DNA from: Lysobacteraceae bacterium NML07-0707
Lineage (GTDB): Bacteria > Pseudomonadota > Gammaproteobacteria > Xanthomonadales > Xanthomonadaceae
Length of the DNA stretch: 64,000 bases
Reading direction: 5' to 3'
Assembly: GCA_002798295.1 (NCBI GenBank)
Contig: NWQT01000053.1
Location: forward strand, 1 to 64,000
Position numbers and translations under genes: made by a program
Shown here: in pieces, positions 1 through 64,000 of the stretch
How the letters are laid out: each line of letters starts with the position of its first letter
Numbering within the stretch: the stretch's first letter is position 1
The notes under the pieces: generated by a model
Databases searched by the model: none
What the model saw: the letters and a program-made list of their open reading frames with translations, nothing else
Told to the model about the DNA's origin: nothing

Positions 1-127
1 CGAATATATGGACTACTACAATCACGAGCGTATCAGGACAAAACTCAAAGGCCTGAGCCCGGTGCAGTACCGGACTCAGGCCTCGAACACTTAACCCGTA
101 ACTGTCCAAGTTTTGGGGGTCAGTTCA
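1..127 (+). mobile_element. Right end of an IS3-family insertion sequence
   Basis: Bases 2-94 are the last 30 codons of an IS3-family OrfB transposase, ending DYYNHERIR...GLSPVQYRTQ and TAA. The YYNxxRxxxxLxxxSPxxY pattern closes the rve integrase domain of this family. About 30 bases downstream, GTCCAAGTTTTGGGGGTCAG and then TTCA look like the right terminal inverted repeat, with the usual terminal CA near 127. The rest of the element lies outside the window, so target duplication and intactness cannot be judged. Confidence 0.85.
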
Positions 128-163
128 CTGGCCCGGCGTTTTTGTTGGCATCACGGCAGCGGT

Positions 164-1675
164 TTATTTCACCCCGTGCATCAATTTGTTGATGACCGGC
201 GAGAGCAGGAAGAACACGACCGCACAGCCCAGTCCCAGCCAGAACATCTGGTTGAAGGTGCTGCCGTAATGCGCCAGTGCGCTGGCACGGTCGGCCACTT
301 CACCGGCGCCACCGGAAGCGATGGCGGCGATGCGTCCGGCCACGAAGTTGGCCATCGCAATCGACAGAAACCAGCCGCCCATGGCCAGCCCGGTTTCCTG
401 CGGGCGTGCCAGTTTGGTGACCATGGCCAGACCAATCGGCGACAGGCACAGCTCACCCATGGTGTGAATCAGATAAGTCAGGGTCAGCCAGATCCAGGAA
501 ATGTTCTGGTTGGCATCGGCAGTGTTGTTGATGGCAAACACCAGAATGTAGAAGCCCAATGCCGCGCCCAAGAGGCCGATGGCGAATTTGCGCGGAATCG
601 ACGGGTTCCAGTCAGCCTTGTCGAGCTTGACCCAGAGCGAGGCAAACAGCGGCGCCAGCAGGATGATGAATACCGGGTTGACCGACTGGAAGATTTCAAA
701 GGTGGGCTGCCAGCCAAACAGCGTGGTTTCCGGCATCTTTACATGGTCTTGCGCCAGAAAGTTGAGCGAGGAGCCGGCCTGCTCGAACAGCGACCAGAAC
801 AGGATGTTGGCAAAGAACAGAATCAGCATGGCGATATAGCGATGCAGCTGCGCCTTCTCGCCGCTCTTGACACCACTCCAGATGAAGTACAGCGCCAGTG
901 CCGCCATCATCACGCCCAGCACCACGGCCAATACTTCACTCTGGCTCAGCAGGAAATACACCGGCACCACCAGCAGGGCTGCGGCAATGGCGATTTGCAA
1001 CACCGGCCCCCAGCCTTCCTTGCCCTTGGGCGCAGTGCCGACATGCCCCAGCCAGCCCTTCAGCAGCTGGAAAATCATCAGCCCCAGCAGCATGCCCATG
1101 CCTGCACTGAAGAAGCCCCAGCGATAGCCGTATTTCTGCCCGATCCAGGTGGCGCAGATAATCGGCGCAATCAGCGCACCGGCATTGATGCCCATGTAGA
1201 AGATGGTGAAGCCCGAGTCGCGGCGGGCATCGCCCGGGGCGTAGAGCTTGCCGACCATCGAGGAAATATTCGGCTTGAACAGGCCATTACCGACCACCAA
1301 TACCGCCAGACCGATGATGAAGGTGGTGAGGTCAGGTGCCATCAGCATGAAGCTGCCGATTGCCATCAGCACCCCACCCAACATGATCGAGCGCTGGTAG
1401 CCCAGAATGCGGTCGGCCACATAGCCACCGGCGATGCCGGTCATGTACACCAGCGAGGTGAAGCCGCCATAGGTCAGGCTGGCCTGCTCGCGCGCCTCGG
1501 CGCCGGAGAGATGGGCAAAGAACTGTGCGGCAATGTGCACGGCCAGCATGGCGCGCATGCCGTAGTACATGAAGCGCTCCCAGAACTCAGTGCCAAACAG
1601 GTTCCAAAGCGCCCGGGGGTGGCCAAGAAATTCTCCGGCCGGTGGTGGCTGGAAAGCAGGTTGATTCGCACTCAT
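164..1675 (-). CDS. POT/PTR2 family proton-coupled oligopeptide transporter
   Basis: Inner-membrane proton symporter for di- and tripeptides, 503 aa with about 12-14 hydrophobic segments. The proton-coupling ExxER motif is seen at residues 30-34 (EFWER). The first PTR2 signature is at about 83-101 (GGYVADRILGYQRS) and the second at about 156-168 (FTIFYMGINAGAL). An upstream in-frame extension exists, but the start at MSANQ is preferred because GGGAA lies 6 bases before it and the extension lacks POT similarity. It is divergent from a second POT gene at 1916. The two share only about 30-40 percent of residues by eye, so they are old paralogues that may differ in peptide range. Confidence 0.92.
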   Translation of the reverse strand: MSANQPAFQPPPAGEFLGHPRALWNLFGTEFWERFMYYGMRAMLAVHIAAQFFAHLSGAEAREQASLTYGGFTSLVYMTGIAGGYVADRILGYQRSIMLGGVLMAIGSFMLMAPDLTTFIIGLAVLVVGNGLFKPNISSMVGKLYAPGDARRDSGFTIFYMGINAGALIAPIICATWIGQKYGYRWGFFSAGMGMLLGLMIFQLLKGWLGHVGTAPKGKEGWGPVLQIAIAAALLVVPVYFLLSQSEVLAVVLGVMMAALALYFIWSGVKSGEKAQLHRYIAMLILFFANILFWSLFEQAGSSLNFLAQDHVKMPETTLFGWQPTFEIFQSVNPVFIILLAPLFASLWVKLDKADWNPSIPRKFAIGLLGAALGFYILVFAINNTADANQNISWIWLTLTYLIHTMGELCLSPIGLAMVTKLARPQETGLAMGGWFLSIAMANFVAGRIAAIASGGAGEVADRASALAHYGSTFNQMFWLGLGCAVVFFLLSPVINKLMHGVK

Positions 1676-1798
1676 GCGTGATTCCCGTAGCTGTTGAATG
1701 AATGCCACCCAAACGGACGGCGACCCACGAGGATTACGGAGCATCCGCTTGCCGTCAATCAAAAAAGATGCTGCGGCGCAATATTGAAACGCGATTGC

Positions 1799-1812
1799 GT
1801 GACAATTATCAC
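1799..1812. promoter_or_regulatory. Imperfect palindrome between the divergent POT genes
   Basis: GTGACAATTATCAC is a 14-base palindrome with one mismatched pair, in the 240-base space between the two divergent peptide-transporter genes. Its position suits an operator shared by both promoters. No regulator is assigned, and a chance palindrome in an AT-richer spacer is possible. Confidence 0.3.
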
Positions 1813-1915
1813 AACTTTTCCCCGGCGCCACCCGCTGCCCCGCACAGCAAGATGGTCAAGCCCCGGCTACAGCTCTAAAGTGAGCGCATGTTTGCATTGA
1901 AAGGCGCCCATCACG

Positions 1916-3490
1916 ATGTCGTCCACCACCTCCCTGCCCCGCCCAAACCATGAGTTTCTGGGTCACCCCAAGGGGCTATACGTATGCTTCCTGACCGAAA
2001 TGTGGGAGCGCTTTGCCTTCTATGGCATGAAGGCGCTGCTGTTTCTGTATCTCACCAAGCACCATTTGTTTGCCGATAACAGCGGCTATCTGCTGCTCGG
2101 CACCTATGCCGGGCTGGCCTATGCCCTGCCGCTGATAGGCGGCATCCTGGCCGACAAGCATCTGGGGATGCGCAAGGCGGTACTTTATGGCGGGATATTG
2201 CTCGCCCTGGGGCAGCTTGGCATGGCCTATACCGGCAGCCAGGCGCAAGGCGTGCAGGGGCAGGCCGTGCAGGATGCCACCGCTATCCAGGTGATGTATT
2301 TTTCACTGGCGCTCATCGCCGTGGGCGTGGGCTTTTTGAAGCCCAATATCTCCACCATCGTCGGCCGTTTGTATGCCGAAAACGACCCGCGCCGCGATGC
2401 CGGCTTCAGCATCTTCTACATGGGCATCAATCTCGGCGCACTGGTTTCCTCACTGGTGGTGGCCTATATCGGCGAAAAATACGGCTGGGGCTATGGTTTT
2501 GGCCTGGCCGGGGTGATGATGGCCTTGGGACTGGTGCAATTTGTCATCGGCCGCAAACATTTGCTGGGACAGGGTGAGCCTGCCCATCCGGAACGCTTGC
2601 GTGCGCCGCTCTGGCTTGGCCTGTCGCGCGAATGGCTCATCTATCTGGGCGGTTTACTGCTGACCGTTGCCGTATGGCAAATCCTGCAAACCCGCATCGA
2701 TTTTGCACCGCTTTCGCAGCTTCTGGGCGGGCATGAAGTCACCCTGACCGAAGTGCTGGCCGTAGTGCTGGGCGCCGGTCTGTATGTGTGGTTTGTACGC
2801 CTGCTGTTCTCCGGTATCAGTGCCGCCGAGAAAGGCCGGATGATCATGTTGATGACCCTCATCACCATCAGCGCGCTGTTCTGGGGGCTGTATGAGCAAA
2901 CCTATGGCCCCTGGGTCGCCATGGCCGACCGGGTGATGGATCGCAGCCTGTTCGGCATCACGCTCACTGCCGGGCAGACCACGGCCTTGGGGGCGCTGTT
3001 CGTGATTGCGCTGACGCCGGTATTCACCCTGCTCTGGCCGCGGCTGGATCGCTGGGGACTGAACCCGAGCTATCCGGCCAAGTTCGCCTGGGCACTGGTG
3101 TTCTGCGGCCTGGCCTTCGCGGTACTGGTAGCCGCAACCGCCCAAGGCAGTGACCAGATCAGCCTGTGGTGGATGGTGCTGGCCTATTTCGTACTGGTGC
3201 TGGGTGAAATGATGCTCTCCCCGGTGGGGCTATCGGCCGTCACCGTGCTTTCCATCCCGCGTGCGGTGGGCATGATGATGGGCGCATGGTTCCTGTTCTC
3301 GGCCTTTGGTGAAATCATCGCCGGACGCATGGGCACCTGGGCCTCGGTCAGCCCCGATGCCAGCACGGCACAAACCCTGGCGGTCTATAACGATGTATTC
3401 ACCCGCATGATGTGGATTGGCCTGGGCGCAGGCGCGCTCATGTTCCTGGTAACGCCATTGCTCAAGCGCGGCATGCGGGACTCGAAATAA
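1916..3490 (+). CDS. POT/PTR2 family proton-coupled oligopeptide transporter (second copy)
   Basis: Inner-membrane di/tripeptide:proton symporter, 524 aa. ExxER is at residues 28-32 (EMWER). The PTR2 signature GGILADKHLGMRKAVLYGG and the later FSIFYMGINLGAL are both intact. Hydrophobic segments run through to a short basic C-terminus. AAAGG lies about 10 bases before the ATG, giving a usable but not strong ribosome site. The gene ends directly before a strong hairpin terminator. Together with the divergent copy at 164-1675 it suggests reliance on imported peptides, common in proteolytic Lysobacterales; that link is inference. Confidence 0.92.
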   Translation: MSSTTSLPRPNHEFLGHPKGLYVCFLTEMWERFAFYGMKALLFLYLTKHHLFADNSGYLLLGTYAGLAYALPLIGGILADKHLGMRKAVLYGGILLALGQLGMAYTGSQAQGVQGQAVQDATAIQVMYFSLALIAVGVGFLKPNISTIVGRLYAENDPRRDAGFSIFYMGINLGALVSSLVVAYIGEKYGWGYGFGLAGVMMALGLVQFVIGRKHLLGQGEPAHPERLRAPLWLGLSREWLIYLGGLLLTVAVWQILQTRIDFAPLSQLLGGHEVTLTEVLAVVLGAGLYVWFVRLLFSGISAAEKGRMIMLMTLITISALFWGLYEQTYGPWVAMADRVMDRSLFGITLTAGQTTALGALFVIALTPVFTLLWPRLDRWGLNPSYPAKFAWALVFCGLAFAVLVAATAQGSDQISLWWMVLAYFVLVLGEMMLSPVGLSAVTVLSIPRAVGMMMGAWFLFSAFGEIIAGRMGTWASVSPDASTAQTLAVYNDVFTRMMWIGLGAGALMFLVTPLLKRGMRDSK

Positions 3491-3497
3491 GCGCAAT

Positions 3498-3527
3498 GAA
3501 AACGGGAGCCAGACGGCTCCCGTTTTC
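3498..3527. terminator. Bidirectional intrinsic terminator
   Basis: A perfect 13-bp stem, GAAAACGGGAGCC / GGCTCCCGTTTTC, closes an AGAC loop. The A-run on one arm and T-run on the other let it serve both the POT gene at 1916 and the convergent lipoprotein gene at 3560. Confidence 0.9.
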
Positions 3528-3559
3528 ACTAGTACTCCCCTGCTCCTGACAAGCCTTGC

Positions 3560-4213
3560 CTACATGATTTTCGGCCATGACTCGCGGCCTATCACCGCCC
3601 GTTTCAGGGTTTGCAGCTGACGGCAGGCCGATACTGGCGAGTAAAAGCCATGGCGCTGCAGCAAGTCAGTACGGACGGCTTCGGGCATTTCCACAACGCG
3701 CCCTTCACTCAGGCGCACCTGCAGAAACGGCAAGCGGCCGCGCTTGGGCAGCTCAAGACCGCGTCGCGCTGCCGCCTCGCGCGCCTGCTCGCCAATCGGA
3801 TAGTCCCGATCAGGTTCACGCAGCGCTACAGGACGCACACCATCAGCAAACAATGCAGGCGGAAATTTAAGCTCCAGATAGGCACTCGCTGGCTGTGGAC
3901 GTGGTTTAGTCACCACATACAACCTCGCGCCACACGCCATGCTGCTTGGCAGCGCATCCCGAATCTGTCCCTGCGCCATCAGTGTCCGCAAGGCGGCACC
4001 AGCCTGGTCATCGATCACGGCAAACCGATAATCGCCACCGCCCTTGCCATCCCCCCAGCCTTCGGTCAGCAAATACACCCCACCCTGACCATCGGGCGCC
4101 AAGGCCAGTATCCGACTGTAATCGGTATGCCAGGTTTGGGGCTGCACTTGATAGATGTTGTAGCTACAGGCGGTTAGCAACACCGCCAACAGCATGATGA
4201 GCCATTTCTTCAT
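3560..4213 (-). CDS. Small predicted lipoprotein of unknown function
   Basis: 217 aa. The N-terminus MKKWLIMLLAVLLTACSYN is a type II signal peptide with lipobox LTAC, so the mature protein is probably lipid-anchored at Cys16. The start at 4213 is chosen because GGGAG lies 8 bases upstream and the signal peptide begins there; a 16-residue upstream extension would bury it. The mature part contains LALAPDGQGGVYLLTEGW, reminiscent of a single beta-propeller blade, and a C-terminal segment rich in Arg. I do not recognise the family. It is flanked by terminators on both sides and so is probably monocistronic. Confidence 0.75.
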   Translation of the reverse strand: MKKWLIMLLAVLLTACSYNIYQVQPQTWHTDYSRILALAPDGQGGVYLLTEGWGDGKGGGDYRFAVIDDQAGAALRTLMAQGQIRDALPSSMACGARLYVVTKPRPQPASAYLELKFPPALFADGVRPVALREPDRDYPIGEQAREAAARRGLELPKRGRLPFLQVRLSEGRVVEMPEAVRTDLLQRHGFYSPVSACRQLQTLKRAVIGRESWPKIM

Positions 4214-4341
4214 GGCAACGCTCCCGAAGCTGCTCAAAGCACCCCCATCACCGTATCTCAAGACCAGGCCAGAAGCGAATCACAAGACAGCCGTCTTAAT
4301 CCCGATATACCCCATACCACAGGCCGGCTTGTTTATCCCCA

Positions 4342-4377
4342 CAAACAAAGAGCCGGAATTCCCCGGCTCCTTGTTTG
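4342..4377. terminator. Intrinsic terminator downstream of the AbgT gene
   Basis: CAAACAAAGAGCCGG and CCGGCTCCTTGTTTG pair over 15 positions with one mismatch around a short loop. It follows the stop codon of the minus-strand AbgT-type gene, with T-rich sequence on that strand. Confidence 0.85.
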
Positions 4378-4384
4378 CTTGCCA

Positions 4385-5962
4385 TCAGGGAGATGGATAG
4401 ACATAACTGGCGCCCACGCCCAGTGGCAGCCCCAGCCCCCAGAAAGCCAGCAGGAAGGCCGTCCAGACCACCAGCAGCGTCACCGAGAACGGCAGCATCA
4501 GTGCCAGCAGCGTGCCGATGCCGGAGGCTTTCACATAGCGCTGGCAGAACACCACAATCAGCGGAAAATACGGCAGCAGCGGAGTGATGATATTGGTGCT
4601 GGAATCGCCCACGCGATAGGCCGCCTGGGTCAGGTCGGGCGATACCCCCAGCTGCATCAACATTGGCACCATGATGGCGCCAATCAGCGCCCACTTGGCC
4701 GAGGCTGAACCAATCAGCAGGTTGACAAAGCCCGACAGCAGCACGATGCCAACCACCACCATACCCATCGGCAGGCCGCTGGCTTGCAGGGCATTGGCGC
4801 CCTTGATGGCGACCAGCGCGCCGATTTGGCTCTGCCCGAATGCCCAGATGAACTGCGCACAGAAAAACGCCATGACGATGTAATAGCCCATGCCGCTCAT
4901 CGACTTGCTCATGCCGGCGATGATGTCGCGGTGGTTCTTGACCGCCCCGGACACATAGCCGTACACCATGCCGGGAATCAGGAAGAAGATGAAAATCAGC
5001 GGCACGATGGATTTCATCAGCGGTGCGGCAGGCGCCAGCAGCGGGTGCGAGGTGGCCGGCACCTGTTCGGCAGGCGCGGCCCACGGGGTACCCGGCAGGA
5101 ACAGGGTCAGTGCAAACAGCGCCAGGCTCACGGCGGTTGCGCCCAGGGCAGCCAGTAGCGCGCGGCGCTCGCCCGGTTGCAGGGTTTCCAGCGAGGGCAT
5201 GTCCTCGGCATTGCCATCGACCCGGGTGGCGGCAAGGCGCGGCTCGATGATTTTGTCGGTCAGAAACCAGCCGACCAATATCACCAGAAGCGCCGAGCTA
5301 CAGGTGAAATAGAAATTGTTGAGCGGATTGACGCTTACCTGGGTATCGAGGATATGCGCAGCCGTTTCAGTCAGGCCGGCAAGCATCGGGTCGAGGCTGG
5401 AAGGCACGAACATGGTGGCGGAGAAGCCCCCCGACACCCCGGCAAACGCCGCAGCAATACCAGCCAGCGGATGACGGCCTGCGGCATAGAAAATCACCGC
5501 ACCCAGCGGAATCACCAGCACATAGCCGGCATCCACGGCGACATGGCTGAGAATGCCCACGCCAATCAGCATCGGCGTGAGCAGCATCTTCGGCGTAACC
5601 GACAAGATCGCGCGCAGTCCGGCACTGATAAAGCCGGTGTGCTCGGCCACGCCCAGCCCCAGCATCGCTACCAGCACCACCCCCAGCGGCGGGAAAGTGA
5701 CAAAGGTATTGACCATCTGCGCCATGAATTCGGTCAGGCTGCTGCCTGCCAGCAGGTTCTTGATTTGGATAGCTTCGCCAGTACGCGGGTCGATTTCGGC
5801 AAAGCTCATGGTGGACATCCACCATGACAATCCCCAGACCAGCACCATGAACAACAGGAACAGCACTGCCGGGTCGGGCAGCTTGTTGCCGACGCGCTCA
5901 ACACGATCGAGCATGCGGGTCACTACGGTGCGCCGGGGCAGCGCATTGAGATCTTGAGTCAT
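4385..5962 (-). CDS. AbgT family transporter
   Basis: 525-aa inner-membrane protein of the AbgT family, whose founding member takes up p-aminobenzoyl-glutamate; other members export sulfonamide-like antifolates. Family hallmarks are visible: an N-terminal NKLPDPAVLFLLFM segment, a GVAEHTGFISAGLR stretch, the GGFSATMFVPSSLDP re-entrant loop, and a C-terminal STNIITPLLPYFP hairpin. The start MTQDLN at 5962 is preferred over a codon 10 residues earlier because GGAG lies 9 bases upstream. It is transcribed away from the baeRF-like gene at 6212. Substrate cannot be read from sequence; aminobenzoyl-glutamate uptake or antifolate efflux are both possible. Confidence 0.92.
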   Translation of the reverse strand: MTQDLNALPRRTVVTRMLDRVERVGNKLPDPAVLFLLFMVLVWGLSWWMSTMSFAEIDPRTGEAIQIKNLLAGSSLTEFMAQMVNTFVTFPPLGVVLVAMLGLGVAEHTGFISAGLRAILSVTPKMLLTPMLIGVGILSHVAVDAGYVLVIPLGAVIFYAAGRHPLAGIAAAFAGVSGGFSATMFVPSSLDPMLAGLTETAAHILDTQVSVNPLNNFYFTCSSALLVILVGWFLTDKIIEPRLAATRVDGNAEDMPSLETLQPGERRALLAALGATAVSLALFALTLFLPGTPWAAPAEQVPATSHPLLAPAAPLMKSIVPLIFIFFLIPGMVYGYVSGAVKNHRDIIAGMSKSMSGMGYYIVMAFFCAQFIWAFGQSQIGALVAIKGANALQASGLPMGMVVVGIVLLSGFVNLLIGSASAKWALIGAIMVPMLMQLGVSPDLTQAAYRVGDSSTNIITPLLPYFPLIVVFCQRYVKASGIGTLLALMLPFSVTLLVVWTAFLLAFWGLGLPLGVGASYVYPSP

Positions 5963-6072
5963 GCCTTGAGGCTCCGTTTGCAATCGCGCCATCCTAGCAG
6001 CCCTGCTTGCCAGTCATGACGCCTCTGGCATGGCCAACCCCGCCCGCGCTCCCGCCCCATCGCCGCACAGCA

Positions 6073-6128
6073 GTGTACAACGCGTGAAAATCAAAGATTT
6101 TCAAAGCAAGATACCGCCATTTGTACAC
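6073..6128. promoter_or_regulatory. Nested inverted repeats between abgT-like and baeRF-like genes
   Basis: GTGTACAA (6073-6080) and TTGTACAC (6121-6128) form a perfect 8-base inverted repeat. Inside it sits a second perfect inverted repeat, TGAAAATC-AAA-GATTTTCA (6085-6103). The layout in a 250-base divergent spacer suggests an operator pair with possible looping. No regulator is identified. Confidence 0.4.
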
Positions 6129-6211
6129 ATTTTGCACACATTCCCATCACACTGAGTTGGCCCATGCAGTGCCACCATGGACAGCGATTTCAATCGCTCT
6201 AAAGGAGCCCC

Positions 6212-7357
6212 ATGAGCCAGAACCTCACCCTCAAATCGATCCGCAACACACTTGATTCGCTGCGCAAGGTCAAAGCACAGCCGGCCTTGAGTGCTTTCGT
6301 TTCCACCCATCGCACCCACCCGGACAACAAGCGCGACCCGATTGCGCTCAAAAATGCCCTGAGTGAAGCGCAAACCCGTATCGAAAACGAATACGACCGG
6401 CATACCGCGCAGGCCATCATGGAAAAAATCGATACCGCCCTGGAAGGCTGGGATCACAATTACAACCTGGACACGCTGGCGATTTTTGCCACCGATAGCG
6501 ATGCCAAAGTGCTGCGACTGCCGCTGGATGCCAGCGAGCGCGTAGTGGTGGACGAGCGCTTCTCCACCCGTGACCTGGTGCGCGAGCTTTCCCACGCCAT
6601 CCACTATTACGCCGTGGTGATTACCCGCGAATCGGCGCGCCTGATTGAAGCGGTCAACGACCGCGTGGTGCGTGAGTTTGATGCTGATACGCCCGAGCAG
6701 AACACGCCGAAAATGCTCAATACACCGTTCCCGATCAAGAACACGCTGCACAGCAGCTCAGCCGATCGCACTGCCGCCTCCAATGAGGACAACCACCTGA
6801 AAGAATTTTTCAACCGTGTGGACAAGAGTGTGCAGGAGCTGCGCGCGCGTGCCGGCGAAGAAAATATCCCGCTGTTCGTGATTGGCGACAGCCGCAATAT
6901 CAGCTTCTATCAGGAAGTCTGCGACCGTCCGGAAATCATTGTCGGCAGCGCCGACAAGGTAACCCAGCTTGAAGATGGCAGCGCACTGCACATCATCCAG
7001 AGCATCCAGGATGAGGTCGAAACCTATCGCAACAACCAGCAACAGGCCGCCAAGGAAGGCATCAGCCAGGCACGCAGCCAGAACCGTCTGCTGGTTGACC
7101 TGCAGGATATCTATCGCTCTGCCTACCAGGGCGCAGGTGACACCTTGTATGTGCGCATGGGCTATATGCAGCCGGCACGGGTTGATGAAACGCAACAAAC
7201 CCTGGTGGCCGTGGAGGATGCCAGTGGCGAGGGCGTGAATGATGACGTGGTCGGCGACATCATTGACCTGGTCAAAAACAATGGTGGTCAAGTGGTATTT
7301 CTGCCCGCCGAAATCATCGGCGAGCAGCAGGACATCGCCCTGTCCACACGCTTCTAA
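6212..7357 (+). CDS. baeRF-like (bacterial archaeo-eukaryotic release factor superfamily) protein
   Basis: 381 aa, cytoplasmic, no signal or membrane segments. Residues 27-48 carry the LSAFVSTHRTHPDNKRDPI pattern typical of the baeRF family 3 / eRF1-like N-terminal region (usually xSxYxPTHRxGxxxRQDPIxLKN). The C-terminal part, around DTLYVRMGYMQPARVDE and NNGGQVVFLPAEI, fits the eRF1 domain 3-like segment of this family. Burroughs and Aravind proposed roles in ribosome rescue or hibernation; no enzymatic role is established here. A strong AAAGGAG lies 5 bases before the ATG. It is monocistronic, with a structured divergent spacer upstream. The family assignment comes from memory of motif patterns and needs a profile search. 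Confidence 0.7.
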   Translation: MSQNLTLKSIRNTLDSLRKVKAQPALSAFVSTHRTHPDNKRDPIALKNALSEAQTRIENEYDRHTAQAIMEKIDTALEGWDHNYNLDTLAIFATDSDAKVLRLPLDASERVVVDERFSTRDLVRELSHAIHYYAVVITRESARLIEAVNDRVVREFDADTPEQNTPKMLNTPFPIKNTLHSSSADRTAASNEDNHLKEFFNRVDKSVQELRARAGEENIPLFVIGDSRNISFYQEVCDRPEIIVGSADKVTQLEDGSALHIIQSIQDEVETYRNNQQQAAKEGISQARSQNRLLVDLQDIYRSAYQGAGDTLYVRMGYMQPARVDETQQTLVAVEDASGEGVNDDVVGDIIDLVKNNGGQVVFLPAEIIGEQQDIALSTRF

Positions 7358-7380
7358 CCCGCCCATTTGCAAGCCTCAAT

Positions 7381-7410
7381 CCGTAGCGTCCCCAGGGGCG
7401 CTGCGGATTT
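7381..7410 (+). terminator. Possible intrinsic terminator after the baeRF-like gene
   Basis: CCGTAGCG and CGCTGCGG pair over 8 positions with one G-T wobble around a CCCC/GGGG core, followed by ATTTT. The T-run is short, so this is a weak candidate. Confidence 0.5.
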
Positions 7411-7504
7411 TGGGCTGGTAGCGCCGCCCATCCGGCAGGGTTTTACCGCAACCATATGGGCAACCTGCGTTAAACGGCACAGCCCTATCACCGCGGGCAA
7501 ACGT

Positions 7505-7561
7505 GCATCTGCGCCATTCAGGGTGTAAGATGCGCGCATCTTTTCATCCGAATAAAAGGAT
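7505..7561 (+). promoter_or_regulatory. Structured metK leader with alternative hairpins
   Basis: AAGATGCGCGCATCTT (7527-7542) is a perfect 16-base palindrome. Its left half AGATGC can also pair with GCATCT at 7505-7510, giving two mutually exclusive hairpins. Just downstream ATCC (7546-7549) pairs with GGAT (7558-7561) and would partly cover the AAAGGA ribosome site of metK. The arrangement resembles a translational switch or an operator. It does not match a SAM riboswitch class that I can recognise. Confidence 0.4.
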
Positions 7562-7569
7562 ATAGACCC

Positions 7570-8808
7570 ATGTCCAGCTATCTGTTCACTTCCGAATCGG
7601 TCTCCGAAGGCCATCCGGACAAGATTGCCGACCAGATTTCCGATGCCGTGCTCGACGCCATCCTGGCACAGGACAAGCGCGCCCGCGTGGCCTGCGAAAC
7701 CCTGGTCAAGACTGGCGCTGCCATCGTCGCCGGTGAAGTCACCACCGAAGCCTGGGTGGATATCGAAGGGCTGGCACGCAAGGTCATCAACGACATTGGC
7801 TATGACAATTCCGATGTCGGCTTCGACGGTCATACCTGCGCCATCATCAATATGCTCGGCAAACAGTCGCCGGATATTGCCGCCGGTGTCGATGGCACCG
7901 CCAAGAAGGCCAAGAAGCCCGAAGAAATGGGCGCAGGCGACCAGGGCCTGATGTTTGGCTATGCCTGCAATGAAGCGCCTGAATTCATGCCCGCCCCCAT
8001 CTATTACAGCCACCGTCTGGTCGAGCAACAGGCCAAACTGCGCAAGAGCGGCAAGCTCAAGTGGCTGCGCCCGGATGCCAAGAGCCAGGTGACGCTGCGC
8101 TATAACGATGATGGCCACACCATCGAAGGCATTGATGCGGTGGTGCTGTCCACCCAGCACGACCCCGGCATCAAGCAGAAAGACCTGATTGAAGCGGTGC
8201 GCGAGGAAATCATCAAACCGGTGCTGCCGAAGAAGTGGTTTGAATCGCTGGCCAAGAACAAGGTGCATATCAACCCGACCGGCATCTTCGTGATTGGCGG
8301 CCCGGTGGGCGACTGTGGCCTGACGGGTCGCAAAATCATCGTCGATACCTATGGCGGCATGGCGCGCCACGGCGGCGGCGCATTCTCCGGCAAGGATCCG
8401 TCCAAAGTGGATCGCTCCGCCGCTTATGCAGCCCGTTATGTGGCCAAGAACATCGTCGCTGCCGGGCTTGCCGACAAGTGCGAAGTGCAGGTGAGCTATG
8501 CCATCGGCGTGGCCGAGCCGACCAGCATCTCGGTGACCACCTTCGGTACCGGCAAAATCGCCGATGCCGAAATCGAAAAGCTCATTCGCGCCAACTTCGA
8601 CCTGCGACCCTACGGCATCATCAAGATGCTGGACTTGATTCACCCGATCTACCAGCAGACGGCCGCCTACGGCCACTTTGGCCGCAAGCCCAAGGAAATC
8701 AGCTACGTCGATGGTGCTGGCAAAAAGCAAAAAGCCACCGCCTTCAGCTGGGAAAAGACCGACAAGGCCGAAGAACTGCGCAAGCAGGCCAAACTCAAGA
8801 AGAAGTAA
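7570..8808 (+). CDS. metK: S-adenosylmethionine synthetase
   Basis: Makes SAM from methionine and ATP, releasing phosphate and diphosphate; cytosolic tetramer. The 412 aa include the N-terminal GHPDKIAD motif with the catalytic His (about 14-21), the signature [12 protein letters not shown] (from 121) and the glycine-rich P-loop-like [19 protein letters not shown] (from 268). The length is slightly above the usual 385-400, with a lysine-rich C-terminal tail. AAAGGA lies 9 bases before the ATG inside a small hairpin. A strong terminator follows. It lies 1.7 kb from ahcY, the enzyme that clears SAH produced by SAM-dependent methyltransferases. Confidence 0.98.
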
Positions 8809-8829
8809 TTTTCTTCACCCCCAAACCAC

Positions 8830-8860
8830 AACGCCCCGGCCAAAACCGGGGCGTTGCTTT
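8830..8860 (+). terminator. Intrinsic terminator of metK
   Basis: AACGCCCCGG / CCGGGGCGTT form a perfect 10-bp stem with a CCAAAA loop, followed by GCTTTT. Confidence 0.9.
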
Positions 8861-8879
8861 TGGTATAACGCTGGCAACA

Positions 8880-10121
8880 TCAGCTGCGCACAAAGATTTC
8901 CACGCGGCGGTTAAGCTGCCGGCCAGAGGGATTGTCCTGACCGTTGATTTGATTGGCCGCCACCGGCTCGCGCTCGCCCAGGCCTCGCGCACTCATCTGC
9001 GCCGTGACGCCGCGCTGCCGCAACGCCGCTGCCACTGCATTGGCACGGCGCTCGGACAAGCCCTGGTTATAGTCATCACTGCCTTTACTGTCGGTATGGC
9101 CACGCACTTCCATATCTTGCAGCGAGATACCGGCCAGCGCCTGCCCCAGGGCATCCAGCACTTGCGCGGCATCGGCGCGGATGTCGGATTTGTCGAAATC
9201 AAACAGCACCGCATCTTGCAAGGTAATCACAAAGCCACAGGGCGTCCCCGGTAGCCGGAAGCCTTCTTGCGCCGGAAAACGTCCGGCCGGCGGTACCAGC
9301 GGTAACGGCGCCATCGGGATGCGCTTGCCCGGATATTTGCTCCACATGCCGTAGCCATCGCCATAGTTACGCAGCGTGCCATGCTTGCCATTCCACAAAC
9401 CCGAACCATCGGCTGCAACACGCACCGTGCCTTCTGCACCATTCCAGAAACCGGAGCCATCCTTTTCCACCCGTACCATGCCGATATCGCCGCTCCAATG
9501 TCCACCGCCTTGCCCGTCCAGGCGGATACTGCCGTGGCGACCGTTGTAATGCCCCGAACCATCGGGCTTGATGCGCACCGTGGCACGGCTGCCATCGGCC
9601 TCGGCCTGACCATTGATATAGATTTCGCCCGACGCATCCACACGCACCACAGCGGTATCGGTATTGGCATAGCCGCTGCCATCGGGGTTGATGCGGAACA
9701 CGCCATTTTCAGCATTGCGATACACCTGCCCATCCTCATGGACGCGGGTAATACCGCCGCTATTGGCAACGAAGCGCCCTCCCTCACAACGCGCCGGCGT
9801 GACGCTGATGCCCGGTACCTGGCCGATTTTCTCGAAGGCTCTGGCCATCGCTTGCTCGAACGCCTGCTGTGCCGGCAGCACGCCAACAATATCCGGTACC
9901 ACGATAGCGGGAATCAGCGGAAATTCCGGCACCGGCTCACCAATCAATGCCAGCGCCGCGCTTTGCGTCGCATTTGGCTGACCCGGCGGGTCCACTGCTG
10001 CAGGTACTGCCGTGGCTGCAGCCGGCTGTGCAGGGGATGGTTGACTGCTCACTTCATCACGCTTGCCGCCACATGCCGCCAATAACAGGCATGCAGACAG
10101 AGAAAACATGTGCTTCGACAT
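8880..10121 (-). CDS. OmpA-domain lipoprotein with DGSG tandem repeats
   Basis: 413 aa. MSKHMFSLSACLLLAACGG is a lipoprotein signal with lipobox LAAC. A Pro/Ala-rich linker follows. About eight tandem repeats of roughly 17 residues then have the pattern G-T-V-R-V-x-x-D-G-S-G-x-W-N-G-x-x. The C-terminal 110 residues are an OmpA/Pal peptidoglycan-binding domain (LFDFDKSDIRADAAQVL; GHTDSKGSDDYNQGLSERRA) with the Asp and Arg that contact diaminopimelate. It probably sits in the outer membrane with its C-terminus on peptidoglycan. The start at 10121 fits the signal peptide and a GAGGG about 7 bases upstream. The repeat domain may be a small beta-solenoid or propeller; its role is unknown. Confidence 0.9.
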   Translation of the reverse strand: MSKHMFSLSACLLLAACGGKRDEVSSQPSPAQPAAATAVPAAVDPPGQPNATQSAALALIGEPVPEFPLIPAIVVPDIVGVLPAQQAFEQAMARAFEKIGQVPGISVTPARCEGGRFVANSGGITRVHEDGQVYRNAENGVFRINPDGSGYANTDTAVVRVDASGEIYINGQAEADGSRATVRIKPDGSGHYNGRHGSIRLDGQGGGHWSGDIGMVRVEKDGSGFWNGAEGTVRVAADGSGLWNGKHGTLRNYGDGYGMWSKYPGKRIPMAPLPLVPPAGRFPAQEGFRLPGTPCGFVITLQDAVLFDFDKSDIRADAAQVLDALGQALAGISLQDMEVRGHTDSKGSDDYNQGLSERRANAVAAALRQRGVTAQMSARGLGEREPVAANQINGQDNPSGRQLNRRVEIFVRS

Positions 10122-10345
10122 CACGCGCCCTCGCCTGTGACCTAAACGCATCAAGAAAATCGCAAAGCGGCTGATACTGTGTAAATGTTTTGTTGTGCCG
10201 ACCGCTCAGGTTCAGCTCACTGTCACAATTAACCGCCATGCCCAACTTGGGCTATCCGACAGGATTAGCTTGCATCCATGTCGCCACACCACCTGACAGA
10301 TAACTGGCACAATGCAATCCGGCGCGCATCCCACAATGCAGGCGA

Positions 10346-10351
10346 TACAAT
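10346..10351 (+). promoter_or_regulatory. Candidate -10 element of ahcY
   Basis: TACAAT lies so that transcription would start about 10358, one or two bases before the SAH riboswitch at 10361. I see no good -35 at the right spacing, so the assignment rests on the -10 match and its position. Confidence 0.5.
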
Positions 10352-10359
10352 ACCGCCCG

Positions 10360-10430
10360 GCCGAGGGGCGCTGCGATGGATTCATCCACCAGGCTCGGCG
10401 CGTTTTCTCACATCCGACATAACGGCGCCC
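10360..10430 (+). ncRNA. SAH riboswitch (ahcY leader)
   Basis: The ahcY leader carries the SAH-aptamer layout. P1 is CCGAG (10361-10365) with CTCGG (10394-10398). The conserved GGGCGCTGC segment follows. P2 is TGGA-TTCA-TCCA (10377-10388). The conserved CAGGCTCGG strand is present, and a downstream AACGGCGCCC has GCGCCC (10425-10430) pairing with GGGCGC (10366-10371) as the pseudoknot. The class is known to bind S-adenosylhomocysteine and switch on ahcY when SAH builds up. Spacing to the ribosome site (about 25 bases) is consistent with control of translation. The match is to the remembered consensus, not a covariance search. Confidence 0.9.
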
Positions 10431-10463
10431 GTGAACCTTCCATCTGACTTCACGGAGTACGCC

Positions 10464-11900
10464 ATGAATGCACCCGCTGCTGCACCCAATAACGCCTACC
10501 GCGTTGCCGACATCAGCCTGGCCGACTGGGGCCGCAAGGAGATCGACATCGCCGAGCACGAAATGCCCGGCCTGATGTCGATCCGCCGCAAGTACGCACC
10601 GCAAGCCCCGCTGAAGGGCGTGCGCGTCACCGGCTCGCTGCATATGACCATCCAGACCGCGGTGCTGATCGAAACGCTCAAGGACATCGGCGCCGATCTG
10701 CGCTGGGCCAGCTGCAATATCTTCTCCACCCAGGACCATGCCGCCGCCGCGATCGCCGCCACCGGCACCCCGGTATTTGCCTGGAAAGGCGAAACCCTGG
10801 AGGAATACTGGGACTGCACCCTGGATGCGCTGTCCTTCCCCGATGGCAAGGGCGGCTTCCTCGGCCCGCAGCTGGTCGTCGATGACGGCGGCGATGTCAC
10901 CTTGCTGATCCACAAGGGTTACGAGCTGGAGCAGGGCAGCGACTGGGTGAATACCCCTTCGGCCAACCACGAAGAGCAGGTCATCAAGAATTTGCTCAAG
11001 CGCGTCGCCAGCGAGCGTCCCGGCTGGTGGAACCAGGTGGTGGCCGAGTGGAAGGGCGTTTCCGAAGAAACCACCACCGGCGTGCATCGCCTATACCAAC
11101 TGGCCGAGGCCGGCAAGCTGCTGGTGCCGGCGATCAACGTCAATGACTCGGTGACCAAGAGCAAGTTCGACAATCTCTACGGCTGCCGCGAATCGCTGGC
11201 CGATGGCCTCAAGCGCGCCATGGACGTGATGCTGGCCGGCAAAGTCGCCGTGGTCTGCGGCTACGGCGATGTCGGCAAAGGCTCGGCGCACTCGCTGCGC
11301 GCTTACGGCGCGCGCGTCATCGTCACCGAAATCGACCCGATCTGCGCCCTGCAAGCGGCGATGGAAGGCTTTGAAGTCAAGACTGTCGAAGACACCCTCG
11401 GCATCGGCGACATCTATGTCACCACCACCGGCAACAAGGACATCATTACCCTGGCGCATATGCAGGGCATGAAGGATCAGGCCATCGTCTGCAACATCGG
11501 CCACTTCGACAATGAAATCCAGGTCGATGCGCTATACGCCTCGGGCGCCACCAAGACCAATATCAAGCCGCAGGTGGACAAGTTCACCTTTGCCGATGGC
11601 CACAGCATCTTCCTGCTGGCCGAAGGCCGTCTGGTGAACCTAGGCTGCGCCACCGGGCATCCGAGCTTTGTGATGAGCAACAGCTTTGCCAACCAGACCC
11701 TGGCGCAGATCGAGCTGTGGGCCAACAAGGCGCACTACGAGGCCAAGGTATACATCCTGCCGAAGAAGCTGGACGAAGAAGTCGCCCGCCTGCATCTGGA
11801 AAAAATCGGCGTCAAACTCACCCGCCTGACGCAAGCGCAAGCCGACTACCTCGGCGTGCCGGTGGACGGCCCCTACAAGCCCGAACACTACCGCTACTGA
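10464..11900 (+). CDS. ahcY: Adenosylhomocysteinase (SAH hydrolase)
   Basis: Reversibly hydrolyses SAH to adenosine and homocysteine using bound NAD, keeping methyltransferases free of product inhibition. 478 aa with the substrate-domain motif [15 protein letters not shown] (about 83-97), the NAD-binding loop [10 protein letters not shown] (266-275) and the C-terminal KPEHYRY tail that reaches the neighbouring subunit. The start is [10 protein letters not shown], with GGAG about 7 bases upstream; a longer in-frame reading would translate through the riboswitch. It contains the roughly 40-residue insert around 120-165 ([14 protein letters not shown]) typical of the longer proteobacterial form. 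It is regulated by the upstream SAH riboswitch. Confidence 0.98.
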
Positions 11901-11921
11901 CGCTTGCGGCTATCGGCATGA

Positions 11922-11954
11922 AACAAAACGGGCGCACTGGGCGCCCGTTTTGTT
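11922..11954 (+). terminator. Intrinsic terminator of ahcY
   Basis: AACAAAACGGGCGC pairs perfectly with GCGCCCGTTTTGTT around an ACTGG loop; T-rich 3' arm. It can also serve the convergent yggL-like gene. Confidence 0.92.
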
Positions 11955-11975
11955 AGCCCCTACTGGCAATTTTCA

Positions 11976-12329
11976 CTACTCATCATGCCCATGCCAGGCA
12001 TCGGTCAAGGGCGAGGGATGTACATCCTTGATTTCCGGTTGGGCACGGAGCCAATCGATGACTTTTTGCCGCACTTCTTCGCTGACGCTTTCGCGGTATT
12101 CCCAACGCACGATGTAGTTGTAGTCCCAACCGCCGCCAAAGGCGAGATTATTGGCCTCAATGGCTTCAGCAAGAAAACGATCCAGCAATGCATCATTGGC
12201 TTCTTCGCTCAACACTCCGACAAGCGTCACCGGGCATGAAAAGCCCAGCTCCTGAAATTCGCCCAAACGCAGCTTTTTGCGCAAGCGGCGACTGCGCTTG
12301 GCATCGGGTTTATAGGTTCTTGCGCGCAT
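11976..12329 (-). CDS. yggL: YggL family 50S ribosome-binding protein
   Basis: 117 aa. The N-terminus has the family block RSRRLRKKLRLGEFQELGF, nearly identical to E. coli YggL (DUF469), a small cytosolic protein reported to bind the 50S subunit. The central NLAFGGGWDYN matches the NxLAFxGxG motif. The ATG at 12329 is chosen because GGAG sits 6 bases upstream; a TTG four codons earlier is less likely. A terminator for the gene upstream (12361-12386) separates it from that gene. The molecular role is not settled in any organism. Confidence 0.85.
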   Translation of the reverse strand: MRARTYKPDAKRSRRLRKKLRLGEFQELGFSCPVTLVGVLSEEANDALLDRFLAEAIEANNLAFGGGWDYNYIVRWEYRESVSEEVRQKVIDWLRAQPEIKDVHPSPLTDAWHGHDE

Positions 12330-12360
12330 GAGCTGCTCCAATGACTGGCCGCCACAATAA

Positions 12361-12386
12361 CAAAGGCGACCCGCAGGTCGCCTTTG
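12361..12386 (-). terminator. Hairpin terminator after the DUF937 gene
   Basis: CAAAGGCGACC-CGCA-GGTCGCCTTTG is a perfect 11-bp stem with a 4-base loop, 20 bases past the stop of the minus-strand gene at 12407; a T-rich run follows on that strand. Confidence 0.8.
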
Positions 12387-12406
12387 GTTTGCACTTGAGT
12401 AGCAAA

Positions 12407-13000
12407 TCAGCGTTTGCCGCCCAGCACTTTCATCACATCAGACAGCCCCAGCTGGCCATCGCCATCCTGATCGAGCATCGAGCCGAGCAGGCCGCCGATA
12501 CCCGATTGCTGTGCAGCCCTGGCTTCGCCGCCAAGTGCAGTGCCGAGGGCATTGGCATTGCCGGCCTGCCCGCCGCTCAGCAGGCGTTTGGCCAGCCAGG
12601 CCATGACTATCGGGGCGAGGATTTTCATCAGCATGCCGGCCTTGTCGCCGCCAAGGCCGGTGGCCTGTCCCAGCCCTTGCTCCACTTGAGAGGTATTACC
12701 GCCAAAGATATGACCGAGTATCCCGGCGCCATTGGTCTGACGGCTGTTGCCGCCGCCCAACACCGCCCCCAACAGGTCATTGATCCCGCCAGCGCTGCTG
12801 TGGTCGCGCTGCAAGGCGCCCAGCAGGGCTTCGGCACCTTGCGGCTGGCTGGCGTTTTTACCCAGCGCGCCCATCAACAGCGGCAGCGCCATGCCGATGG
12901 CCGATTGTGCCTGATTGGCATCAACGCCCAATTGGCTGGCCACTTGCTGTACGGCACCGGCAGGCAGTTGCGAAAGAAGTTCATTGCTCAATGTGGTCAT
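12407..13000 (-). CDS. DUF937 protein with an EF-hand-like loop
   Basis: 197 aa, cytosolic by appearance, rich in Gly, Ala, Gln and Leu. The N-terminal ELLSQLPAGAVQQVASQLGVDANQAQSAIGMALPLLMGAL and the Gly-rich repeats fit the DUF937/YidB family of unknown function. Near the C-terminus DQDGDGQLGLSDVMKVL has the D-x-D-G-D-G-x-L-x-x-x-D spacing of a calcium-binding EF-hand or dockerin loop. A GGAG is 8 bases before the ATG. It is divergent from pilU, with an inverted repeat in the shared spacer. Confidence 0.8.
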   Translation of the reverse strand: MTTLSNELLSQLPAGAVQQVASQLGVDANQAQSAIGMALPLLMGALGKNASQPQGAEALLGALQRDHSSAGGINDLLGAVLGGGNSRQTNGAGILGHIFGGNTSQVEQGLGQATGLGGDKAGMLMKILAPIVMAWLAKRLLSGGQAGNANALGTALGGEARAAQQSGIGGLLGSMLDQDGDGQLGLSDVMKVLGGKR

Positions 13001-13044
13001 TTTTCAAGCTCCGTCAGGAATGGGGACGTGACATTAGCGCCAAC

Positions 13045-13063
13045 ACAAAGTTGCAAACTTTGT
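13045..13063. promoter_or_regulatory. Inverted repeat in the DUF937/pilU spacer
   Basis: ACAAAGTT-GCA-AACTTTGT is a perfect 8-base inverted repeat with a 3-base centre in the divergent spacer. It is a candidate operator; no regulator is known. Confidence 0.35.
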
Positions 13064-13189
13064 CACAAAATGCACTTGGCTATCTTACTTGAGTGCAAGG
13101 CAGCACTCTGTAAAACAATGGGATACAAGACTCCAGAAATGGCATGAAACTTGCTCTTAAATCTGGTCTTCCTGCCTATTCATACGCCC

Positions 13190-14380
13190 ATGCAACTGCC
13201 CACCCCGGAACAAGCCCGTAACCTGATGCACAGCCTGCTGGCTACCATGTCCAAAAAGGGCGGTTCGGATCTGTTCATTGCCCACGATTTTCCGCCCAGC
13301 CTGAAAGTACACGGCAATATGCTGCCACTGCATACCACCAAGCTGCATGGCGATGTCACCGCCTGTCTTGCCGATTCGCTGATGAATGACAAACAGCGCG
13401 AGGAGTTTGCCCGCGACCTGGAGTGCAATTTCGCCATCCATGTGCCGGGGGTTTCGCGCTTTCGCGTCAATGTATTCATGCAGCAGGGCTATGTGGGCAT
13501 GGTGTTGCGTACCATCGCGGCGGAAATCCCGGACTTTGATGCCATGCGCCTGCCGCCGATCCTGAAAGACGTGGTGATGGAAAAGCGCGGTCTGGTATTG
13601 ATGGTAGGCGGAACCGGATCGGGCAAGTCCACCTCGCTTGCAGCGATGATCGACCACCGCAACCGCAATAGCGGCGGGCATATCATCACCGTGGAAGACC
13701 CGGTGGAATATGCGCATGTCTCGAAAAAATCACTGATTACCCACCGCGAAGTGGGCGTGGACACGCATAACTGGCATAACGCGCTGAAAAACACGCTGCG
13801 GCAAGCGCCAGACGTGATCTTGATTGGCGAAATCCGCGATGCCGAAACCATGGAGCATGCCATCTCCTTTGCCGAAACCGGGCATCTGTGCCTTAGCACC
13901 CTGCACGCCAACAGCGCCAGCCAAACCTTCGAGCGCATCATCAATTTCTTTCCCGAAGAACGTCGCGCGCAGCTGTTGATGGACTTGTCCGCCAATCTCA
14001 AGGCGATTGTTTCGCAGCGCCTGATTCGCCGTGCAGACGGTCAGGGCCGGGTGGCTGCCGTGGAAATCCTGCTCAACACGCCCACAGTGTCCGAGCGCAT
14101 CTTCAAGGGTGATTTCCATTCGCTGAAGGAAATCATGAAAAAGTCGAAGGAACTGGGCATGCGCACCTTCGACGGCGAGCTGTTCGACTTGTACGAAGCC
14201 GGGCTTATTTCTTACGAAGAAGCCATCCGCAATGCCGATTCTGCCAATGAGCTGCGCCTTAATATCAAACTCAAAAGCCAGCACGGCGCAGATGGCGAAG
14301 GCGGCAGCGCGCTGTCGATGGTGCCCGAAGAAAGCGAAGAAAAGGCTGCTGCTGACGAAGACACCTCACAGGCGGCATAA
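13190..14380 (+). CDS. pilU: Type IV pilus retraction ATPase PilU
   Basis: Hexameric AAA-type secretion ATPase of the PilT/GspE family, accessory to PilT in type IV pilus retraction and twitching. 396 aa with the N-terminal SDLFIAHDFPPSLKVHG sheet, Walker A GGTGSGKST (140-148), Walker B VILIGEIRD and the His-box ETGHLCLSTLHANS. The long acidic C-terminal tail (EESEEKAAADEDTSQAA) and sequence favour PilU over PilT. No clear ribosome site precedes the ATG at 13190; an upstream TTG at 13151 or an ATG at 13229 are alternatives. In many pseudomonads pilT lies directly beside pilU; no pilT is in this window. Confidence 0.9.
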   Translation: MQLPTPEQARNLMHSLLATMSKKGGSDLFIAHDFPPSLKVHGNMLPLHTTKLHGDVTACLADSLMNDKQREEFARDLECNFAIHVPGVSRFRVNVFMQQGYVGMVLRTIAAEIPDFDAMRLPPILKDVVMEKRGLVLMVGGTGSGKSTSLAAMIDHRNRNSGGHIITVEDPVEYAHVSKKSLITHREVGVDTHNWHNALKNTLRQAPDVILIGEIRDAETMEHAISFAETGHLCLSTLHANSASQTFERIINFFPEERRAQLLMDLSANLKAIVSQRLIRRADGQGRVAAVEILLNTPTVSERIFKGDFHSLKEIMKKSKELGMRTFDGELFDLYEAGLISYEEAIRNADSANELRLNIKLKSQHGADGEGGSALSMVPEESEEKAAADEDTSQAA

Positions 14381-14411
14381 AATAGCCGCCTGATTGACAA
14401 GCCGGTAAGCC

Positions 14412-15050
14412 ATGAAACTTTATATCTACCAACACTGCCCATTCTGCCTGCGCGTTCTTTTGCTGCGCGGCCTGAAAAAGCTCGACTTGCCGGTACAGGT
14501 AGTGCTGGAAAACGATGTGGAAACGCCCACACGTCTGGTGGGCCGCAAAAAAGTGCCGATTCTGCAAAAGGCCGACGGCAGCGCCATGCCCGAAAGCATG
14601 GATATCGTGCGTTATCTGGATGCCCAATTTGCCCCACCGATCCTGACCGCAGCCGAGCGCCCGCAACTGGATGCCTGGGGCGAGCGCGCCAGCGGCCTGA
14701 TTTTCCGGCTGGCGGTGCCACGCATCACCCGCGGCGATTTTGCCGAGCTGGCCACGCCCGAAGCACGCGCCGCCTATATCGAACGCGAAATCCGCGCCTT
14801 CGGCGATCTGGATGCGCTGCTCGCCGCCACCCCTGAACTGCTGGCCGAACTCGCGCCCTTGCTGGCCGAGCTGGACGCCATGATTCCAGCGCCTGATTCC
14901 GAGCTTGGCGAGAGTGATATTCGCCTTTTCCCGCTGCTTGCCCTGCTCAGCATCGTCAAGGATGTCCGCCTGCCGCCTGCGCTGGCCGCCTGGTACAACG
15001 CCCTGCTTGAGCGCAGCGGCCTGGATGATTTCTCTAGCCAAGCGCAATGA
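14412..15050 (+). CDS. grxB: Glutaredoxin 2 (GST-fold)
   Basis: 212 aa, aligning end to end with E. coli GrxB: MKLYIYQHCPFCLR with the redox pair C9-P-F-C12, then ETPTRLVGRKKVPILQKADG and MPESMDIVRYLD, which form the glutathione-binding thioredoxin-like domain. A helical GST-like C-terminal domain follows. It reduces glutathione mixed disulfides in the cytosol. The stop overlaps the start of the next gene by ATGA, implying translational coupling. It lies 31 bases after pilU and could be in the same transcript. Confidence 0.95.
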   Translation: MKLYIYQHCPFCLRVLLLRGLKKLDLPVQVVLENDVETPTRLVGRKKVPILQKADGSAMPESMDIVRYLDAQFAPPILTAAERPQLDAWGERASGLIFRLAVPRITRGDFAELATPEARAAYIEREIRAFGDLDALLAATPELLAELAPLLAELDAMIPAPDSELGESDIRLFPLLALLSIVKDVRLPPALAAWYNALLERSGLDDFSSQAQ

Positions 15051-15382
15051 AACTCATGATGCCAAAACCGCTTGCCCCGATCGGCAAACTGTTCCGTGCC
15101 ATTGCCCTGATTGAAGCCCTGACCTGGGCCGGGCTGTTGATTGGCATGTGGCTCAAATACGGTAGCCAGACCACCGATAGCGGTGTCTGGCTGTTTGGCC
15201 GCCTGCATGGCGCGGCTTTCCTCGCCTATCTGGTGATCACGATAATCGCCTGGGGCAAACTGCGCTGGCCGCTATGGGCCGTGCTGCTGGCGATTTTGGC
15301 CGCCATCCCGCCGTTCCTGACCATCCCGGTGGAAATACTGCTGCGCCGCCGCGGGTTGCTGGACACACCGGAGGCGGCCTGA
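15047..15382 (+). CDS. DUF3817 small membrane protein
   Basis: 111 aa with three hydrophobic segments (about 15-35, 50-70, 75-95). FRAIALIEALTWAGLLIGMWLKY and LHGAAFLAYLVITIIAW match the DUF3817 family (YdzA-like). Its function is unknown. It starts at an ATGA overlap with grxB, so the two are coupled. A basic RRRGLLDTPEAA tail is likely cytoplasmic. Confidence 0.85.
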   Translation: MKLMMPKPLAPIGKLFRAIALIEALTWAGLLIGMWLKYGSQTTDSGVWLFGRLHGAAFLAYLVITIIAWGKLRWPLWAVLLAILAAIPPFLTIPVEILLRRRGLLDTPEAA

Positions 15383-15937
15383 TTAGCGCCAGTTGGCGTG
15401 CCGCTCCCAGAACTCGACGCTGCGCCGGTAGGCCTTGCGGTCGATAGGCACCCCGGAGCCACCCTCCTCCACGCCCAGCGCATTGCGCATCATGGTGATC
15501 GGCGCCATCGGGATTTCCTCGGGGCTGAGCGTATAAAGACAGCCGACGATACCCCAGTCGCCCTCAATGGGGCTGCCTTCTTTTTGCATTTGTTCGGCGC
15601 TGTAAAGAATCGGAATCAGGTATTCGGCGCGCGGGGCTTCAACGCCTTCAAACCAGCGCACCAGTACCGGCAGTTCCTCGCGGCTGCGCGCCTCATAGGC
15701 GCTGCGCAACTGGCCGCGGTTGCCGTCATGGATGGCAATCACCGAGCAACGTGTGGATGTCCAGTTTTCATGTACATGCAATTGGCAGAACGGCGCATAG
15801 CCTTCGAGCACTTTCAGCGGCGCGTGCGCATTCAAATACGCCTCGAAATCTTCGGCGCTGCAGTCCTGAATGGCAGTGGCGCGACCATCGCGCGGGAATA
15901 GCCGGGTGCGGGCAAACGGGGTCAGCACGATTTTCAT
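15383..15937 (-). CDS. Conserved protein, DUF3228-like
   Basis: 184 aa, no signal or membrane segment. The N-terminal KIVLTPFARTRLFPRDG and the central CQLHVHENWTSTRCSVIAIHDGNR and DWGIVGCLYTLSPEEIPMAPITMMRNALG look like the DUF3228 family as I remember it. Biochemical role unknown. It starts one base after the stop of the gene at 15939, so the two form a minus-strand pair, and it runs convergently into the DUF3817 gene with no space between. Confidence 0.65.
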   Translation of the reverse strand: MKIVLTPFARTRLFPRDGRATAIQDCSAEDFEAYLNAHAPLKVLEGYAPFCQLHVHENWTSTRCSVIAIHDGNRGQLRSAYEARSREELPVLVRWFEGVEAPRAEYLIPILYSAEQMQKEGSPIEGDWGIVGCLYTLSPEEIPMAPITMMRNALGVEEGGSGVPIDRKAYRRSVEFWERHANWR

Positions 15938-15938
15938 A

Positions 15939-16820
15939 TCAGGCCTCCATCAACACGGTTTTGGCATCGCAGCCTGCCGCAATATCCACATACAAAAGCG
16001 GCAGGTCGTGCGCTTCCAGCACAGCGGCGAACTGCCGCAGGCGTGCATCAAAAAAGCCGCGCAGCCGCGCCAGCCGTGCCGGGTCTTGTTCATCGCCGCC
16101 ATAACGCTCGCGCCAGGCCGCATCAGAAAACAGCCCGGCGCGGACTTCGCCATTGGTGAGATATAGCAGCGGCTCAGGTGGCGCATCCAGCCAGGCTGCT
16201 TTGCCAGGTGCCAGCAAGGCAGTTTCAATCAGCCCCCACAGTGGCTCCAGCCCCATGTTCCGGTATTGCAGCGCCATCATCGCGGCCAGGTCGTGGATGG
16301 TGAGATAGCGCACATGCTCCACCCGCGTGGCAAAGGCCTCCTGCGCCAGCAGCGCGGTTTCGGCACGCGCCATGCCGCGCTCCAGCAGCAAGGTCTCAAG
16401 TTGTTCGCCCACAGCGGCGGCGTTTTCACCCGCCAAAAGCAGCGGCACGATACGCAGCGCTCCGCCCTGCATGGCGGCTTCGGCCTGCAAGGGCTGCGGA
16501 ATCTCGCCTGCGGCATCCGCGCCCAGGGCAATGATGCGCGGCGCCGCATTGCGTCCGGGCGCGCGCAAACGCAGCTCGTGCAGGCGGCGATGCAGCGGCC
16601 AGCCCGCGCGCAGGGCTTCTGCCGGGTCGAAATGCGCGCCCATCACCATCAAGTCCAGCCCGGTGACTTCCGGTACCAGCAGCGCCAGGTCGTGACCGAT
16701 ACGCTCGGCCAGCAGACCCGCCTGTTGCTGTGAGAGCGCCGGATGCGGCGGAGCGGCATCGGGCATCCATTCCAGCGCCATCACGGCCAGTACGGAAAGA
16801 TCGGAATCGGATTGGGTCAT
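15939..16820 (-). CDS. Hypothetical conserved protein
   Basis: 293 aa, Ala/Leu-rich, acidic, no signal peptide or transmembrane helix. I do not recognise a family. Visible landmarks are PRIIALGADAAGE in the middle, EHVRYLTIHDLAAMMALQYRNMGLEPLWGLIE, and PPEPLLYLTNGEVRAGLF. It is followed immediately by the DUF3228-like gene, so the two are probably co-translated and may act together. It diverges from fadI with a 70-base spacer. Confidence 0.6.
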   Translation of the reverse strand: MTQSDSDLSVLAVMALEWMPDAAPPHPALSQQQAGLLAERIGHDLALLVPEVTGLDLMVMGAHFDPAEALRAGWPLHRRLHELRLRAPGRNAAPRIIALGADAAGEIPQPLQAEAAMQGGALRIVPLLLAGENAAAVGEQLETLLLERGMARAETALLAQEAFATRVEHVRYLTIHDLAAMMALQYRNMGLEPLWGLIETALLAPGKAAWLDAPPEPLLYLTNGEVRAGLFSDAAWRERYGGDEQDPARLARLRGFFDARLRQFAAVLEAHDLPLLYVDIAAGCDAKTVLMEA

Positions 16821-16891
16821 GGCTCGGCTACGGATTCGGTTTAGACTTTGAAGTTTAATCCGTGCGATAGCGCATGGTCAGGAGAAAATTC

Positions 16892-18169
16892 ATGCTTAAA
16901 GCCCGTCCCGTTGCCATTCTTGGGGGTGCCCGCATCCCGTTCTGCCGGCAAAATACCGCCTATGCCGGTATCGGCAATATGGCGCTTTCGGTGCGTGCTT
17001 TGAGCGCGCTGGTGGAAAAATACGGCCTGCAAGGCCAGCAGCTGGGCGAAGTGGCGATGGGAGCGGTCATCAAACACTCCAGCGACTGGAATCTGGGGCG
17101 CGAGGCAGCACTCTCTTCCGGGCTTTCGCCGCTGACCCCCGGCATCACCCTGCAACGCGCCTGCGGCACTTCGCTGGACACCATCGTGCATGTGGCCAAC
17201 AAGATTGCGCTGGGACAAATCGAGGCCGGCATTGGTGGCGGCTCGGATACCACTTCGGACGTGCCGATTGTTTACGGCCAGAAATTGCGTCAGGCCTTGC
17301 TGGCTGCCAACGCGGCCAAGAGCATTGGCGGCAAACTGGCCGCATTCAAGCACTTCCGCCCCGGCTGGCTTGTGCCGAGCTTCCCCGGCGTGGCCGAGCC
17401 GCGCACCGGCAAATCGATGGGACAGCACTGCGAAGACATGGCACGCCAATGGCAGATCAGCCGTGAAGCCCAGGACACGCTTGCCGCTGCCTCGCATCAG
17501 AAACTGGCTGCCGCCTACGAACGCGGCTTCTTTGATGACCTGGTTGTGCCGTTCCGGGGCGTGGGGCGCGACAATATCCTGCGCCCGGAAACAACCGTGG
17601 AAAAGCTCGCCACCCTGAAGCCTGCCTTCGACAAAACCAGTGGCCACGGCACACTGACTGCCGGCAATTCCACGCCACTGACCGATGGCGCTGCCGCCTG
17701 TCTGGTTTCCAGCGCCGAATGGGCAGCGCAGAACGGCATCGAACCGCTGGCCTGGCTGCGCGATGCACAGGTGGCTGCCGTGGATTTTGTCGGTGGCGAA
17801 GGCTTGCTGATGGCGCCCACCGTGGCCGTGGCCGAGCTTCTGGCGCGCAACGGGTTGACCCTGCAAGACTTTGACTTTTACGAAATCCACGAAGCCTTTG
17901 CAGCGCAAGTGCTGTGTACGCTGGCCGCCTGGGAAAGCGCTGATTACTGCCGTGATCACCTGGGACTTGCCGCACCGCTGGGCGCGATTGACATGACCAA
18001 GCTCAATCCCAATGGCTCATCGCTGGCCACCGGCCACCCGTTTGCTGCCACCGGCGCGCGCATCATCGCCACCGCCGCCAAGGAACTGGCCGAGCGCGGC
18101 AGCGGCCGCTGCCTGATTTCCATCTGTACCGCAGGCGGCATGGGCGTGGTGGCAATTTTGGAGCGCTAA
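16892..18169 (+). CDS. fadI: Acetyl-CoA C-acyltransferase (thiolase), FadI-like
   Basis: Thiolytic last step of fatty-acid beta-oxidation, or the reverse condensation. 425 aa with the nucleophile Cys91 in QRACGTSLDT, the acid-base motif EIHEAFAAQ and the C-terminal CTAGGMGV. The VIKHSSDWNLGRE stretch is characteristic of the FadI branch rather than FadA. AGGAG lies 8 bases before the ATG at 16892; six codons upstream are ignored. No fadJ partner is adjacent, unlike in E. coli. Confidence 0.9.
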   Translation: MLKARPVAILGGARIPFCRQNTAYAGIGNMALSVRALSALVEKYGLQGQQLGEVAMGAVIKHSSDWNLGREAALSSGLSPLTPGITLQRACGTSLDTIVHVANKIALGQIEAGIGGGSDTTSDVPIVYGQKLRQALLAANAAKSIGGKLAAFKHFRPGWLVPSFPGVAEPRTGKSMGQHCEDMARQWQISREAQDTLAAASHQKLAAAYERGFFDDLVVPFRGVGRDNILRPETTVEKLATLKPAFDKTSGHGTLTAGNSTPLTDGAAACLVSSAEWAAQNGIEPLAWLRDAQVAAVDFVGGEGLLMAPTVAVAELLARNGLTLQDFDFYEIHEAFAAQVLCTLAAWESADYCRDHLGLAAPLGAIDMTKLNPNGSSLATGHPFAATGARIIATAAKELAERGSGRCLISICTAGGMGVVAILER

Positions 18170-18218
18170 GAGCCATCACTTCTGCAGGGAATTGCCCTGC
18201 AAAAGCCCGGCTGGATAT

Positions 18219-21200
18219 TTATTTTCCCAGCACGTCCGCCAGCATTTCCGAGGTAACTGGCTTGCGCAGCAGGTGGCTGAAGCCTGCTGCCTTGACCTTG
18301 GCCTCCAGGTCTGGCTCAACACTGGCCGTGACGGCAATCATGGGGGCATCCTGTCCGCAGGCGCGCAACTGCTGTGCCAGTTCAAAACCGTCCATGCCGG
18401 GCAAGTCCAGATCCAAAAGCAGCCGGTCAAAGCGTTGCGTGGCGTTCTCGGCCAATGCCGCCAGCGCATGTTCGGCATGCCGTACCTGATGCCCCAGTGC
18501 CTGCAATAGCGAGACCAAGACTTCTGCAACCAGCGGGTCATCTTCCACCAGCAATAAATGCAAATGGGCATCCACTTGCGGGGGCTTGTCGCCAGCGCCC
18601 ACGATCGCTGGCGCTGCTGTCGCAGGCAGTGGCAATGTCACGCTGAAGCAGCTGCCCTGTCCGGGTGTGCTTTGCAGCTCGATCGTACCGCCCATCGCCG
18701 CCGCCAGTTCCCGGCTGATGGCAAGTCCAAGCCCGCTGCCACCGTAACCGGCACTATTGCGCGGCGCTTCGCCCTGCTCAAAGCGCTGGAACAGTCGCCG
18801 GCTTTCCTCGGCATTCAGGCCAGGCCCGGTATCGCTCACATGGATTACAACGCCAGCGGGGCTATCGGCCATCAGTTGCAGTGACACGGCGCCATACTCG
18901 GTGAACTTGATGGCATTGCCCAAAAGATTGAGCAGGATTTGCTCCACCCGGGTGCGGTCACCGATGAGACAGGCAGGCGCATCGGCGCTGATCTGGCAGT
19001 CAAACTGCAGGCCTTTTTTCTCTGCCAGCGGCTGCATCAATGCCGCGACTTCATTGACCAGCTGGTGGATATCGAATGGCGCTTCAATCAATACCAGCTT
19101 GCCTGCCTCCACCCGCGCCAGGTCCAGCGCATCGTTGACCAGATGCAACAGATGTTTGCCCGCGCCCTGGATGGCCTCGACCTGCGCGCGCTGACGCGCA
19201 TCCAGCGCACTGTCCTGCAACAACTCGGACATGCCCAGCACCCCGGTCAATGGCGTGCGGATTTCATGTCCCATGGTGGCGAGGAAACGGCTCTTGGCCT
19301 GCGAAGCTTGCTCGGCCAGACAGCGCCGTTGTTCGGCCAGTTGCCATTCGTGCTTGCGCCTGAGGCGTTGCCGCCAGATGCGTATCAGCAGCCAGAGCAT
19401 CACCCCTAACAGTGCCCCGGCAGCCAGCATCGCCCAGCCGGAGCGCCACCACGGTGGCGTAATGACAAATGCCAGCTGTTGCTCTTTGGCCAGATTGCCG
19501 TAGGCATCGCGGGCGCGCATTTGCAGCACGTAACGCGCTGGCGGCAAGCCAGTAAAAATACGCTCGCCCTGGGCGCCATGAGCCACCCAGTCTTTGTCAA
19601 AACCTTGCAGGCGACTCCAGTAGCGCACCGCCGCCGGATCATCAAAGCTAAGCAAATGTCCGCTCATGCGCAGTTCACGGTCATCTGGCCCAAACACCAG
19701 GGCATGCCTGCCAAGCCGCTGACTGACCCATTCACCATTACGGCGCACATCCACCGCATCAATCTTCAGCGCCGGGGTACGAATTTCAGGATCGGGATAG
19801 CGTGTATCAATCAATACCAACGTACCGGCATCGGTGGTTGCCGCCAGCAAGCCTTGTTCATTTATCACAAGGCTCCGGTCAAGAAATTCCTGGCTGACCA
19901 GCCCATTGGCAATGCCGTAACTGCGCAAATGCTGATGCGCAGGGTCCCAGAGAAAGATCCCGCGCCGGCTGGACAGCCACACCCGCTGTCTTTCATCAAT
20001 CACCAAACCACCGGCCTCGATGGCTGGCAGCTCCTGGCCTGCCGGCACCTCTGCCACTTTTCTCCATTGGCCATTTTGATATTGGTGGCGCTCCAGCCCT
20101 TCCAGCCGGTGCAGCCAAAGCGCATCCCTGCCATCAAAGGCAAAGGCAAATACCCGTTTGCCTGCCAGCCCCTCGGGCAGCACCAGGCGATCTTGCCTTT
20201 CATCCAGCCAGCCAAGGCCATGATTGCCTGCCACCCAAAGCCGGCCTTCGGCATCGGTGGCAATGGCCTCGCTATCGCCTGCGCCAAGGCCGTTTGCTTC
20301 GCTGGCGGCGATGACTTTCAACACCTTGCCGGTTGCAATATCGCGCTATTGCAGGCCATAGCCTTGAATGGAGATCCACAAGGTATCTGCCGCGCCCGCC
20401 GTCATCAGGTCAAGAAAACCGGCCGATGGCAGCGGATTGTCCGCACTCTCCACATGCCAGCGCTGCAACTGCTTATGTGCATCCAGGCGCAGCAGGCCAA
20501 GGCGGCCATCGCCCAGCCACAGACGCTGATGCCGGTCTTCGTAAATCACCATCGGCTTGATATGACGCAGCAACTGATGATGCTGTTTGCCATCGATGTA
20601 TTCGGCAACACCGCCGGCATCTACTCTTTCGATATGGCCATCCACCCCGGCAATCCACACCCCACCCTTGCGCGAAGGGATGAGGGCACGATACATCTCC
20701 GAGGCCAGGCCATATTCGCCCTCACCACGCTTGAGCTCGGCAGCGCTGCGCCAGTCCGAGCGCAAAAAGCCAAGACCGGCACCCGACACGCCCACCCACA
20801 AGCCGCCATCGGCCTGTATTTTCAGCCCCAGCACAGCGCGATAGGCCGTATTGGCACCGGCTATCACCGGCAAGGGAATGGCATCATCCGCAGCCACCCG
20901 CCACAGCCTGCGCTGGCTGCCCAGCCACATCGTGCCATCGGCCGCACGCGCCATCGACACCACCGCATTGGGGCGCTCGAACATCGGCGAATAAGGCAGG
21001 CGCAGCCACTGCCCGTTGGCTTCACGCCGGAACAGGCCGGTACTGCTGCCCACCCAGAGCCGGCCGTTCTCCAGCAGCAGCGAATAAATCATCCCGTCGT
21101 TAGGCTGATCCGGCAATTCAATGCGCCGGACTTGCTTGCCATCCCAATACAGCAGGCCACGACGGGTACCAATCCACAGCCCGCCATGCGCATCCGCTGC

Positions 21201-21743
21201 CATTGAAAGCACCGTGCTTGATGACAACCCGGCAAGCGCCTGGAGGCGCCACTGCCGTGGATCATTGCCCTTGGCGGTGACCTGAAATACCCCGGCATTG
21301 GAGGTGCCAAGCCAAAGCGTGTCACCACGACTGGCAAAGGCGAATACATCGCTATCACCAAGCTCGGGATGGGTTTTGTTGTTCAGCCGTACAAATCCGA
21401 CACGGTCTTCGTCAAACATCGCCACACCGCCAAACTCCACGGCAACCCAAAGCCGGTCGCGGCTGTCCACATGCATCGCCTGGACATAATTATTGGGCAA
21501 CGAATCAGGCGCATGCGGATCATGCCGCCAGATGCGGAAACCATGGCCGTCATAGCGTGCCAGACCATCGGCGCTGCCGACCCAGACAAAACCGGCGTGG
21601 TCTATCTCAATCACGCTCAAAGCCGTGGATGGCAGGCCATCGCGCGCGCCCAGAATCCGCAGCTGCGGCACCTCCGGCACTTGCGCGTGCACAGCGCTGC
21701 CCACCCATAGCAACAAGACCCCAATCCAGACAAGCAGGCGCAT
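18219..21743 (-). pseudogene. Propeller-type hybrid sensor histidine kinase split by an in-frame TAG
   Basis: One continuous reading frame of 1174 codons is interrupted by a single TAG at 20346-20348 (GYGLQ-stop-RDIATGKV). Upstream part, 465 aa: signal peptide, then repeated WVGSADGL / LWIGT-type two-component propeller blades. Downstream part: more propeller blades, a Y_Y_Y domain (YWSRLQGFDKDW...), one transmembrane helix, HisKA with phospho-acceptor HEIRTPLTG, HATPase (NLLGNAIKFT, DTGPGL, GSGLGLAI) and a receiver domain with LLLDLDLPGMDG. GGGGA precedes the first ATG. A GTG at 20324 could restart translation but would make a kinase lacking its signal peptide. The coding quality on both sides of the stop suggests a recent nonsense mutation, leaky readthrough or a base error. 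Confidence 0.85.
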
Positions 21744-21866
21744 CAGCCATCCCCAGTACGCGATAACTGCCGATGCTGGCGAGCAATGCCTGCAAGTGCA
21801 AGTCTTTTCACACCTCGCCCAGCTATCAAGGTAAAGTTCCGGCTATTCAATTCGGAAGCCAGCCTT

Positions 21867-22415
21867 ATGACGATTCGTTCAGCCAGCCTCCACTGGAATG
21901 GCCTTGCCAAGTTTTTCCATTGGAGCATCGTGGTTTTATTGCTCGCCCAGGGCATTGCTGCGGTCTTGATGGATGGCTTTCCACGCGAAATGCGCGGCAC
22001 GGTGATGATGCTGCACAAATCCACCGGTGTTTTGATTTTGCTGCTCGCCATTGCGCGCCTTGCATGGCGCCTGATGAGCAAAGCGCCGCCTGTATTGCCC
22101 GAAGTCAGCGCCGCCAACCGCATGCTGGCGCAGCTGGGGCATGTCGTGCTGTATGTGCTGCTGTTTGCCGTGCCACTGAGCGGTTTTCTGATGTCGGCCT
22201 ATGGCGGGCGCGTCACCGAGTTTTATGGCCTGTTTGCCCTGCCCAATTTCGTGGCCGCCAATGATGCCATGAGCGCGTTGATGCACCAGATCCACGAGCC
22301 GCTGTTCTTTGCCCTGGTACTGGCGGCGGCCGGTCATGCCGCAGCGGCGCTGTATCACCACTACATCAAGCGCGATGCCACGCTGATACGCATGCTTCCG
22401 GGCAACAGAACTTAA
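21867..22415 (+). CDS. Cytochrome b561 family protein
   Basis: 182-aa inner-membrane di-haem cytochrome of the bacterial b561 (YodB/CybB) type. Four hydrophobic helices carry the expected haem-ligand histidines: AKFFHWSIV, MMLHKSTGV, QLGHVVLYVLL and the AGHAAAALYHH region. It transfers electrons between the quinone pool and periplasmic acceptors, possibly superoxide; the partner is not evident. The start at 21867 has GGAAG about 9 bases upstream. Its stop overlaps by a few bases the stop of the convergent glutaredoxin-like gene. Confidence 0.88.
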   Translation: MTIRSASLHWNGLAKFFHWSIVVLLLAQGIAAVLMDGFPREMRGTVMMLHKSTGVLILLLAIARLAWRLMSKAPPVLPEVSAANRMLAQLGHVVLYVLLFAVPLSGFLMSAYGGRVTEFYGLFALPNFVAANDAMSALMHQIHEPLFFALVLAAAGHAAAALYHHYIKRDATLIRMLPGNRT

Positions 22416-22645
22416 GCCACATCCTGCAAGAACGCCCGTGCAGTGACCGCATCGAATGGCCAGGCCAACACCCTGCCACTGCGCCGGTGCTGCAATACCG
22501 GCACTTGCAGGCCATAACGCGCTTCCAGCGCTGCATCTTCATCAATGAACACACTGTCAAACTCCGGCCAACCGGCCTGCGCCAGCACCGCCAGTGCCTG
22601 GTCACAGAGATGACAGTCATCGCGCTGGTACACAATCCAGTCCAT
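22412..22645 (-). CDS. Glutaredoxin-like (DUF836) small thiol protein
   Basis: 77 aa with a thioredoxin-fold N-terminus MDWIVYQRDDCHLCDQALAVL, carrying a CHLC redox pair at 11-14, and a cis-Pro motif in LQVPVLQHR. This matches the glutaredoxin-like DUF836 family. It probably exchanges disulfides in the cytosol; the substrate is unknown. It is convergent with and overlaps the end of the cytochrome b561 gene, and diverges from sdaA. Confidence 0.8.
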   Translation of the reverse strand: MDWIVYQRDDCHLCDQALAVLAQAGWPEFDSVFIDEDAALEARYGLQVPVLQHRRSGRVLAWPFDAVTARAFLQDVA

Positions 22646-22704
22646 TTCAAAACGGCACTTCGGGTTCGCACCTAGAATAGCGGCAATTTTTCGGAAATCC
22701 TCCC

Positions 22705-24087
22705 ATGGCTGTCAGCGTTTTCGACATTTACAAAATCGGCATTGGCCCCAGTTCCTCGCATACCGTCGGGCCGATGCGTGCGGCAGCGCGCTTTGTGCGC
22801 CACCACCTGAACGAAACCGGCAAGCTGGCCGATGTTGTCCGCATCCGTGCCGAGGTATTTGGCTCGCTGGCGCTGACCGGGCGCGGCCACGGCACCGACA
22901 AGGCGGTGCTGATGGGGCTGGAGGGGCATCGCCCCAACCAGATTGACCCGGACATCATCCCGGCGGCGCTGGAGCGCATCCGTGGCGAGAAAAAAATCCG
23001 TGTCGATGGTGAGCACGAAATCGCCTTCAACGAAAAAACCGACCTCATCATGAACAAGCGCCAGAAGCTGCCATTCCATACCAATGGCATGCGCTTCATC
23101 GCCTTCGATGCCGAGGGCAAAGAAATCGCCAGCCGCGACTATTACTCGGTCGGCGGCGGTTTTGTGGTGAATGCCGACGAGGCCGCCGAAGACCGCATCG
23201 TCGCCGATACCACCGAAGTCGCGCATCCGTTTTCCAGCGGCGATGAGCTTTTGGCGCGCGCGGCGGAAACCGGACTGTCGATTGCCCGCATCATGATGGA
23301 AAACGAGCGCGCCTGGCGCAGCGATGAGGCCATCCTCGCCAACCTGCGCGAAATCTGGGCAGCGATGAAAGCCTGCGTGGCGCGCGGCATCCGCGAATCG
23401 GGCACCCTGCCCGGTGGCCTGCATGTGGCGCGCCGCGCCCCGGCGCTGTATGCCGAGCTGTCCGCCCGCCCCGAAGCCGGGATGCGTGACCCGCTGACCA
23501 TCCTCGACTGGGTGAATCTGTACGCGCTCGCGGTCAACGAGGAAAACGCCGCCGGCGGCCGGGTGGTGACCGCGCCCACCAATGGCGCGGCCGGTATCAT
23601 CCCAGCCGTGCTGCATTACTACGACCGCTTCTGTCCCGGCGCCAACGAACAGGGCGTATTCGACTTTTTGCTGACTGCCGCGGCGGTGGGCATTCTCTAC
23701 AAGGAAAACGCCAGTATTTCAGGTGCGGAAGTCGGCTGCCAGGGCGAAGTCGGCGTGGCCTGCTCGATGGCCGCCGCCGGGCTGACCGCAGCACTGGGCG
23801 GCACGCCCTCGCAAATTGAAAACGCCGCGGAAATCGGCATGGAGCACAACCTCGGCCTGACCTGCGACCCGATTGCCGGGCTGGTGCAAATCCCCTGCAT
23901 CGAACGCAACGCGATGGGCGCGGTCAAGGCCATCAATGCCACCCGCATGGCGATGCGCGGTGACGGCAAGCACAAGGTATCGCTGGACAAGGTCATCAAG
24001 ACCATGCGCGATACCGGCCGCGACATGCAGGACAAATACAAGGAAACCAGCCGTGGTGGCCTGGCGGTGAATGTGATTGAGTGCTGA
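22705..24087 (+). CDS. sdaA: L-serine dehydratase, iron-sulfur type
   Basis: Deaminates L-serine to pyruvate using a [4Fe-4S] cluster. 460 aa, single-chain type. The N-terminal [24 protein letters not shown] is the beta-subunit domain. The C-terminal alpha domain contains [18 protein letters not shown] and cluster cysteines in [15 protein letters not shown] and [14 protein letters not shown]. The near-universal C-terminal Cys is present as the last residue (VIEC), which in this enzyme inserts into the active site. The ribosome site is weak. A strong terminator follows. Confidence 0.96.
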
Positions 24088-24092
24088 TGCAG

Positions 24093-24120
24093 AAACGGGG
24101 GCAGTGCCCCCGTTTTGTTT
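24093..24120 (+). terminator. Intrinsic terminator of sdaA
   Basis: AAACGGGGGC-AGT-GCCCCCGTTT followed by TGTTT; perfect 10-bp stem. Confidence 0.9.
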
Positions 24121-24208
24121 GGCTCAGCAGTCCATACTCAAGCCTCCCCAATCGCCAGACACACTATAAGTAGAACTTTCTGGCCTGTTTCCCCAGCCAG
24201 GCGTTTTC

Positions 24209-24323
24209 ATGAAGAAGTCCCGTTTTACTAAAGACCCAGATCGTCTCCATCCTCAAGCAGGCCGATGCCGGTGTTCCCGTCAAGGATGTCTGTCAGCAGA
24301 CCGGTATCAGCATGCCGACCTAC
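24209..24323 (+). pseudogene. IS3-family orfA remnant, frameshifted and truncated
   Basis: From an ATG at 24209 the reading MKKSRFT matches the start of IS3-family (IS51/IS407-like) OrfA. After an apparent one-base C insertion near 24231-24236 the next frame continues QIVSILKQADAGVPVKDVCQ and then QTGISMPTY. The similarity ends at about 24323, where unrelated sequence begins. It is a dead transposase fragment of roughly 38 codons, with no terminal repeats visible around it. It fills most of the 300-base space between sdaA and the lipoprotein gene. Confidence 0.85.
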
Positions 24324-24388
24324 TTGTTGTTCAGTCCGCCATGATAGTTTAAGAGCCTGGGTATCACTCAGTGCCCAAGGAGCTCGCC

Positions 24389-24988
24389 ATGTTGCGCCGT
24401 TTTTTGCCTTTGCTTCCGCCACCCCTGCTGCTTACCGCCTGCGGTACGGGTTATGGTGACAATGATTCTCTGCGCATTTGGCTGCCTATTTTGTTGTTCT
24501 TACCGATGTTGCTGCATCTCACCTTCAGTAAGGTTACCAACAGCATTATTTCACCCGAGAACTACCTGATGCTGAATATTTCAGAATGGAAGCGCACGCA
24601 GTTCATGCTCAATAATTGGATCACTGGTGAGCCGGCTCAACGCATCATGGCCTCGCTGGAAATTCGCAAGCCGATCCCCTCCGTCAATCTTGAAAAAACC
24701 CATAAAGACGTCAGCCAGCAAATCAATGAGTTGCAGGAGTACCCGGTTCCTTCGGATGCAGCCGATGTGCATGAAAAGCTGATTCTGGCGCTGAAGGATG
24801 TCGAAGCCTTTCTTGACAATACCGTTAAACTCACCCATCTGCCCGAAAATTTCAGTAACGAGCAAGCCACTTCGCTGCTTGAAGCCCGCGAGGCTGCACT
24901 AGGGTCTTGGGAGCGCAACTCCGAAATGCTGGATGCCGCACAGAAGGCTTATGCCCAGAAGCACCGCATCAATCTGATTAGCCGCTAA
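24389..24988 (+). CDS. Predicted lipoprotein of unknown function
   Basis: 199 aa. The N-terminus MLRRFLPLLPPPLLLTACGTG has a lipobox LTAC, followed unusually soon by a second hydrophobic stretch, IWLPILLFLPMLLHLTFS. The protein may therefore be both lipidated and membrane-inserted. The rest is polar and helical, without recognised motifs. AAGGAG lies 7 bases before the ATG. Base composition is visibly lower in GC than the neighbours, and the gene follows a dead IS3 fragment, so acquisition by transfer is plausible. No family recognised. Confidence 0.65.
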   Translation: MLRRFLPLLPPPLLLTACGTGYGDNDSLRIWLPILLFLPMLLHLTFSKVTNSIISPENYLMLNISEWKRTQFMLNNWITGEPAQRIMASLEIRKPIPSVNLEKTHKDVSQQINELQEYPVPSDAADVHEKLILALKDVEAFLDNTVKLTHLPENFSNEQATSLLEAREAALGSWERNSEMLDAAQKAYAQKHRINLISR

Positions 24989-25016
24989 ACCGTCTTGTTT
25001 CGCACGTTTCAGGAAG

Positions 25017-26363
25017 TCAGGGCGTGCGGGTCTCATCAAAACTCAACGTGGCAATCACACCGCGTTCTGCACCGGGCACCACGCGCACATGCCAGCCATA
25101 CAGGTCGCACAGGCGGCGCACGATGGAAAGGCCGATGCCGCCGCCGTGGGTGTGCTCGGCATGGGCGCCGCGATAGCCGCGCTCGAACAGGCGGGCGGCT
25201 TCTTCTTCGGAAAGCCCGGGGCCGGTGTCGATGACTTGCACGGCGTTTTCAACCAGCCGCACCACCACTTCGCCGCTCGGGGTGTATTTCACGGCATTGC
25301 CGATCAGATTGCCCAGCGCCACGCTGACGGCGGCCTCGGGCGCGTCCACAATCAGGCCAGGCTCGCCTTCCAGGCGCAGTGTCAGTGATTTGCCACGCAG
25401 TTGCGAGCGGTGTGCATCCAGCAAGTGCTCGGCCACCCGTGCGACATCGGTCGCGCCGGTGACGCGCTCGTTGCGGGAAAGTTGCAACAACGCATTGGTC
25501 AGGTCGGTGCCGTTTTGCTGGGCGCGCTGGATGCGCAAGAGGCGCTGGCGGGTTTTCTCGTCCAGATTGTCCTGCGAAAGCAGCAGCTCGGTGGCGCTGC
25601 GAATCACTGCCAGCGGTGTGCGCAACTCGTGGCTGACATCGGCATTGAACTCGCGGTCACGCTGCACCACGTCGGTCAGGCGCTCGGAATAATCATCCAA
25701 TGCCTTGGCCAGCTCACCCACTTCGTCGTCTGCAAAAAACGGCGCAAGCTGCTCCGGGTTGGAGCTGCTGCCGGCTTTGCGCAGGCGTTTGGCAAGGTCG
25801 GTTACCGGGCTCATCACTTTCGAGGCCGACCACCAGCCCAGCAGCAGTGACAGCAAGCCAAACAGCACCACCGCAAACATCAGTGCCTGACGGATGCGCT
25901 GCTCGGCACCGACCGCCTTGGCGGTGTCGTAGGCCAGGAAAAACCAGGCATCATCGGTCTTGCGCACCGCCAGCATGTAATGCGAGGGGTTGTTGTTTTC
26001 GTCCATGCCTATCATCGGATGGATGCCATCTGCCAGCGCTGCCCATTCCGGGCGGTCATTGCGCACCCTGTCCCAGGCCGAAGGCGGGTAGGTAAAAGCC
26101 CGCATCTGCTCGACTTCCACTTCCGGGGCGATATTCGGGTCGCCGGTTTCGGCAAAGGTACGTGCCGCCGCTGCAATGTTCTTGTTGAGCGTGTCCTCCA
26201 GCAACTGGTTCTGCACGCTGGTGCGCACCACTTCGGTGGCATAGGCAAACAGCAGGGTCAGACCCAACCCCAGCAGGAAGAACGACCAGATGATGCGGCT
26301 GCGCAGCCGCCTGCGCCGGGTGTGTTTTTTCTTGCCCGGGTCAGTTTCGGGATTACTGCTCAT
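25017..26363 (-). CDS. colS: Sensor histidine kinase, ColS-like
   Basis: 448-aa inner-membrane kinase. Basic N-terminus, TM1 (about 25-45), a roughly 110-residue periplasmic domain with an acidic EVEVE stretch, TM2 (about 155-175), HAMP (SASKVMSPVTDLAKRL), HisKA with VSHELRTPLAVI, then HATPase with NLIGNAVKYT, DTGPGL and GGGIGLSIV. Its ATG overlaps the end of the upstream regulator gene by 11 bases. In Xanthomonas and Pseudomonas, ColS senses excess metals through periplasmic acidic residues and controls envelope genes. Naming rests mainly on the strong ColR resemblance of its partner. Confidence 0.75.
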   Translation of the reverse strand: MSSNPETDPGKKKHTRRRRLRSRIIWSFFLLGLGLTLLFAYATEVVRTSVQNQLLEDTLNKNIAAAARTFAETGDPNIAPEVEVEQMRAFTYPPSAWDRVRNDRPEWAALADGIHPMIGMDENNNPSHYMLAVRKTDDAWFFLAYDTAKAVGAEQRIRQALMFAVVLFGLLSLLLGWWSASKVMSPVTDLAKRLRKAGSSSNPEQLAPFFADDEVGELAKALDDYSERLTDVVQRDREFNADVSHELRTPLAVIRSATELLLSQDNLDEKTRQRLLRIQRAQQNGTDLTNALLQLSRNERVTGATDVARVAEHLLDAHRSQLRGKSLTLRLEGEPGLIVDAPEAAVSVALGNLIGNAVKYTPSGEVVVRLVENAVQVIDTGPGLSEEEAARLFERGYRGAHAEHTHGGGIGLSIVRRLCDLYGWHVRVVPGAERGVIATLSFDETRTP

Positions 26364-27033
26364 CCGAGGCTGCAATGCGGTAGCCGATGCCGTGACGGGT
26401 TTGAATCAGCGCGCTGCCAAAGGGCTTGTCGATGGCACTGCGCAGGCCGTGGATATGCACGCGCAGCGAGTCCGAGTCCGGCAGCTCCTCGCCCCAGACT
26501 CGGTTTTCCAGCTCTTGCCGGGTGACTACTGCGGGGCTGGCCTCCATCAATGTCTGCAGGATGCGCAGCGCAGTGGGGTTCAATTGCAGCAGCTTGCCGG
26601 CACGGCGCACTTCCAGGGTATCGAGGTTGTATTCCAGGTCAGCCACTTGCAGCTCGCGGGTCTGCATGCCCTTGCCACGGCGCGCCAGCGCGGCCAGGCG
26701 CACTTCCACTTCTTGCAGGGCAAAGGGTTTGACCAGGTAATCATCGGCACCGGACTCGAACCCGGCCAGCTTGTTGTCCAGCGTATCGCGCGCGGTCAGC
26801 ATCAGAATCGGGGTCTGTTTGCGCGCCTCGTTGCGCAGCTTGCGGCTGACTTCCAGCCCGTCCATGCCCGGCAGGTTGAGATCCAGCACGATGGCATCGA
26901 ATTCATTGACCACGGCCAGATGCAGGCCGGTCACGCCATCGGCGGCGAAGTCCACGGTATGCCCGCGGTCCTCCAGGAAATCGCCCAGGTTGGCGGCGAT
27001 ATCCTGGTTGTCTTCAATCACGAGTATGCGCAT
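26353..27033 (-). CDS. colR: OmpR-family response regulator, ColR-like
   Basis: 226 aa. Receiver domain (MRILVIEDNQDIAANLGDFL; phospho-acceptor in IVLDLNLPGMDG; Lys in YLVKPFA), then a winged-helix DNA-binding domain (LQLNPTALRILQTLMEA, VWGEELPDSDSLRVHIHGLR, IQTRHGIGYRI). The sequence closely follows what I recall of xanthomonad ColR, including the ARRGKGMQTRELQVADLEYNLDTLEV linker region. AAGGAG lies 6 bases before the ATG at 27033. It is the first gene of the pair with the kinase. Confidence 0.82.
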   Translation of the reverse strand: MRILVIEDNQDIAANLGDFLEDRGHTVDFAADGVTGLHLAVVNEFDAIVLDLNLPGMDGLEVSRKLRNEARKQTPILMLTARDTLDNKLAGFESGADDYLVKPFALQEVEVRLAALARRGKGMQTRELQVADLEYNLDTLEVRRAGKLLQLNPTALRILQTLMEASPAVVTRQELENRVWGEELPDSDSLRVHIHGLRSAIDKPFGSALIQTRHGIGYRIAASDEQ

Positions 27034-27102
27034 AAGCTGCTCCTTAAGTGCGGCTTGGCCGCAAAGATGGGGGGATTCTGGCACAGCCTGCCGCTGCGTG
27101 TT

Positions 27103-28020
27103 TCAGCTGCGCGCCTTCTTGGACAGCCGCGCGGCAGTTTTGTTCAGCGCCACGCCCGATAGTGCGTATTCAACCATCATCCCGGCAATATCCAGGCCAG
27201 TGGCCGCCTCGATGCCTTCCAGCCCCGGCGAGGTATTCACTTCCAGCACCAAGGGGTTATGCCTTGAGCGAATCAAGTCCACCCCGGCCACCCCCAGCCC
27301 CAGCGCTGCCGCGGCTGCCACCGCCGCCTTGATTTCATCCTCGTCCGCCTGAACTGCCGTGGCATGGCCACCGCGATGCAGATTGGAGCGAAATTCGCCT
27401 TCTGCCGCCTGACGCCGAATGGCCGCCACCACCTGACCGCCAATGACCAGACAGCGCAGATCCGCGCCACCGGCTTCTGCCACGAATGCCTGCACCAGAA
27501 ACTGCGCATGCAGTCCGCGCAGGGCTTCGATCACGCTGGTGGAGGCGGCATGCTTTTCGGTCAGCATCACCCCGGCACCCTGTGCGCCCTCCTTGAGTTT
27601 GATGACATGCGGCGCCGGGCCGAGCATGGCCAGCAAGTCCGCCGTGTCATCCGGGCTGTCGCCAAACACCGTGGCCGGTTGCGCGATGCCCTGCGCGGCC
27701 AGCATTTGATGCGCGCGCAGTTTGTCTTGTGCGCACAGGATGGCGTCCGACGGGTTGGGAGTATGCACACCCATCAGCTCGAACTGGCGCAGTACGGCGC
27801 TGGCATAGCGCATCACCGAAGCGCCAATGCGCGGAATCACCGCATCGTAACCGGCCAGCGGCTGGCCTTTGTAGCGCATGTCAAAGCCATCGCCCGATAC
27901 CCGCAGATAGCAGCGCAGCGGGTCGAGTACGCGCACGCTATGCCCGCGCGCCCTGGCCGCCTCGACCAAACGGCGGGTGGAGTAGAGCCGGCTATTACGC
28001 GAGAGGATGGCAAGTTTCAT
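27103..28020 (-). CDS. rimK: RimK-type alpha-L-glutamate ligase
   Basis: ATP-grasp ligase adding glutamate residues to the C-terminus of ribosomal protein S6 in E. coli. 305 aa starting [18 protein letters not shown], with the pre-ATP-grasp domain, [16 protein letters not shown] nucleotide loop, [17 protein letters not shown], and the metal/ATP site [15 protein letters not shown]. The start at 28020 aligns with E. coli RimK; five upstream codons are dropped. It lies about 70 bases before colR in the same direction, so it may be co-transcribed. It diverges from the imelysin gene. Confidence 0.92.
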
Positions 28021-28116
28021 CGCGCCAGTATCCACCAGATACGACGAAATAATACGAAAATGAGAACTGTTCCCGACAAAGCCCTAAAATACCCGCCCCC
28101 ATTCAAGGAGAGCCTC

Positions 28117-29268
28117 ATGCGTCTTCGCCCTACCCTGATTGCCCTGTCGCTGGCATTTGCACTGCCGCAAGCCCAGGCCGAAACCGTCACTGCCGAGCGC
28201 GTGGCACAGCACTATGCTGCGCTGGTACAGGCCAGCTATGACGATACCTTGGCAGCTGCGCAGGACATGCAACGCGCGATTGAAGCCTTCAACGCTGCGC
28301 CTTCGCAAGCAACTCTGGACACAGCCCGGCAAAAATGGCGCGACGCACGCGAGTTCTACGGGCAGACCGAAGTATTCCGCTTCTACGGCGGCCCCATTGA
28401 CGATGAAGGCGGCATCGAAGGCCGGCTCAATTCCTGGCCGCTGGACGAGTCCTATGTGGATTATGTGGAAGGCCGCCCCGGCAATGGCTTCATCAACGAC
28501 CGGCGCTTCAAGATCAGCAAGGCCAATATCGCGCGCATGAACGAGCGTGGCGGCGAGGAAAACATCAGTGCCGGCTGGCATGCCATCGAGTTTCTGCTCT
28601 GGGGGCAGGATATGCGCGAAGACGGCGCCGGCACCCGCAGCTTTGAAGATTTCGTCGATGGCAAAGGCGCCAATGCCCAGCGCCGCCGCCAGTATCTGCA
28701 AGTGGTGACCGAACTTTTGGTTGACGATCTGGCAAGCCTCGCCGGCGAATGGACCGCCCAGGGCAACAATTACCGCGCCCGCTTCAGCCAGCAGGGTCAG
28801 GAAGCGGTGCGCAAGATTATCGTCGGCATGGGCTCGCTCTCGCGCGGCGAACTGGCCGGTGAGCGGCTGGAAGTCCCCATGGCCTCGCAGGATCAGGAGG
28901 ACGAGCAATCCTGCTTCTCCGACAATACCCACCGCGATACCGTCAACAATGCCCTCGGCATCCGCAATGTCTGGCTGGGCGAGTATCAGCGCCGCGATGG
29001 CAGCCGCCTGCAAGGCCCCGGCATCCGCGACCTGGTGGCGGCCGCCAATCCGCAGCTTGCAGAAAAGACCGGCGCGCAGATTGAGGCATCACTCAAGGCC
29101 GCCGAAGCCATCCAGGCACCGTTTGACCGCGAAATCATTGGCGATGAAAGCGCCCCCGGCCGCCAGCGCGTACAGGCCACCATCGACAGCCTGACCGCAC
29201 AGAGCAAGCTGCTGATTGAGTCGGCCAGCGCCATCGGCATCCAGCAACTCACCCTGGTTGATCCATGA
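28117..29268 (+). CDS. Imelysin-family (peptidase M75-like) periplasmic protein
   Basis: 383 aa with a Sec signal peptide (MRLRPTLIALSLAFALPQAQA). The family motif GxHxxE appears as SAGWHAIEFLLWGQD, and DNTHRDTVNNALGIRNVWLGEY gives the second conserved patch. Imelysins are iron-regulated periplasmic or outer-membrane proteins linked to iron uptake (EfeO and ICMP relatives); protease activity is doubtful. AAGGAG sits 6 bases before the ATG. It overlaps the di-haem oxidoreductase gene by ATGA, the usual pairing for this family. Confidence 0.92.
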   Translation: MRLRPTLIALSLAFALPQAQAETVTAERVAQHYAALVQASYDDTLAAAQDMQRAIEAFNAAPSQATLDTARQKWRDAREFYGQTEVFRFYGGPIDDEGGIEGRLNSWPLDESYVDYVEGRPGNGFINDRRFKISKANIARMNERGGEENISAGWHAIEFLLWGQDMREDGAGTRSFEDFVDGKGANAQRRRQYLQVVTELLVDDLASLAGEWTAQGNNYRARFSQQGQEAVRKIIVGMGSLSRGELAGERLEVPMASQDQEDEQSCFSDNTHRDTVNNALGIRNVWLGEYQRRDGSRLQGPGIRDLVAAANPQLAEKTGAQIEASLKAAEAIQAPFDREIIGDESAPGRQRVQATIDSLTAQSKLLIESASAIGIQQLTLVDP

Positions 29269-30752
29269 GCCGGAAACACATGCTGGCCGTGTTATCGGTT
29301 CTGGCCACCAGCATTGGCGCGGCCAGCTGGCTGCATGCTGCCGCTGGTCATGACGACCCGTTGGGCGAGCAAACCGGCGGTAGCACCACAGTGCCTGCCA
29401 CTGGCCGGAATGCGTTTTCGTTTCCGTTTGCCAATCTGGACGATGCCGAGCGCACCCGCTTTGCCATCGGCAACTCGTTCTTTCGCCGCAACTGGGTGGA
29501 AGCCCCGGCTTCCACCACGGCTCGCGATGGTCTGGGGCCGCATTTCATTGCGCGCTCCTGCGGCGGCTGCCATGTGCAGGACGGACGCGGCGCACCGCCG
29601 GACTACCGCAAAACCCGTGGCCGCGATGCCGAGCCGACCGTAGCCCTGCTGATGCGCCTGTCCATTCCCGGCGAGGCCGACCCCAAAGCCGGGGTACGCC
29701 CCGACCCGGTGTATGGCGACCAGTTCAATAATGCCGCCGTGCAAGGCGTGCGCCCCGAAGGCCAGGTGGAAATTCGCACCCGCCCGATTCATGGCCGCTT
29801 TGCCGATGGCACTCGCTATACCTTGCAGCAGCCGCTGTACCGGCTGGTGCGCCTGGGCTATGGCGCGCCCACCCGAGGCTTGATGATCAGCCCGCGCATC
29901 GCCCCGCAACTGCCGGGCGTGGGACTGATCGAAGCCATCGACGAGGCCGATATCCTTGCCAATGCCCGCGAACAGGCCGCCCGCCCCGACCGCATCAAAG
30001 GCCAGCCCAACCGGGTCTGGGATGCCGTCGCCGGTACCGAGCGCATTGGCCGCTTTGGCTGGAAAGCCAATGTCGCCAGCATCGCCCACCAGACCGCCGG
30101 GGCATTTCTGGGCGATATGGGCATCACCAGCCCGACCTTTCCGTATGAAACCTGCACCGCCACGCAAACCGATTGCCTCGCCGCCCCGCATGGCGGCGGC
30201 AAACGCCGTGGCCGCGACGGCGTACTGAGTGCCGCCGAGGCACATGCCGGACAGCCGGAAATCGACCAGAAAACCCTGAATGACGTGATTTTTTACCAGG
30301 CCACGCTCGCCCCCCCGGCGCGCCGCAATGCCCGCGATACACAGGTCTTGCGTGGACAAAAGCTGTTCCATGATGCGCAGTGCGCCGCTTGCCACCGCCC
30401 CAGCTATACCACCGGCAACCCGCCGTTTCCGGCGCTCGCCAGCGCCAAGGCCAGCGGCCAGACCATCTGGCCGTATACCGACCTGCTGCTGCACGACATG
30501 GGCGAAGCGCTGGCCGATGGCCGCCCCGACTTTGCCGCCAATGGCCGGCAATGGAAAACCCCGCCGCTATGGGGCATCGGCCTGATTCGTGATGTCAACG
30601 GCCACCTGCGGCTGATGCACGATGGCCGCGCCGATGGCGTCATGGAAGCCATCCTCTGGCACGGCGGCGAAGCAGAAGACTCGCGCCAGCAAGTGCTGGA
30701 CATGCCCAAAAGCGACCGCGACGCACTGGTGAAATTCGTCGAATCGCTTTGA
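29265..30752 (+). CDS. Di-haem oxidoreductase (DUF1111 / thiol oxidoreductase family)
   Basis: 495 aa, exported via an N-terminal signal (about 1-26). Two CxxCH haem c sites are seen: SCGGCH near residue 100 and CAACH near 375. The second lies in a C-terminal cytochrome-peroxidase-like domain with YTDLLLHDMGEALADG. The family regularly sits beside imelysins in iron-uptake operons, presumably handling the redox state of iron or a thiol. It is translationally coupled to the imelysin gene (ATGA). A hairpin ends the unit. Confidence 0.93.
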   Translation: MSRKHMLAVLSVLATSIGAASWLHAAAGHDDPLGEQTGGSTTVPATGRNAFSFPFANLDDAERTRFAIGNSFFRRNWVEAPASTTARDGLGPHFIARSCGGCHVQDGRGAPPDYRKTRGRDAEPTVALLMRLSIPGEADPKAGVRPDPVYGDQFNNAAVQGVRPEGQVEIRTRPIHGRFADGTRYTLQQPLYRLVRLGYGAPTRGLMISPRIAPQLPGVGLIEAIDEADILANAREQAARPDRIKGQPNRVWDAVAGTERIGRFGWKANVASIAHQTAGAFLGDMGITSPTFPYETCTATQTDCLAAPHGGGKRRGRDGVLSAAEAHAGQPEIDQKTLNDVIFYQATLAPPARRNARDTQVLRGQKLFHDAQCAACHRPSYTTGNPPFPALASAKASGQTIWPYTDLLLHDMGEALADGRPDFAANGRQWKTPPLWGIGLIRDVNGHLRLMHDGRADGVMEAILWHGGEAEDSRQQVLDMPKSDRDALVKFVESL

Positions 30753-30757
30753 GCACC

Positions 30758-30781
30758 TGCCCGGTACTCAAGTACCGGGCA
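30758..30781. terminator. Hairpin between convergent operons
   Basis: TGCCCGGTAC-TCAA-GTACCGGGCA, a perfect 10-bp stem between the di-haem oxidoreductase gene and the minus-strand exporter. No T-run, so termination strength is uncertain. Confidence 0.6.
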
Positions 30782-30834
30782 CAGCTCAGCTGCGGCAAGG
30801 ATGAAGCCCCCGCAAGCGCCGCCATATGCTGCCC

Positions 30835-32940
30835 CTATATCGAAGCCTCCGCCTGCGCCACCTGCTGCGCACGGTTGTCGATGCTTTGCACAATCTGCCC
30901 GTTATGCAATACCAACACCCGGTCGGCGCTGGCGATGGTTTCCGGGCGGTGGGCGACAATCACCCGGGTGATGTCGAGCTGCTTCACCGCCGCATTTACC
31001 CATTGTTCGTTGTGGATATCCAGATGGCTGGTGGCCTCATCCAGAAACAGCAGCTTGGGCTGGCGATACAGCGCACGCGCCAGAATCACCCGCTGTTTTT
31101 GCCCGCCCGAGAGGCTGCTGCCCATATCGCCAATCAGGCTGTGATAGCCCATCGGCATCGCCATGATTTCATCGTGGATGGCGGCCATGTGCGCAGCCTG
31201 CTCTACCCGCGCCTGATCCACATTGGCATCAAAAAAGCTGATGTTGTCGGCAATGCTGCCGGCAAACAGCTGGTCGTCCTGCATCACCGCGCCCATATAT
31301 TGACGGATGTTTTGTGCACCGACTTTGTGAATATCCTGCCCGCCGATGCGGATGCTGCCTTCCTGGGGCCTCAGCAGCCCCAGCAATAATTTCACCAGCG
31401 TGGTTTTACCGCCGCCAGACGCACCGACAATCGCCACCGACTCGCCCGGCTCGATGCTGAAAGACAAATCCTTCAGCACCCACGGCTCGCCATCGGCATA
31501 GCGGAAGCCCAAACCTTCCACTTCAATCTTCATGTTTTCTGGCGACGGCAGTTCCGCCTGCACCGTGTGGTCTTCCGGCTCGGTCAGCACGATATCGGCC
31601 AGGCGCTCGCCATGCAGGCGCAGCATGCGGAACTCCATCGCCTTGTCAATCAGGCCGCTCATGCGCTGGGCAAACTGGTCTTTATAGGCCAGATAGGCAA
31701 TCAACATGCCCACCGAAAATACGTTCTGCATCGCCAGCAGCGCGCCAATCCAGATGACGGCGATGCGCTCAATGCCAAATACTAGCTGGCTGGCACCAGA
31801 AAAACCCAAGCCCATCCGCGCAAGGCGGATTTCATGGTTGACGGTATCCACCATCAGATTGTCATAACGGCTGCGGCGCAAGCCTTCGGCACCGGCCACT
31901 TTTACGCTTTGCATGCCGCGCAGCGATTCCAGCAAATGCGTTTGCTGTTTGGCTGCAGCCACCAGTTGTTGCTCGGTGCCATCACGCAACGGGCGATAGG
32001 CCAACAGGCGAATGCCCAAGTAAAGCGCCACCGCCAGCAAGGTAATCAGGCTCAACTTCCAGCTATAGAACAGCATCAGGGCGAGCGTGACCACCGCCAT
32101 CAGGCCGTCAATCAACGCCTCGACAAAGCTGGTGGTGAGCGTGCGCTGGATTTCGCGCACTGAACCCATGCGCGAGGTGATATCGCCCAGATGACGTTTT
32201 TCAAAGAAGGACAAGGGCAGCCGCAGCGCATGGGCAAAGACATTGCCCATCCATTGCAGCCCGAGGCGCGAGGACAGATACACCACCGACCAGCCGCGCA
32301 GCAGGCCAATGCCGATTTGCAGCAGCAGCGCCAAGCCAAAGCCCAGCCCCAGCACGGTCAACAGGTCGCGGTCGGCCGAGACCAGCACTTGGTCCACCAC
32401 CCATTGCATAAAGAAGGGCGAGAGCACCACAAACACTTGCAGCGCGATGGACAGCAACAGGATTTGCGCCAAGGCGCGCCATAGCCCTGTCACCCGTCCA
32501 GTCAATTGCCGCACCGAGATGCTGGGCAACGCCTTGCGCGGAGCAAAGGTTTCGCCGGGGGCAAGCTCCAAGGCCACCCCGGTGAAATGCTCGGAGACTT
32601 CTGCCAAGGGCAGCACCCGCTTGCCGATGGCCGGGTCAAGAATCACCGCCTTGCGGCCACTGACTTTTTGCAGCACCACAAAATGATTCAAATCCCAATG
32701 CAGCACGCAGGGCAAGGCCAGCTTGTTCAGGTCATCCATGTCCAGCCGCAGCGCCCGGGTCTTGAAGCCCAACGCCTGGGCGATATGAATCAACTGGTTG
32801 AGCTTTGCGCCTTTCAGTGACAGGGGAAAACGCTGACGCAGCTCCGGCAGTGAAACTTCCAAACCATGCGCGGAAGCCACCATCGCCAAAGAGGCCAGAC
32901 CGCATTCAGCGGCTTCGGTTTGATGCACAAAAATAACCAC
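30835..32940 (-). CDS. Peptidase-containing ABC exporter (C39-TMD-NBD), CvaB-like
   Basis: 701-aa inner-membrane bacteriocin/microcin exporter that removes the double-glycine leader and transports the core peptide. The N-terminal C39 peptidase is complete: oxyanion Gln7, nucleophile Cys13 (QTEAAECGLASLAMVA), His86 (HWDLNHFVVL) and Asp102 (VILDPAIG). Six transmembrane helices follow (about 145-430). The NBD has Walker A GASGGGKTT, signature LSGGQKQR, Walker B LLFLDEAT and the switch His in VAHRPETI. It begins at GTG with no clear ribosome site, about 17 bases after the small membrane-protein gene; a start at the second GTG (position 5) is possible. It is the last gene of the microcin cluster. 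Confidence 0.93.
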   Translation of the reverse strand: MVIFVHQTEAAECGLASLAMVASAHGLEVSLPELRQRFPLSLKGAKLNQLIHIAQALGFKTRALRLDMDDLNKLALPCVLHWDLNHFVVLQKVSGRKAVILDPAIGKRVLPLAEVSEHFTGVALELAPGETFAPRKALPSISVRQLTGRVTGLWRALAQILLLSIALQVFVVLSPFFMQWVVDQVLVSADRDLLTVLGLGFGLALLLQIGIGLLRGWSVVYLSSRLGLQWMGNVFAHALRLPLSFFEKRHLGDITSRMGSVREIQRTLTTSFVEALIDGLMAVVTLALMLFYSWKLSLITLLAVALYLGIRLLAYRPLRDGTEQQLVAAAKQQTHLLESLRGMQSVKVAGAEGLRRSRYDNLMVDTVNHEIRLARMGLGFSGASQLVFGIERIAVIWIGALLAMQNVFSVGMLIAYLAYKDQFAQRMSGLIDKAMEFRMLRLHGERLADIVLTEPEDHTVQAELPSPENMKIEVEGLGFRYADGEPWVLKDLSFSIEPGESVAIVGASGGGKTTLVKLLLGLLRPQEGSIRIGGQDIHKVGAQNIRQYMGAVMQDDQLFAGSIADNISFFDANVDQARVEQAAHMAAIHDEIMAMPMGYHSLIGDMGSSLSGGQKQRVILARALYRQPKLLFLDEATSHLDIHNEQWVNAAVKQLDITRVIVAHRPETIASADRVLVLHNGQIVQSIDNRAQQVAQAEASI

Positions 32941-32957
32941 AGCACATTCAGAGCAAA

Positions 32958-33314
32958 CTATATTTTGTCATTTACAACCGAAAGAATTATTATTGAAAAT
33001 GCAACAACCCCAAAAACAAATGCAACCAACCTAACAGAATTTGACTTAACCAAGTCAGAGTTAGACGTAGAAAGATAAATCCAATCATCAATCCATTTTT
33101 TTGGAATTATCTTAAAAGACCAATTGGGCGGATTCATCAACCTATAACCCAGAACATAGTTCCCCAAAATCAAATAAAAATACACCACTAACTCCAAGAA
33201 ATCCGAATACCCCCCCCGCATTCCGAACAATATTTTTACAGGAACAATAAAAAGCAACCCAAGCCACATGCAAAATTTTGAAGAAAAAATATAAACAGGA
33301 TTCAATATTTTCAT
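32958..33314 (-). CDS. Small AT-rich membrane protein, probable microcin immunity protein
   Basis: 118 aa with about three hydrophobic segments (SSKFCMWLGLLFIVPVKILFG; FLELVVYFYLILGNYVLGY; VRLVAFVFGVVAFSIIILSVV) and a basic loop. I recognise no family. It lies between the precursor gene and the C39 exporter, where class II microcin clusters such as microcin V carry the self-immunity gene. The DNA is roughly one-third GC by eye against about 60 percent nearby, a common sign of a horizontally shuffled immunity module. The ATG at 33314 has GGGG six bases upstream. The immunity function is inference from place, size and membrane topology. Confidence 0.6.
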   Translation of the reverse strand: MKILNPVYIFSSKFCMWLGLLFIVPVKILFGMRGGYSDFLELVVYFYLILGNYVLGYRLMNPPNWSFKIIPKKWIDDWIYLSTSNSDLVKSNSVRLVAFVFGVVAFSIIILSVVNDKI

Positions 33315-33325
33315 CTCGCACCCCA

Positions 33326-33357
33326 AAGTGTTGCAGGAGGAGACTCCCGCAACACTT
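33326..33357 (-). terminator. Strong hairpin between precursor and immunity genes
   Basis: On the minus strand AAGUGUUGCGGGAG and CUCCUGCAACACUU pair over 14 positions (one G-U) around a UCUC loop, starting 12 bases past the precursor stop. No U-run follows. It may be a partial terminator or a 3' stabiliser, raising precursor mRNA above the downstream genes. Confidence 0.65.
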
Positions 33358-33369
33358 CATGAAAATCAC

Positions 33370-33558
33370 TTATTTTTCCATAACGTAAGATGCACCACCC
33401 CAAATAGCTGCACCAAGCGCAGCCCCAATAAGGATACCGCCGCCAGTACCAATTACGAGAGCACCAGCAACAATCCCCACAACGGTGCCAGAAGCAGTCA
33501 TTACGCCATCACCACCTGACACTTCATTTACTTGCTCATCTGTCATTTCTTGAATCAT
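33370..33558 (-). CDS. Class II microcin/bacteriocin precursor with double-glycine leader
   Basis: 62 aa. Leader MIQEMTDEQVNEVSGG fits the double-glycine consensus (acidic, E-L/V at -4 region, GG at -2/-1). Cleavage would give a 46-residue core beginning DGVMTASG. The core has no Cys, is very rich in Gly, Ala, Val and Ile, and places Gly at 8-12-16 and 21-25-29-33, a run of GxxxG helix-packing motifs. It ends WGGASYVMEK. Such cores insert in membranes as helical bundles or pairs. GGAG lies 8 bases before this ATG. An in-frame ATG at 33624 also has a good ribosome site and would lengthen the leader by 22 residues. Flanked by its transport genes, the assignment is strong; target and potency are unknown. 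Confidence 0.85.
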   Translation of the reverse strand: MIQEMTDEQVNEVSGGDGVMTASGTVVGIVAGALVIGTGGGILIGAALGAAIWGGASYVMEK

Positions 33559-33577
33559 TAGTTTTACTCCAAAAGCA

Positions 33578-33594
33578 ACGCATACCCCATGCGT
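33578..33594 (-). promoter_or_regulatory. Small hairpin just upstream of the microcin start
   Basis: ACGCAT / ATGCGT pair around a 5-base loop, followed on the minus strand by TGCTTTT and then the GGAG ribosome site of the precursor. It could tune translation or processing between the cvaA-like gene and the precursor. Confidence 0.3.
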
Positions 33595-33646
33595 CACGGG
33601 TTCGGGCGAAATACCCGGATTCATCGTGTTTTCCCTCTGCCTGTCG

Positions 33647-34909
33647 CTAGCTTTGCAACTTGCCTTTCAGCGAATACAGCGGTTCAAACACCCATTCGAT
33701 AAGCCTGCGCTTCTCGCCCAGAATGTCCGCCTCCAGCAGCATGCCGGGCTTCAGCGGTTCAGGTTTTCCGTAGGCAGTAATGGTTTGCGCTGCCAGTTGT
33801 ACGGTGACGCGGTACAGCGGTTCGCTTTGCAGGGCGCTACCCAGCAGGGTTTGCAATTCACTCTGGTTCAGCGCGCTGCGGCTGATTTGTTTCACTTCGC
33901 CCTGTTGGTGGCCGAATTTTTGGTAGGGAAATGCCTGATAACGCAACAGCACTTTGTCGCCCGGCTCGACAAAGCCGATGGCATGGCTGGGTACGAGGAG
34001 TTCTGCTTCCAGTGTGCCTTCTCCGGGCAATACCGCCATCAAGGGCTGGCCTGCCTGTACTGCCTGGCCGGTTTTGCCCAGCTGGGTGGCGACAATGCCC
34101 TGGGCGGGGGATTTAATCGCCAGGGCACTGCGGGCTTCGCTTTCCAGCCGTTCCTGCTCCAGCAGGGCCTGGTCGCGGGAAAGATTGGCCTGGCTTGCCA
34201 GCCGTTGGCCGGGCAGTTCTTGCTGAGCTTGTTGCAATTGCGCGATATGGCGGCGGGTTTGTGTGGCTTGCCGTTCAAGCAGTTGTACATCGGCCTGGGC
34301 TTGCAGCCGCGCAGCCTGTTGCTGCCGCACTTGCAGTTGGCTGACGTATTTGTCTGCGGCCAGTTGCTGCATGCGTTGCAAGGTGTCGGCAGCGATTTGT
34401 GCCTGTTCACGGCGGTTGGCGATTTCTGCTTGCAGTTGCGCCAGTTCTTGCCGGGCTGTGGCTAGCTGCGCGGCGATACCGCTGCCCTGGGCATTCAATA
34501 ATTGCTGCTGGGCTTGATGGCTTTGTTGCAAGCTGTGCTGGCGGCGGGTCAGACGCTCATGCAGTGCGGTGGCGGCATCGCCCGCTTCGGGGGTGGCCAG
34601 TGGTACACGCACCACGGCCAAGGTTTGGTCACGTTGCACGGCACTGCCTTCTGTGACCTGCATTTGGCTGATGATGCCGGTGGCGGGGGCAAGAATCATC
34701 GCCATGCCCTGGCTTGGCACCAAATGGCCGCTGACTTGCGCGCGGCGGGTATAACTGCCGAAAAACAGGAACAGGCCGATGGCGAGTGCGGCCAGTGCGG
34801 CAAAGCCGGTCAGCACCCACAGCGGCAGCGGTTGTGCCAACGAAATGCTGCCCAGCCAGCTACCGCGCTTGGCTTGCAGAACTTCTTGCCGGAACAGTGC
34901 CTGAGTCAT
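33647..34909 (-). CDS. HlyD/CvaA-family membrane fusion protein of the microcin exporter
   Basis: 420 aa. Short cytosolic N-terminus, one transmembrane helix (LPLWVLTGFAALAALAIGLFLFFG, about 28-51), an N-terminal lipoyl half (SGHLVPSQGMAMILAPATGIISQ), a long Gln/Ala-rich coiled coil (about 120-260), the second lipoyl half (KSPAQGIVATQLGKTGQAV) and a beta-barrel domain. Such proteins link the inner-membrane C39 ABC exporter to TolC. It is the first gene of the minus-strand cluster, upstream of precursor, immunity candidate and exporter. The outer-membrane partner is not in this window, as usual for these systems. AGGG abuts the ATG, so the ribosome site is poor. Confidence 0.9.
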   Translation of the reverse strand: MTQALFRQEVLQAKRGSWLGSISLAQPLPLWVLTGFAALAALAIGLFLFFGSYTRRAQVSGHLVPSQGMAMILAPATGIISQMQVTEGSAVQRDQTLAVVRVPLATPEAGDAATALHERLTRRQHSLQQSHQAQQQLLNAQGSGIAAQLATARQELAQLQAEIANRREQAQIAADTLQRMQQLAADKYVSQLQVRQQQAARLQAQADVQLLERQATQTRRHIAQLQQAQQELPGQRLASQANLSRDQALLEQERLESEARSALAIKSPAQGIVATQLGKTGQAVQAGQPLMAVLPGEGTLEAELLVPSHAIGFVEPGDKVLLRYQAFPYQKFGHQQGEVKQISRSALNQSELQTLLGSALQSEPLYRVTVQLAAQTITAYGKPEPLKPGMLLEADILGEKRRLIEWVFEPLYSLKGKLQS

Positions 34910-35073
34910 CCCTGAACAATTGATGAGTAAAAGTGAGGGCGCAGTATTACGTACGCCACCGCATTCAGGAAACAGTCATGAATGACTTTTTGTGTGATTT
35001 GTTCCGCAAATCTGAAAATTGGTTGCCGGTTTTTACGGCTACCCCACCCAACTCGGCTCTTTGAGTCCAAAAA

Positions 35074-35100
35074 CAAAGCCCGGCGCGTGGCCGGGCTTTG
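35074..35100 (-). terminator. Intrinsic terminator of tRNA-Gly
   Basis: CAAAGCCCGGC / GCCGGGCTTTG, a perfect 11-bp stem with a 5-base loop, followed on the minus strand by TTTTTGG. Confidence 0.9.
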
Positions 35101-35108
35101 GGGTGATT

Positions 35109-35182
35109 TGGAGCGGGTGATGGGAATCGAACCCACGCTATCAGCTTGGGAAGCTGAAGTTCTACCATTGAACTACACCCGC
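35109..35182 (-). tRNA. tRNA-Gly (anticodon CCC)
   Basis: 74 bases including an encoded CCA. Acceptor stem GCGGGTG/CACCCGC, D-arm GTTCAATGGTAGAAC, anticodon stem TCAGC/GCTGA with loop TTCCCAA (anticodon CCC), and T-arm TGGGTTCGATTCCCA. The layout closely follows E. coli glyU. It reads GGG codons. Confidence 0.97.
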
Positions 35183-35194
35183 GGAGTGCGCAAG

Positions 35195-35222
35195 TCTATG
35201 CCCTGCGCACCGTTTTTGGCAA
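35195..35222 (-). promoter_or_regulatory. Candidate promoter of tRNA-Gly
   Basis: On the minus strand TTGCCA (35217-35222) and CATAGA (35195-35200) are 16 bases apart, with the tRNA starting 13 bases later. The -10 is a modest match. Confidence 0.45.
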
Positions 35223-37097
35223 TCAGAACTTCTTGCCTGCGGTGAGGTAAACCGCAGCCTGGCTGCCATTGTCATGCCCCAGGTCAAGACTCACGCCGCC
35301 CTGAATATCCACGCCATGCAATTGGCTGCGCAGCCCAGCATGCAGATTGGCATAGCGGCGGTCTTGCAGCGGCGCGGGCACGGCATAGTCGCCGCTCACG
35401 GCCAACGTGCTCATGCGGGCGAAGGCCTGTTCCGGGCGGTCGCCGTATTCGCGCTCTGCGGTGAGACTGACAAATGGCTGCACACTGCCCAGATGCCATT
35501 CGGCCTGCCAGCCGGCGGAAACGTTCATCACATCAAGCTGTTGTTCCGGGAAGGCCAAAGCCGTAGCCAGATGCGGCTGTGATTCGGCATAGCCATCGAC
35601 CTTGACCCGCTGCGCCAGTACGCGCAGCAGCGGGCCGTGGCGGAAGGTTTCACTGCCCAGCTGCCAGCCTGCGCCCAATGCGACATGCAAGCGGCTGCCA
35701 TCGGGGCTGCCCTCATGACGGCGTTTGCCGCTGCCAAGCGCCACATCGCGGCGCACATCAAAGCCCAGGCGGCTCCAGCCCAGTTGCCCGTCCATCCAGA
35801 ACGATTCGCCACGCCAGCCCAGATAGCCACCCAGCCCGGCTTCGCGCTGCTTGAAGTCGCCACGGTCACGGCGGTATTCGATCTTTTGCCCGGCAAGCGC
35901 CAGATAGCCGCCGTACACCAGCGCGCCCTGTGCGCGGTCATAGCCTGCCAGCAGCTCCGGGCCACCGCCGCCAAAGCCGTCATCACTGGTTTCGTTCTTG
36001 CCGCGACGGGCATCCACGCGCAATCCACCCCAGAAGCGACCGGCGGCTTCATCACTGCGCGATTGCAGTTGCGCGGCCACCATTTGGCTGCGAGCGCGGC
36101 CTGTGGCAATCGCCGAGCGCGGCAACAGGGCAATCTGGCGCGGCGCTTCGAGGGTCGCCACCGCGTAGTCGGCCAGCATCGCATGGGCAGCGCTGGAAGG
36201 ATGCACGCCATCGGCAAAGGCATAGGTCCACGCTGCGTCGGCACTGACATAGCTGGTCGGGTTGCAGGTCAGCGATTGCGCAGTGATTTGCGGCTGGCAG
36301 GCGGTGCCGGTGACATTCTGCAACCCGTAAGCGGCGGGGTTGGCGGTGATTTCGCGCAACAGGTTGAAGGTATCGAGCGGAATCACCCGCAGCCCGTTCG
36401 CCGCCAATCCCTGATACAGCGCACTGTTATAGGCCTGCGACAAGGCCGTGCCTTGCGCCGCAGCGGCACTGCCCTGCGCCAGAAAACCCGGGGTTACGCC
36501 CAGATCGGGAATGGTTGGCACCAGGATATATTCGGCGCCGGCGGCACGCAGCTTGCCGACCATCCCCACTTGTGCACTGACCGCATCGGCAATGGTGCTG
36601 GCCACAGGCGCGCCCTGGGCAATGGCAAACAGGTCATTGGCGCCGCCCCAGACGGTGTACAGTGCGCGCGCATCGGCGCGTCCACCTGTGCGGCGCAGGT
36701 ATTCGTTCAACTGCGCGTTCAGCGACGGCGTATGCCCCAGCTTACCGGTTACATCAACGGCCACGCGCGCACCGCCGACGGCGTAATTGTCACCGCCATC
36801 CACGCGCGGGGCGCTGCCGGTAGCCAGCCAGGCGGTGGAACGGTCGGCGCCGTAGTAATTGGCCAGATACTGCGACCAGACCAAGCCCGGATTGGTGGTG
36901 AACTGCCCAATCACCGGCTGTGCGGTGGCGGGCAGTAGCGGACGGAAGAATCCGGCATCGGTGAGGCTGTCGCCAAAAAATACGGTGCGGCTGAAGGCGG
37001 CATCATCATTGCGCGCCAGGGCCTGCGTGGTGGTGAGTGCGGCAGCCAGTGCCAGGGCGGCCACCAGCGGGCGGCGGAATACGGTGGTTTTGCTCAT
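35223..37097 (-). CDS. GDSL esterase autotransporter, EstA-like
   Basis: 624 aa. A signal peptide (to about residue 29) is followed by a GDSL/SGNH passenger: block I FFGDSLTDAG, block III VWGGANDLF, block V DGVHPSSAAH, giving the Ser-Asp-His triad and oxyanion Gly and Asn. The last 270 residues form a type V secretion beta-barrel that ends in an aromatic residue (AAVYLTAGKKF), as needed for BamA-dependent insertion. It hydrolyses short-chain esters at the cell surface; the Pseudomonas EstA homologue affects rhamnolipid and motility. ATG at 37097 is chosen over a TTG three codons upstream. tRNA-Gly follows about 40 bases after the stop. Confidence 0.94.
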   Translation of the reverse strand: MSKTTVFRRPLVAALALAAALTTTQALARNDDAAFSRTVFFGDSLTDAGFFRPLLPATAQPVIGQFTTNPGLVWSQYLANYYGADRSTAWLATGSAPRVDGGDNYAVGGARVAVDVTGKLGHTPSLNAQLNEYLRRTGGRADARALYTVWGGANDLFAIAQGAPVASTIADAVSAQVGMVGKLRAAGAEYILVPTIPDLGVTPGFLAQGSAAAAQGTALSQAYNSALYQGLAANGLRVIPLDTFNLLREITANPAAYGLQNVTGTACQPQITAQSLTCNPTSYVSADAAWTYAFADGVHPSSAAHAMLADYAVATLEAPRQIALLPRSAIATGRARSQMVAAQLQSRSDEAAGRFWGGLRVDARRGKNETSDDGFGGGGPELLAGYDRAQGALVYGGYLALAGQKIEYRRDRGDFKQREAGLGGYLGWRGESFWMDGQLGWSRLGFDVRRDVALGSGKRRHEGSPDGSRLHVALGAGWQLGSETFRHGPLLRVLAQRVKVDGYAESQPHLATALAFPEQQLDVMNVSAGWQAEWHLGSVQPFVSLTAEREYGDRPEQAFARMSTLAVSGDYAVPAPLQDRRYANLHAGLRSQLHGVDIQGGVSLDLGHDNGSQAAVYLTAGKKF

Positions 37098-37205
37098 TTC
37101 AATCAACCTGTTTTGTCAGTCATCGCGGGGATGGTTTCATATCCTGGCCGCCGGTCAAGTGGCAGCGCAGATGAAATCCTGCCACGAAGTCGCGAAAATG
37201 CTGCC

Positions 37206-37406
37206 ATGAATATCCAACTCAATGGCGAAGCCCGCCAACTGCAAGCTCCCCTCACCCTGCATCAATTGCTGCAAGCCGAAGGCTTGGGCGAGCGCCGCGT
37301 GGCGGTAGAGGTCAATGGCGAAATCATCCCGCGCTCGCAGCATGCCGAATATGCGCTGCAAGAAGGCGATGTGGTGGAGATTGTGCACGCGCTTGGCGGT
37401 GGCTGA
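37206..37406 (+). CDS. thiS: Sulfur carrier protein ThiS
   Basis: 66-aa ubiquitin-fold sulfur carrier for thiazole synthesis. It starts MNIQLNGEARQL, contains VAVEVNGEIIPRSQHAEYALQEGDVVEIVHALGGG, and ends in Gly-Gly as required for adenylation and thiocarboxylate formation. It works with ThiG, which is 400 bases downstream, separated by a ydcH-like gene with its own terminator. No strong ribosome site is visible before the ATG. Confidence 0.95.
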   Translation: MNIQLNGEARQLQAPLTLHQLLQAEGLGERRVAVEVNGEIIPRSQHAEYALQEGDVVEIVHALGGG

Positions 37407-37509
37407 TTTGCCTGACTCCATTGCAACTGGCCGCAAACAGGGTAAGGTGGCATGGCCGACGTCGAAAACCGTCATGGCCTCTCCAAACCAACCTTAAAGG
37501 AGGACTCTC

Positions 37510-37728
37510 ATGTTTGAAGACCGCTCGCAAGAAGAACTGGACAGCCTGATGAAGAACAACGCGGAATTTCGCAAGCTCTACTACCACCATCAGGAGCTGG
37601 ACAAGAAAGTGAGCGACGCCGAGCTGGGCGTTCTGCCGCTTGGCGACATGGCGCTTGCGCAGATGAAACGCGACAAGCTGGCCGCCAAAGAACAGCTGCT
37701 TGAGATGGTCAAAACCTTGAAGGCTTGA
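37510..37728 (+). CDS. YdcH-like DUF465 small protein
   Basis: 72 aa, highly charged and helical (coiled-coil). MFEDRSQEELDSLMKNNAEFRKLYYHHQELDKKVSDAE matches the DUF465/YdcH pattern. Function unknown. A near-perfect ribosome site AAAGGAGG lies 6 bases before the ATG and a strong terminator follows, indicating high, independent expression although it sits between thiS and thiG. Confidence 0.88.
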   Translation: MFEDRSQEELDSLMKNNAEFRKLYYHHQELDKKVSDAELGVLPLGDMALAQMKRDKLAAKEQLLEMVKTLKA

Positions 37729-37738
37729 ATCCTGCCCA

Positions 37739-37764
37739 CCCCGCGCCCATGGCGCGGGGTTTTT
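37739..37764 (+). terminator. Intrinsic terminator of the ydcH-like gene
   Basis: CCCCGCGCC-CAT-GGCGCGGGG followed by TTTTT; perfect 9-bp GC stem. Confidence 0.95.
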
Positions 37765-37800
37765 GCTTGCTGCAAGCCTGCCATGGCCGATACACCGCCA

Positions 37801-37806
37801 TATAAT
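37801..37806 (+). promoter_or_regulatory. Consensus -10 of thiG, predicting a leaderless mRNA
   Basis: TATAAT ends exactly 7 bases before the A of the thiG ATG at 37813, so transcription would start at or next to the start codon. No ribosome site precedes the ATG, which agrees with a leaderless transcript. A -35 is not evident. Confidence 0.5.
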
Positions 37807-37812
37807 GGCCGC

Positions 37813-38607
37813 ATGCACGAGCTTACCGACCCCAAGCCGCTGGTGATTGCCGGCAAAATCTATCAATCCCGCCTTCTGACCGGTACTGGCAAATTCAAGG
37901 ATTTGACCCAAACCCGCGAAGCCACCGAGGCTGCCGGCGCCGAGATTGTCACTGTCGCCATCCGCCGCACCAATATTGGCCAGAATCCCGGCGAGCCGAA
38001 CCTGCTGGATGTGCTTCCGCCGGAGCGCTACACCATCCTGCCCAATACCGCGGGCTGCTACACCGCAGATGAGGCAGTGCGCACCTGCCGTCTGGCGCGT
38101 GAACTTTTGGACGGACACAAGCTGGTCAAACTGGAAGTGCTGGGCGATCAGCGCACCCTGTACCCGGATGTGGTGCAAACCCTGGCCGCTGCCGAACAAT
38201 TGGTCAAAGATGGCTTCGATGTGATGGTCTATACCAGCGATGACCCGATTTTGTGCAAGCGGCTGGAAGAAATCGGCTGCGTGGCAGTGATGCCGCTGGC
38301 CGCGCCCATTGGCTCCGGGCTTGGCATCCAGAACCGCTACAACCTGATTGAAATCATCGAGCAGGCCAAGGTGCCGATCATCGTCGATGCCGGTGTCGGT
38401 ACCGCCTCGGATGCGGCCATTGCCATGGAGCTGGGCTGCGATGGCGTGCTGATGAACACCGCGATTGCCGGCGCCGTGGAGCCGGTACGCATGGCGCGGG
38501 CGATGAAACTGGCGGTCGAAGCCGGACGCGATGCGTTCCTGGCCGGACGCATCCCGCGCAAACGTTTTGCCAGCGCCTCCTCGCCGATTGATGGGCTGAT
38601 TGGATGA
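37813..38607 (+). CDS. thiG: Thiazole synthase ThiG
   Basis: Condenses deoxyxylulose 5-phosphate, dehydroglycine and ThiS thiocarboxylate into the thiazole phosphate of thiamine. 264 aa TIM barrel with [40 protein letters not shown], the Schiff-base Lys in LVKLEVLGD, and [28 protein letters not shown] for phosphate binding. The ATG at 37813 is preferred over one ten codons earlier because a TATAAT lies between them. It overlaps trmB by ATGA. Confidence 0.95.
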
Positions 38608-39362
38608 GCGACCCGTTCACCAGCCCCGGTAGCAAGGCGCCGCCCAAACCCTTCACGGTGACCGAAGGCCAACGCCGCGTGCGCAGCTTCGTGCTGCGTC
38701 AGGGACGTTTCACCCCTGCCCAGCAGCGCGCCTTTGATGCCCTCTGGCCGCGCTTTGGTATCGACTATCAGGGGCAAGTGCGTGATTTCGACGCCCTGTT
38801 TGGCCGCAGCGCGCCGCGCATCGTGGAAATCGGTTTTGGCAATGGCGAGGCCTTCCGTCATTCCTGCCTGCTTGACCCAGCGCGCGACCATATCGGCATC
38901 GAAGTGCATGCCCCCGGTGTCGGCAGGCTACTGAATGCACTCGATAGCGATGGCATTGGCAATGCCCGGCTGTATCACCACGACGCGGTGGAAGTACTGG
39001 AAAACGAAATCGCCGATGGCAGTCTGGATGAAGTGCGTATTTACTTCCCCGACCCCTGGCACAAGAAGCGCCATAACAAACGTCGCCTGGTGAACCCGGC
39101 GTTCGCCGCACTTTTGGTGCGCAAGCTCGCACCCACTGGCCGCCTGCATCTGGCCACCGACTGGCAGGACTATGCCGAGCAGATGTGGGAGGTGCTCGAT
39201 GCCACCCCGGGGCTGGCCAACCGCAGCGGCGCGCGCGGTCATCTGCCACGCCCGGCATGGCGGCCACAAACGCATTTTGAAACGCGCGGACAAAACCTCG
39301 GCCATGGGGTCTGGGACATGATTTACGACCGCTGCGCCCTGCCCGAATCTCCCAGCCAATAA
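38604..39362 (+). CDS. trmB: tRNA (guanine-N7)-methyltransferase
   Basis: SAM-dependent enzyme making m7G46 in tRNA variable loops. 252 aa. The N-terminal [20 protein letters not shown] precedes the SAM site [11 protein letters not shown], acidic [10 protein letters not shown], and the family hallmark [20 protein letters not shown]; a C-terminal [19 protein letters not shown] ends it. Coupled to thiG by ATGA overlap, a pairing found in xanthomonads as I recall. Its SAM comes from metK, also in this window. Confidence 0.96.
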
Positions 39363-39371
39363 GCCCCTGCC

Positions 39372-41204
39372 ATGAGCCCAGCCCTCAGCCTCACCACCGA
39401 CATGATGCTGGTCCTCGGGCTGGTGGGGCTGACCATGGTGCTGTTCCTGTTCGACCGGGTGCGCGCCGATGTGGTGGCGCTGGTGATACTGGTCTTGCTG
39501 GGGCTGACCGGCCTGGTCGCACCGGAAGACCTGTTCGCAGGCTTTGCCGGCAATGCCGTCATCAGCATCATCGCCACCATGATTCTGGGCGCCGGCCTTG
39601 AGCGCACCGGCGCACTCAACCGGCTGGCCGGCTGGCTGCTACGCCGCGCCGATGGCAGCGAGCGCAAACTGCTGCTATTGACCACTGCCGTGGCCGGGCT
39701 GAACTCATCCATCATGCAGAACCCGGCAGTGATGGCACTGTACATGCCGGTGGCCTCGCGCCTGTCTGCCCGTACCGGGGTGGCACTCTCGCGCATGCTG
39801 CTGCCGATTGCCGCCGCCATCGTGATGGGCGGCGGCCTCACCATGGTCGGCAATTCGCCGTTGATTTTGCTCAATGACCTGCTGATTTCGGCCAATGCCA
39901 ACCTGCCTTCCGGTGCGGTCACCCTGAAACAACTGGGGATGTTCGCGCCGCTGCCCATCGGCCTTGCGCTACTGACGGCATCATTGGCCTATTTCCACTG
40001 GTTTGGCCACCGCAACCTGTCCGAGGATGACGGCGTCACTCCGGCGCGGGTGCAGAGCTATTTTGCCCAGGCCTATGGCATCGAAGGCGATGTGCATGAG
40101 CTGACGGTCAGCGCCGACAGCCCGCTGGTCGGCATGACCTTGGGCGAAGTCGAGGTCATGCCCGGCTCGCCGCTGGTTCTGGCGCTGAAATCCAGCGACG
40201 AATCGCGGCTTGCGCCTTCTGCCGATGCCCGCATCTGGGTCGGCGATGTGCTCGGCGTGATGGGCCCGCGCGAGGCGATCGTGCAGTTCTCGCAAACCCA
40301 CAAACTGTATCTTGCCGCTCGGCTGCGCCAGTTTGCCGACCTGTTCAACCCCAGCCGCGCCGGGATTGCCGAAGTGGTGATTCCGCCCAACTCGCCCTTC
40401 ATCGGCAAAAGCGCCAGCGAACTGCAACTGCGCAAACAATCGCGCCTGAGCCTTTTGGCAGTGAACCGCGACAAGGAAGTCATCCGTGAAGACGTACGCA
40501 AGCTGCCGTTGAAGGCCGGTGACATGCTGGTACTGCACAGCGTCTGGCGCGACCTGGCCAGTGCCGCGGCGAAAAAAGACTTCGTGGTGGTCACCGACTT
40601 TCCCAAGAGCGAGCAGCGCCCGCACAAGTTCAAAATCGCGATGACGATTTTTGCCATCACCATGCTGCTGGCGCTTTCATCGCGTATCCCGGTGCCGATC
40701 GCGCTGATGGCAGGCGTGGCCGGGATGCTGATTGCCGGCGTCATCCAGATGGACGAAGCCTATGCCTCGATCAACTGGAAAACCGTGTTCCTGATGGCCT
40801 GCCTGATTCCGCTGGGCTGGGCGATGGATTCCTCCGGCGCCGCCGCCTGGATTGCCGGGCACAGTATCGACCGCATCCCGCAGGGCACACCGCTATGGCT
40901 GATCGAGATTGCGCTTGCCATCCTCACCGTGGCGTTCTCGCTGGTGGTGAGCCATGTCGGCGCGACCATCATGATGGTGCCGCTGGCGATCAACCTGGCG
41001 CTGGCCGCCAATGGCAATCCGATGGTATTCGCGCTGATTGTGGCGCTCTCGGCCAGCAACAACTTCATGACCTCGACCAACCCGGTGATTTCCATGGTGA
41101 TGGGGCCGGGTAACTACAGCGCCCGCTATCTGTGGCGTACCGGCCTGCCACTGACGCTTATCTATACCGCTGTCATCGTGTTGATGGTCAACCTGATCTG
41201 GTAA
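39372..41204 (+). CDS. SLC13/DASS-type permease with two TrkA-C domains
   Basis: 610-aa inner-membrane protein. Five to six N-terminal helices contain AGFAGNAVISIIATMILGAGLERTG and NSSIMQNPAVMALYMP. Two RCK_C (TrkA-C) domains lie in the middle at about 220-300 and 315-395 (DSPLVGMTLGEVEV; NSPFIGKSASELQL). More helices follow, with NPVISMVMGPG near the end. Such proteins move anions (dicarboxylate, sulfate or similar) with Na+, and the RCK_C domains may sense a ligand. It starts 9 bases after trmB with no clear ribosome site. The substrate cannot be inferred. Confidence 0.9.
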   Translation: MSPALSLTTDMMLVLGLVGLTMVLFLFDRVRADVVALVILVLLGLTGLVAPEDLFAGFAGNAVISIIATMILGAGLERTGALNRLAGWLLRRADGSERKLLLLTTAVAGLNSSIMQNPAVMALYMPVASRLSARTGVALSRMLLPIAAAIVMGGGLTMVGNSPLILLNDLLISANANLPSGAVTLKQLGMFAPLPIGLALLTASLAYFHWFGHRNLSEDDGVTPARVQSYFAQAYGIEGDVHELTVSADSPLVGMTLGEVEVMPGSPLVLALKSSDESRLAPSADARIWVGDVLGVMGPREAIVQFSQTHKLYLAARLRQFADLFNPSRAGIAEVVIPPNSPFIGKSASELQLRKQSRLSLLAVNRDKEVIREDVRKLPLKAGDMLVLHSVWRDLASAAAKKDFVVVTDFPKSEQRPHKFKIAMTIFAITMLLALSSRIPVPIALMAGVAGMLIAGVIQMDEAYASINWKTVFLMACLIPLGWAMDSSGAAAWIAGHSIDRIPQGTPLWLIEIALAILTVAFSLVVSHVGATIMMVPLAINLALAANGNPMVFALIVALSASNNFMTSTNPVISMVMGPGNYSARYLWRTGLPLTLIYTAVIVLMVNLIW

Positions 41205-41496
41205 GCGCCTGAACCAGCAGCCGATAACCATTGGCACTGCTCACCAGTACCCGCCGCCCGCGCCGCTGTCCTTCCCACTCCTCATCCGTTGATGCCAAGT
41301 CGGCGGCCTCAGTGCGCGCCTGCAACACCAGCACCACATCGGCAGGCTCCAGCCCGCTCTGTGCTTGTAACGACCCGGCAACCCGCAACGTGGCCGCAGC
41401 GAGAAAAACCTTGCTTGCCTGATCGTGCCATCGCAGCGATGCGATCAAACGGAATCCGTCAGAACGGCCAGTCGTCGGATTCCGGCATCGGCCCAT
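41188..41496 (-). pseudogene. Decayed third copy of the FG-GAP-like secreted protein
   Basis: Within a 102-codon frame, KVFLAAATLRVAGSLQAQSG aligns with the signal peptides of the two intact paralogues upstream, and ADVVLVLQA...DEEWEG...RRVLVSSANGYRLL aligns with their FG-GAP-like core. The stretch between (PSGWxVxRxxVxGDLNRDG) is deleted and the C-terminal 120 residues are missing. The frame lacks a good start and its 5' end lies inside the neighbouring copy. It ends overlapping the permease stop. A truncated remnant of a three-copy tandem array. Confidence 0.75.
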
Positions 41497-42133
41497 CCAG
41501 ATAGTAATGCGGCAGCCTTGGCAGATCCTCCCAGCGCTCCCGCCGTGCCGTGCCGGTCACGGTTTTCTTGCGTCCGCTCAAATAGTTGTAACTTGTCGAA
41601 ATCTCGCGGCTCCCGCCAGGTTGCACAGGCAAATAGTTGTCGTAACCAATCAAGCGCATCCGCCCGCTTTCTTCACGGAACAGGTATTGCTGATACGGCG
41701 GCGGCGTACCGAAATCATCGCAGCCGGACTGATAACTCAGTTTCACCTTGAGCTTGCCATCCCTGATGCCGACCTCGGCCAGCTCGTCAATCCAGCAGGG
41801 ATCCTCATCGCCAACAAATGGCGGAACCAGATCCGTGCTCTCGGCCAGCAGCCGATAGCCGTTGCCATTGCTTAGCAGCACCCGCAGCCAACGCGGCTTT
41901 TCTTCTCCCTCTTCATCTGCCGACTTTGTGGTCTTGCCCAGCGCCTGCAACACCAGTACCGCATCCGCCTGACCATCGCGGTTCAAATCCCCGCGCACCG
42001 GCCCTCTGACCACTACCCAACCCGATGGCACATACGTAGCCAAGGTACGTTCAAGCCGCCCCTGCATCTGCGACTGAGCCGACCCGGCTACCAGCAATGC
42101 GGCCATGGCGAAAACCATCTTGCTTGCATTCAT
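41459..42133 (-). CDS. FG-GAP-like secreted protein, tandem copy 1
   Basis: 224 aa with a signal peptide (MNASKMVFAMAALLVAGSAQSQ). The mature part has GDLNRDGQADAVLVLQA, an Asp-rich FG-GAP/VCBS-type calcium-binding loop, then DEEGEEKPRWLRVLLSNGNGYRLLAEST, two conserved Cys (DPCW and SGCDDF), YLFREESGRMRLIGYD and YNYLSGRKKTVTG. The conserved end is YYLDGPMPESDD. Probably periplasmic; function unknown. The start at 42133 follows GGGGG at 7 bases; an ATG seven codons earlier is possible. Paralogue of the gene at 42262. Confidence 0.75.
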   Translation of the reverse strand: MNASKMVFAMAALLVAGSAQSQMQGRLERTLATYVPSGWVVVRGPVRGDLNRDGQADAVLVLQALGKTTKSADEEGEEKPRWLRVLLSNGNGYRLLAESTDLVPPFVGDEDPCWIDELAEVGIRDGKLKVKLSYQSGCDDFGTPPPYQQYLFREESGRMRLIGYDNYLPVQPGGSREISTSYNYLSGRKKTVTGTARRERWEDLPRLPHYYLDGPMPESDDWPF

Positions 42134-42261
42134 TTCCACACCCCCGTTGTTCATCTCAGATCATTGACATCCCAATAGACTGGCCGTGATAGACGGCGCC
42201 GGGCAAGACCCGCACCCAGCATGCCTATGACTCAACCTGTTCTGGCATCCTCTGCAACAGG

Positions 42262-42927
42262 TCAATAGGAACTCGGCATCGGCCCATCCAGATAGTAAGG
42301 CTGTCTTGGGAAGCGCTCCCAACGCTCTCGCGAGCGCGCCTTCTCATCGAACACATTACCGCCTTCCACAGTCTTCTTGCGTCCGGTCAGATAGTTGTAA
42401 CTCACTCTGTCTTCTTCGCCTGTGCTCCGTGAGAATTCCTGCCTGTCGTAACCGATCAGCCGCATGCGTCCGCCTTCTTCACGAAACAGGTATTTCGAAT
42501 TCGACACCCCATAGCTGCCACAACTTGACCAGTAATTGAAATTCACCTCAAGCTTGCCGTTACTGATGCTGATTTCATCCAGCGGATCAGACCAGCAAGG
42601 ATCGACATCCGCATCGTTTGAGGGAATCAGGTCGGTACTCTCGGCCAGCAGCCGATAGCCGCCACCATTGTTTACCAGCACCCGCAGCCAACGCGGCTTT
42701 TCTTCCCCCTCTTCATCTGCCGACTTTGTGGTCTTGCCCAGCGCCTGCAGCACCAGTACCACATCCGCCCGGCCATCGCGGTTCAAATCCCCATATACCG
42801 CCTCTCTGGTTACTTCCCAGCCCGACGGCACATGTACGGCAAGCGCTGGCTCCAGCTGCTCTTGCGCGCGCACGCCTGTAGCCGTCAACAATGCAGCCAC
42901 TGCGAGAAAAGCCTTGTTTGCATCCAC
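42262..42927 (-). CDS. FG-GAP-like secreted protein, tandem copy 2
   Basis: 221 aa, same architecture as copy 1: signal peptide, GDLNRDGRADVVLVLQA loop, DEEGEEKPRWLRVLVNNGGGYRLLAEST, paired Cys (DPCW, SSCGSY), YLFREEGGRMRLIGYD, YNYLTGRKKTVEG and the end YYLDGPMPSSY. The start is read as GTG at 42927 because it aligns with the ATG of copy 1 and GGGG lies 5-6 bases upstream. Over 42681-42790 the DNA differs from copy 1 at only about five of 110 positions, while flanking parts diverge much more. Confidence 0.75.
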   Translation of the reverse strand: MDANKAFLAVAALLTATGVRAQEQLEPALAVHVPSGWEVTREAVYGDLNRDGRADVVLVLQALGKTTKSADEEGEEKPRWLRVLVNNGGGYRLLAESTDLIPSNDADVDPCWSDPLDEISISNGKLEVNFNYWSSCGSYGVSNSKYLFREEGGRMRLIGYDRQEFSRSTGEEDRVSYNYLTGRKKTVEGGNVFDEKARSRERWERFPRQPYYLDGPMPSSY

Positions 42928-42981
42928 TTCGCACCCCAATCAATCGTCATGCTGCAAGCATGGCCTATCACAACACAGAAT

Positions 42982-43317
42982 CTAGTCCTCCGATACCACG
43001 TTCACAATCTCCCCGGCACACACACTCACTGCAACAGCCTTGAGATATTGACCGCGGCAAGGCCCGCCCACGCATTCGCCATGCGCAAGCTCAAAGGTAG
43101 CGCCATGTGCAGCGCATAGCAGATGACCATCACGGGTTTTGACAAAATGCCCCGGCGCCACCTCCAGGCTGCGCCCGGCATGCGGACAGATATTGAGCCA
43201 GGCGCGGGCGGTATCGCCATCACGATAGACAATCACCGACTCCGTTGCGCCATCCACCAGCCATTGCACCTCGGCAAAGCCGCCATCTTCAATCTGCTCC
43301 AGCCGCAAACCCGTCAT
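42982..43317 (-). CDS. Rieske [2Fe-2S] small ferredoxin-like protein
   Basis: 111 aa, cytosolic. The cluster ligands are complete: C44-P-H46 (NICPHAGRSLEV) and C68-A-A-H71 (LCAAHGATFEL), followed by GPCRGQYLKAVAVSV. It resembles NirD-like or dioxygenase-type Rieske ferredoxins that pass electrons to a partner oxygenase or reductase. No such partner is adjacent. The ATG at 43317 has GAGGAG about 10 bases upstream. Confidence 0.88.
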   Translation of the reverse strand: MTGLRLEQIEDGGFAEVQWLVDGATESVIVYRDGDTARAWLNICPHAGRSLEVAPGHFVKTRDGHLLCAAHGATFELAHGECVGGPCRGQYLKAVAVSVCAGEIVNVVSED

Positions 43318-43398
43318 CTTTAACACTCTCCTCACACTTCTTTACCCACCGAGCCAGATACTTGAGTCTGTTTCATGGTTTGACCCGATGGAGGCAAG

Positions 43399-43680
43399 AT
43401 GTTCGCACATTGGTGGCATCACCCGCAGATTACCCGCTTGCAAGCGCGCTTCACTGCCCGCCCGCGCCACCCGCTGCTGCGTATCGGCGTAGCGCTGCTG
43501 GGTGTGGCGCTCTTGGCCGTACTGCTGGTCGCTGGCGTTTTCATCGGCAGCGCGATGCTCATTGGCGCGGGCTTGCTGCGCCTGCTCCGGCGCAACAATA
43601 CGGCACAGCGCAGCCATCCTGTCATTGAAGGCGAATTTCGCAAAGCGCGACCGGAAGCATTGCCTCACGCACAGTCATGA
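43399..43680 (+). CDS. Small single-helix membrane protein
   Basis: 93 aa. A basic N-terminal region precedes a long hydrophobic segment (LLRIGVALLGVALLAVLLVAGVFIGSAMLIGAGLLRLL), then a polar tail with VIEGEFRK, a motif often seen at the end of short gammaproteobacterial membrane proteins. Function unknown. GGAGG lies 5 bases before the ATG, and the stop overlaps the next start by ATGA, so it is coupled to the FAH-family gene. Confidence 0.75.
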   Translation: MFAHWWHHPQITRLQARFTARPRHPLLRIGVALLGVALLAVLLVAGVFIGSAMLIGAGLLRLLRRNNTAQRSHPVIEGEFRKARPEALPHAQS

Positions 43681-44399
43681 GCGACTTGTTTCCCGCAGCG
43701 CCAGTAGCGCGCATTCCGCTGGCCGATGGCAGCGGCCAGTTCCCGGTACGCCGGGTGTATTGCGTAGGCCGCAATTTTGCCGACCATGCCCGCGAAATGG
43801 GGGCAGCCGCCCCGGCATCTGCTACTGAGCGCGGCCAGCCGGTGTTTTTCATGAAGCCTGCCGATGCCATCACCATCGGTGGCAGCGTGCCCTACCCGCC
43901 TGCTACCCATGAATTGCATCATGAGGTCGAGTTGGTGGTGGCATTGGGCAAGGACGCGCCAACGGGCGTGCTTGCGCGCGAGGCGGCCAGCGCACTGGTC
44001 TTCGGTTTTGCCGTGGGGCTGGATTTGACCCGCCGCGACCTGCAAGCCGCCGCCAAAGCTCAGGGGCTGCCCTGGGATACCGGCAAAAGCTTCGACCATT
44101 GCGCCCCGGTCGGCGCGATGCGTCGCAAACAGGAGCTGCCTGCGCTTGATACCCTGCAAATCTCGCTGCATATCAACGGGCAAATCCGCCAGCACGGCCA
44201 TCTGGCCGACCTGATTTGGGATGTGGCAGATATTTTGGTTGAGCTTTCCCGGCTATATGCGCTGAAAGCCGGCGACCTGATTTTCATGGGCACGCCCGCA
44301 GGTGTTGCTGCATTGCAGCCCGGCGATCACTGGCAAGCGGCTATCAGCGATAGCAATGGGCAAGTCTGGCTGCAGAGCCACGGACGCATTTGCCGCTGA
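43677..44399 (+). CDS. Fumarylacetoacetate hydrolase family protein
   Basis: 240 aa, FAH C-terminal domain: VRRVYCVGRNFADHAREM, metal-binding acidic residues in HHEVELVVALG and GFAVGLDLTRRDLQ, Lys in GKSFDHCAPVG, and LKAGDLIFMGTPAGV. Members hydrolyse or decarboxylate acyl-pyruvates and related keto acids using Mg2+; the closest type by layout is acylpyruvase/fumarylpyruvate hydrolase (YcgM-like). Coupled to the small membrane protein upstream. Confidence 0.9.
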   Translation: MSDLFPAAPVARIPLADGSGQFPVRRVYCVGRNFADHAREMGAAAPASATERGQPVFFMKPADAITIGGSVPYPPATHELHHEVELVVALGKDAPTGVLAREAASALVFGFAVGLDLTRRDLQAAAKAQGLPWDTGKSFDHCAPVGAMRRKQELPALDTLQISLHINGQIRQHGHLADLIWDVADILVELSRLYALKAGDLIFMGTPAGVAALQPGDHWQAAISDSNGQVWLQSHGRICR

Positions 44400-44429
44400 A
44401 GGCGGCAGGACGGCTGCCATTTTGCCGCC

Positions 44430-44435
44430 TATAAT
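44430..44435 (+). promoter_or_regulatory. Candidate -10 of mscL
   Basis: TATAAT in the 100-base space before mscL; no convincing -35. It predicts a leader of about 60 bases. Confidence 0.4.
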
Positions 44436-44501
44436 CACGCCCGCCCAAAACCGTGACACAAGTCACTTTCTCCACCCTTCTCAACCCCAAAGGAAATCCC
44501 C

Positions 44502-44912
44502 ATGAGCATCATCAGCGAGTTCAAAGAGTTTGCAATGCGCGGCAATGTCGTCGATCTGGCAGTCGGCGTGGTCATTGGCGCTTCGTTCGGCAAGATCGTC
44601 ACCGCCCTGGTCGATAACGTCATCATGCCGCCGATTGGCCTTTTGATTGGTGGCGTGGACTTCTCCGATCTCTCCCTCACCCTGAAAGAAGCCAGCGTCA
44701 ATGCCGCCGGCGAAGCCGTCCCTGCCGTGGAGCTGGCCTATGGACAGTTCATCAATGCCGTCATCCAGTTCCTCATCGTCGCCTTCGCCATCTTCATGGT
44801 GGTCAAGGCCATCAACCGCCTGAAGAAGCCGGAACCGGAAGCCGCCCCGGCAGCCCCAGCCGAAGACGTGCTGCTGCTGCGTGAAATCCGCGATGAGCTC
44901 AAGCGCAAATAA
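44502..44912 (+). CDS. mscL: Large-conductance mechanosensitive channel
   Basis: 136 aa, homopentameric inner-membrane channel that opens under osmotic downshock. [48 protein letters not shown] is the amphipathic N-helix and pore-lining TM1. A periplasmic loop follows, then TM2 ([20 protein letters not shown]) and a charged C-terminal bundle ([11 protein letters not shown]). AAAGGA lies 8 bases before the ATG. Confidence 0.97.
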
Positions 44913-44926
44913 TCCACTGACAGTTC

Positions 44927-44957
44927 AAGCCCCTGGTGACTGACACCGGGGGCTTTT
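44927..44957 (+). terminator. Intrinsic terminator of mscL
   Basis: AAGCCCCTGGTG pairs with CACCGGGGGCTT with one G-T pair and is followed by TTTT. Confidence 0.9.
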
Positions 44958-45010
44958 TCATTGCATGCCCGCCACAGAGCCTGCATTTTGCAGATAGCGG
45001 TGTCTCCCAG

Positions 45011-45025
45011 TCGCAAGATTTGCGA
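45011..45025. promoter_or_regulatory. Inverted repeat upstream of the PcfJ-HIRAN gene
   Basis: TCGCAA-GAT-TTGCGA is a perfect 6-base inverted repeat 48 bases before the start; CTGCA-TTT-TGCAG at 44981-44993 is a second one. Candidate operators. Confidence 0.3.
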
Positions 45026-45072
45026 CGCCCGTTTGCAAAACTTGCCTCCATACCAACAGGGAGGAGGGCAGG

Positions 45073-47019
45073 ATGTTAATCGCCATACAGCCACCGCCAG
45101 CCGGCTTGCCAGCCGACATCAAGGCGCATCTTTGGCTACGTGCGGAATATTTTTTCTCGCGCAGTGATGCAAAGAGTCGTTGCTGGCTCTGGCTGCTGCG
45201 CGAGGATGGTCGGCTGGCTGCCATGAACGTGGATGCCCGCCATCACGGCAATGACCATCTGTTGCCCGCCTTGCTTCGCAATCACGACCAGCAACTACAG
45301 GCGGACGACGCGGGTGATGACGGACTCGGACAACTGCAACCGTTGCCACATGCACCGGTCGTGCCACTGCCACGCTGGGCAGTATCCTGGGGGCATCCCA
45401 TCCAGCGGCAAATTCGTGCCTTTGCCGAGCAACTCGATACCACGGTGTTGGCCTCGCTGGGCGAGCTGGAGGAGGTAGGTGGTTTTTGGGGCAGCGTGGG
45501 CAATTACAACCGTCTGATTGGCCTTGGCGTACTGCAGCGACAACGTCGCCTGCAAGCCCTGCGCGAGTTTTGGCCATTGCTTGCGCCGCTGCTGCTCGAC
45601 GATGGCCAGCGCCCGGAGATGTTTACCGATTACTACCATGACAACGCGCGTTTTCCCCGGGAATCGCAGCTGGCTGGCGCCGAAAACGTGTGCCGTGCAA
45701 TTGATGAAAACCAGAATCTGGTCAAGGCGCTGGCCACGCATTACCGCATCAGCCGCGCACTGGTGCGCTCACCGATTTGCCGTCACCCCTGGCAGCAGCC
45801 CACTGAGCTGCGCAAGATGCTCAGGCTCATTGATGCCATCCCCGCGCATGCCCGCCCGCATAGCCTCGCGGCTCTGGAAAAATGGGACTCACCTTTGCAG
45901 CAATTGCTGACCATGGTGCCGGCCGGTCGTTGGCCGCTCATCGCCAAAGTTTTTTCCGACGGCTGGAGCAAGACTTGGGCAGCCACGCAAACTGCACCGG
46001 AAACGCTATCGAACCAATTGCGCGACAGCCGCGACTTCCTGCGTGCGGCTCTGGAGCAGGAGCCACTCCCCGATGCCCTGTTCCATTTGCAAGTGGAAGA
46101 ACTCTGCCTGGCCTGGCTGCTGCGCCGCGGGCTAAGTTCGTTGCTGCAAGCATCCGCACGCTGGCATGCCCAGCCCTTGCAACGCATTCTGCCCGAGCCT
46201 GATGACGGCAGCGAGCTGCCCTTCCCGGCGCTGTTTACCCATTTCGAGCATGAAGGCAGGCAAGCACGTGAATTACTGAGCGAAGCCGAGCTGGTTGCAG
46301 AAGGCGAACACATGCAGCACTGCGTCGGTGGCTATTGGCAAGAATGCAATAACGAAGCGGGTCGCATCGTGCATCTTGACCTGCCTGATGGCGAAAGTGC
46401 CACGGCGTATTACGGTTTGAGTGGCGTGGACAGCGACGGCGTTCATTTCCAGCTGGAAGAATTGCGCGGCATCGGCAATGCCCGCGTTAGCCAGGCGATG
46501 CAGGCATGGGCCGAACAAGTCGCCAAGCATATCCAGGCTGGCGAACGTAGCCGCGCACGTCAGCAGGTGCTGCAGGCGACACAGACCTACAGGCAAAGCC
46601 AGTACGGCAAGGAAGTGCGCCATATCCGCGCGCTCGACCAGCGCTCACGACAGGAATTGCAGCAGGTAATCGCCTGGTGCCTTGCTCATACGCATGCCGA
46701 AGCAAGCCCGCCAAACCAGGTGCTGCACACGGCCATCGCCGGCACCGGCTACCATCAAGCAGCCACGCTGCTACCACAATTGCGTGTGGGGGATGCCCTG
46801 CAATTGGTGCGCGAGCCGAAAAACCCGCACGATGCCAATGCCATCCGCTTGGATTGGCAGGGATACACGCTGGGCTATGTACCGCGGCGGGAAAACCAGC
46901 GTCTGTCCCGGGAGCTGGATGCAGGTGCCGCCTTCCAGGCAAGACTGGAATATGTGGACGAGGAACACCCAACCTACCCGCATCTGGAGTTTTCCGTCTG
47001 CCGCCTCATGCCCGAATAA
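45073..47019 (+). CDS. PcfJ-like protein with C-terminal HIRAN domain
   Basis: 648 aa, cytosolic. The middle (about 395-445) has the PcfJ-type block ELVAEGEHMQHCVGGYWQEC with following IVHLDLPDGESATA, including the HCVG core typical of PcfJ-domain proteins found on plasmids and mobile elements. Residues about 553-640 form a HIRAN domain: IAGTGYHQAATLLPQL, VGDALQLVREPKNPHDANAI, GYTLGYVPRRENQRLS. HIRAN domains bind 3' DNA ends in HLTF-type repair enzymes and recur in phage and plasmid proteins. The fusion suggests a DNA-directed role, but no catalytic motif is evident. GGAGG precedes the ATG; two inverted repeats lie upstream. The cargo-like domains and isolated position hint at a mobile origin. 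Confidence 0.75.
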   Translation: MLIAIQPPPAGLPADIKAHLWLRAEYFFSRSDAKSRCWLWLLREDGRLAAMNVDARHHGNDHLLPALLRNHDQQLQADDAGDDGLGQLQPLPHAPVVPLPRWAVSWGHPIQRQIRAFAEQLDTTVLASLGELEEVGGFWGSVGNYNRLIGLGVLQRQRRLQALREFWPLLAPLLLDDGQRPEMFTDYYHDNARFPRESQLAGAENVCRAIDENQNLVKALATHYRISRALVRSPICRHPWQQPTELRKMLRLIDAIPAHARPHSLAALEKWDSPLQQLLTMVPAGRWPLIAKVFSDGWSKTWAATQTAPETLSNQLRDSRDFLRAALEQEPLPDALFHLQVEELCLAWLLRRGLSSLLQASARWHAQPLQRILPEPDDGSELPFPALFTHFEHEGRQARELLSEAELVAEGEHMQHCVGGYWQECNNEAGRIVHLDLPDGESATAYYGLSGVDSDGVHFQLEELRGIGNARVSQAMQAWAEQVAKHIQAGERSRARQQVLQATQTYRQSQYGKEVRHIRALDQRSRQELQQVIAWCLAHTHAEASPPNQVLHTAIAGTGYHQAATLLPQLRVGDALQLVREPKNPHDANAIRLDWQGYTLGYVPRRENQRLSRELDAGAAFQARLEYVDEEHPTYPHLEFSVCRLMPE

Positions 47020-47046
47020 GGCGAGCCCGCCAACACGCCAAAATAA

Positions 47047-47077
47047 AAAAACGGCGCGATGCAATCGCGCCGTTTTT
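47047..47077. terminator. Bidirectional intrinsic terminator
   Basis: AAAAACGGCGCGAT-GCA-ATCGCGCCGTTTTT, a perfect 14-bp stem between the convergent PcfJ-HIRAN and fba genes. Confidence 0.95.
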
Positions 47078-47127
47078 GTCCCTCGCCCCGTCCAATCAAT
47101 GACGGGGCGAGATATTGGCAACAACCA

Positions 47128-48132
47128 TCAACCTTGCCATTGGCCGAGGGCAGCCAGACCGTTGGCCTTGGCGCGCTCATACACGGTGGCCTGGGCAGCA
47201 GCGTAGTTGCCCTGCATGTCCTGCGACCACAGCTTGAGTGCCGCCTGCTGCATGGCGCGGCCATAGGAGAACGACAGCGGCCACGGGTTCGGCCCCATGC
47301 GGTTCATCGCGTCCAGATGCGCGGTAGCCGCTTCATCGGACTGGCCGCCGGAGAGGAACACGATACCCGGCAGGATGGCCGGAACGGCGGACTTCAGGCA
47401 CATCAGCGTGGCTTCGGCCACTTCTTCAACGCTGGCCTGCTCCGGGCAGTCCTTGCCGGGGACAACCATCGAAGCCTTCAGGATGGTGCCTTCCAGCATC
47501 ACATTGTGCTGGTACAGGGCATCGAACAGGGCGCGCAGGGTGACTTCGGTCACTTCGTAGCAGGTTTCGATGTCGTGGCTGCCGTCCATCAGCACTTCCG
47601 GCTCGACCATCGGCACCAGGCCTTGTTCCTGACACAGCGCCGCGTAACGCGCCAGCGCATGGGCATTGGCTTCGATGCAGGTGCCGGAGGGGATGTCTTC
47701 ACCAATATTGATGACCGCACGCCATTTGGCAAAACGGGCACCGAGCTTGTAATACTCCTCAAGGCGGGCGCGCAGGCCGTCCAGACCTTCGGTGACCAGC
47801 TCACCGGGGCAGCCAGCCAGCGGCACCGTGCCCTTGTCCACCTTGATGCCCGGAATCATGCCGTTATCGGCCATGTATTTGGCAAACGGCACGCCATCGC
47901 GGGTGGACTGGCGGATGGTTTCGTCAAACAAAATCGCGCCGGAGAGATATTCATTGACCTTGGGGGCGGTCAGCAGCAGCTCGCGGTAGGCACGGCGGTT
48001 TTCTTCGGTGCAGTCAATGCCCACCCCATCAAAGCGCTTCTTGCAGGTGGCGGAAGATTCGTCGATGGCGATGATGCCCTTGCCGGGGGCAACCATGGCG
48101 CGGGCGATGTCGGCAAGCTGTTCAATGCTCAT
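47128..48132 (-). CDS. fba: Fructose-bisphosphate aldolase, class I
   Basis: 334 aa, metal-independent Schiff-base aldolase of the animal/plant type, as in Xanthomonas. It cleaves fructose 1,6-bisphosphate to DHAP and GAP. Landmarks: GKGIIAIDESSATCKKRF, ILFDETIRQS, the active-site Lys in GTILKASMVVPG, FLSGGQSDEAATAHLDAMNR and RAMQQAALKLWS. The start at 48132 has AGGA about 7 bases upstream; a longer frame reads into pyk and is ignored. It is about 50 bases downstream of pyk in the same direction. Confidence 0.97.
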   Translation of the reverse strand: MSIEQLADIARAMVAPGKGIIAIDESSATCKKRFDGVGIDCTEENRRAYRELLLTAPKVNEYLSGAILFDETIRQSTRDGVPFAKYMADNGMIPGIKVDKGTVPLAGCPGELVTEGLDGLRARLEEYYKLGARFAKWRAVINIGEDIPSGTCIEANAHALARYAALCQEQGLVPMVEPEVLMDGSHDIETCYEVTEVTLRALFDALYQHNVMLEGTILKASMVVPGKDCPEQASVEEVAEATLMCLKSAVPAILPGIVFLSGGQSDEAATAHLDAMNRMGPNPWPLSFSYGRAMQQAALKLWSQDMQGNYAAAQATVYERAKANGLAALGQWQG

Positions 48133-48184
48133 TTTGTGTCCTGCAAATGGGTGTGGAAAAGAGGCCGTGATTATAGCCCCGGCA

Positions 48185-49624
48185 TCAGTTCCCCGGTACT
48201 TCCAGAATCCGCAGGGTATTGGTCGCGCCCAGTTCTTCCATGTTGTCGCCGCAGGTGAACAGCACCCGGTCGGCAGGCTGCAACAAACCGCTATCGCGCA
48301 AGCGTGCAATCGCCGCGCGCGCCAGGTCGTGCTGATACATGCCACGGCTGTCGAAGGCGATGGGGAACACATCGCGCATCAGGCTCATCTGACGGCGTGC
48401 GTGAGGATGACGCGAGAACGCATGAATCGGCACTTGCGAACGAAACCGCGACAGAAAGCGTGCGGTGCCGCCGGATTCGGTCATGGCGATGATGGCAGCC
48501 ACCTGCATATGCTCGGTCAGGAACATGGTGGCCATTGCAATCGCCTGATCGACGCGCTGAAGGCCGCGCGGCGCCGCCTCGTAATCGGTATCGCGCTCGA
48601 ACTGCCGCTCGGCGCCCATGCAGATACGCGCCATCGCCGCCACCGAGGCCACCGGAAAGCGCCCGGCGGCGGTTTCTGCCGAAAGCATCACCGCATCGGT
48701 GCCATCAATCACCGCATTGGCCACATCCAGCACCTCGGCGCGGGTCGGTTGCGGGCTATCCACCATCGACTGCAACATCTGCGTGGCGGTAATCACCACC
48801 TTGTTGCCTTGCAGGGTTTCGTGGATGATTTTTTTCTGCAAGCCCGGCAGCTCGGCATCGCCCACTTCCACGCCCAGGTCGCCACGCGCCACCATCACCA
48901 CATCCGCAGCGGCGATGATGCCCGGCAAGTTTTCAATCGCCTCGGCGCGCTCGATTTTGGCGACCAGCGCTGCCTGACTGCCGTGCTCAAGGGCGATTTT
49001 CCGCGCTTCATGAATATCGGCCGCATCGCGCACAAAAGAGACGGCGATGAAGTCGGCGCCGACTTCAGCGGCCAGCGCAATCAATTCGCGGTCGCGTGCT
49101 GTCACTGCCCCCAGCGACAACCCGCCGCCCAGCTTGTTCAGCCCCTTGCGGTCGGAAAGCAGCGCATCATTCAGTACCCGGGTGCGGATGCGCGTCCCCT
49201 CCACCACCATCACCTGCAATTGCACCAGACCATCATCGAGCAGCAGCACATCGCCTGCGGCCACATCGCCCGGCAGCCCCAGATACGCCACGCCGACGGC
49301 GTGCTCATCACCAGGCGCGGCATCGGCTTCGGCCAGCAAGTCAAAGCGCTGCCCGGCGCGCAGCCTCACCTGCCCCTGGGCAAAACGGCCAATGCGGATT
49401 TTTGGCCCGGGCAAATCCACCAGAACGCCGATTTCCCGCCCCAGGCGCTGCGCAGCTTCGCGTACCGCTGCCGCACGCTGGCGATGCGCATCGGCACTGC
49501 CGTGGGAGAAATTGAGCCGTACACAATCCACCCCGGCCTGAATCATGGCCTCCAATACACCTGCGGCATCGGAGGCAGGCCCCAGGGTGGCGAGAATGCG
49601 GGTACGGCGCGGGTGTTGTTTCAT
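48185..49624 (-). CDS. pyk: Pyruvate kinase
   Basis: Last step of glycolysis, PEP + ADP to pyruvate + ATP. 479 aa: RRTRILATLGPASD, VRLNFSHG, DLPGPKIRIG, the catalytic signature VAKIERAEAIENLPGIIAAADVVMVARGDLGVE and NKVVITATQMLQSM, DGTDAVMLSAETAAGRFP. The C-terminal allosteric domain is complete. Its ATG overlaps the stop of the DUF302 gene (ATGA), so translation is coupled. Confidence 0.97.
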   Translation of the reverse strand: MKQHPRRTRILATLGPASDAAGVLEAMIQAGVDCVRLNFSHGSADAHRQRAAAVREAAQRLGREIGVLVDLPGPKIRIGRFAQGQVRLRAGQRFDLLAEADAAPGDEHAVGVAYLGLPGDVAAGDVLLLDDGLVQLQVMVVEGTRIRTRVLNDALLSDRKGLNKLGGGLSLGAVTARDRELIALAAEVGADFIAVSFVRDAADIHEARKIALEHGSQAALVAKIERAEAIENLPGIIAAADVVMVARGDLGVEVGDAELPGLQKKIIHETLQGNKVVITATQMLQSMVDSPQPTRAEVLDVANAVIDGTDAVMLSAETAAGRFPVASVAAMARICMGAERQFERDTDYEAAPRGLQRVDQAIAMATMFLTEHMQVAAIIAMTESGGTARFLSRFRSQVPIHAFSRHPHARRQMSLMRDVFPIAFDSRGMYQHDLARAAIARLRDSGLLQPADRVLFTCGDNMEELGATNTLRILEVPGN

Positions 49625-50091
49625 TGCAGCTGTGCAAGCAGGGTTTTCAGCAGTTTTTCGAGCGGTGCCAGTGGGGCGAGTGCATCGGCAGGCAGACCCT
49701 GTGCGGCAGCTTGTGCCTCGGCATCACGCCATAGCACTTCGGTACGGCCTTCGGTGTTTTGGCGTATCAACACCCGCACCGGCAGATCCAGCGCCAAATC
49801 GGGGTGTGCCAGCATCAGCGGCGTGCCGCCGCGCGGGTTGCCAAACACCAGCACCTGCGTGGGCGGCATCGACAGCCCGGCTTTTTCCGCCGCAGCGGCA
49901 TGGTCAATCAGCGCAAAAACGGTGATGCCGCGCGACTCCAGCTGTGTGCGCAATGCGCTCGCCGTCTGGCTCACCGAAAGCGGACTCTCGTGCCGCTGCA
50001 AAGTGGAGGCCTGTAGCGCTGCTGCCGGGTTTTCCCCGGCAGACAACATCACCGGCATGCTCAGCAACAGGCTCAGCAACAGCCGCTTCAT
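49621..50091 (-). CDS. DUF302 exported protein
   Basis: 156 aa with a signal peptide ([19 protein letters not shown]). The mature part SVSQTASALRTQLESRGITVFALIDHAAAAEKAGLSMPPTQVLVFGNPRGGTPLM is the DUF302 pattern (xxxGxxVFxxIDHxxxAxxxGLxLxPTxVLIFGNPxxGT). Small periplasmic domain of unknown role. It is wedged between pgk (TGATG overlap) and pyk (ATGA overlap), an odd place for an exported protein. Confidence 0.9.
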   Translation of the reverse strand: MKRLLLSLLLSMPVMLSAGENPAAALQASTLQRHESPLSVSQTASALRTQLESRGITVFALIDHAAAAEKAGLSMPPTQVLVFGNPRGGTPLMLAHPDLALDLPVRVLIRQNTEGRTEVLWRDAEAQAAAQGLPADALAPLAPLEKLLKTLLAQLQ

Positions 50092-51263
50092 CAGCTACGC
50101 GCCTTGAGAGCAGCCACGGCTGGCAGTTCCTTGCCTTCCAGAAACTCCAGGAAGGCGCCACCGCCGGTGGAGATATACGAGACTTCCTTGGCAATGCCGT
50201 ATTTGTCCACCGCAGCCAGGGTGTCGCCACCACCCGCGATGGAGAATGCCGGCGAGGCAGCAATGGCGCGCGCCAGCGCTTCGGTGCCCTTGCCGAAGGC
50301 GTCGAACTCGAACACGCCCACCGGACCGTTCCAGACCACAGTGCCAGCCTTGGCAATCAGCGCAGCATATTGCGCGGCGGTTTGCGGGCCGATATCGAGA
50401 ATCATGTCCTCATCGCCCACCGCATCCACCGCCTTGACCGTGGCCGGGGCATCGGCAGCAAACGCCGGGGCGACGACCACATCCACCGGCAGCGGGATTT
50501 CCGCGCCGCGCGCCTTGGCATCGGCAGTAATCTTGCGCGCGGTATCGAGCAAATCCGCTTCCATCAGCGACTTGCCCACCGGGTGGCCGGCCGCCGCGAT
50601 AAAGGTATTGGCAATGCCGCCGCCAACAATCAACTGATCCACCTTGCCGACCAGCGAGGACAGCAGCTCCAGCTTGGTGCTGACCTTGCTGCCGGCGACA
50701 ATCGCCAGCAACGGGCGCGCCGGGTTATCCAGCGCACGCGCCAGTGCGTCCAGCTCGGCCATCAGCAGCGGCCCACCGACAGCTTGCCTGGCGGCGCGAA
50801 TCACGCCATGGGTGGAGGCCTGCGCACGGTGTGCGGTGCCGAAGGCATCCATCACGAACACATCGCAGAGTGCTGCGTATTTTTGGGCGAGCGACTCGTC
50901 GTCGGCTTTCTCGCCGATATTCATGCGGCAGTTTTCCAGCAGCACGATCTGCCCCGGCGCCACTTCCACGCCATCGAGATAGTCCTTGATGAGCGGCACC
51001 TCGCGCCCCAGCAGCTCCGAAAGCCGCTTGGCCACCGGCGCCAGTGAATCAGCCTCGCTCCATTGGCCTTCCTTGGGGCGACCCAGATGCGACATCACCA
51101 TCACCGCCGCACCGGCTTCAAGCGCAGCTTTGAGCGTCGGCAATGATGCGTTGATGCGCTGGTCGGAAGTCACCCGGCCATCTTCCACAGGCACGTTCAA
51201 ATCCTGGCGAATCAATACCCGCTTGCCGGACAGTTCAACATCGCTCAAACGAAGAATGCTCAT
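50091..51263 (-). CDS. pgk: Phosphoglycerate kinase
   Basis: 390 aa, converts 1,3-bisphosphoglycerate + ADP to 3-phosphoglycerate + [88 protein letters not shown] and [13 protein letters not shown] are all intact. AGGGA lies 5 bases before the ATG. Preceded by a run of hairpins separating it from the AlgC-like gene; first gene of pgk-DUF302-pyk(-fba). Confidence 0.97.
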
Positions 51264-51304
51264 GTTTTTCCCTAAGAATGCAGTGAAATTATGGAAGGTC
51301 TGAA

Positions 51305-51441
51305 CAACGCCCTCCTGGCGTTGCCAGCCCACGCCAAGTCCGGCACCTGTCCGGACTTGGCTCACACGAATCAATCACTGGCATGATTGATTCGTGGCGG
51401 GTCTCCATGACCCGCAAGAAACCTCTGAATATTCAGAGGTT
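51305..51441. repeat. Array of five adjacent perfect inverted repeats
   Basis: Five hairpins stand side by side: CAACGCC/GGCGTTG (51305-51323); CCAAGTCCGG/CCGGACTTGG (51334-51360); CACGAATCAATCA/TGATTGATTCGTG (51365-51396); GCGGGTC/GACCCGC (51397-51415); and a 22-base perfect palindrome of half-site AACCTCTGAAT (51420-51441). None carries a T-run. They fill the space between the minus-strand AlgC-like gene and pgk. The outer ends (AAGGTCTGAAC on the left, AAGGAACCTCTGAA on the right, complementary strand) are imperfect inverted copies, as in a small non-autonomous element. Confidence 0.75.
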
Positions 51442-51446
51442 CCTTA

Positions 51447-53786
51447 TCAGAACGGAATGGAAAGACCCGGATCAAGTTGCAGCAGCGCATCGCGGAAGGT
51501 GGTCTGGATACGCTGCAGCGCCTCTTGCGTCTTGGCCTCGAAACGCAGCACCAGAATCGGCGTGGTATTGGAAGCGCGCACCAGCCCCCAGCCATCCGGC
51601 CAGTCGGCACGCACGCCGTCAATACTGGTCAGCCGCGCCTCCGGGAACTGGCTGGCCGCCACGAAGCGCTCAATGAAGGCATGCGGGTCGGTCACCGGGA
51701 TTTTCAGCTCCGGGGTACTGATGCCATCGGGGATTTCGGCAAATACCGTATCGGCGTCCTCATCACGGGTGGCCAGGATTTCCAGAAGGCGCGCGGCCGA
51801 ATAAATGCCGTCATCAAAGCCGTACCAGCGCTCCTTGAAGAAGAAGTGGCCGCTCATTTCGCCCGCCAGCTCCGCCTCGGTTTCGCGCATCTTGGCCTTG
51901 ATGAAGGAGTGCCCGGTCTTCCACATCAGCGGGCTGCCGCCATGGCGCAGAATCCACGGTGTCAGCGCACCGCTGCATTTGACGTCATAGACAATCATCG
52001 CGCCGGGCTGGCGGTTGAGCACATCGGCGGCAAACAGCATCAGCAAGCGGTCGGGGAAAATATTGTGACCCGCCGGCGTCACCACGCCCAGACGGTCGCC
52101 ATCGCCATCGAAGGCAATGCCGATATCCGCGCCGCTTTGCTTCACCGCAGCCATCAAATCCTGCAAATTGTGCGGGTCGCTGGGGTCGGGATGGTGATTG
52201 GGGAAGTTGCCGTCAATCTCGCAGTACAGCGGCGTCACCTGGGCGCCGATGGCCTGCAATACCTTCGGCCCCAACTCGCCTGCGGCGCCATTGCCGGCAT
52301 CGACCACCACTTTCAGCGGGCGGGCAATCTGGATGTCGGAGGCCACGCGCTCAACGTAATCATCGGCCACACTGCGCGTTTCCATTTCGCCACGCACCTC
52401 GGCGATACGCAGCCGCTTTGCCACGATACGCTCGTACAGCGCCCTGATGGCCTCGCCAGAGAGCGTCTCGCCGCCCAGCACAATCTTGAAGCCGTTGTAG
52501 TCCGGCGGGTTATGGCTGCCGGTCACTGCCACGCAGGAGCCTGCACGCAAATGATAGGCGGCGAAATACACCAGCGGTGTCGGCGCCAGGCCAATGTCAA
52601 TCACCTTGCAACCGGCATCGCGCAGGCCATCCATCAGGCCAGCGGCAAGCGCCGGCCCGGAAAGACGGCCATCGCGGCCAACCACGATGTCCGACAAGCC
52701 CTGCTCGTGCATCTGTGTGCCGATGGCCTGGCCGATGGCGCGCGCCACTTGGTCATCCAATCCCTGCCCGACCACGCCACGAATATCGTAGGCGCGGAAA
52801 ATCCCCGTATCCACTTGCACATCCGGGCTTGGCACAGCCCCCATTCCTTCCAGCGCTGCGGCCGCTTCCGCTTCCATCTGGTCATACTCCTCGATTACAG
52901 AAACTTGTTGCGGCACAGCAGCGCCTGCGCCTGACATCTCGGCCAGCGTCGGAGCGGGCGCCGCCTCTTCAGACGCCGCCTTTTTGCCGCGCAGCCTGGG
53001 CAGCAGCCATATCAGCAGCGCAATCAGCACAAGCAGTGCGCCCAATGCCAGCGCCGGGATGGCGCCAAGCCCGAAGGGGCCGGTTTCTTCTTGCAGATTG
53101 ATGCCGGCGGCCACGCGCAGCTCGCTACCGGCCAGTTTCACCGCACGCGACTCGGCATAGTCGGCCGAGGCCGCATCGCCCAGCTCGGCAATGGTGGTCT
53201 GCCCCTGGCGCAGCGCCAGATAGCCCTGGCCGACCGAAACCGATTCCACCGCCTGACGCAGCGGTTGCAGCGGCATGACCGCCAGCGCCACCCGCCCTTC
53301 CTCCAGGGGCACCGCCACCAGCACGCCTTTTTCGGTGCCCGTCATGCCAATACGCATGGCCGTCTTGCCCTCAATGACGGCCTCTTCCACCGCAGCCAGG
53401 CGGCCATAGCCCGACTCGGGCAGCGCCTGGTAAAACGGCTGCAAGTCCTGCGGATAAACGGCCACGCTTTGCGCATCCGCCAGTGTCTTGCCCATCTGCG
53501 CAGCGGCAGCCTGCAAGTCACCGCCGGCCAACAGCGGCTTCAACGCTTCATCTTGCGCGGCGCTTTCTACCTGCTTGCGCATCTGCCCCAGCTGCTGACT
53601 CAGCGTGGCCGAAAGCGCATCGCGCTCGGCCAGCAGCGATTGCTCGCCACTGCTTCCCCGCCATTGCATGACGCCGGAAAACAGCAGCCAGCCTGCCAGC
53701 AACAGCAGCAATACGATAAGCAGTGGCTTTGCCTGATCCAGCGAGCCCAGCTCGATTTTGGGCAACGAAGATTTTTTCTCACTCAT
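51447..53786 (-). CDS. Membrane-anchored phosphomannomutase/phosphoglucomutase, AlgC-like
   Basis: 779 aa, far longer than the 460-aa AlgC. N-terminal 280 residues: TM1 (about 20-40), an exported domain with coiled-coil and a PAS/CHASE-like segment, and TM2 (AIPALALGALLVLIALLIWLLP, about 245-267). A linker follows, then the alpha-D-phosphohexomutase core: FRAYDIRGVVGQGL, catalytic Ser in VTGSHNPPDYNG, Mg loop IAFDGDGDRLG, GEMSGHFFFKERWYGFDDG, and the phosphate-binding RASNTTPILVLRFEA. It interconverts mannose or glucose 6- and 1-phosphates for LPS and polysaccharide precursors. The extra domain is a known xanthomonad-type extension as I recall; it may tie sugar-nucleotide supply to an envelope signal. 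Confidence 0.93.
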   Translation of the reverse strand: MSEKKSSLPKIELGSLDQAKPLLIVLLLLLAGWLLFSGVMQWRGSSGEQSLLAERDALSATLSQQLGQMRKQVESAAQDEALKPLLAGGDLQAAAAQMGKTLADAQSVAVYPQDLQPFYQALPESGYGRLAAVEEAVIEGKTAMRIGMTGTEKGVLVAVPLEEGRVALAVMPLQPLRQAVESVSVGQGYLALRQGQTTIAELGDAASADYAESRAVKLAGSELRVAAGINLQEETGPFGLGAIPALALGALLVLIALLIWLLPRLRGKKAASEEAAPAPTLAEMSGAGAAVPQQVSVIEEYDQMEAEAAAALEGMGAVPSPDVQVDTGIFRAYDIRGVVGQGLDDQVARAIGQAIGTQMHEQGLSDIVVGRDGRLSGPALAAGLMDGLRDAGCKVIDIGLAPTPLVYFAAYHLRAGSCVAVTGSHNPPDYNGFKIVLGGETLSGEAIRALYERIVAKRLRIAEVRGEMETRSVADDYVERVASDIQIARPLKVVVDAGNGAAGELGPKVLQAIGAQVTPLYCEIDGNFPNHHPDPSDPHNLQDLMAAVKQSGADIGIAFDGDGDRLGVVTPAGHNIFPDRLLMLFAADVLNRQPGAMIVYDVKCSGALTPWILRHGGSPLMWKTGHSFIKAKMRETEAELAGEMSGHFFFKERWYGFDDGIYSAARLLEILATRDEDADTVFAEIPDGISTPELKIPVTDPHAFIERFVAASQFPEARLTSIDGVRADWPDGWGLVRASNTTPILVLRFEAKTQEALQRIQTTFRDALLQLDPGLSIPF

Positions 53787-53798
53787 GCGTTCATCCCC

Positions 53799-54257
53799 TT
53801 AGCGCAGGCCAGTATGACCGAAGCCGCCCTCGCCGCGCTGACTTGATTCAAATGTATCCACCACTTCAAAGTCCGCACGCACCACCGGCATCAGCACCAG
53901 TTGCGCAATGCGGTCGCCGGGCGCGATGACATGCGCGGTATCGCTGCGATTCCAGACCGAAATCATCAGCGGCCCCTGATAGTCGGCATCAATCAGCCCG
54001 GTGCCATTGCCGAGCACGATGCCGTGCTTATGCCCAAGCCCCGAGCGCGGCAGGATCAGCGCGCACAAGCCGGGATCGGCGATATGGATGGCCAGCCCGG
54101 AAGGCACCAGCGCGGTTGCCCCTGCGGCCAGGGTCAGCGGCGTCTCGATGGCGGCGCGCAAATCCAGCCCGGCACTGCCCGCAGTGGCATAACTGGGCAG
54201 CGGCCATTCGCTGCCAAAACGGGCATCAAGTATCTTGACTTGCAAAACATGCTGCAT
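53799..54257 (-). CDS. dut: dUTP diphosphatase
   Basis: 152 aa, homotrimeric dUTPase removing dUTP and supplying dUMP. The five motifs are seen: [59 protein letters not shown], and the C-terminal GGFGHTG. ATG at 54257 is chosen over a TTG two codons upstream. It begins 2 bases after coaB stops, so they are coupled, the classic coaBC-dut order. Confidence 0.97.
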
Positions 54258-54259
54258 CT

Positions 54260-54907
54260 TCAAAGCCTGGTTTCCAAAAGATTCAGTAATTGCGCGGCGA
54301 TTTCTTGCTTGGCCGCGCTGGGCAGCTGCGCCGAGCCACCCGGCCAGTACACCGTCAGCGCATTCTGGTCGGACTCAAAACCGCCATCGGCGCGTCCCAC
54401 CTGATTGGCACAAATCATGTCCACGCCCTTGGCGAGCAGTTTGCCCTGCGCATAACGCTCGATGTCATCGGTCTCGGCTGCAAAGCCGACCACACAGGCC
54501 GGGCGCAAGTCGGAAGCCGCCACTTCAGCCAGAATGTCGCGGGTACGCACCAGATTGAGCGTCATCTGCGCGCTGCCCGGCGTTTTTTTCAGCTTTTGCT
54601 TGGACACCTGCTGCGGGGTGAAATCCGCCACCGCCGCTGCACCGACATAGATGTCGGCAGGCAATGCGGCCATCACCGCCGCGTGCATCTGCGCGGCACT
54701 CCTCACATCCACCCGCTTTACCCCCACTGGCGTTGCCAGGCTCACCGGGCCTGCCACCAGCAATACCTCGGCACCCCGGCGCGCGGCTTGTTCGGCAATG
54801 GCAAAGCCCATCTTGCCGCTGGAGCGGTTGCCGAGGAAACGCACCGGGTCGATGTCCTCATAGGTGGGACCTGCGCTCACCACGATGCGCTTGCCTGCAA
54901 GACTCAC
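54260..54907 (-). CDS. coaB: Phosphopantothenate-cysteine ligase (CoaB as a separate protein)
   Basis: 215 aa corresponding to the C-terminal half of bacterial Coa[67 protein letters not shown] and [21 protein letters not shown] are the nucleotide and phosphopantothenate sites. It joins cysteine to phosphopantothenate using CTP. The start is read as GTG at 54907, overlapping the coaC stop as GTGA with GAGG about 7 bases upstream. Usually fused to CoaC; here the frames differ, so two proteins would be made. Confidence 0.85.
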
Positions 54908-55473
54908 GCCCGCACCTCGCCCAGCACCGCATTCAATGCCGCAACAATCTCGCAAGGCTCACTCATCCGCCCCGGCCCCTGCTCGCCACAGGCCTGCTCG
55001 CCACTGGCAGGCCCCGCCATGGCAAGGCCACGGCTTTGCAGTATGGCGATATTGGCCTGTGTAGCCGGATGCAGCCACATACGGTGATTCATGGCCGGAG
55101 CCGCCAGTATCGGCGCGGTGCTGGCAAGACACAGCGTACTGACCAAGTCATCGGCCAGCCCATGCGCGAGTTTCGCCAGCGTATTGGCGGTGGCCGGAGC
55201 GATTACGATGGCATCAGGCCAGCGCGCCAGTTCGATATGTCCCATTGCGGCTTCCGCCTGCGCATCCCACAGGCTGCTGCGCACTGGCTGGCCACTCAAG
55301 GCCTGGAACGTCGCCGCCCCCACAAACTGCAAGGCCGAAGCGGTCATCGCCACCTGCACCGTGGCGCCGGCCTTGCGCAGCTGGCGGGTCAGTTCCGCAG
55401 CCTTGTAAGCCGCCACGCCACCACAGACGCAGAGCAGGATTTTCTTGCCTGAAAGCATGAGTGGGGCGTTCAC
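54904..55473 (-). CDS. coaC: Phosphopantothenoylcysteine decarboxylase (CoaC as a separate protein)
   Basis: 189 aa, the flavin-dependent N-terminal half of CoaBC. KILLCVCGGVAAYKAAELTRQL, ALQFVGAATFQALSG, HIELARWPDAIVIAPATANTLAKLAHGLADDLVSTLCLA, APAMNHRMW with the conserved Asn-His, and the Cys-bearing flap GPASGEQACGEQGPGRM. It ends [12 protein letters not shown] at TGA, exactly where the fused enzyme would run into the CoaB domain. GTG start at 55473 or ATG at 55458. Confidence 0.85.
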   Translation of the reverse strand: MNAPLMLSGKKILLCVCGGVAAYKAAELTRQLRKAGATVQVAMTASALQFVGAATFQALSGQPVRSSLWDAQAEAAMGHIELARWPDAIVIAPATANTLAKLAHGLADDLVSTLCLASTAPILAAPAMNHRMWLHPATQANIAILQSRGLAMAGPASGEQACGEQGPGRMSEPCEIVAALNAVLGEVRA

Positions 55474-55598
55474 GGGTTTTAAGCGTTTTCCGGCAATAGG
55501 CAGGGCTATCAGCTTAACCGATGACAGCGGTTTTCCGATGCCCGGCCGCCCGGCCAGGCTTCAGTCTGAAAGGCACAGCCATATGCCGGAGGCGTCCC

Positions 55599-56273
55599 AT
55601 GCGTATCCATGACTGGCCCGTTGAGGAGCGCCCGCGCGAAAAACTGCTGGCGCGCGGCGCAGCCGTGCTGTCCGATGCCGAACTTCTGGCGCTGTTTTTG
55701 GGCTCGGGACTGGCGGGACAGGATGCGGTCAGCACCGCCCGCCTGCTGCTACGCGAGCACGGCCCGCTGCGCACCCTGCTGGAGCGCAGCCCCAAAGACA
55801 TGGCAAAACTGCCCGGCATCGGCCCTGCCCGCGCCTGCCTGCTGAGCGGTGCAATGGAGCTGTGCAGCCGCCATCTTGCCGCCGTGCTTGCGCGCGGTGA
55901 AAGCCTCAACTCGCCCAGTACCGCCGGGCAGTACTTCAGTCAACGCCTGCGGCATCAAAGCCGCGAGGTGTTTGCCGCATTGTTTCTGGACAGCCGCCAT
56001 CGCAGCCTGGGGTTTGAGGAGATGTTCAGCGGCACCCTCGACAGCGCCTCGGTGCATCCGCGCGAGGTGGTGCGCCGCGCACTTATCCATAATGCCGCCG
56101 CGGTCATCGTCGGCCATAACCATCCCAGCGGTGACGCCACCCCCAGCCAGGCTGACCGGGATTTGACCCGCACCCTGAAGAACGCGCTGGATCTGGTGGA
56201 AATCCGGCTGCTGGATCATTTCATCATCGCCGATGGGCCGCCGCTGTCGATGGCCGAGCGCGGGCTGGTATAA
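55599..56273 (+). CDS. radC: RadC family protein (JAMM domain)
   Basis: 224 aa. N-terminal helix-hairpin-helix region ([39 protein letters not shown]) and a C-terminal MPN/JAMM metalloprotease-like domain with the zinc pattern around [16 protein letters not shown]. Historic links to DNA repair are disputed. It diverges from coaC, the common xanthomonad layout. GGAGG lies 6 bases before the ATG at 55599. Confidence 0.95.
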
Positions 56274-56353
56274 GCGACTGCTCGAAGGCGTCAAGAAACC
56301 CGCGCCAAGCTGGATTAAACTACGCGGTCGCATCATTTGCCCTGAATCTTGTC

Positions 56354-58042
56354 GTGAAAGCCCAGCTCAAGTCTCTGGTCGAACAGGCCATTGCCACCCT
56401 TTCTGCCAACGGTACGCTGCCTGCGGATTTGTCCGTACCGGATTTCGTCATCGAACGCCCGCGCGAAGCCAGCCACGGTGATTTTTCCACCAATGCCGCG
56501 ATGCTGCTGGCCAAACCGGCACGCAGCAACCCGCGCGCCCTCGCCCAGGCGCTGCTGGATGCGCTGCCGCAAGATGCGCGCATTGCCAAAGCAGAAATTG
56601 CAGGCCCGGGTTTTATCAATTTCCATCTTGCCCCCGATGCCTGGCATTCGGTGGTGAGCACCATCCACGCCCAGGGCGATGCCTTCGGCTGCAATGACAG
56701 CGGCCACGGGCAGAAGGTCGGCGTGGAATATGTCTCGGCCAATCCCACCGGCCCGCTGCATGTGGGACATGGCCGTGCGGCCGCCATTGGCGACTCCATC
56801 GCCCGCGTGCTGGCAGCCAATGGCTGGCAGGTGGTGCGCGAGTTCTATTACAACGATGCCGGCGTGCAGATTGAAAACCTGGCCAAATCGGTCAAGGCGC
56901 GCATCGACGGCCACCAGCCCGGTGATGAGGCCTGGCCTGCCGAAGCCTATAACGGTGATTACATCGCCGATGTCGCCGCGGCCTATCTGCGCGAGGAATC
57001 GGTCGAAGTCGATGGCCAGACTGTCAGCGGCAGCCAGAACCGTGATGATATGGAGGCCATCCGCCGCTTTGCCGTGGCCTGGCTGCGCCGCGAACAAAAC
57101 GCCGACCTTGACGCCTATGCGGTGAGGTTCGACAACTATTTTCTGGAGTCCTCTCTATATGCCGATGGCAAGGTCGAGGAAACCGTGACCGAGTTGACCC
57201 GTCGCGGCCACACCTATGAAGAAGGCGGCGCACTGTGGCTGCGCAGCACCGACTTTGGCGATGACAAAGACCGGGTGATGCGCAAGTCCGACGGCAGCTA
57301 TACCTATTTCGTGCCGGACGTGGCCTACCACCTCAGCAAATGGCAGCGCGGCTGGCAGCGCGCCATCACCGAACTGGGCGCCGACCATCACGGCTCGCTG
57401 GCGCGCGTGCGCGCCGGTTTGCAGGCGCTGGATGCCGGCATCCCCAAGGGCTACCCGGACTATGTACTGCACCAGATGGTGACGGTGATGCGCGGCGGCG
57501 AGGAGGTCAAACTCTCCAAGCGCGCCGGCAGCTATCTGACCCTGCGCGATTTGATTGAAGAAACCAGCAAGGACGCCGTGCGCTGGTTCCTGATTGCGCG
57601 CAAGCCCGATTCGCAGCTCACCTTCGATATCGACCTTGCCCGCAGCCAATCCAACGACAACCCGGTGTTCTATGTGCAATACGCCCATGCACGGGTGCAT
57701 AGCCTGCTGCGCCAGGCGAAGGAAAAAGGCTTCGAATTCCGGCTGGGCAATGGCCTTGAAAACCTGGGCAAGCTGCAGGACGAGGCCAGTCTGGCACTGA
57801 TGATTGAGCTCTCGCGCTACCCGGAAGTGGTGGCCGCCGCCGCACAGACGCTGGAACCGCATATCATCGCCCAGTATCTGCGCGAGCTGGCCACCGCATT
57901 CCATACCGCCTATCACGCCCAGCCTGTGCTGGTGGAAAACGCCAGCGAGCGTGATGCACGTTTGGCGCTGTGCACCGCGACCGCACAGGTGCTGAAAAAC
58001 GGCATGAACCTGCTGGGCGTGTCCGCACCCGAAAAAATGTAA
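56354..58042 (+). CDS. argS: Arginyl-tRNA synthetase
   Basis: Class I synthetase charging tRNA-Arg, 562 aa. N-terminal Add1 domain ([12 protein letters not shown]...[21 protein letters not shown]), HIGH motif as [12 protein letters not shown] (about 135), KMSKS-like [12 protein letters not shown] (about 386), and the helical anticodon domain ending [10 protein letters not shown]. It starts at GTG 56354 with no clear ribosome site, so a short leader or leaderless start is possible. The SPOR gene follows 13 bases later. Confidence 0.97.
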
Positions 58043-58055
58043 CCGGAGATATCCA

Positions 58056-59057
58056 ATGGCCGCACGTCGCGGAAAATCCCAGGCACGGCGCAGCAGCGCA
58101 CGGCAAAGCGGCATGCCCGGCTGGGCCTGGCTGTTGATTGGCGTTTTGCTGACCATCGTGGTCATCTTGCTGGCTCCGCGTTTTATCGGCGCCTACAAAG
58201 AAGGCAATACCGGCTTCTTCAGTATTGGCAATGACAATACTGCCTCCACCCCGGAGCCACTGCCGCAGCCGGACGCATCCAGCACGCCTGCCTTCGAGCC
58301 GGCACCGGCAACGCCCCCCAAGCGTCAGCCGCAGAGTACGCCTGCGCATCAGGCGCCGCCCAAAACGCGCGACTTCGATTTTTACGAAGTACTGCCCAAT
58401 GAAGAAGTCGCCCTGACCGATGCACAACTGGCGGCCATCCAGCGCGAGGAAACCCGGCGCCGTGAAGCCGCGCGTCGCCGCGAACAGGCCGATGCCGCAG
58501 CCAGCCAAACGCCTGCCCCATCGCCAGCTACAACAAGCGATAGCGCTGCCGCACAAGCGGCTGACGCCCAGGCACGCGCCGCCGCAGCCGCAGCCAATGC
58601 ACAGCTGCCACGCCCACTGCCTGAAGCGGCTGTACCGGCAAGACGCGCCGCCACGCCTGCACCCACACCCACAGCAGCGGCCACACCTGCCGCCAAAGCC
58701 GCACCTGTGCGCACGCCCCCGGTGACAGCGCCCTCTCCAACCACGCCGCCGAAACCGGCCAGCGCAGCTGCAACATCCACACCGGCAGCCGCCGCCAACA
58801 CCGCCACGCAAACTGTCGCACGCAGCGCGCCGTATATCGTGCAGGCCGGCGCCTTTGCGGCCAGCGGCGATGCCGAGGCGGCCAAGGCCAGAATCGCGCT
58901 ACTGGGCCTGAACGCCCGCGTGGAATCGGCGCAAATCAATGGCAAGACCGTGTATCGCGTGCGCATGGGGCCTTACGGCTCCGCCGCCGAAGCCGCTGCA
59001 GCCAAACAAAAACTCGAAGGCGGCGGCGTGCAGGCAATGACCCTGCAGGTCAAATAA
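58056..59057 (+). CDS. SPOR-domain membrane protein (FtsN-like)
   Basis: 333 aa. Short Arg/Lys-rich cytosolic N-terminus, one TM helix (MPGWAWLLIGVLLTIVVILLAP, about 20-41), then DFDFYEVLPNEEV, a motif of FtsN-like proteins in this group, a charged helix of Arg/Glu (about 125-147), a 110-residue Ala/Pro/Thr linker, and a C-terminal SPOR domain (YIVQAGAFAASGDAEAAKARIALLGLNARVES...YRVRMGPYGS). SPOR binds denuded peptidoglycan at the septum. Likely a divisome activator. Sits with argS in Xanthomonadaceae. Confidence 0.9.
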   Translation: MAARRGKSQARRSSARQSGMPGWAWLLIGVLLTIVVILLAPRFIGAYKEGNTGFFSIGNDNTASTPEPLPQPDASSTPAFEPAPATPPKRQPQSTPAHQAPPKTRDFDFYEVLPNEEVALTDAQLAAIQREETRRREAARRREQADAAASQTPAPSPATTSDSAAAQAADAQARAAAAAANAQLPRPLPEAAVPARRAATPAPTPTAAATPAAKAAPVRTPPVTAPSPTTPPKPASAAATSTPAAAANTATQTVARSAPYIVQAGAFAASGDAEAAKARIALLGLNARVESAQINGKTVYRVRMGPYGSAAEAAAAKQKLEGGGVQAMTLQVK

Positions 59058-59111
59058 GCCGTATCGACACTATTGGGGCGTGCTGCGGCACGCCCGAACT
59101 TTGTTGACCGC

Positions 59112-60188
59112 TCAACGACGAAAACGCCCGCGTCCGCGTCCGCCCGCCGCATTCTCGGCCTGACGCTGCGCCAAGGTATCCGCGGCCACTGCCAGCTCAT
59201 CGCGCAGCTTCAGATAATTGGCAAAACGCGCCATCTCCAATGCCCCACAGGCCACGGCCGCCTGCAAGGCGCAACCCGGCTCCTGGTCATGACGGCAGTC
59301 GCGGAACCGGCATTGCCCGGCCAGCTCGGCCATATCGGCAAACGCGGCGGCATCCAATTGCTCCTCGCCCGTGGGCTTGAGCTCGCGCATCCCCGGCGTA
59401 TCAATCAGGCAGGCGCCGCCGGGCAGAGCCAGCAGCGCCCGGTAGGTGGTGGTATGCCGCCCCCGGGCATCATGCGCGCGCACCGCGCCAGTGCGCATGC
59501 GCGCCTCGCCCAGCAAGGTATTGCTCAGGGTGGATTTGCCCGCGCCTGATGAGCCGACCAGCACCACGGTACGCCCCGCGCTCAGCCACGGCGCCAACAC
59601 TTTCACACTATCGGCATCGCGTGCATTGACACTGCACACGGCAACAGCCTGTGCCGCCAGTGCCGCCAAGGCTTCACGCGCAGCCGGCGCGTCGGCTGCA
59701 ATATCCTGCTTGGTCAGCACCACCACCGGCTCAACCCCGCCGCCCTTGAGCAATAGCAAATAACGCTCGATGCGGCGCGGGTTGAAGTCCGCATCCAGCC
59801 CGGTCACTACAAAAGCGGTATCGACATTGGCAGCAATCAGCTGCTGCTTGTAATGCTCGCCCGCCGCCGCCCGCTTGATGGTGCTCCAGCGCGGCAGCAA
59901 GGCCACGATGCGCGGCTTTTCTGCGCTGTCCTCAATCAGCACCCAGTCACCGACTGCGGCGCGGCTGGCCGGGTCGCAGCGCGGCCTGGCCCATTCCGGC
60001 AACGACTCCACGGTTTGCGCATCTGCGGCATGCTCGGCCACCACATAGCCGGAGCGATGCTGCTCAATCACCCGTGCCGGACGCGCCGCAGGGTGCGCCG
60101 CACATAACGCCTGCCACTCCCCAGGCAACGACAGCGGCCAGCCAATCGCCGTCAAACAGGCTTGATTGGGGCAAGCCGCCTGCTTCAC
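59112..60188 (-). CDS. rsgA: Ribosome small-subunit-dependent GTPase RsgA
   Basis: Circularly permuted GTPase that checks late 30S maturation. About 358 aa: OB-fold, then G4 LTKQD before G1 [13 protein letters not shown]3 DTPGMREL, and a zinc knuckle [15 protein letters not shown] basic RGRGRFRR tail may bind rRNA. The start is taken as GTG at 60188, which overlaps the erpA stop as GTGA; a TTG seven codons upstream is an alternative. Coupled to erpA. Confidence 0.93.
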
Positions 60189-60562
60189 ACCGTAAATGAT
60201 GAGCCGCAACCGCAGGTGGTCTTGGCATTGGGATTGCGGATGGAGAACTGCGCCCCGTGCAGCGACTCGGTGTAATCCACCGTGGCGCCCATCAGATACT
60301 GAAGACTGAGCGGGTCGACCAACAGCACCACGCCATCGGTCACCACAGCCAAATCGTCCTCGGCCTGGTTTTCGTCAAACTCGAAGCCATACTGGAAACC
60401 CGAGCAGCCGCCTCCCTGGATATAGACGCGCAGTTTCAGCGCCTGATTGCCCTCCTCGGCAATCAGCTCGCGCACCTTGCTGGCGGCCGCCTGGGTAAAG
60501 TTGAGTGGCGCTTCAAGCTGCTGATAGCCGGGCGCATTCTGGTCAAGGCTGTGGTTTTCCAT
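60185..60562 (-). CDS. erpA: Iron-sulfur cluster insertion protein ErpA
   Basis: 125 aa A-type carrier delivering Fe-S clusters to apoproteins. [37 protein letters not shown] with the first Cys, [17 protein letters not shown], and the C-terminal Cys pair TTCGCGSSF complete the ligand set. A longer N-terminal tail than E. coli ErpA. ATG at 60562. Translation runs into rsgA by a 4-base overlap. Confidence 0.93.
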
Positions 60563-60614
60563 GCGCAAAGCATGGGGCTTGCAGGCATCAGGTTCAAGCC
60601 CGGCCGAATCGGGC

Positions 60615-60620
60615 TATAGT
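60615..60620 (+). promoter_or_regulatory. Candidate -10 of the DUF4126 gene
   Basis: TATAGT about 35 bases before the ATG; TTCAAG 16 bases upstream is a weak -35. Confidence 0.35.
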
Positions 60621-60654
60621 GCGCACCAATACAGCCCCGACTTGGGAGTGCCTC

Positions 60655-61278
60655 ATGGATGTGTCATCCGCGCATGTTTTTGCCGCTGGCGTGCTGCTGG
60701 CCTGGCTGGCCGGGATTCGTGTTTATCTGACCGTATTCGGGGTCGGCATTGCCGGCACGATGGGCTGGGTGGAATTACCCGAGGCGCTCGCCGCCACGCA
60801 GTCTCCATGGGTGCTGGGCGTTTCCGGCGTACTGGCGTTGATGGAATTTTTTGCCGACAAGATTCCCGGTGTGGACAGCATCTGGGACTTGCTGCAAACC
60901 CTGGCGCGCATTCCTGCGGGCGCTTTTCTGGCTGCCGCTGCCATTTCACCCGATGGCGAGCTGGGCACAGGCATGCTGGCCGCAGGGGCGGGCGTCACGC
61001 TTACCAGCCACTTTCTGAAAACCGGCTCGCGCGCCATCATCAACACCTCACCCGAGCCTGCCAGCAACTGGACCGCCTCGTTTGGTGAAGACATCCTCAC
61101 CGCAGGCTCGCTGGCGCTTGCCATCTTCAACCCCTGGGTGGCGCTGGTCATCGTGCTCATCATCAGCCTGACCTTCAGCTTTGTACTCTGGTGGATGGGG
61201 CGCAAAGCCCTGCGCGGCCTGCGCTGGCTAAAGCGCCAAACCTCCAGCCCACCGCCGCCCAGCGCAAGCCCGCACTAA
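60655..61278 (+). CDS. DUF4126 membrane protein
   Basis: 207 aa with about five hydrophobic segments. [63 protein letters not shown] and ALGGASNWTA-like [16 protein letters not shown] match the DUF4126 family. Function unknown. GGGAG lies 7 bases before the ATG. A Pro/Ser-rich tail ends it, overlapping the stop of convergent rppH by a few bases. Confidence 0.85.
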
Positions 61279-61853
61279 CCTTCACGCCTGCCGGGCGCGA
61301 GAATGCGCCGGTACTGGCTACGCCGGGCGCCGAGGCTGCGCACCTCGGCGCTTGGCGGCGGAATCACCCCCTGCCCAACCACCCCGCGCGCCAATGGAGC
61401 GAAGTGTTGCAGCGCACGCGAATACACATTGCGCTTGAACATCACCACATTCTCCACCGGGTACCAAAAATCCACCCAGCGCCAATGGTCAAATTCGGGA
61501 TGCTCGGTCAAATCCAGCCGCACATCGCCTTCACTACCCTTCATCTGCAGCAAAAACCACACCTGCTTCTGGCCGATGCATACCAGCCGGTCACGATTGC
61601 GCACCGCGCGCGCTGGCAAGCGATAACGCAGCCAGCCGGGCGTGGTGCCCAACACCTCGACATGCTCGGGCAACAGCCCGGTTTCCTCACGCAGCTCACG
61701 GTACATCGCCTCCAACGGCGTCTCGTCAGAGTTCATCCCGCCCTGCGGGAATTGCCACCCGTCCCGGCGTATTCTGCGCGCCCAGAACACCCGGCCATCC
61801 GGGTGCATCAGCACGATGCCCACATTGGGGCGATAACCGTCCGGATCAATCAC
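61275..61853 (-). CDS. rppH: RNA pyrophosphohydrolase RppH
   Basis: Nudix hydrolase removing 5' diphosphate from mRNA to start RNase E decay. 192 aa starting at GTG ([39 protein letters not shown]), with a complete Nudix box in [28 protein letters not shown] lies 8 bases before the GTG, which settles the start although the frame is open further upstream. The C-terminal basic tail ([16 protein letters not shown]) is common in the family. Confidence 0.95.
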
Positions 61854-61978
61854 GACACGGACTCCTGAAAATGTTTGGGGCCAAACCCCGCTGCCCCCGA
61901 ATTTGCCATGCACAGGCCAACACGGCAAGCCTATCTGCGACACTTTCCACAACAGCGCAAAAAATCTTACCGAAGCCA

Positions 61979-62007
61979 TTGACATCCACACTCAAACCAT
62001 AGAGAAT
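61979..62007 (+). promoter_or_regulatory. Promoter of tRNA-Met
   Basis: Consensus -35 TTGACA (61979-61984), 17-base spacer, -10 GAGAAT (62002-62007); start expected about 62014, roughly 27 bases before the tRNA. A C-rich discriminator follows, rather than the GC-rich stringent type with certainty. Confidence 0.65.
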
Positions 62008-62040
62008 CCCCTGCTCTCCGCCCAGTGCGGAAAATGCCAT

Positions 62041-62117
62041 GGCTATGTAGCTCAGACGGTTAGAGCGCGAGACTCATAATCCCGAGGTCGGTGGTTCGAT
62101 TCCACCCATAGCCACCA
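62041..62117 (+). tRNA. tRNA-Met (anticodon CAT, elongator)
   Basis: 77 bases with encoded CCA. Acceptor GGCTATG/CATAGCC, D-arm GCTCAGACGGTTAGAGC, anticodon loop CTCATAA, T-arm GTGGTTCGATTCCAC. It has a paired first position and resembles elongator metT, not the initiator. A tRNA-Ile2 (lysidine) reading is less likely by overall similarity. Its 3' end is the probable attachment site for the integrase downstream. Confidence 0.93.
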
Positions 62118-62123
62118 AATACA

Positions 62124-62204
62124 CGTCCCAGAACGTCCCAAGAAGGCCAGAAACCCCAATGAAATCAAGGGTTCTGGCCTTTTTCATTGGTGCATATCGT
62201 CCCA
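62124..62204. repeat. Three CGTCCCA direct repeats next to the tRNA (possible arm sites)
   Basis: CGTCCCA occurs at 62124-62130, 62134-62140 and 62198-62204, between the tRNA 3' end and the integrase gene. The position suits arm-type integrase or excisionase binding sites; that is inference. Confidence 0.4.
62143..62184 (+). terminator. Intrinsic terminator after tRNA-Met
   Basis: AAGGCCAGAAACCC pairs with GGGTTCTGGCCTT with one bulge, followed by TTTT. It ends tRNA transcription before the integrase gene. Confidence 0.85.
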
Positions 62205-62232
62205 GGTCGTGCCATTGAATCCCGGGGTATGT

Positions 62233-62281
62233 GGGGGTAACTTTGGGGGTAACTGCTGTTACCCCGAAAGGAGTTACCCCC
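62233..62281 (+). promoter_or_regulatory. Nested GGGGGTAAC inverted repeats covering the integrase ribosome site
   Basis: GGGGGTAAC (62233-62241) pairs with GTTACCCCC (62273-62281), and inside it CTTTGGGGGTAAC (62241-62253) pairs with GTTACCCCGAAAG (62258-62270) around TGCT. The AAAGGAG ribosome site of the integrase (62267-62273) is within the paired region, so translation could be held closed, or the repeats may be protein-binding sites for autoregulation. Confidence 0.5.
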
Positions 62282-62283
62282 AA

Positions 62284-63522
62284 ATGCTGACCGATACCGC
62301 GATACGCAAGGCGAAGCCGAAAGCCAAGGCTTACAAGCTGGCTGATGCTGGGGGGCTATATCTGGAAGTTGCCCCCGCTGGCGGCAAATGGTGGCGCTTG
62401 AAGTATCGCTACGGAGGGAAAGAAAAGCGCATAAGCCTTGGCACTTACCCGGAAACCTCCCTGGCCGATGCCAGAGTCAAGCGGGAGGAAGCCAAGAAGC
62501 TACTGAAAGACGGTATCGACCCCGGGCAACAGCGCAAGGCGGAAAAGCTGGCCGGGGCAGAGCGGGCGGCTAACACCTTTGAGGCGCTGGCCTTGGAGTG
62601 GCTGGAGGTGAGGCGCAGCGAGTGGATGCCAAGCCACCACGAGAAGCAAGCCGGGCGCTTGCGGCAGGCGTTCCCTTGGATTGGACACAAGGCCATCGCT
62701 GATATTGGCATTGCCGACCTTCGCCCCATGCTGGAACACCTGAAGCGGCAGGGCGCGACTGACCAAACCCGGCGCATCATTCAAAACGTGGCCAGCGTGT
62801 TCGACTACGCCATCACGCTTGAGAAGGCTGAACGCAACCCGGCGCGCGACTTGCTGCCCGCCGTCCCCAAGCATCACAAGAAGAACTTCCCGGCCATCAA
62901 AGACCCGGCGCGCGTGGGTGAGTTGCTGCGCGCCATAGACAGCTTTCAGGGGAGCTTCCCGGTTGCCTGCGCTTTGCAGCTTGCCCCGTTGTGGTTTTGC
63001 AGGCCGGGCGAGCTGCGGGCGGCAGAATGGGCGCATATCGACCTTGAGGGCGAACACCCGACCTATACCGTGCCAGCGGCCAAGCGGAAGCTACGCAAAG
63101 CCCAGAAGGAGGCACAGGACACGCCGCCGCATATCGTGCCCCTGTCACGGCAGGCAGTAGCCATCCTGCAAACACTGCACCCGCTGACCGGGCGTGGCCG
63201 CTACCTGTTTCCCGGCGCGCGCGACCCCGGGCGCTGCCTGTCCGATGCCGCCCTGAATGCAGCACTGGCAAACCTTGGCTTCAAGGGCGAGATGGTGGCG
63301 CACGGCTTCCGGCATATGGCCTCTACCCTGCTGCACGAGATGGGCTTCTCATCCGATGCCATCGAAGCGCAGCTATCGCACAAGACCCCGGGCGTGCGTG
63401 GCGTGTACAACAAAGCGCAATACCTGCCGGAGCGCCGCAAGATGATGCAGGCATGGGCGGATTATCTGGACAGCCTGCGGGCAGGGGTGGGTAACGTGGT
63501 GGCGTTCAAGCGCAGCGCCTGA
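62284..63522 (+). CDS. Tyrosine-type site-specific integrase (DUF4102/P4 family)
   Basis: 412 aa. N-terminal DUF4102 arm-binding domain (MLTDTAIRKAKPKAKAYKLADAGGLYLEVAPAGGKWWRLKYR...SLGTYPETSLADARVKREEAKKLL), core-binding SAM-like domain, and a catalytic domain with Arg in CRPGELRAAEW, HGFRH, and nucleophile Tyr in GVYNKAQY. It inserts genomic islands at tRNA 3' ends, fitting the tRNA-Met just upstream. AAAGGAG lies 10 bases before the ATG. The island body extends beyond 64000; the far attachment site is not visible here. Confidence 0.95.
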   Translation: MLTDTAIRKAKPKAKAYKLADAGGLYLEVAPAGGKWWRLKYRYGGKEKRISLGTYPETSLADARVKREEAKKLLKDGIDPGQQRKAEKLAGAERAANTFEALALEWLEVRRSEWMPSHHEKQAGRLRQAFPWIGHKAIADIGIADLRPMLEHLKRQGATDQTRRIIQNVASVFDYAITLEKAERNPARDLLPAVPKHHKKNFPAIKDPARVGELLRAIDSFQGSFPVACALQLAPLWFCRPGELRAAEWAHIDLEGEHPTYTVPAAKRKLRKAQKEAQDTPPHIVPLSRQAVAILQTLHPLTGRGRYLFPGARDPGRCLSDAALNAALANLGFKGEMVAHGFRHMASTLLHEMGFSSDAIEAQLSHKTPGVRGVYNKAQYLPERRKMMQAWADYLDSLRAGVGNVVAFKRSA

Positions 63523-63592
63523 AGCGTTGCACAGTTGCGCGCGCGTAATCCATCACCGGCATGGCCTGCCGTTGTCACTCATGACAACAGAG

Positions 63593-63705
63593 CGCAAATT
63601 TGCGTTTAGCTTGGAAAACAAGGGCTTGCCGCCTGTTTTTCCGCAGGCATCGCGTCCGGGAGCCTGCGGGCTTTGGGCTTGCTGGCTACACAAAAAAATG
63701 TAGCC
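63593..63705. repeat. Cluster of palindromes downstream of the integrase
   Basis: The noncoding 200 bases after the integrase hold CGCAAATTTGCG (63593-63604), CCGCAGGC/GCCTGCGG in 63640-63680, and GGCTACA-CAAAAAAA-TGTAGCC (63684-63705); just before it GTTGTCA-CTCA-TGACAAC lies at 63571-63588. The last may end minus-strand transcription of the brnA-like gene; the rest could be binding sites for island proteins. Confidence 0.4.
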
Positions 63706-63719
63706 CTAGAATCAGCGGG

Positions 63720-63988
63720 TTACACGGCCTTGCTTAGCAATTCGGCCATGCGGGTTTGCCAGCCCTTGCCAGTAGCGCGCCAGCGCTCCAATACGGAAAC
63801 GGGTATGCGTAGCGATAGGCTTCCTTGGCTTCGCCCTGTATCGGCCTGCCGGGCTTGCGGTTAGCTATCAGAGCGCCAATGGCCGCGTTTTCTGCGCTGG
63901 CGTTCGCATCCTTGGCAAGGGTTGCCCGTACCCGCGCCCAATCGCTGCGGGATTCGCCACGCGCGCGCGTCCTGCCACCTTTGTTCAC
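63720..63988 (-). pseudogene. BrnA-like antitoxin gene with a one-base frameshift
   Basis: From GTG 63988 the frame reads NKGGRTRARGESRSDWARVRA, typical of BrnA N-termini, to GRPIQGEAKE. At about 63820-63824 the similarity moves to another frame that reads SLSLRIPVSVLERWRATGKG and WQTRMAELLSKAV then TAA, the ribbon-helix-helix-like end of BrnA (xSIRLDxDVLExFRAxGxGWQxR). Restoring one T on the plus strand (an A on the coding strand, GGAAGCC to GGAAAGCC) gives an 89-aa intact protein. The cognate BrnT toxin would lie beyond the window's right edge. Confidence 0.75.
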
Positions 63989-64000
63989 CGTGGCGCGTGC

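What the first reader, a model, noticed from the sequence alone, without database searches (positions are those of the whole stretch)
30835..34909. A complete, unfamiliar class II microcin system
Four co-directional genes make a self-contained export system: CvaA-like fusion protein, a 62-aa double-glycine precursor, a small membrane protein, and a C39-containing CvaB-like exporter with all four catalytic residues. Such clusters are well known in enterobacteria (microcin V family) but less described in Lysobacterales, and I do not recognise the core peptide. Its 46 residues lack Cys and carry GxxxG steps at Gly 8-12-16 and 21-25-29-33. That suggests a tightly packed membrane helix or a homo-oligomeric pore.
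Basis: partly seen in the sequence, partly recalled or inferred. Interest (0 to 1): 0.8.

Follow-up and report, generated by a model that had tools for sequence, protein, structure and literature searches.

The report
Swappable bacteriocin cassette with RNA leader
The four genes look like a small secreted antibacterial peptide with its guard protein and export pump, a known kind of weapon; what is new is a folded RNA element in front of the peptide gene, which also stands in front of many unrelated peptides sent out by the same kind of pump in related bacteria.

Summary
The four-gene cluster is real: membrane-fusion protein (MFP), 62-aa double-glycine precursor, 118-aa membrane protein, C39 exporter with Q7/C13/H86/D102. 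Best reading: a one-peptide glycine-zipper bacteriocin system (Cdz-like/class II), a new member of a known kind. The core reaches no Pfam or NCBIfam cut-off, but peptide and putative immunity protein recur together in two other genomes (87%/63% and 50%/39% identity). The GxxxG pattern is not above composition (P=0.076). In Lysobacteraceae the exporter is conserved while the cargo varies; a relative has another cargo at the same site, with breakpoints just before the peptide start and at exporter codon 7.

Unexpected: a structured RNA of about 57 nt (33566-33622, minus) just before the peptide start. A covariance model from 8 copies finds 12 more at E<=0.0025 in 1.21 Mb; all 20 directly precede double-glycine-type ORFs (13 by pattern, 7 by eye). 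An independently fetched locus has it too (1.3e-10). Eight of 10 pairs change on both sides; Rfam lacks it. Killing and regulation are untested.

The parts
33647..34909 (-). CvaA/HlyD-type membrane-fusion protein, 420 aa
   Evidence: HlyD_3 2e-16; TIGR01843 3e-48, below its curated cut-off
33566..33622 (-). Conserved structured RNA element in the 5' UTR of the peptide gene: hairpin 1, CCC linker, hairpin 2 with a GGGG loop, then the Shine-Dalgarno
   Evidence: covariance models R1/R2: 60.1 and 55.7 bits, a seed of both; covariation over 20 copies; no Rfam match
33370..33558 (-). Double-glycine precursor, 62 aa: 16-aa leader MIQEMTDEQVNEVSGG and 46-aa glycine-rich core
   Evidence: orthologue in G006 (87%), relative in L010 (50%); dN 0.08, dS 0.91 against G006
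32958..33314 (-). 118-aa basic membrane protein, putative immunity protein
   Evidence: hydropathy peaks 14-32 and 96-114; helices 6-30, 36-60, 72-83, 92-117 in a low-confidence model; found with the peptide in 3 genomes
30835..32940 (-). C39 peptidase-containing ABC exporter (PCAT), 701 aa
   Evidence: (PCAT1 4ry2 over residues 3-687, 4e-97)
35109..35182 (-). tRNA-Gly(CCC) next to the cluster; the variable region (about 28038-35075) begins 34 nt beyond its 3' end
   Evidence: in G006 the two flanks lie 96 bp apart

Best explanation
This is a one-peptide glycine-zipper bacteriocin cassette (Cdz-like/class II type) plugged into a conserved exporter locus of Lysobacteraceae. Proposed working: the mRNA in front of the peptide folds into a two-hairpin RNA that controls translation of the precursor. 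The C39 domain cuts after Gly-Gly during export through ABC exporter, MFP and a TolC-type channel. The 46-aa core, probably two short zipper helices, inserts into the inner membrane of neighbouring cells, after release or from the producer's surface. The 118-aa membrane protein protects the producer. Cargo (leader, core, immunity gene) is exchanged between strains while MFP and exporter stay, with the RNA element at the upstream junction. Shown here by sequence: gene content, intact catalytic residues, joint occurrence of peptide and 118-aa protein, purifying selection on the peptide, sharp cargo breakpoints, and an RNA with covariation whose strong matches all precede double-glycine-type ORFs. 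Inferred: export, killing, immunity, and what the RNA responds to.
For: Exporter domains and residues. Leader-type ORFs on the coding strand of 17 of 20 cargo gaps, against 0 hits in 460 kb of control strand (the pattern was written after seeing several of these leaders). Peptide and putative immunity recur together in G006 and L010. Peptide dN/dS about 0.09. The published Cdz-like criteria that could be checked are met: 60-151 aa, leader ending in GG, zipper not interrupted by Pro or charge (core residues 2-44), short polar C-terminus, type I exporter nearby (PMC5380434). Same site, other cargo in G005; empty site in G006. RNA: 20 matches at E<=0.0025 (8 seeds, 12 not), ending 5-15 nt before the start of a double-glycine-type ORF; one more, in a locus fetched by peptide profile and not by exporter, at 1.3e-10; 8 of 10 pairs with changes on both sides, 0 of 500 shuffles.
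Against: No activity data. GxxxG count not above composition. Curated cut-offs not reached (Bacteriocin_IIc 19.2 of 27.1 bits, MccV 17.6 of 27). CdzC/D sequences were not on hand, so homology to them is untested. The 118-aa protein has no family match at a meaningful score. The window RNA alone is not unusually stable (z 0.08) and its minimum-energy fold pairs the linker with the loop instead of forming hairpin 2. The linker-loop pseudoknot shows no covariation (P=0.37). Weak model matches that precede no double-glycine ORF exist, the best at E 0.0072 inside an antisense reading frame of this genome (L169).
Confidence: 0.68

Rival explanations
1. Diffusible class II microcin of the enterobacterial kind, taken up through a specific outer-membrane receptor.
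For: Same gene set and leader type as the MccV system; weak MccV profile match, E 0.0057.
Against: Core of only 46 residues with no Cys pair and no Ser/Gly-rich siderophore tail; no modification genes in the cluster. The two-domain uptake/toxin architecture described in PMC13174018 has little room.
Confidence: 0.2
2. Secreted signal or host-interaction peptide rather than a toxin, like RaxX of Xanthomonas.
For: RaxX is a 60-residue double-glycine precursor exported by RaxAB in the same family (PMC6637879, passages).
Against: No sulfotransferase-sized extra gene in the cluster; core very hydrophobic (GRAVY 1.21); linked membrane protein found with the peptide in three genomes.
Confidence: 0.08
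3. One half of a two-peptide bacteriocin whose partner lies elsewhere.
For: GxxxG peptides are found in many two-peptide bacteriocins (PMC5380434 passages); other loci here carry two adjacent double-glycine ORFs (L105, L018, L011).
Against: A leader-pattern scan of this genome gave 36 matches; 32 were looked at in frame and, the window's own aside, none was a convincing precursor by eye. No second one in the gap. Most Cdz-like systems in PMC5380434 have a single peptide.
Confidence: 0.07
4. The RNA element is only a by-product of shared ancestry of leader regions or a translation enhancer, not a regulated structure.
For: It abuts the Shine-Dalgarno; a G-rich motif acted as translational enhancer in Xanthomonas (PMC3771888, passages); single-sequence z-score 0.08.
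Against: Compensatory changes in both hairpins across 20 distinct copies; retained before unrelated cores.
Confidence: 0.2

Closest known systems
Cdz system of Caulobacter crescentus and Cdz-like systems (PMC5380434; abstract, passages and one methods section read)
   Same: Type I exporter plus MFP, small precursors with leader ending in G[G/A/S], glycine-zipper core free of Pro and charge, small membrane immunity protein, patchy distribution, cargo more variable than exporter.
   Different: One peptide, not two; two divergent operons in Caulobacter; surface aggregation and contact dependence unknown here; a structured RNA is not mentioned in the parts read.
Microcin V / class II microcins of enterobacteria
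   Same: CvaA-CvaB-type export genes, double-glycine leader, linked membrane protein.
   Different: No Cys pair, no siderophore tail, shorter core (sizes recalled); below the MccV profile cut-off.
Predicted class II microcins of Xanthomonas (PMC13174018; abstract, passages, one section) and cvaC of Xylella (PMC11885251; passages)
   Same: Same bacterial family, same kind of precursor; weak similarity to a peptide of another genus of the family (G347, E 1e-4).
   Different: Sequences of those candidates were not compared.
RaxX-RaxSTAB (PMC6637879; passages)
   Same: Double-glycine precursor with C39-type exporter in Xanthomonas; island-like inheritance with sharp boundaries.
   Different: No sulfotransferase gene in the cluster; different core.
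sX13 sRNA targets with GGGG motifs near the start codon (PMC3771888; passages)
   Same: The element presents GGGG 27-30 nt before the ATG; sX13 was found only in this family according to the paper.
   Different: The paper says position and flanks of the motifs are not conserved among its targets; presence of sX13 in this genome was not checked.

Membership tests
Cdz-like glycine-zipper systems | Precursor of 60-151 residues | tested here: met
   62 aa; criterion from PMC5380434
Cdz-like glycine-zipper systems | Leader ending in G[G/A/S] | tested here: met
   MIQEMTDEQVNEVSGG
Cdz-like glycine-zipper systems | One or two glycine zippers not interrupted by Pro or charge | tested here: met
   Gly 8-12-16 and 25-29-33, no Pro or charge in core residues 2-44; but GxxxG count not above composition, P=0.076
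Cdz-like glycine-zipper systems | Short polar or charged C-terminus | tested here: met
   ...SYVMEK
Cdz-like glycine-zipper systems | Type I exporter within 10 kb | tested here: met
Cdz-like glycine-zipper systems | Sequence homology to CdzC/CdzD profile | not tested
   their sequences were not on hand
Cdz-like glycine-zipper systems | Surface retention and contact-dependent killing | not testable with these tools
   needs experiment
Class IIa microcins | Cysteines (disulfide) | tested here: not met
   no Cys in the core
Class IIb microcins | Ser/Gly-rich C-terminus and siderophore modification genes | tested here: not met
   C-terminus SYVMEK; only four genes in the cluster
Pfam MccV (PF17508) and Bacteriocin_IIc (PF10439) | Score over the curated cut-off | tested here: not met
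   17.6 of 27 and 19.2 of 27.1 bits
Peptidase-containing ABC transporters | C39 domain with Cys, His, Asp and Gln plus ABC domains | tested here: met
   (catalytic roles recalled)
RaxX | Linked tyrosylprotein sulfotransferase | tested here: not met
   only MFP, peptide, membrane protein and exporter between 30835 and 34909
Rfam RNA families | Match to any of 4227 models | tested here: not met
   none at the element in the window at E<=5, nor in the stretches tested of L103, L137, L015 at E<=1

The most novel reading that the evidence does not exclude
The 57-nt element is an undescribed cis-regulatory RNA class of Lysobacteraceae that marks double-glycine bacteriocin precursors. Together with the leader it forms a plug-in format: cargo that lands behind the RNA element and carries the leader comes under the host's translational control and export. 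Its GGGG loop may be a docking site for the family's C-loop sRNA sX13 or for a ligand or protein, with the CCC linker as internal competitor (pseudoknot or alternative hairpin). One signal would then arm many unrelated toxins.
Probability: 0.55. Interest if true: 0.78.

Novelty: new variant of a known kind. Interest (0 to 1): 0.6.

Why it matters
Bacteriocin genes are found by their short, fast-changing peptides, which sequence searches often miss. A conserved RNA just in front of the start codon would be a search handle for new double-glycine peptides of any core type in a family that includes plant pathogens and clinical isolates. It would also mean that unrelated secreted peptides share one translational control. 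The clean cargo exchange between close relatives, with breakpoints at the peptide start and the exporter start, offers a tractable example of toxin-immunity cassette turnover. The peptide itself adds one small family to a known kind.

Tried and rejected
GxxxG as a significant motif: rejected as evidence by itself. Second precursor in the genome by DNA pattern of the leader: the first pattern missed the window's own peptide because it required Glu before the hydrophobic residue; the wider one gave 36 matches, its reversed control 19. Of the 36, 32 were looked at in frame (29, L150, L155 and L156); apart from the window's own none looked like a precursor by eye; four had no locus and were not looked at. 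Second C39 match (contig C10): a HlyB-type exporter with no obvious Cys at the C39 site, beside its own MFP. Peptide searches in plasmids and phages: no match. Peptide profile over 398 genomes of the order: 12 genomes besides the window's, mostly other glycine-rich proteins; clear leaders only in G597 and G175, and G175 carries the RNA element. The G134 match to the 118-aa protein (E 0.001, 63 residues of a 333-aa frame) is taken as chance. The 146-aa ORF beside the G347 peptide is not detectably related to the 118-aa protein. Single-sequence structure predictions are of low confidence (mean pLDDT 69 and 55); no fold search was made. MAFFT alignment of 14 elements misplaced the stems, so a seed of 8 was used. 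Pseudoknot by covariation: not supported. The first dN/dS run had wrong coordinates for the peptide and that gene was redone.
Full report
1. The observation. The four genes are present on the minus strand where stated. The exporter carries Peptidase_C39, ABC membrane and ATPase domains and aligns over residues 3-687 with the solved peptidase-containing transporter PCAT1 (4ry2, 4e-97). Q7, C13, H86 and D102 are conserved in 45, 45, 46 and 46 of 46 aligned exporters, window included (their catalytic role is recalled). The peptide's leader, MIQEMTDEQVNEVSGG, fits the double-glycine type. The 46-aa core has no Cys, 31 of 46 residues are G/A/V/I, and its mass is 4232.9 Da. The GxxxG pattern is as described but not above what the composition gives (P=0.076). 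All seven zipper glycines are nevertheless kept in the G006 and L010 relatives. OEP-family channels that could serve as TolC are elsewhere in the genome.

2. Relatives of the cargo. In 17 genomes of the genus the peptide occurs in 2, this one and G006, with 87% identity. In 395 genomes of the family only those two give strong matches to the 118-aa protein; a third, G134, is weak. A third pair lies in L010, a Lysobacterales metagenome bin: peptide 50% identical (shared GALVIGT and AIWGGA), membrane protein 39% identical, both between MFP and exporter. Joint occurrence in three genomes supports a toxin-immunity pair. Between window and G006 dN/dS is about 0.09 for the peptide, 0.25 for the 118-aa protein, and 0.07 and 0.09 for MFP and exporter; dS is about twice as high in the cargo (0.91, 1.05) as in MFP and exporter (0.46, 0.39), consistent with a separate history. 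These are NG86 estimates on short genes.

3. The locus as a cargo slot. An exporter relative at E<=1e-200 is present in 135 of 395 family genomes, and at E<=1e-100 in 8 of 17 of the genus. One search placed MFP and exporter in 52 fetched loci. For the cargo count I took 22 of these plus the window; others with an upstream MFP (L027, L028, L029, L032, L039, L041, L044, L068, L082 and duplicates of held loci) were not taken. Three of the 23 had no gap. Of the 20 with a gap, 17 hold at least one leader-type ORF on the coding strand, against 0 in 460 kb of control strand. Cores differ widely. G005 has MFP and exporter at the same genomic site (93-94% nucleotide identity) but another cargo: homology breaks 20 nt before the window's peptide start, at the 3' edge of the RNA element, and resumes at exporter codon 7. 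In G006 the window's site lacks the region 28038-35075, the flanks lying 96 bp apart, and the system sits on another contig. In G014 the flanks are on two contigs and no exporter was found at E<=1e-100. Fragments of the MFP 3' end stand inside the gaps of L007, L010 and L080, 3 of 88 loci searched (other partial matches there are cut by contig ends), as expected if cassettes arrive by recombination at the MFP end.

4. The RNA element. Comparing the cargo variants showed that about 45 nt before the peptide start are nearly identical in window, G005 and G006, although in G006 the bases just before them differ. Upstream regions of other loci showed the same layout: hairpin 1, a CCC-type linker, hairpin 2 with a G-rich loop, then the Shine-Dalgarno. 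A covariance model from 8 copies (R1) was run over 94 sources, 1.21 Mb, both strands. It gave 24 matches at E<=1: 20 at E<=0.0025, of which 12 were not seeds. All 20 end 5-15 nt before the start of a double-glycine-type ORF (for L015 and L007:4059 the GTG starts, 9 nt beyond). 13 of the 20 ORFs fit the leader pattern; the other 7 (L036, L103 twice, L041, L039, L009:4877, L013) were judged by eye, L013 being the least typical. Of the four weaker matches, L008 also precedes a double-glycine ORF; L033, L105:11866 and window 38463 do not. A second model from the 20 (R2) adds L036:4750 and keeps L008, so 22 of 22 matches at E<=0.024 precede such ORFs; the one further match, L033 at E 0.097, is partial. 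With filters off on 6 chosen loci, L006 (3e-5) and L010 (0.0029) follow, both before double-glycine ORFs, and L022 (0.11, X. albilineans) likewise. L012 scores only 1.2 at the right place and 0.082 at a place without such an ORF; the other weak matches there I take as noise, having looked only at L024:5101. A further 72 loci, 218 kb, fetched for other reasons, gave 4 matches at E<=1: L179 (G175, brought in by the peptide profile) at 1.3e-10, directly before MRELNFEEISAVDGG, and three others (0.0072, 0.23, 0.3) that precede no double-glycine ORF; the 0.0072 one lies inside an antisense frame of 367 aa. None of the 36 exporter loci whose titles do not name Lysobacteraceae (L046-L067, L069-L079, L081, L083, L084) has a match at E<=1. 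Window, G005 and G006 copies are close kin and not independent. Later ORFs of a gap (L105, L018, L011) lack a copy of their own in these searches.

5. Structure. On the 20 distinct copies 92.2% of cells pair, 8 of 10 pairs have changes on both sides (22 cells), and no shuffle of 500 reaches these values; slid controls fall to 22-58% pairing and at most 3 such pairs. The alignment was fitted to a model whose structure came from 8 of these sequences, which favours it; related rows also count more than once. Linker and loop can pair over 3 or more bases in 21 of 24 hand-listed copies, but re-dealing the loops gives nearly the same total (P=0.37), so the pseudoknot is not proven. The window RNA by itself is not unusually stable, and its minimum-energy fold is another one. 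No Rfam family matches at the element in the window (E<=5) or in the stretches of L103, L137 and L015 (E<=1).

6. How it most likely works. The element ends shortly before the start codon, so control of translation initiation is the natural reading. In the list, by hand count, 15 of 24 copies have GGGG and 21 of 24 at least GGG in loop 2. In Xanthomonas, GGGG motifs near the start codon were needed for repression of tested targets by the C-loop sRNA sX13, which was reported only from this family (PMC3771888, passages); a loop-loop contact is therefore a concrete, untested idea. Binding by RsmA (GGA in loop 2 in 12 of 24 by hand count, motif recalled) is less consistent. Export and cleavage follow from the exporter family. 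Membrane insertion follows from the core's composition and the Cdz precedent.

7. Comparison with the known. PMC5380434 defines Cdz-like precursors by length, leader, zipper, polar tail and a nearby type I exporter, and the window meets these. The paper's own survey finds mostly single-peptide systems, likely horizontal acquisition, and cargo more variable than the exporter. Homology to CdzC/D was not tested. PMC13174018 reports class II microcin candidates including Xanthomonas. So the peptide system is a new member of a known kind. For the RNA, searches of the held library for riboswitch with bacteriocin and double-glycine, for structured RNA with bacteriocin, and for microcin with riboswitch and Xanthomonadaceae gave listings in which I saw nothing that describes it (one of the listed papers was opened, for passages). 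The library lacks most subscription journals.

8. Verdict. Ordinary in kind, well supported as a cassette system, with an unexpected and testable RNA element. Confidence that the element is a real conserved structured RNA is about 0.9; that it regulates translation about 0.75; that the peptide is antibacterial about 0.7.

Noticed in passing
L100 (G005:C12) about 3855-7229: A second, orphan copy of the exporter (95% identical, one in-frame TAA in the matched stretch) with no MFP found in the locus, near a transposase-like ORF (IS1595-type by recall), and a 77-bp stretch similar to window 35069-35145 (terminator plus part of the tRNA-Gly) that ARAGORN does not call as a tRNA.
   Followed up: partly
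L007:4861-5031, L010:5002-5121, L080:4318-4632: Fragments of the MFP C-terminus inside the cargo gaps, likely recombination scars.
   Followed up: partly
window 28038-35075: The whole region, including the gene at 29265-30752, is absent from the same site in G006 (96 bp instead), so the cluster sits in a larger variable region beside tRNA-Gly.
   Followed up: partly
L028 exporter (Stenotrophomonas panacihumi): Catalytic Cys replaced by Gly in an otherwise long C39 exporter.
   Followed up: no
L103 cargo gap, 111-aa ORF: A LAB_N (lipid A biosynthesis N-terminal) family protein, 7e-24, sits where the immunity gene is expected.
   Followed up: no
L008 cargo gap: Double-glycine peptide followed by two enzyme-sized ORFs (339 and 327 aa); they look like a SPASM-type and an ATP-grasp protein from recall only, so perhaps a modified peptide.
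   Followed up: no
L015 and L138 cargo regions: Rhomboid-like multi-TM ORFs (336 and 352 aa; motif recalled) beside double-glycine peptides.
   Followed up: no
L024 and L007 cargo gaps: ORFs of 147 and 153 aa that resemble CPBP/CaaX-type proteins, a frequent kind of bacteriocin immunity (resemblance recalled).
   Followed up: no
L034: A contig titled Bacillus subtilis carries a 69% identical exporter of Lysobacteraceae type, probably contamination of that assembly.
   Followed up: no
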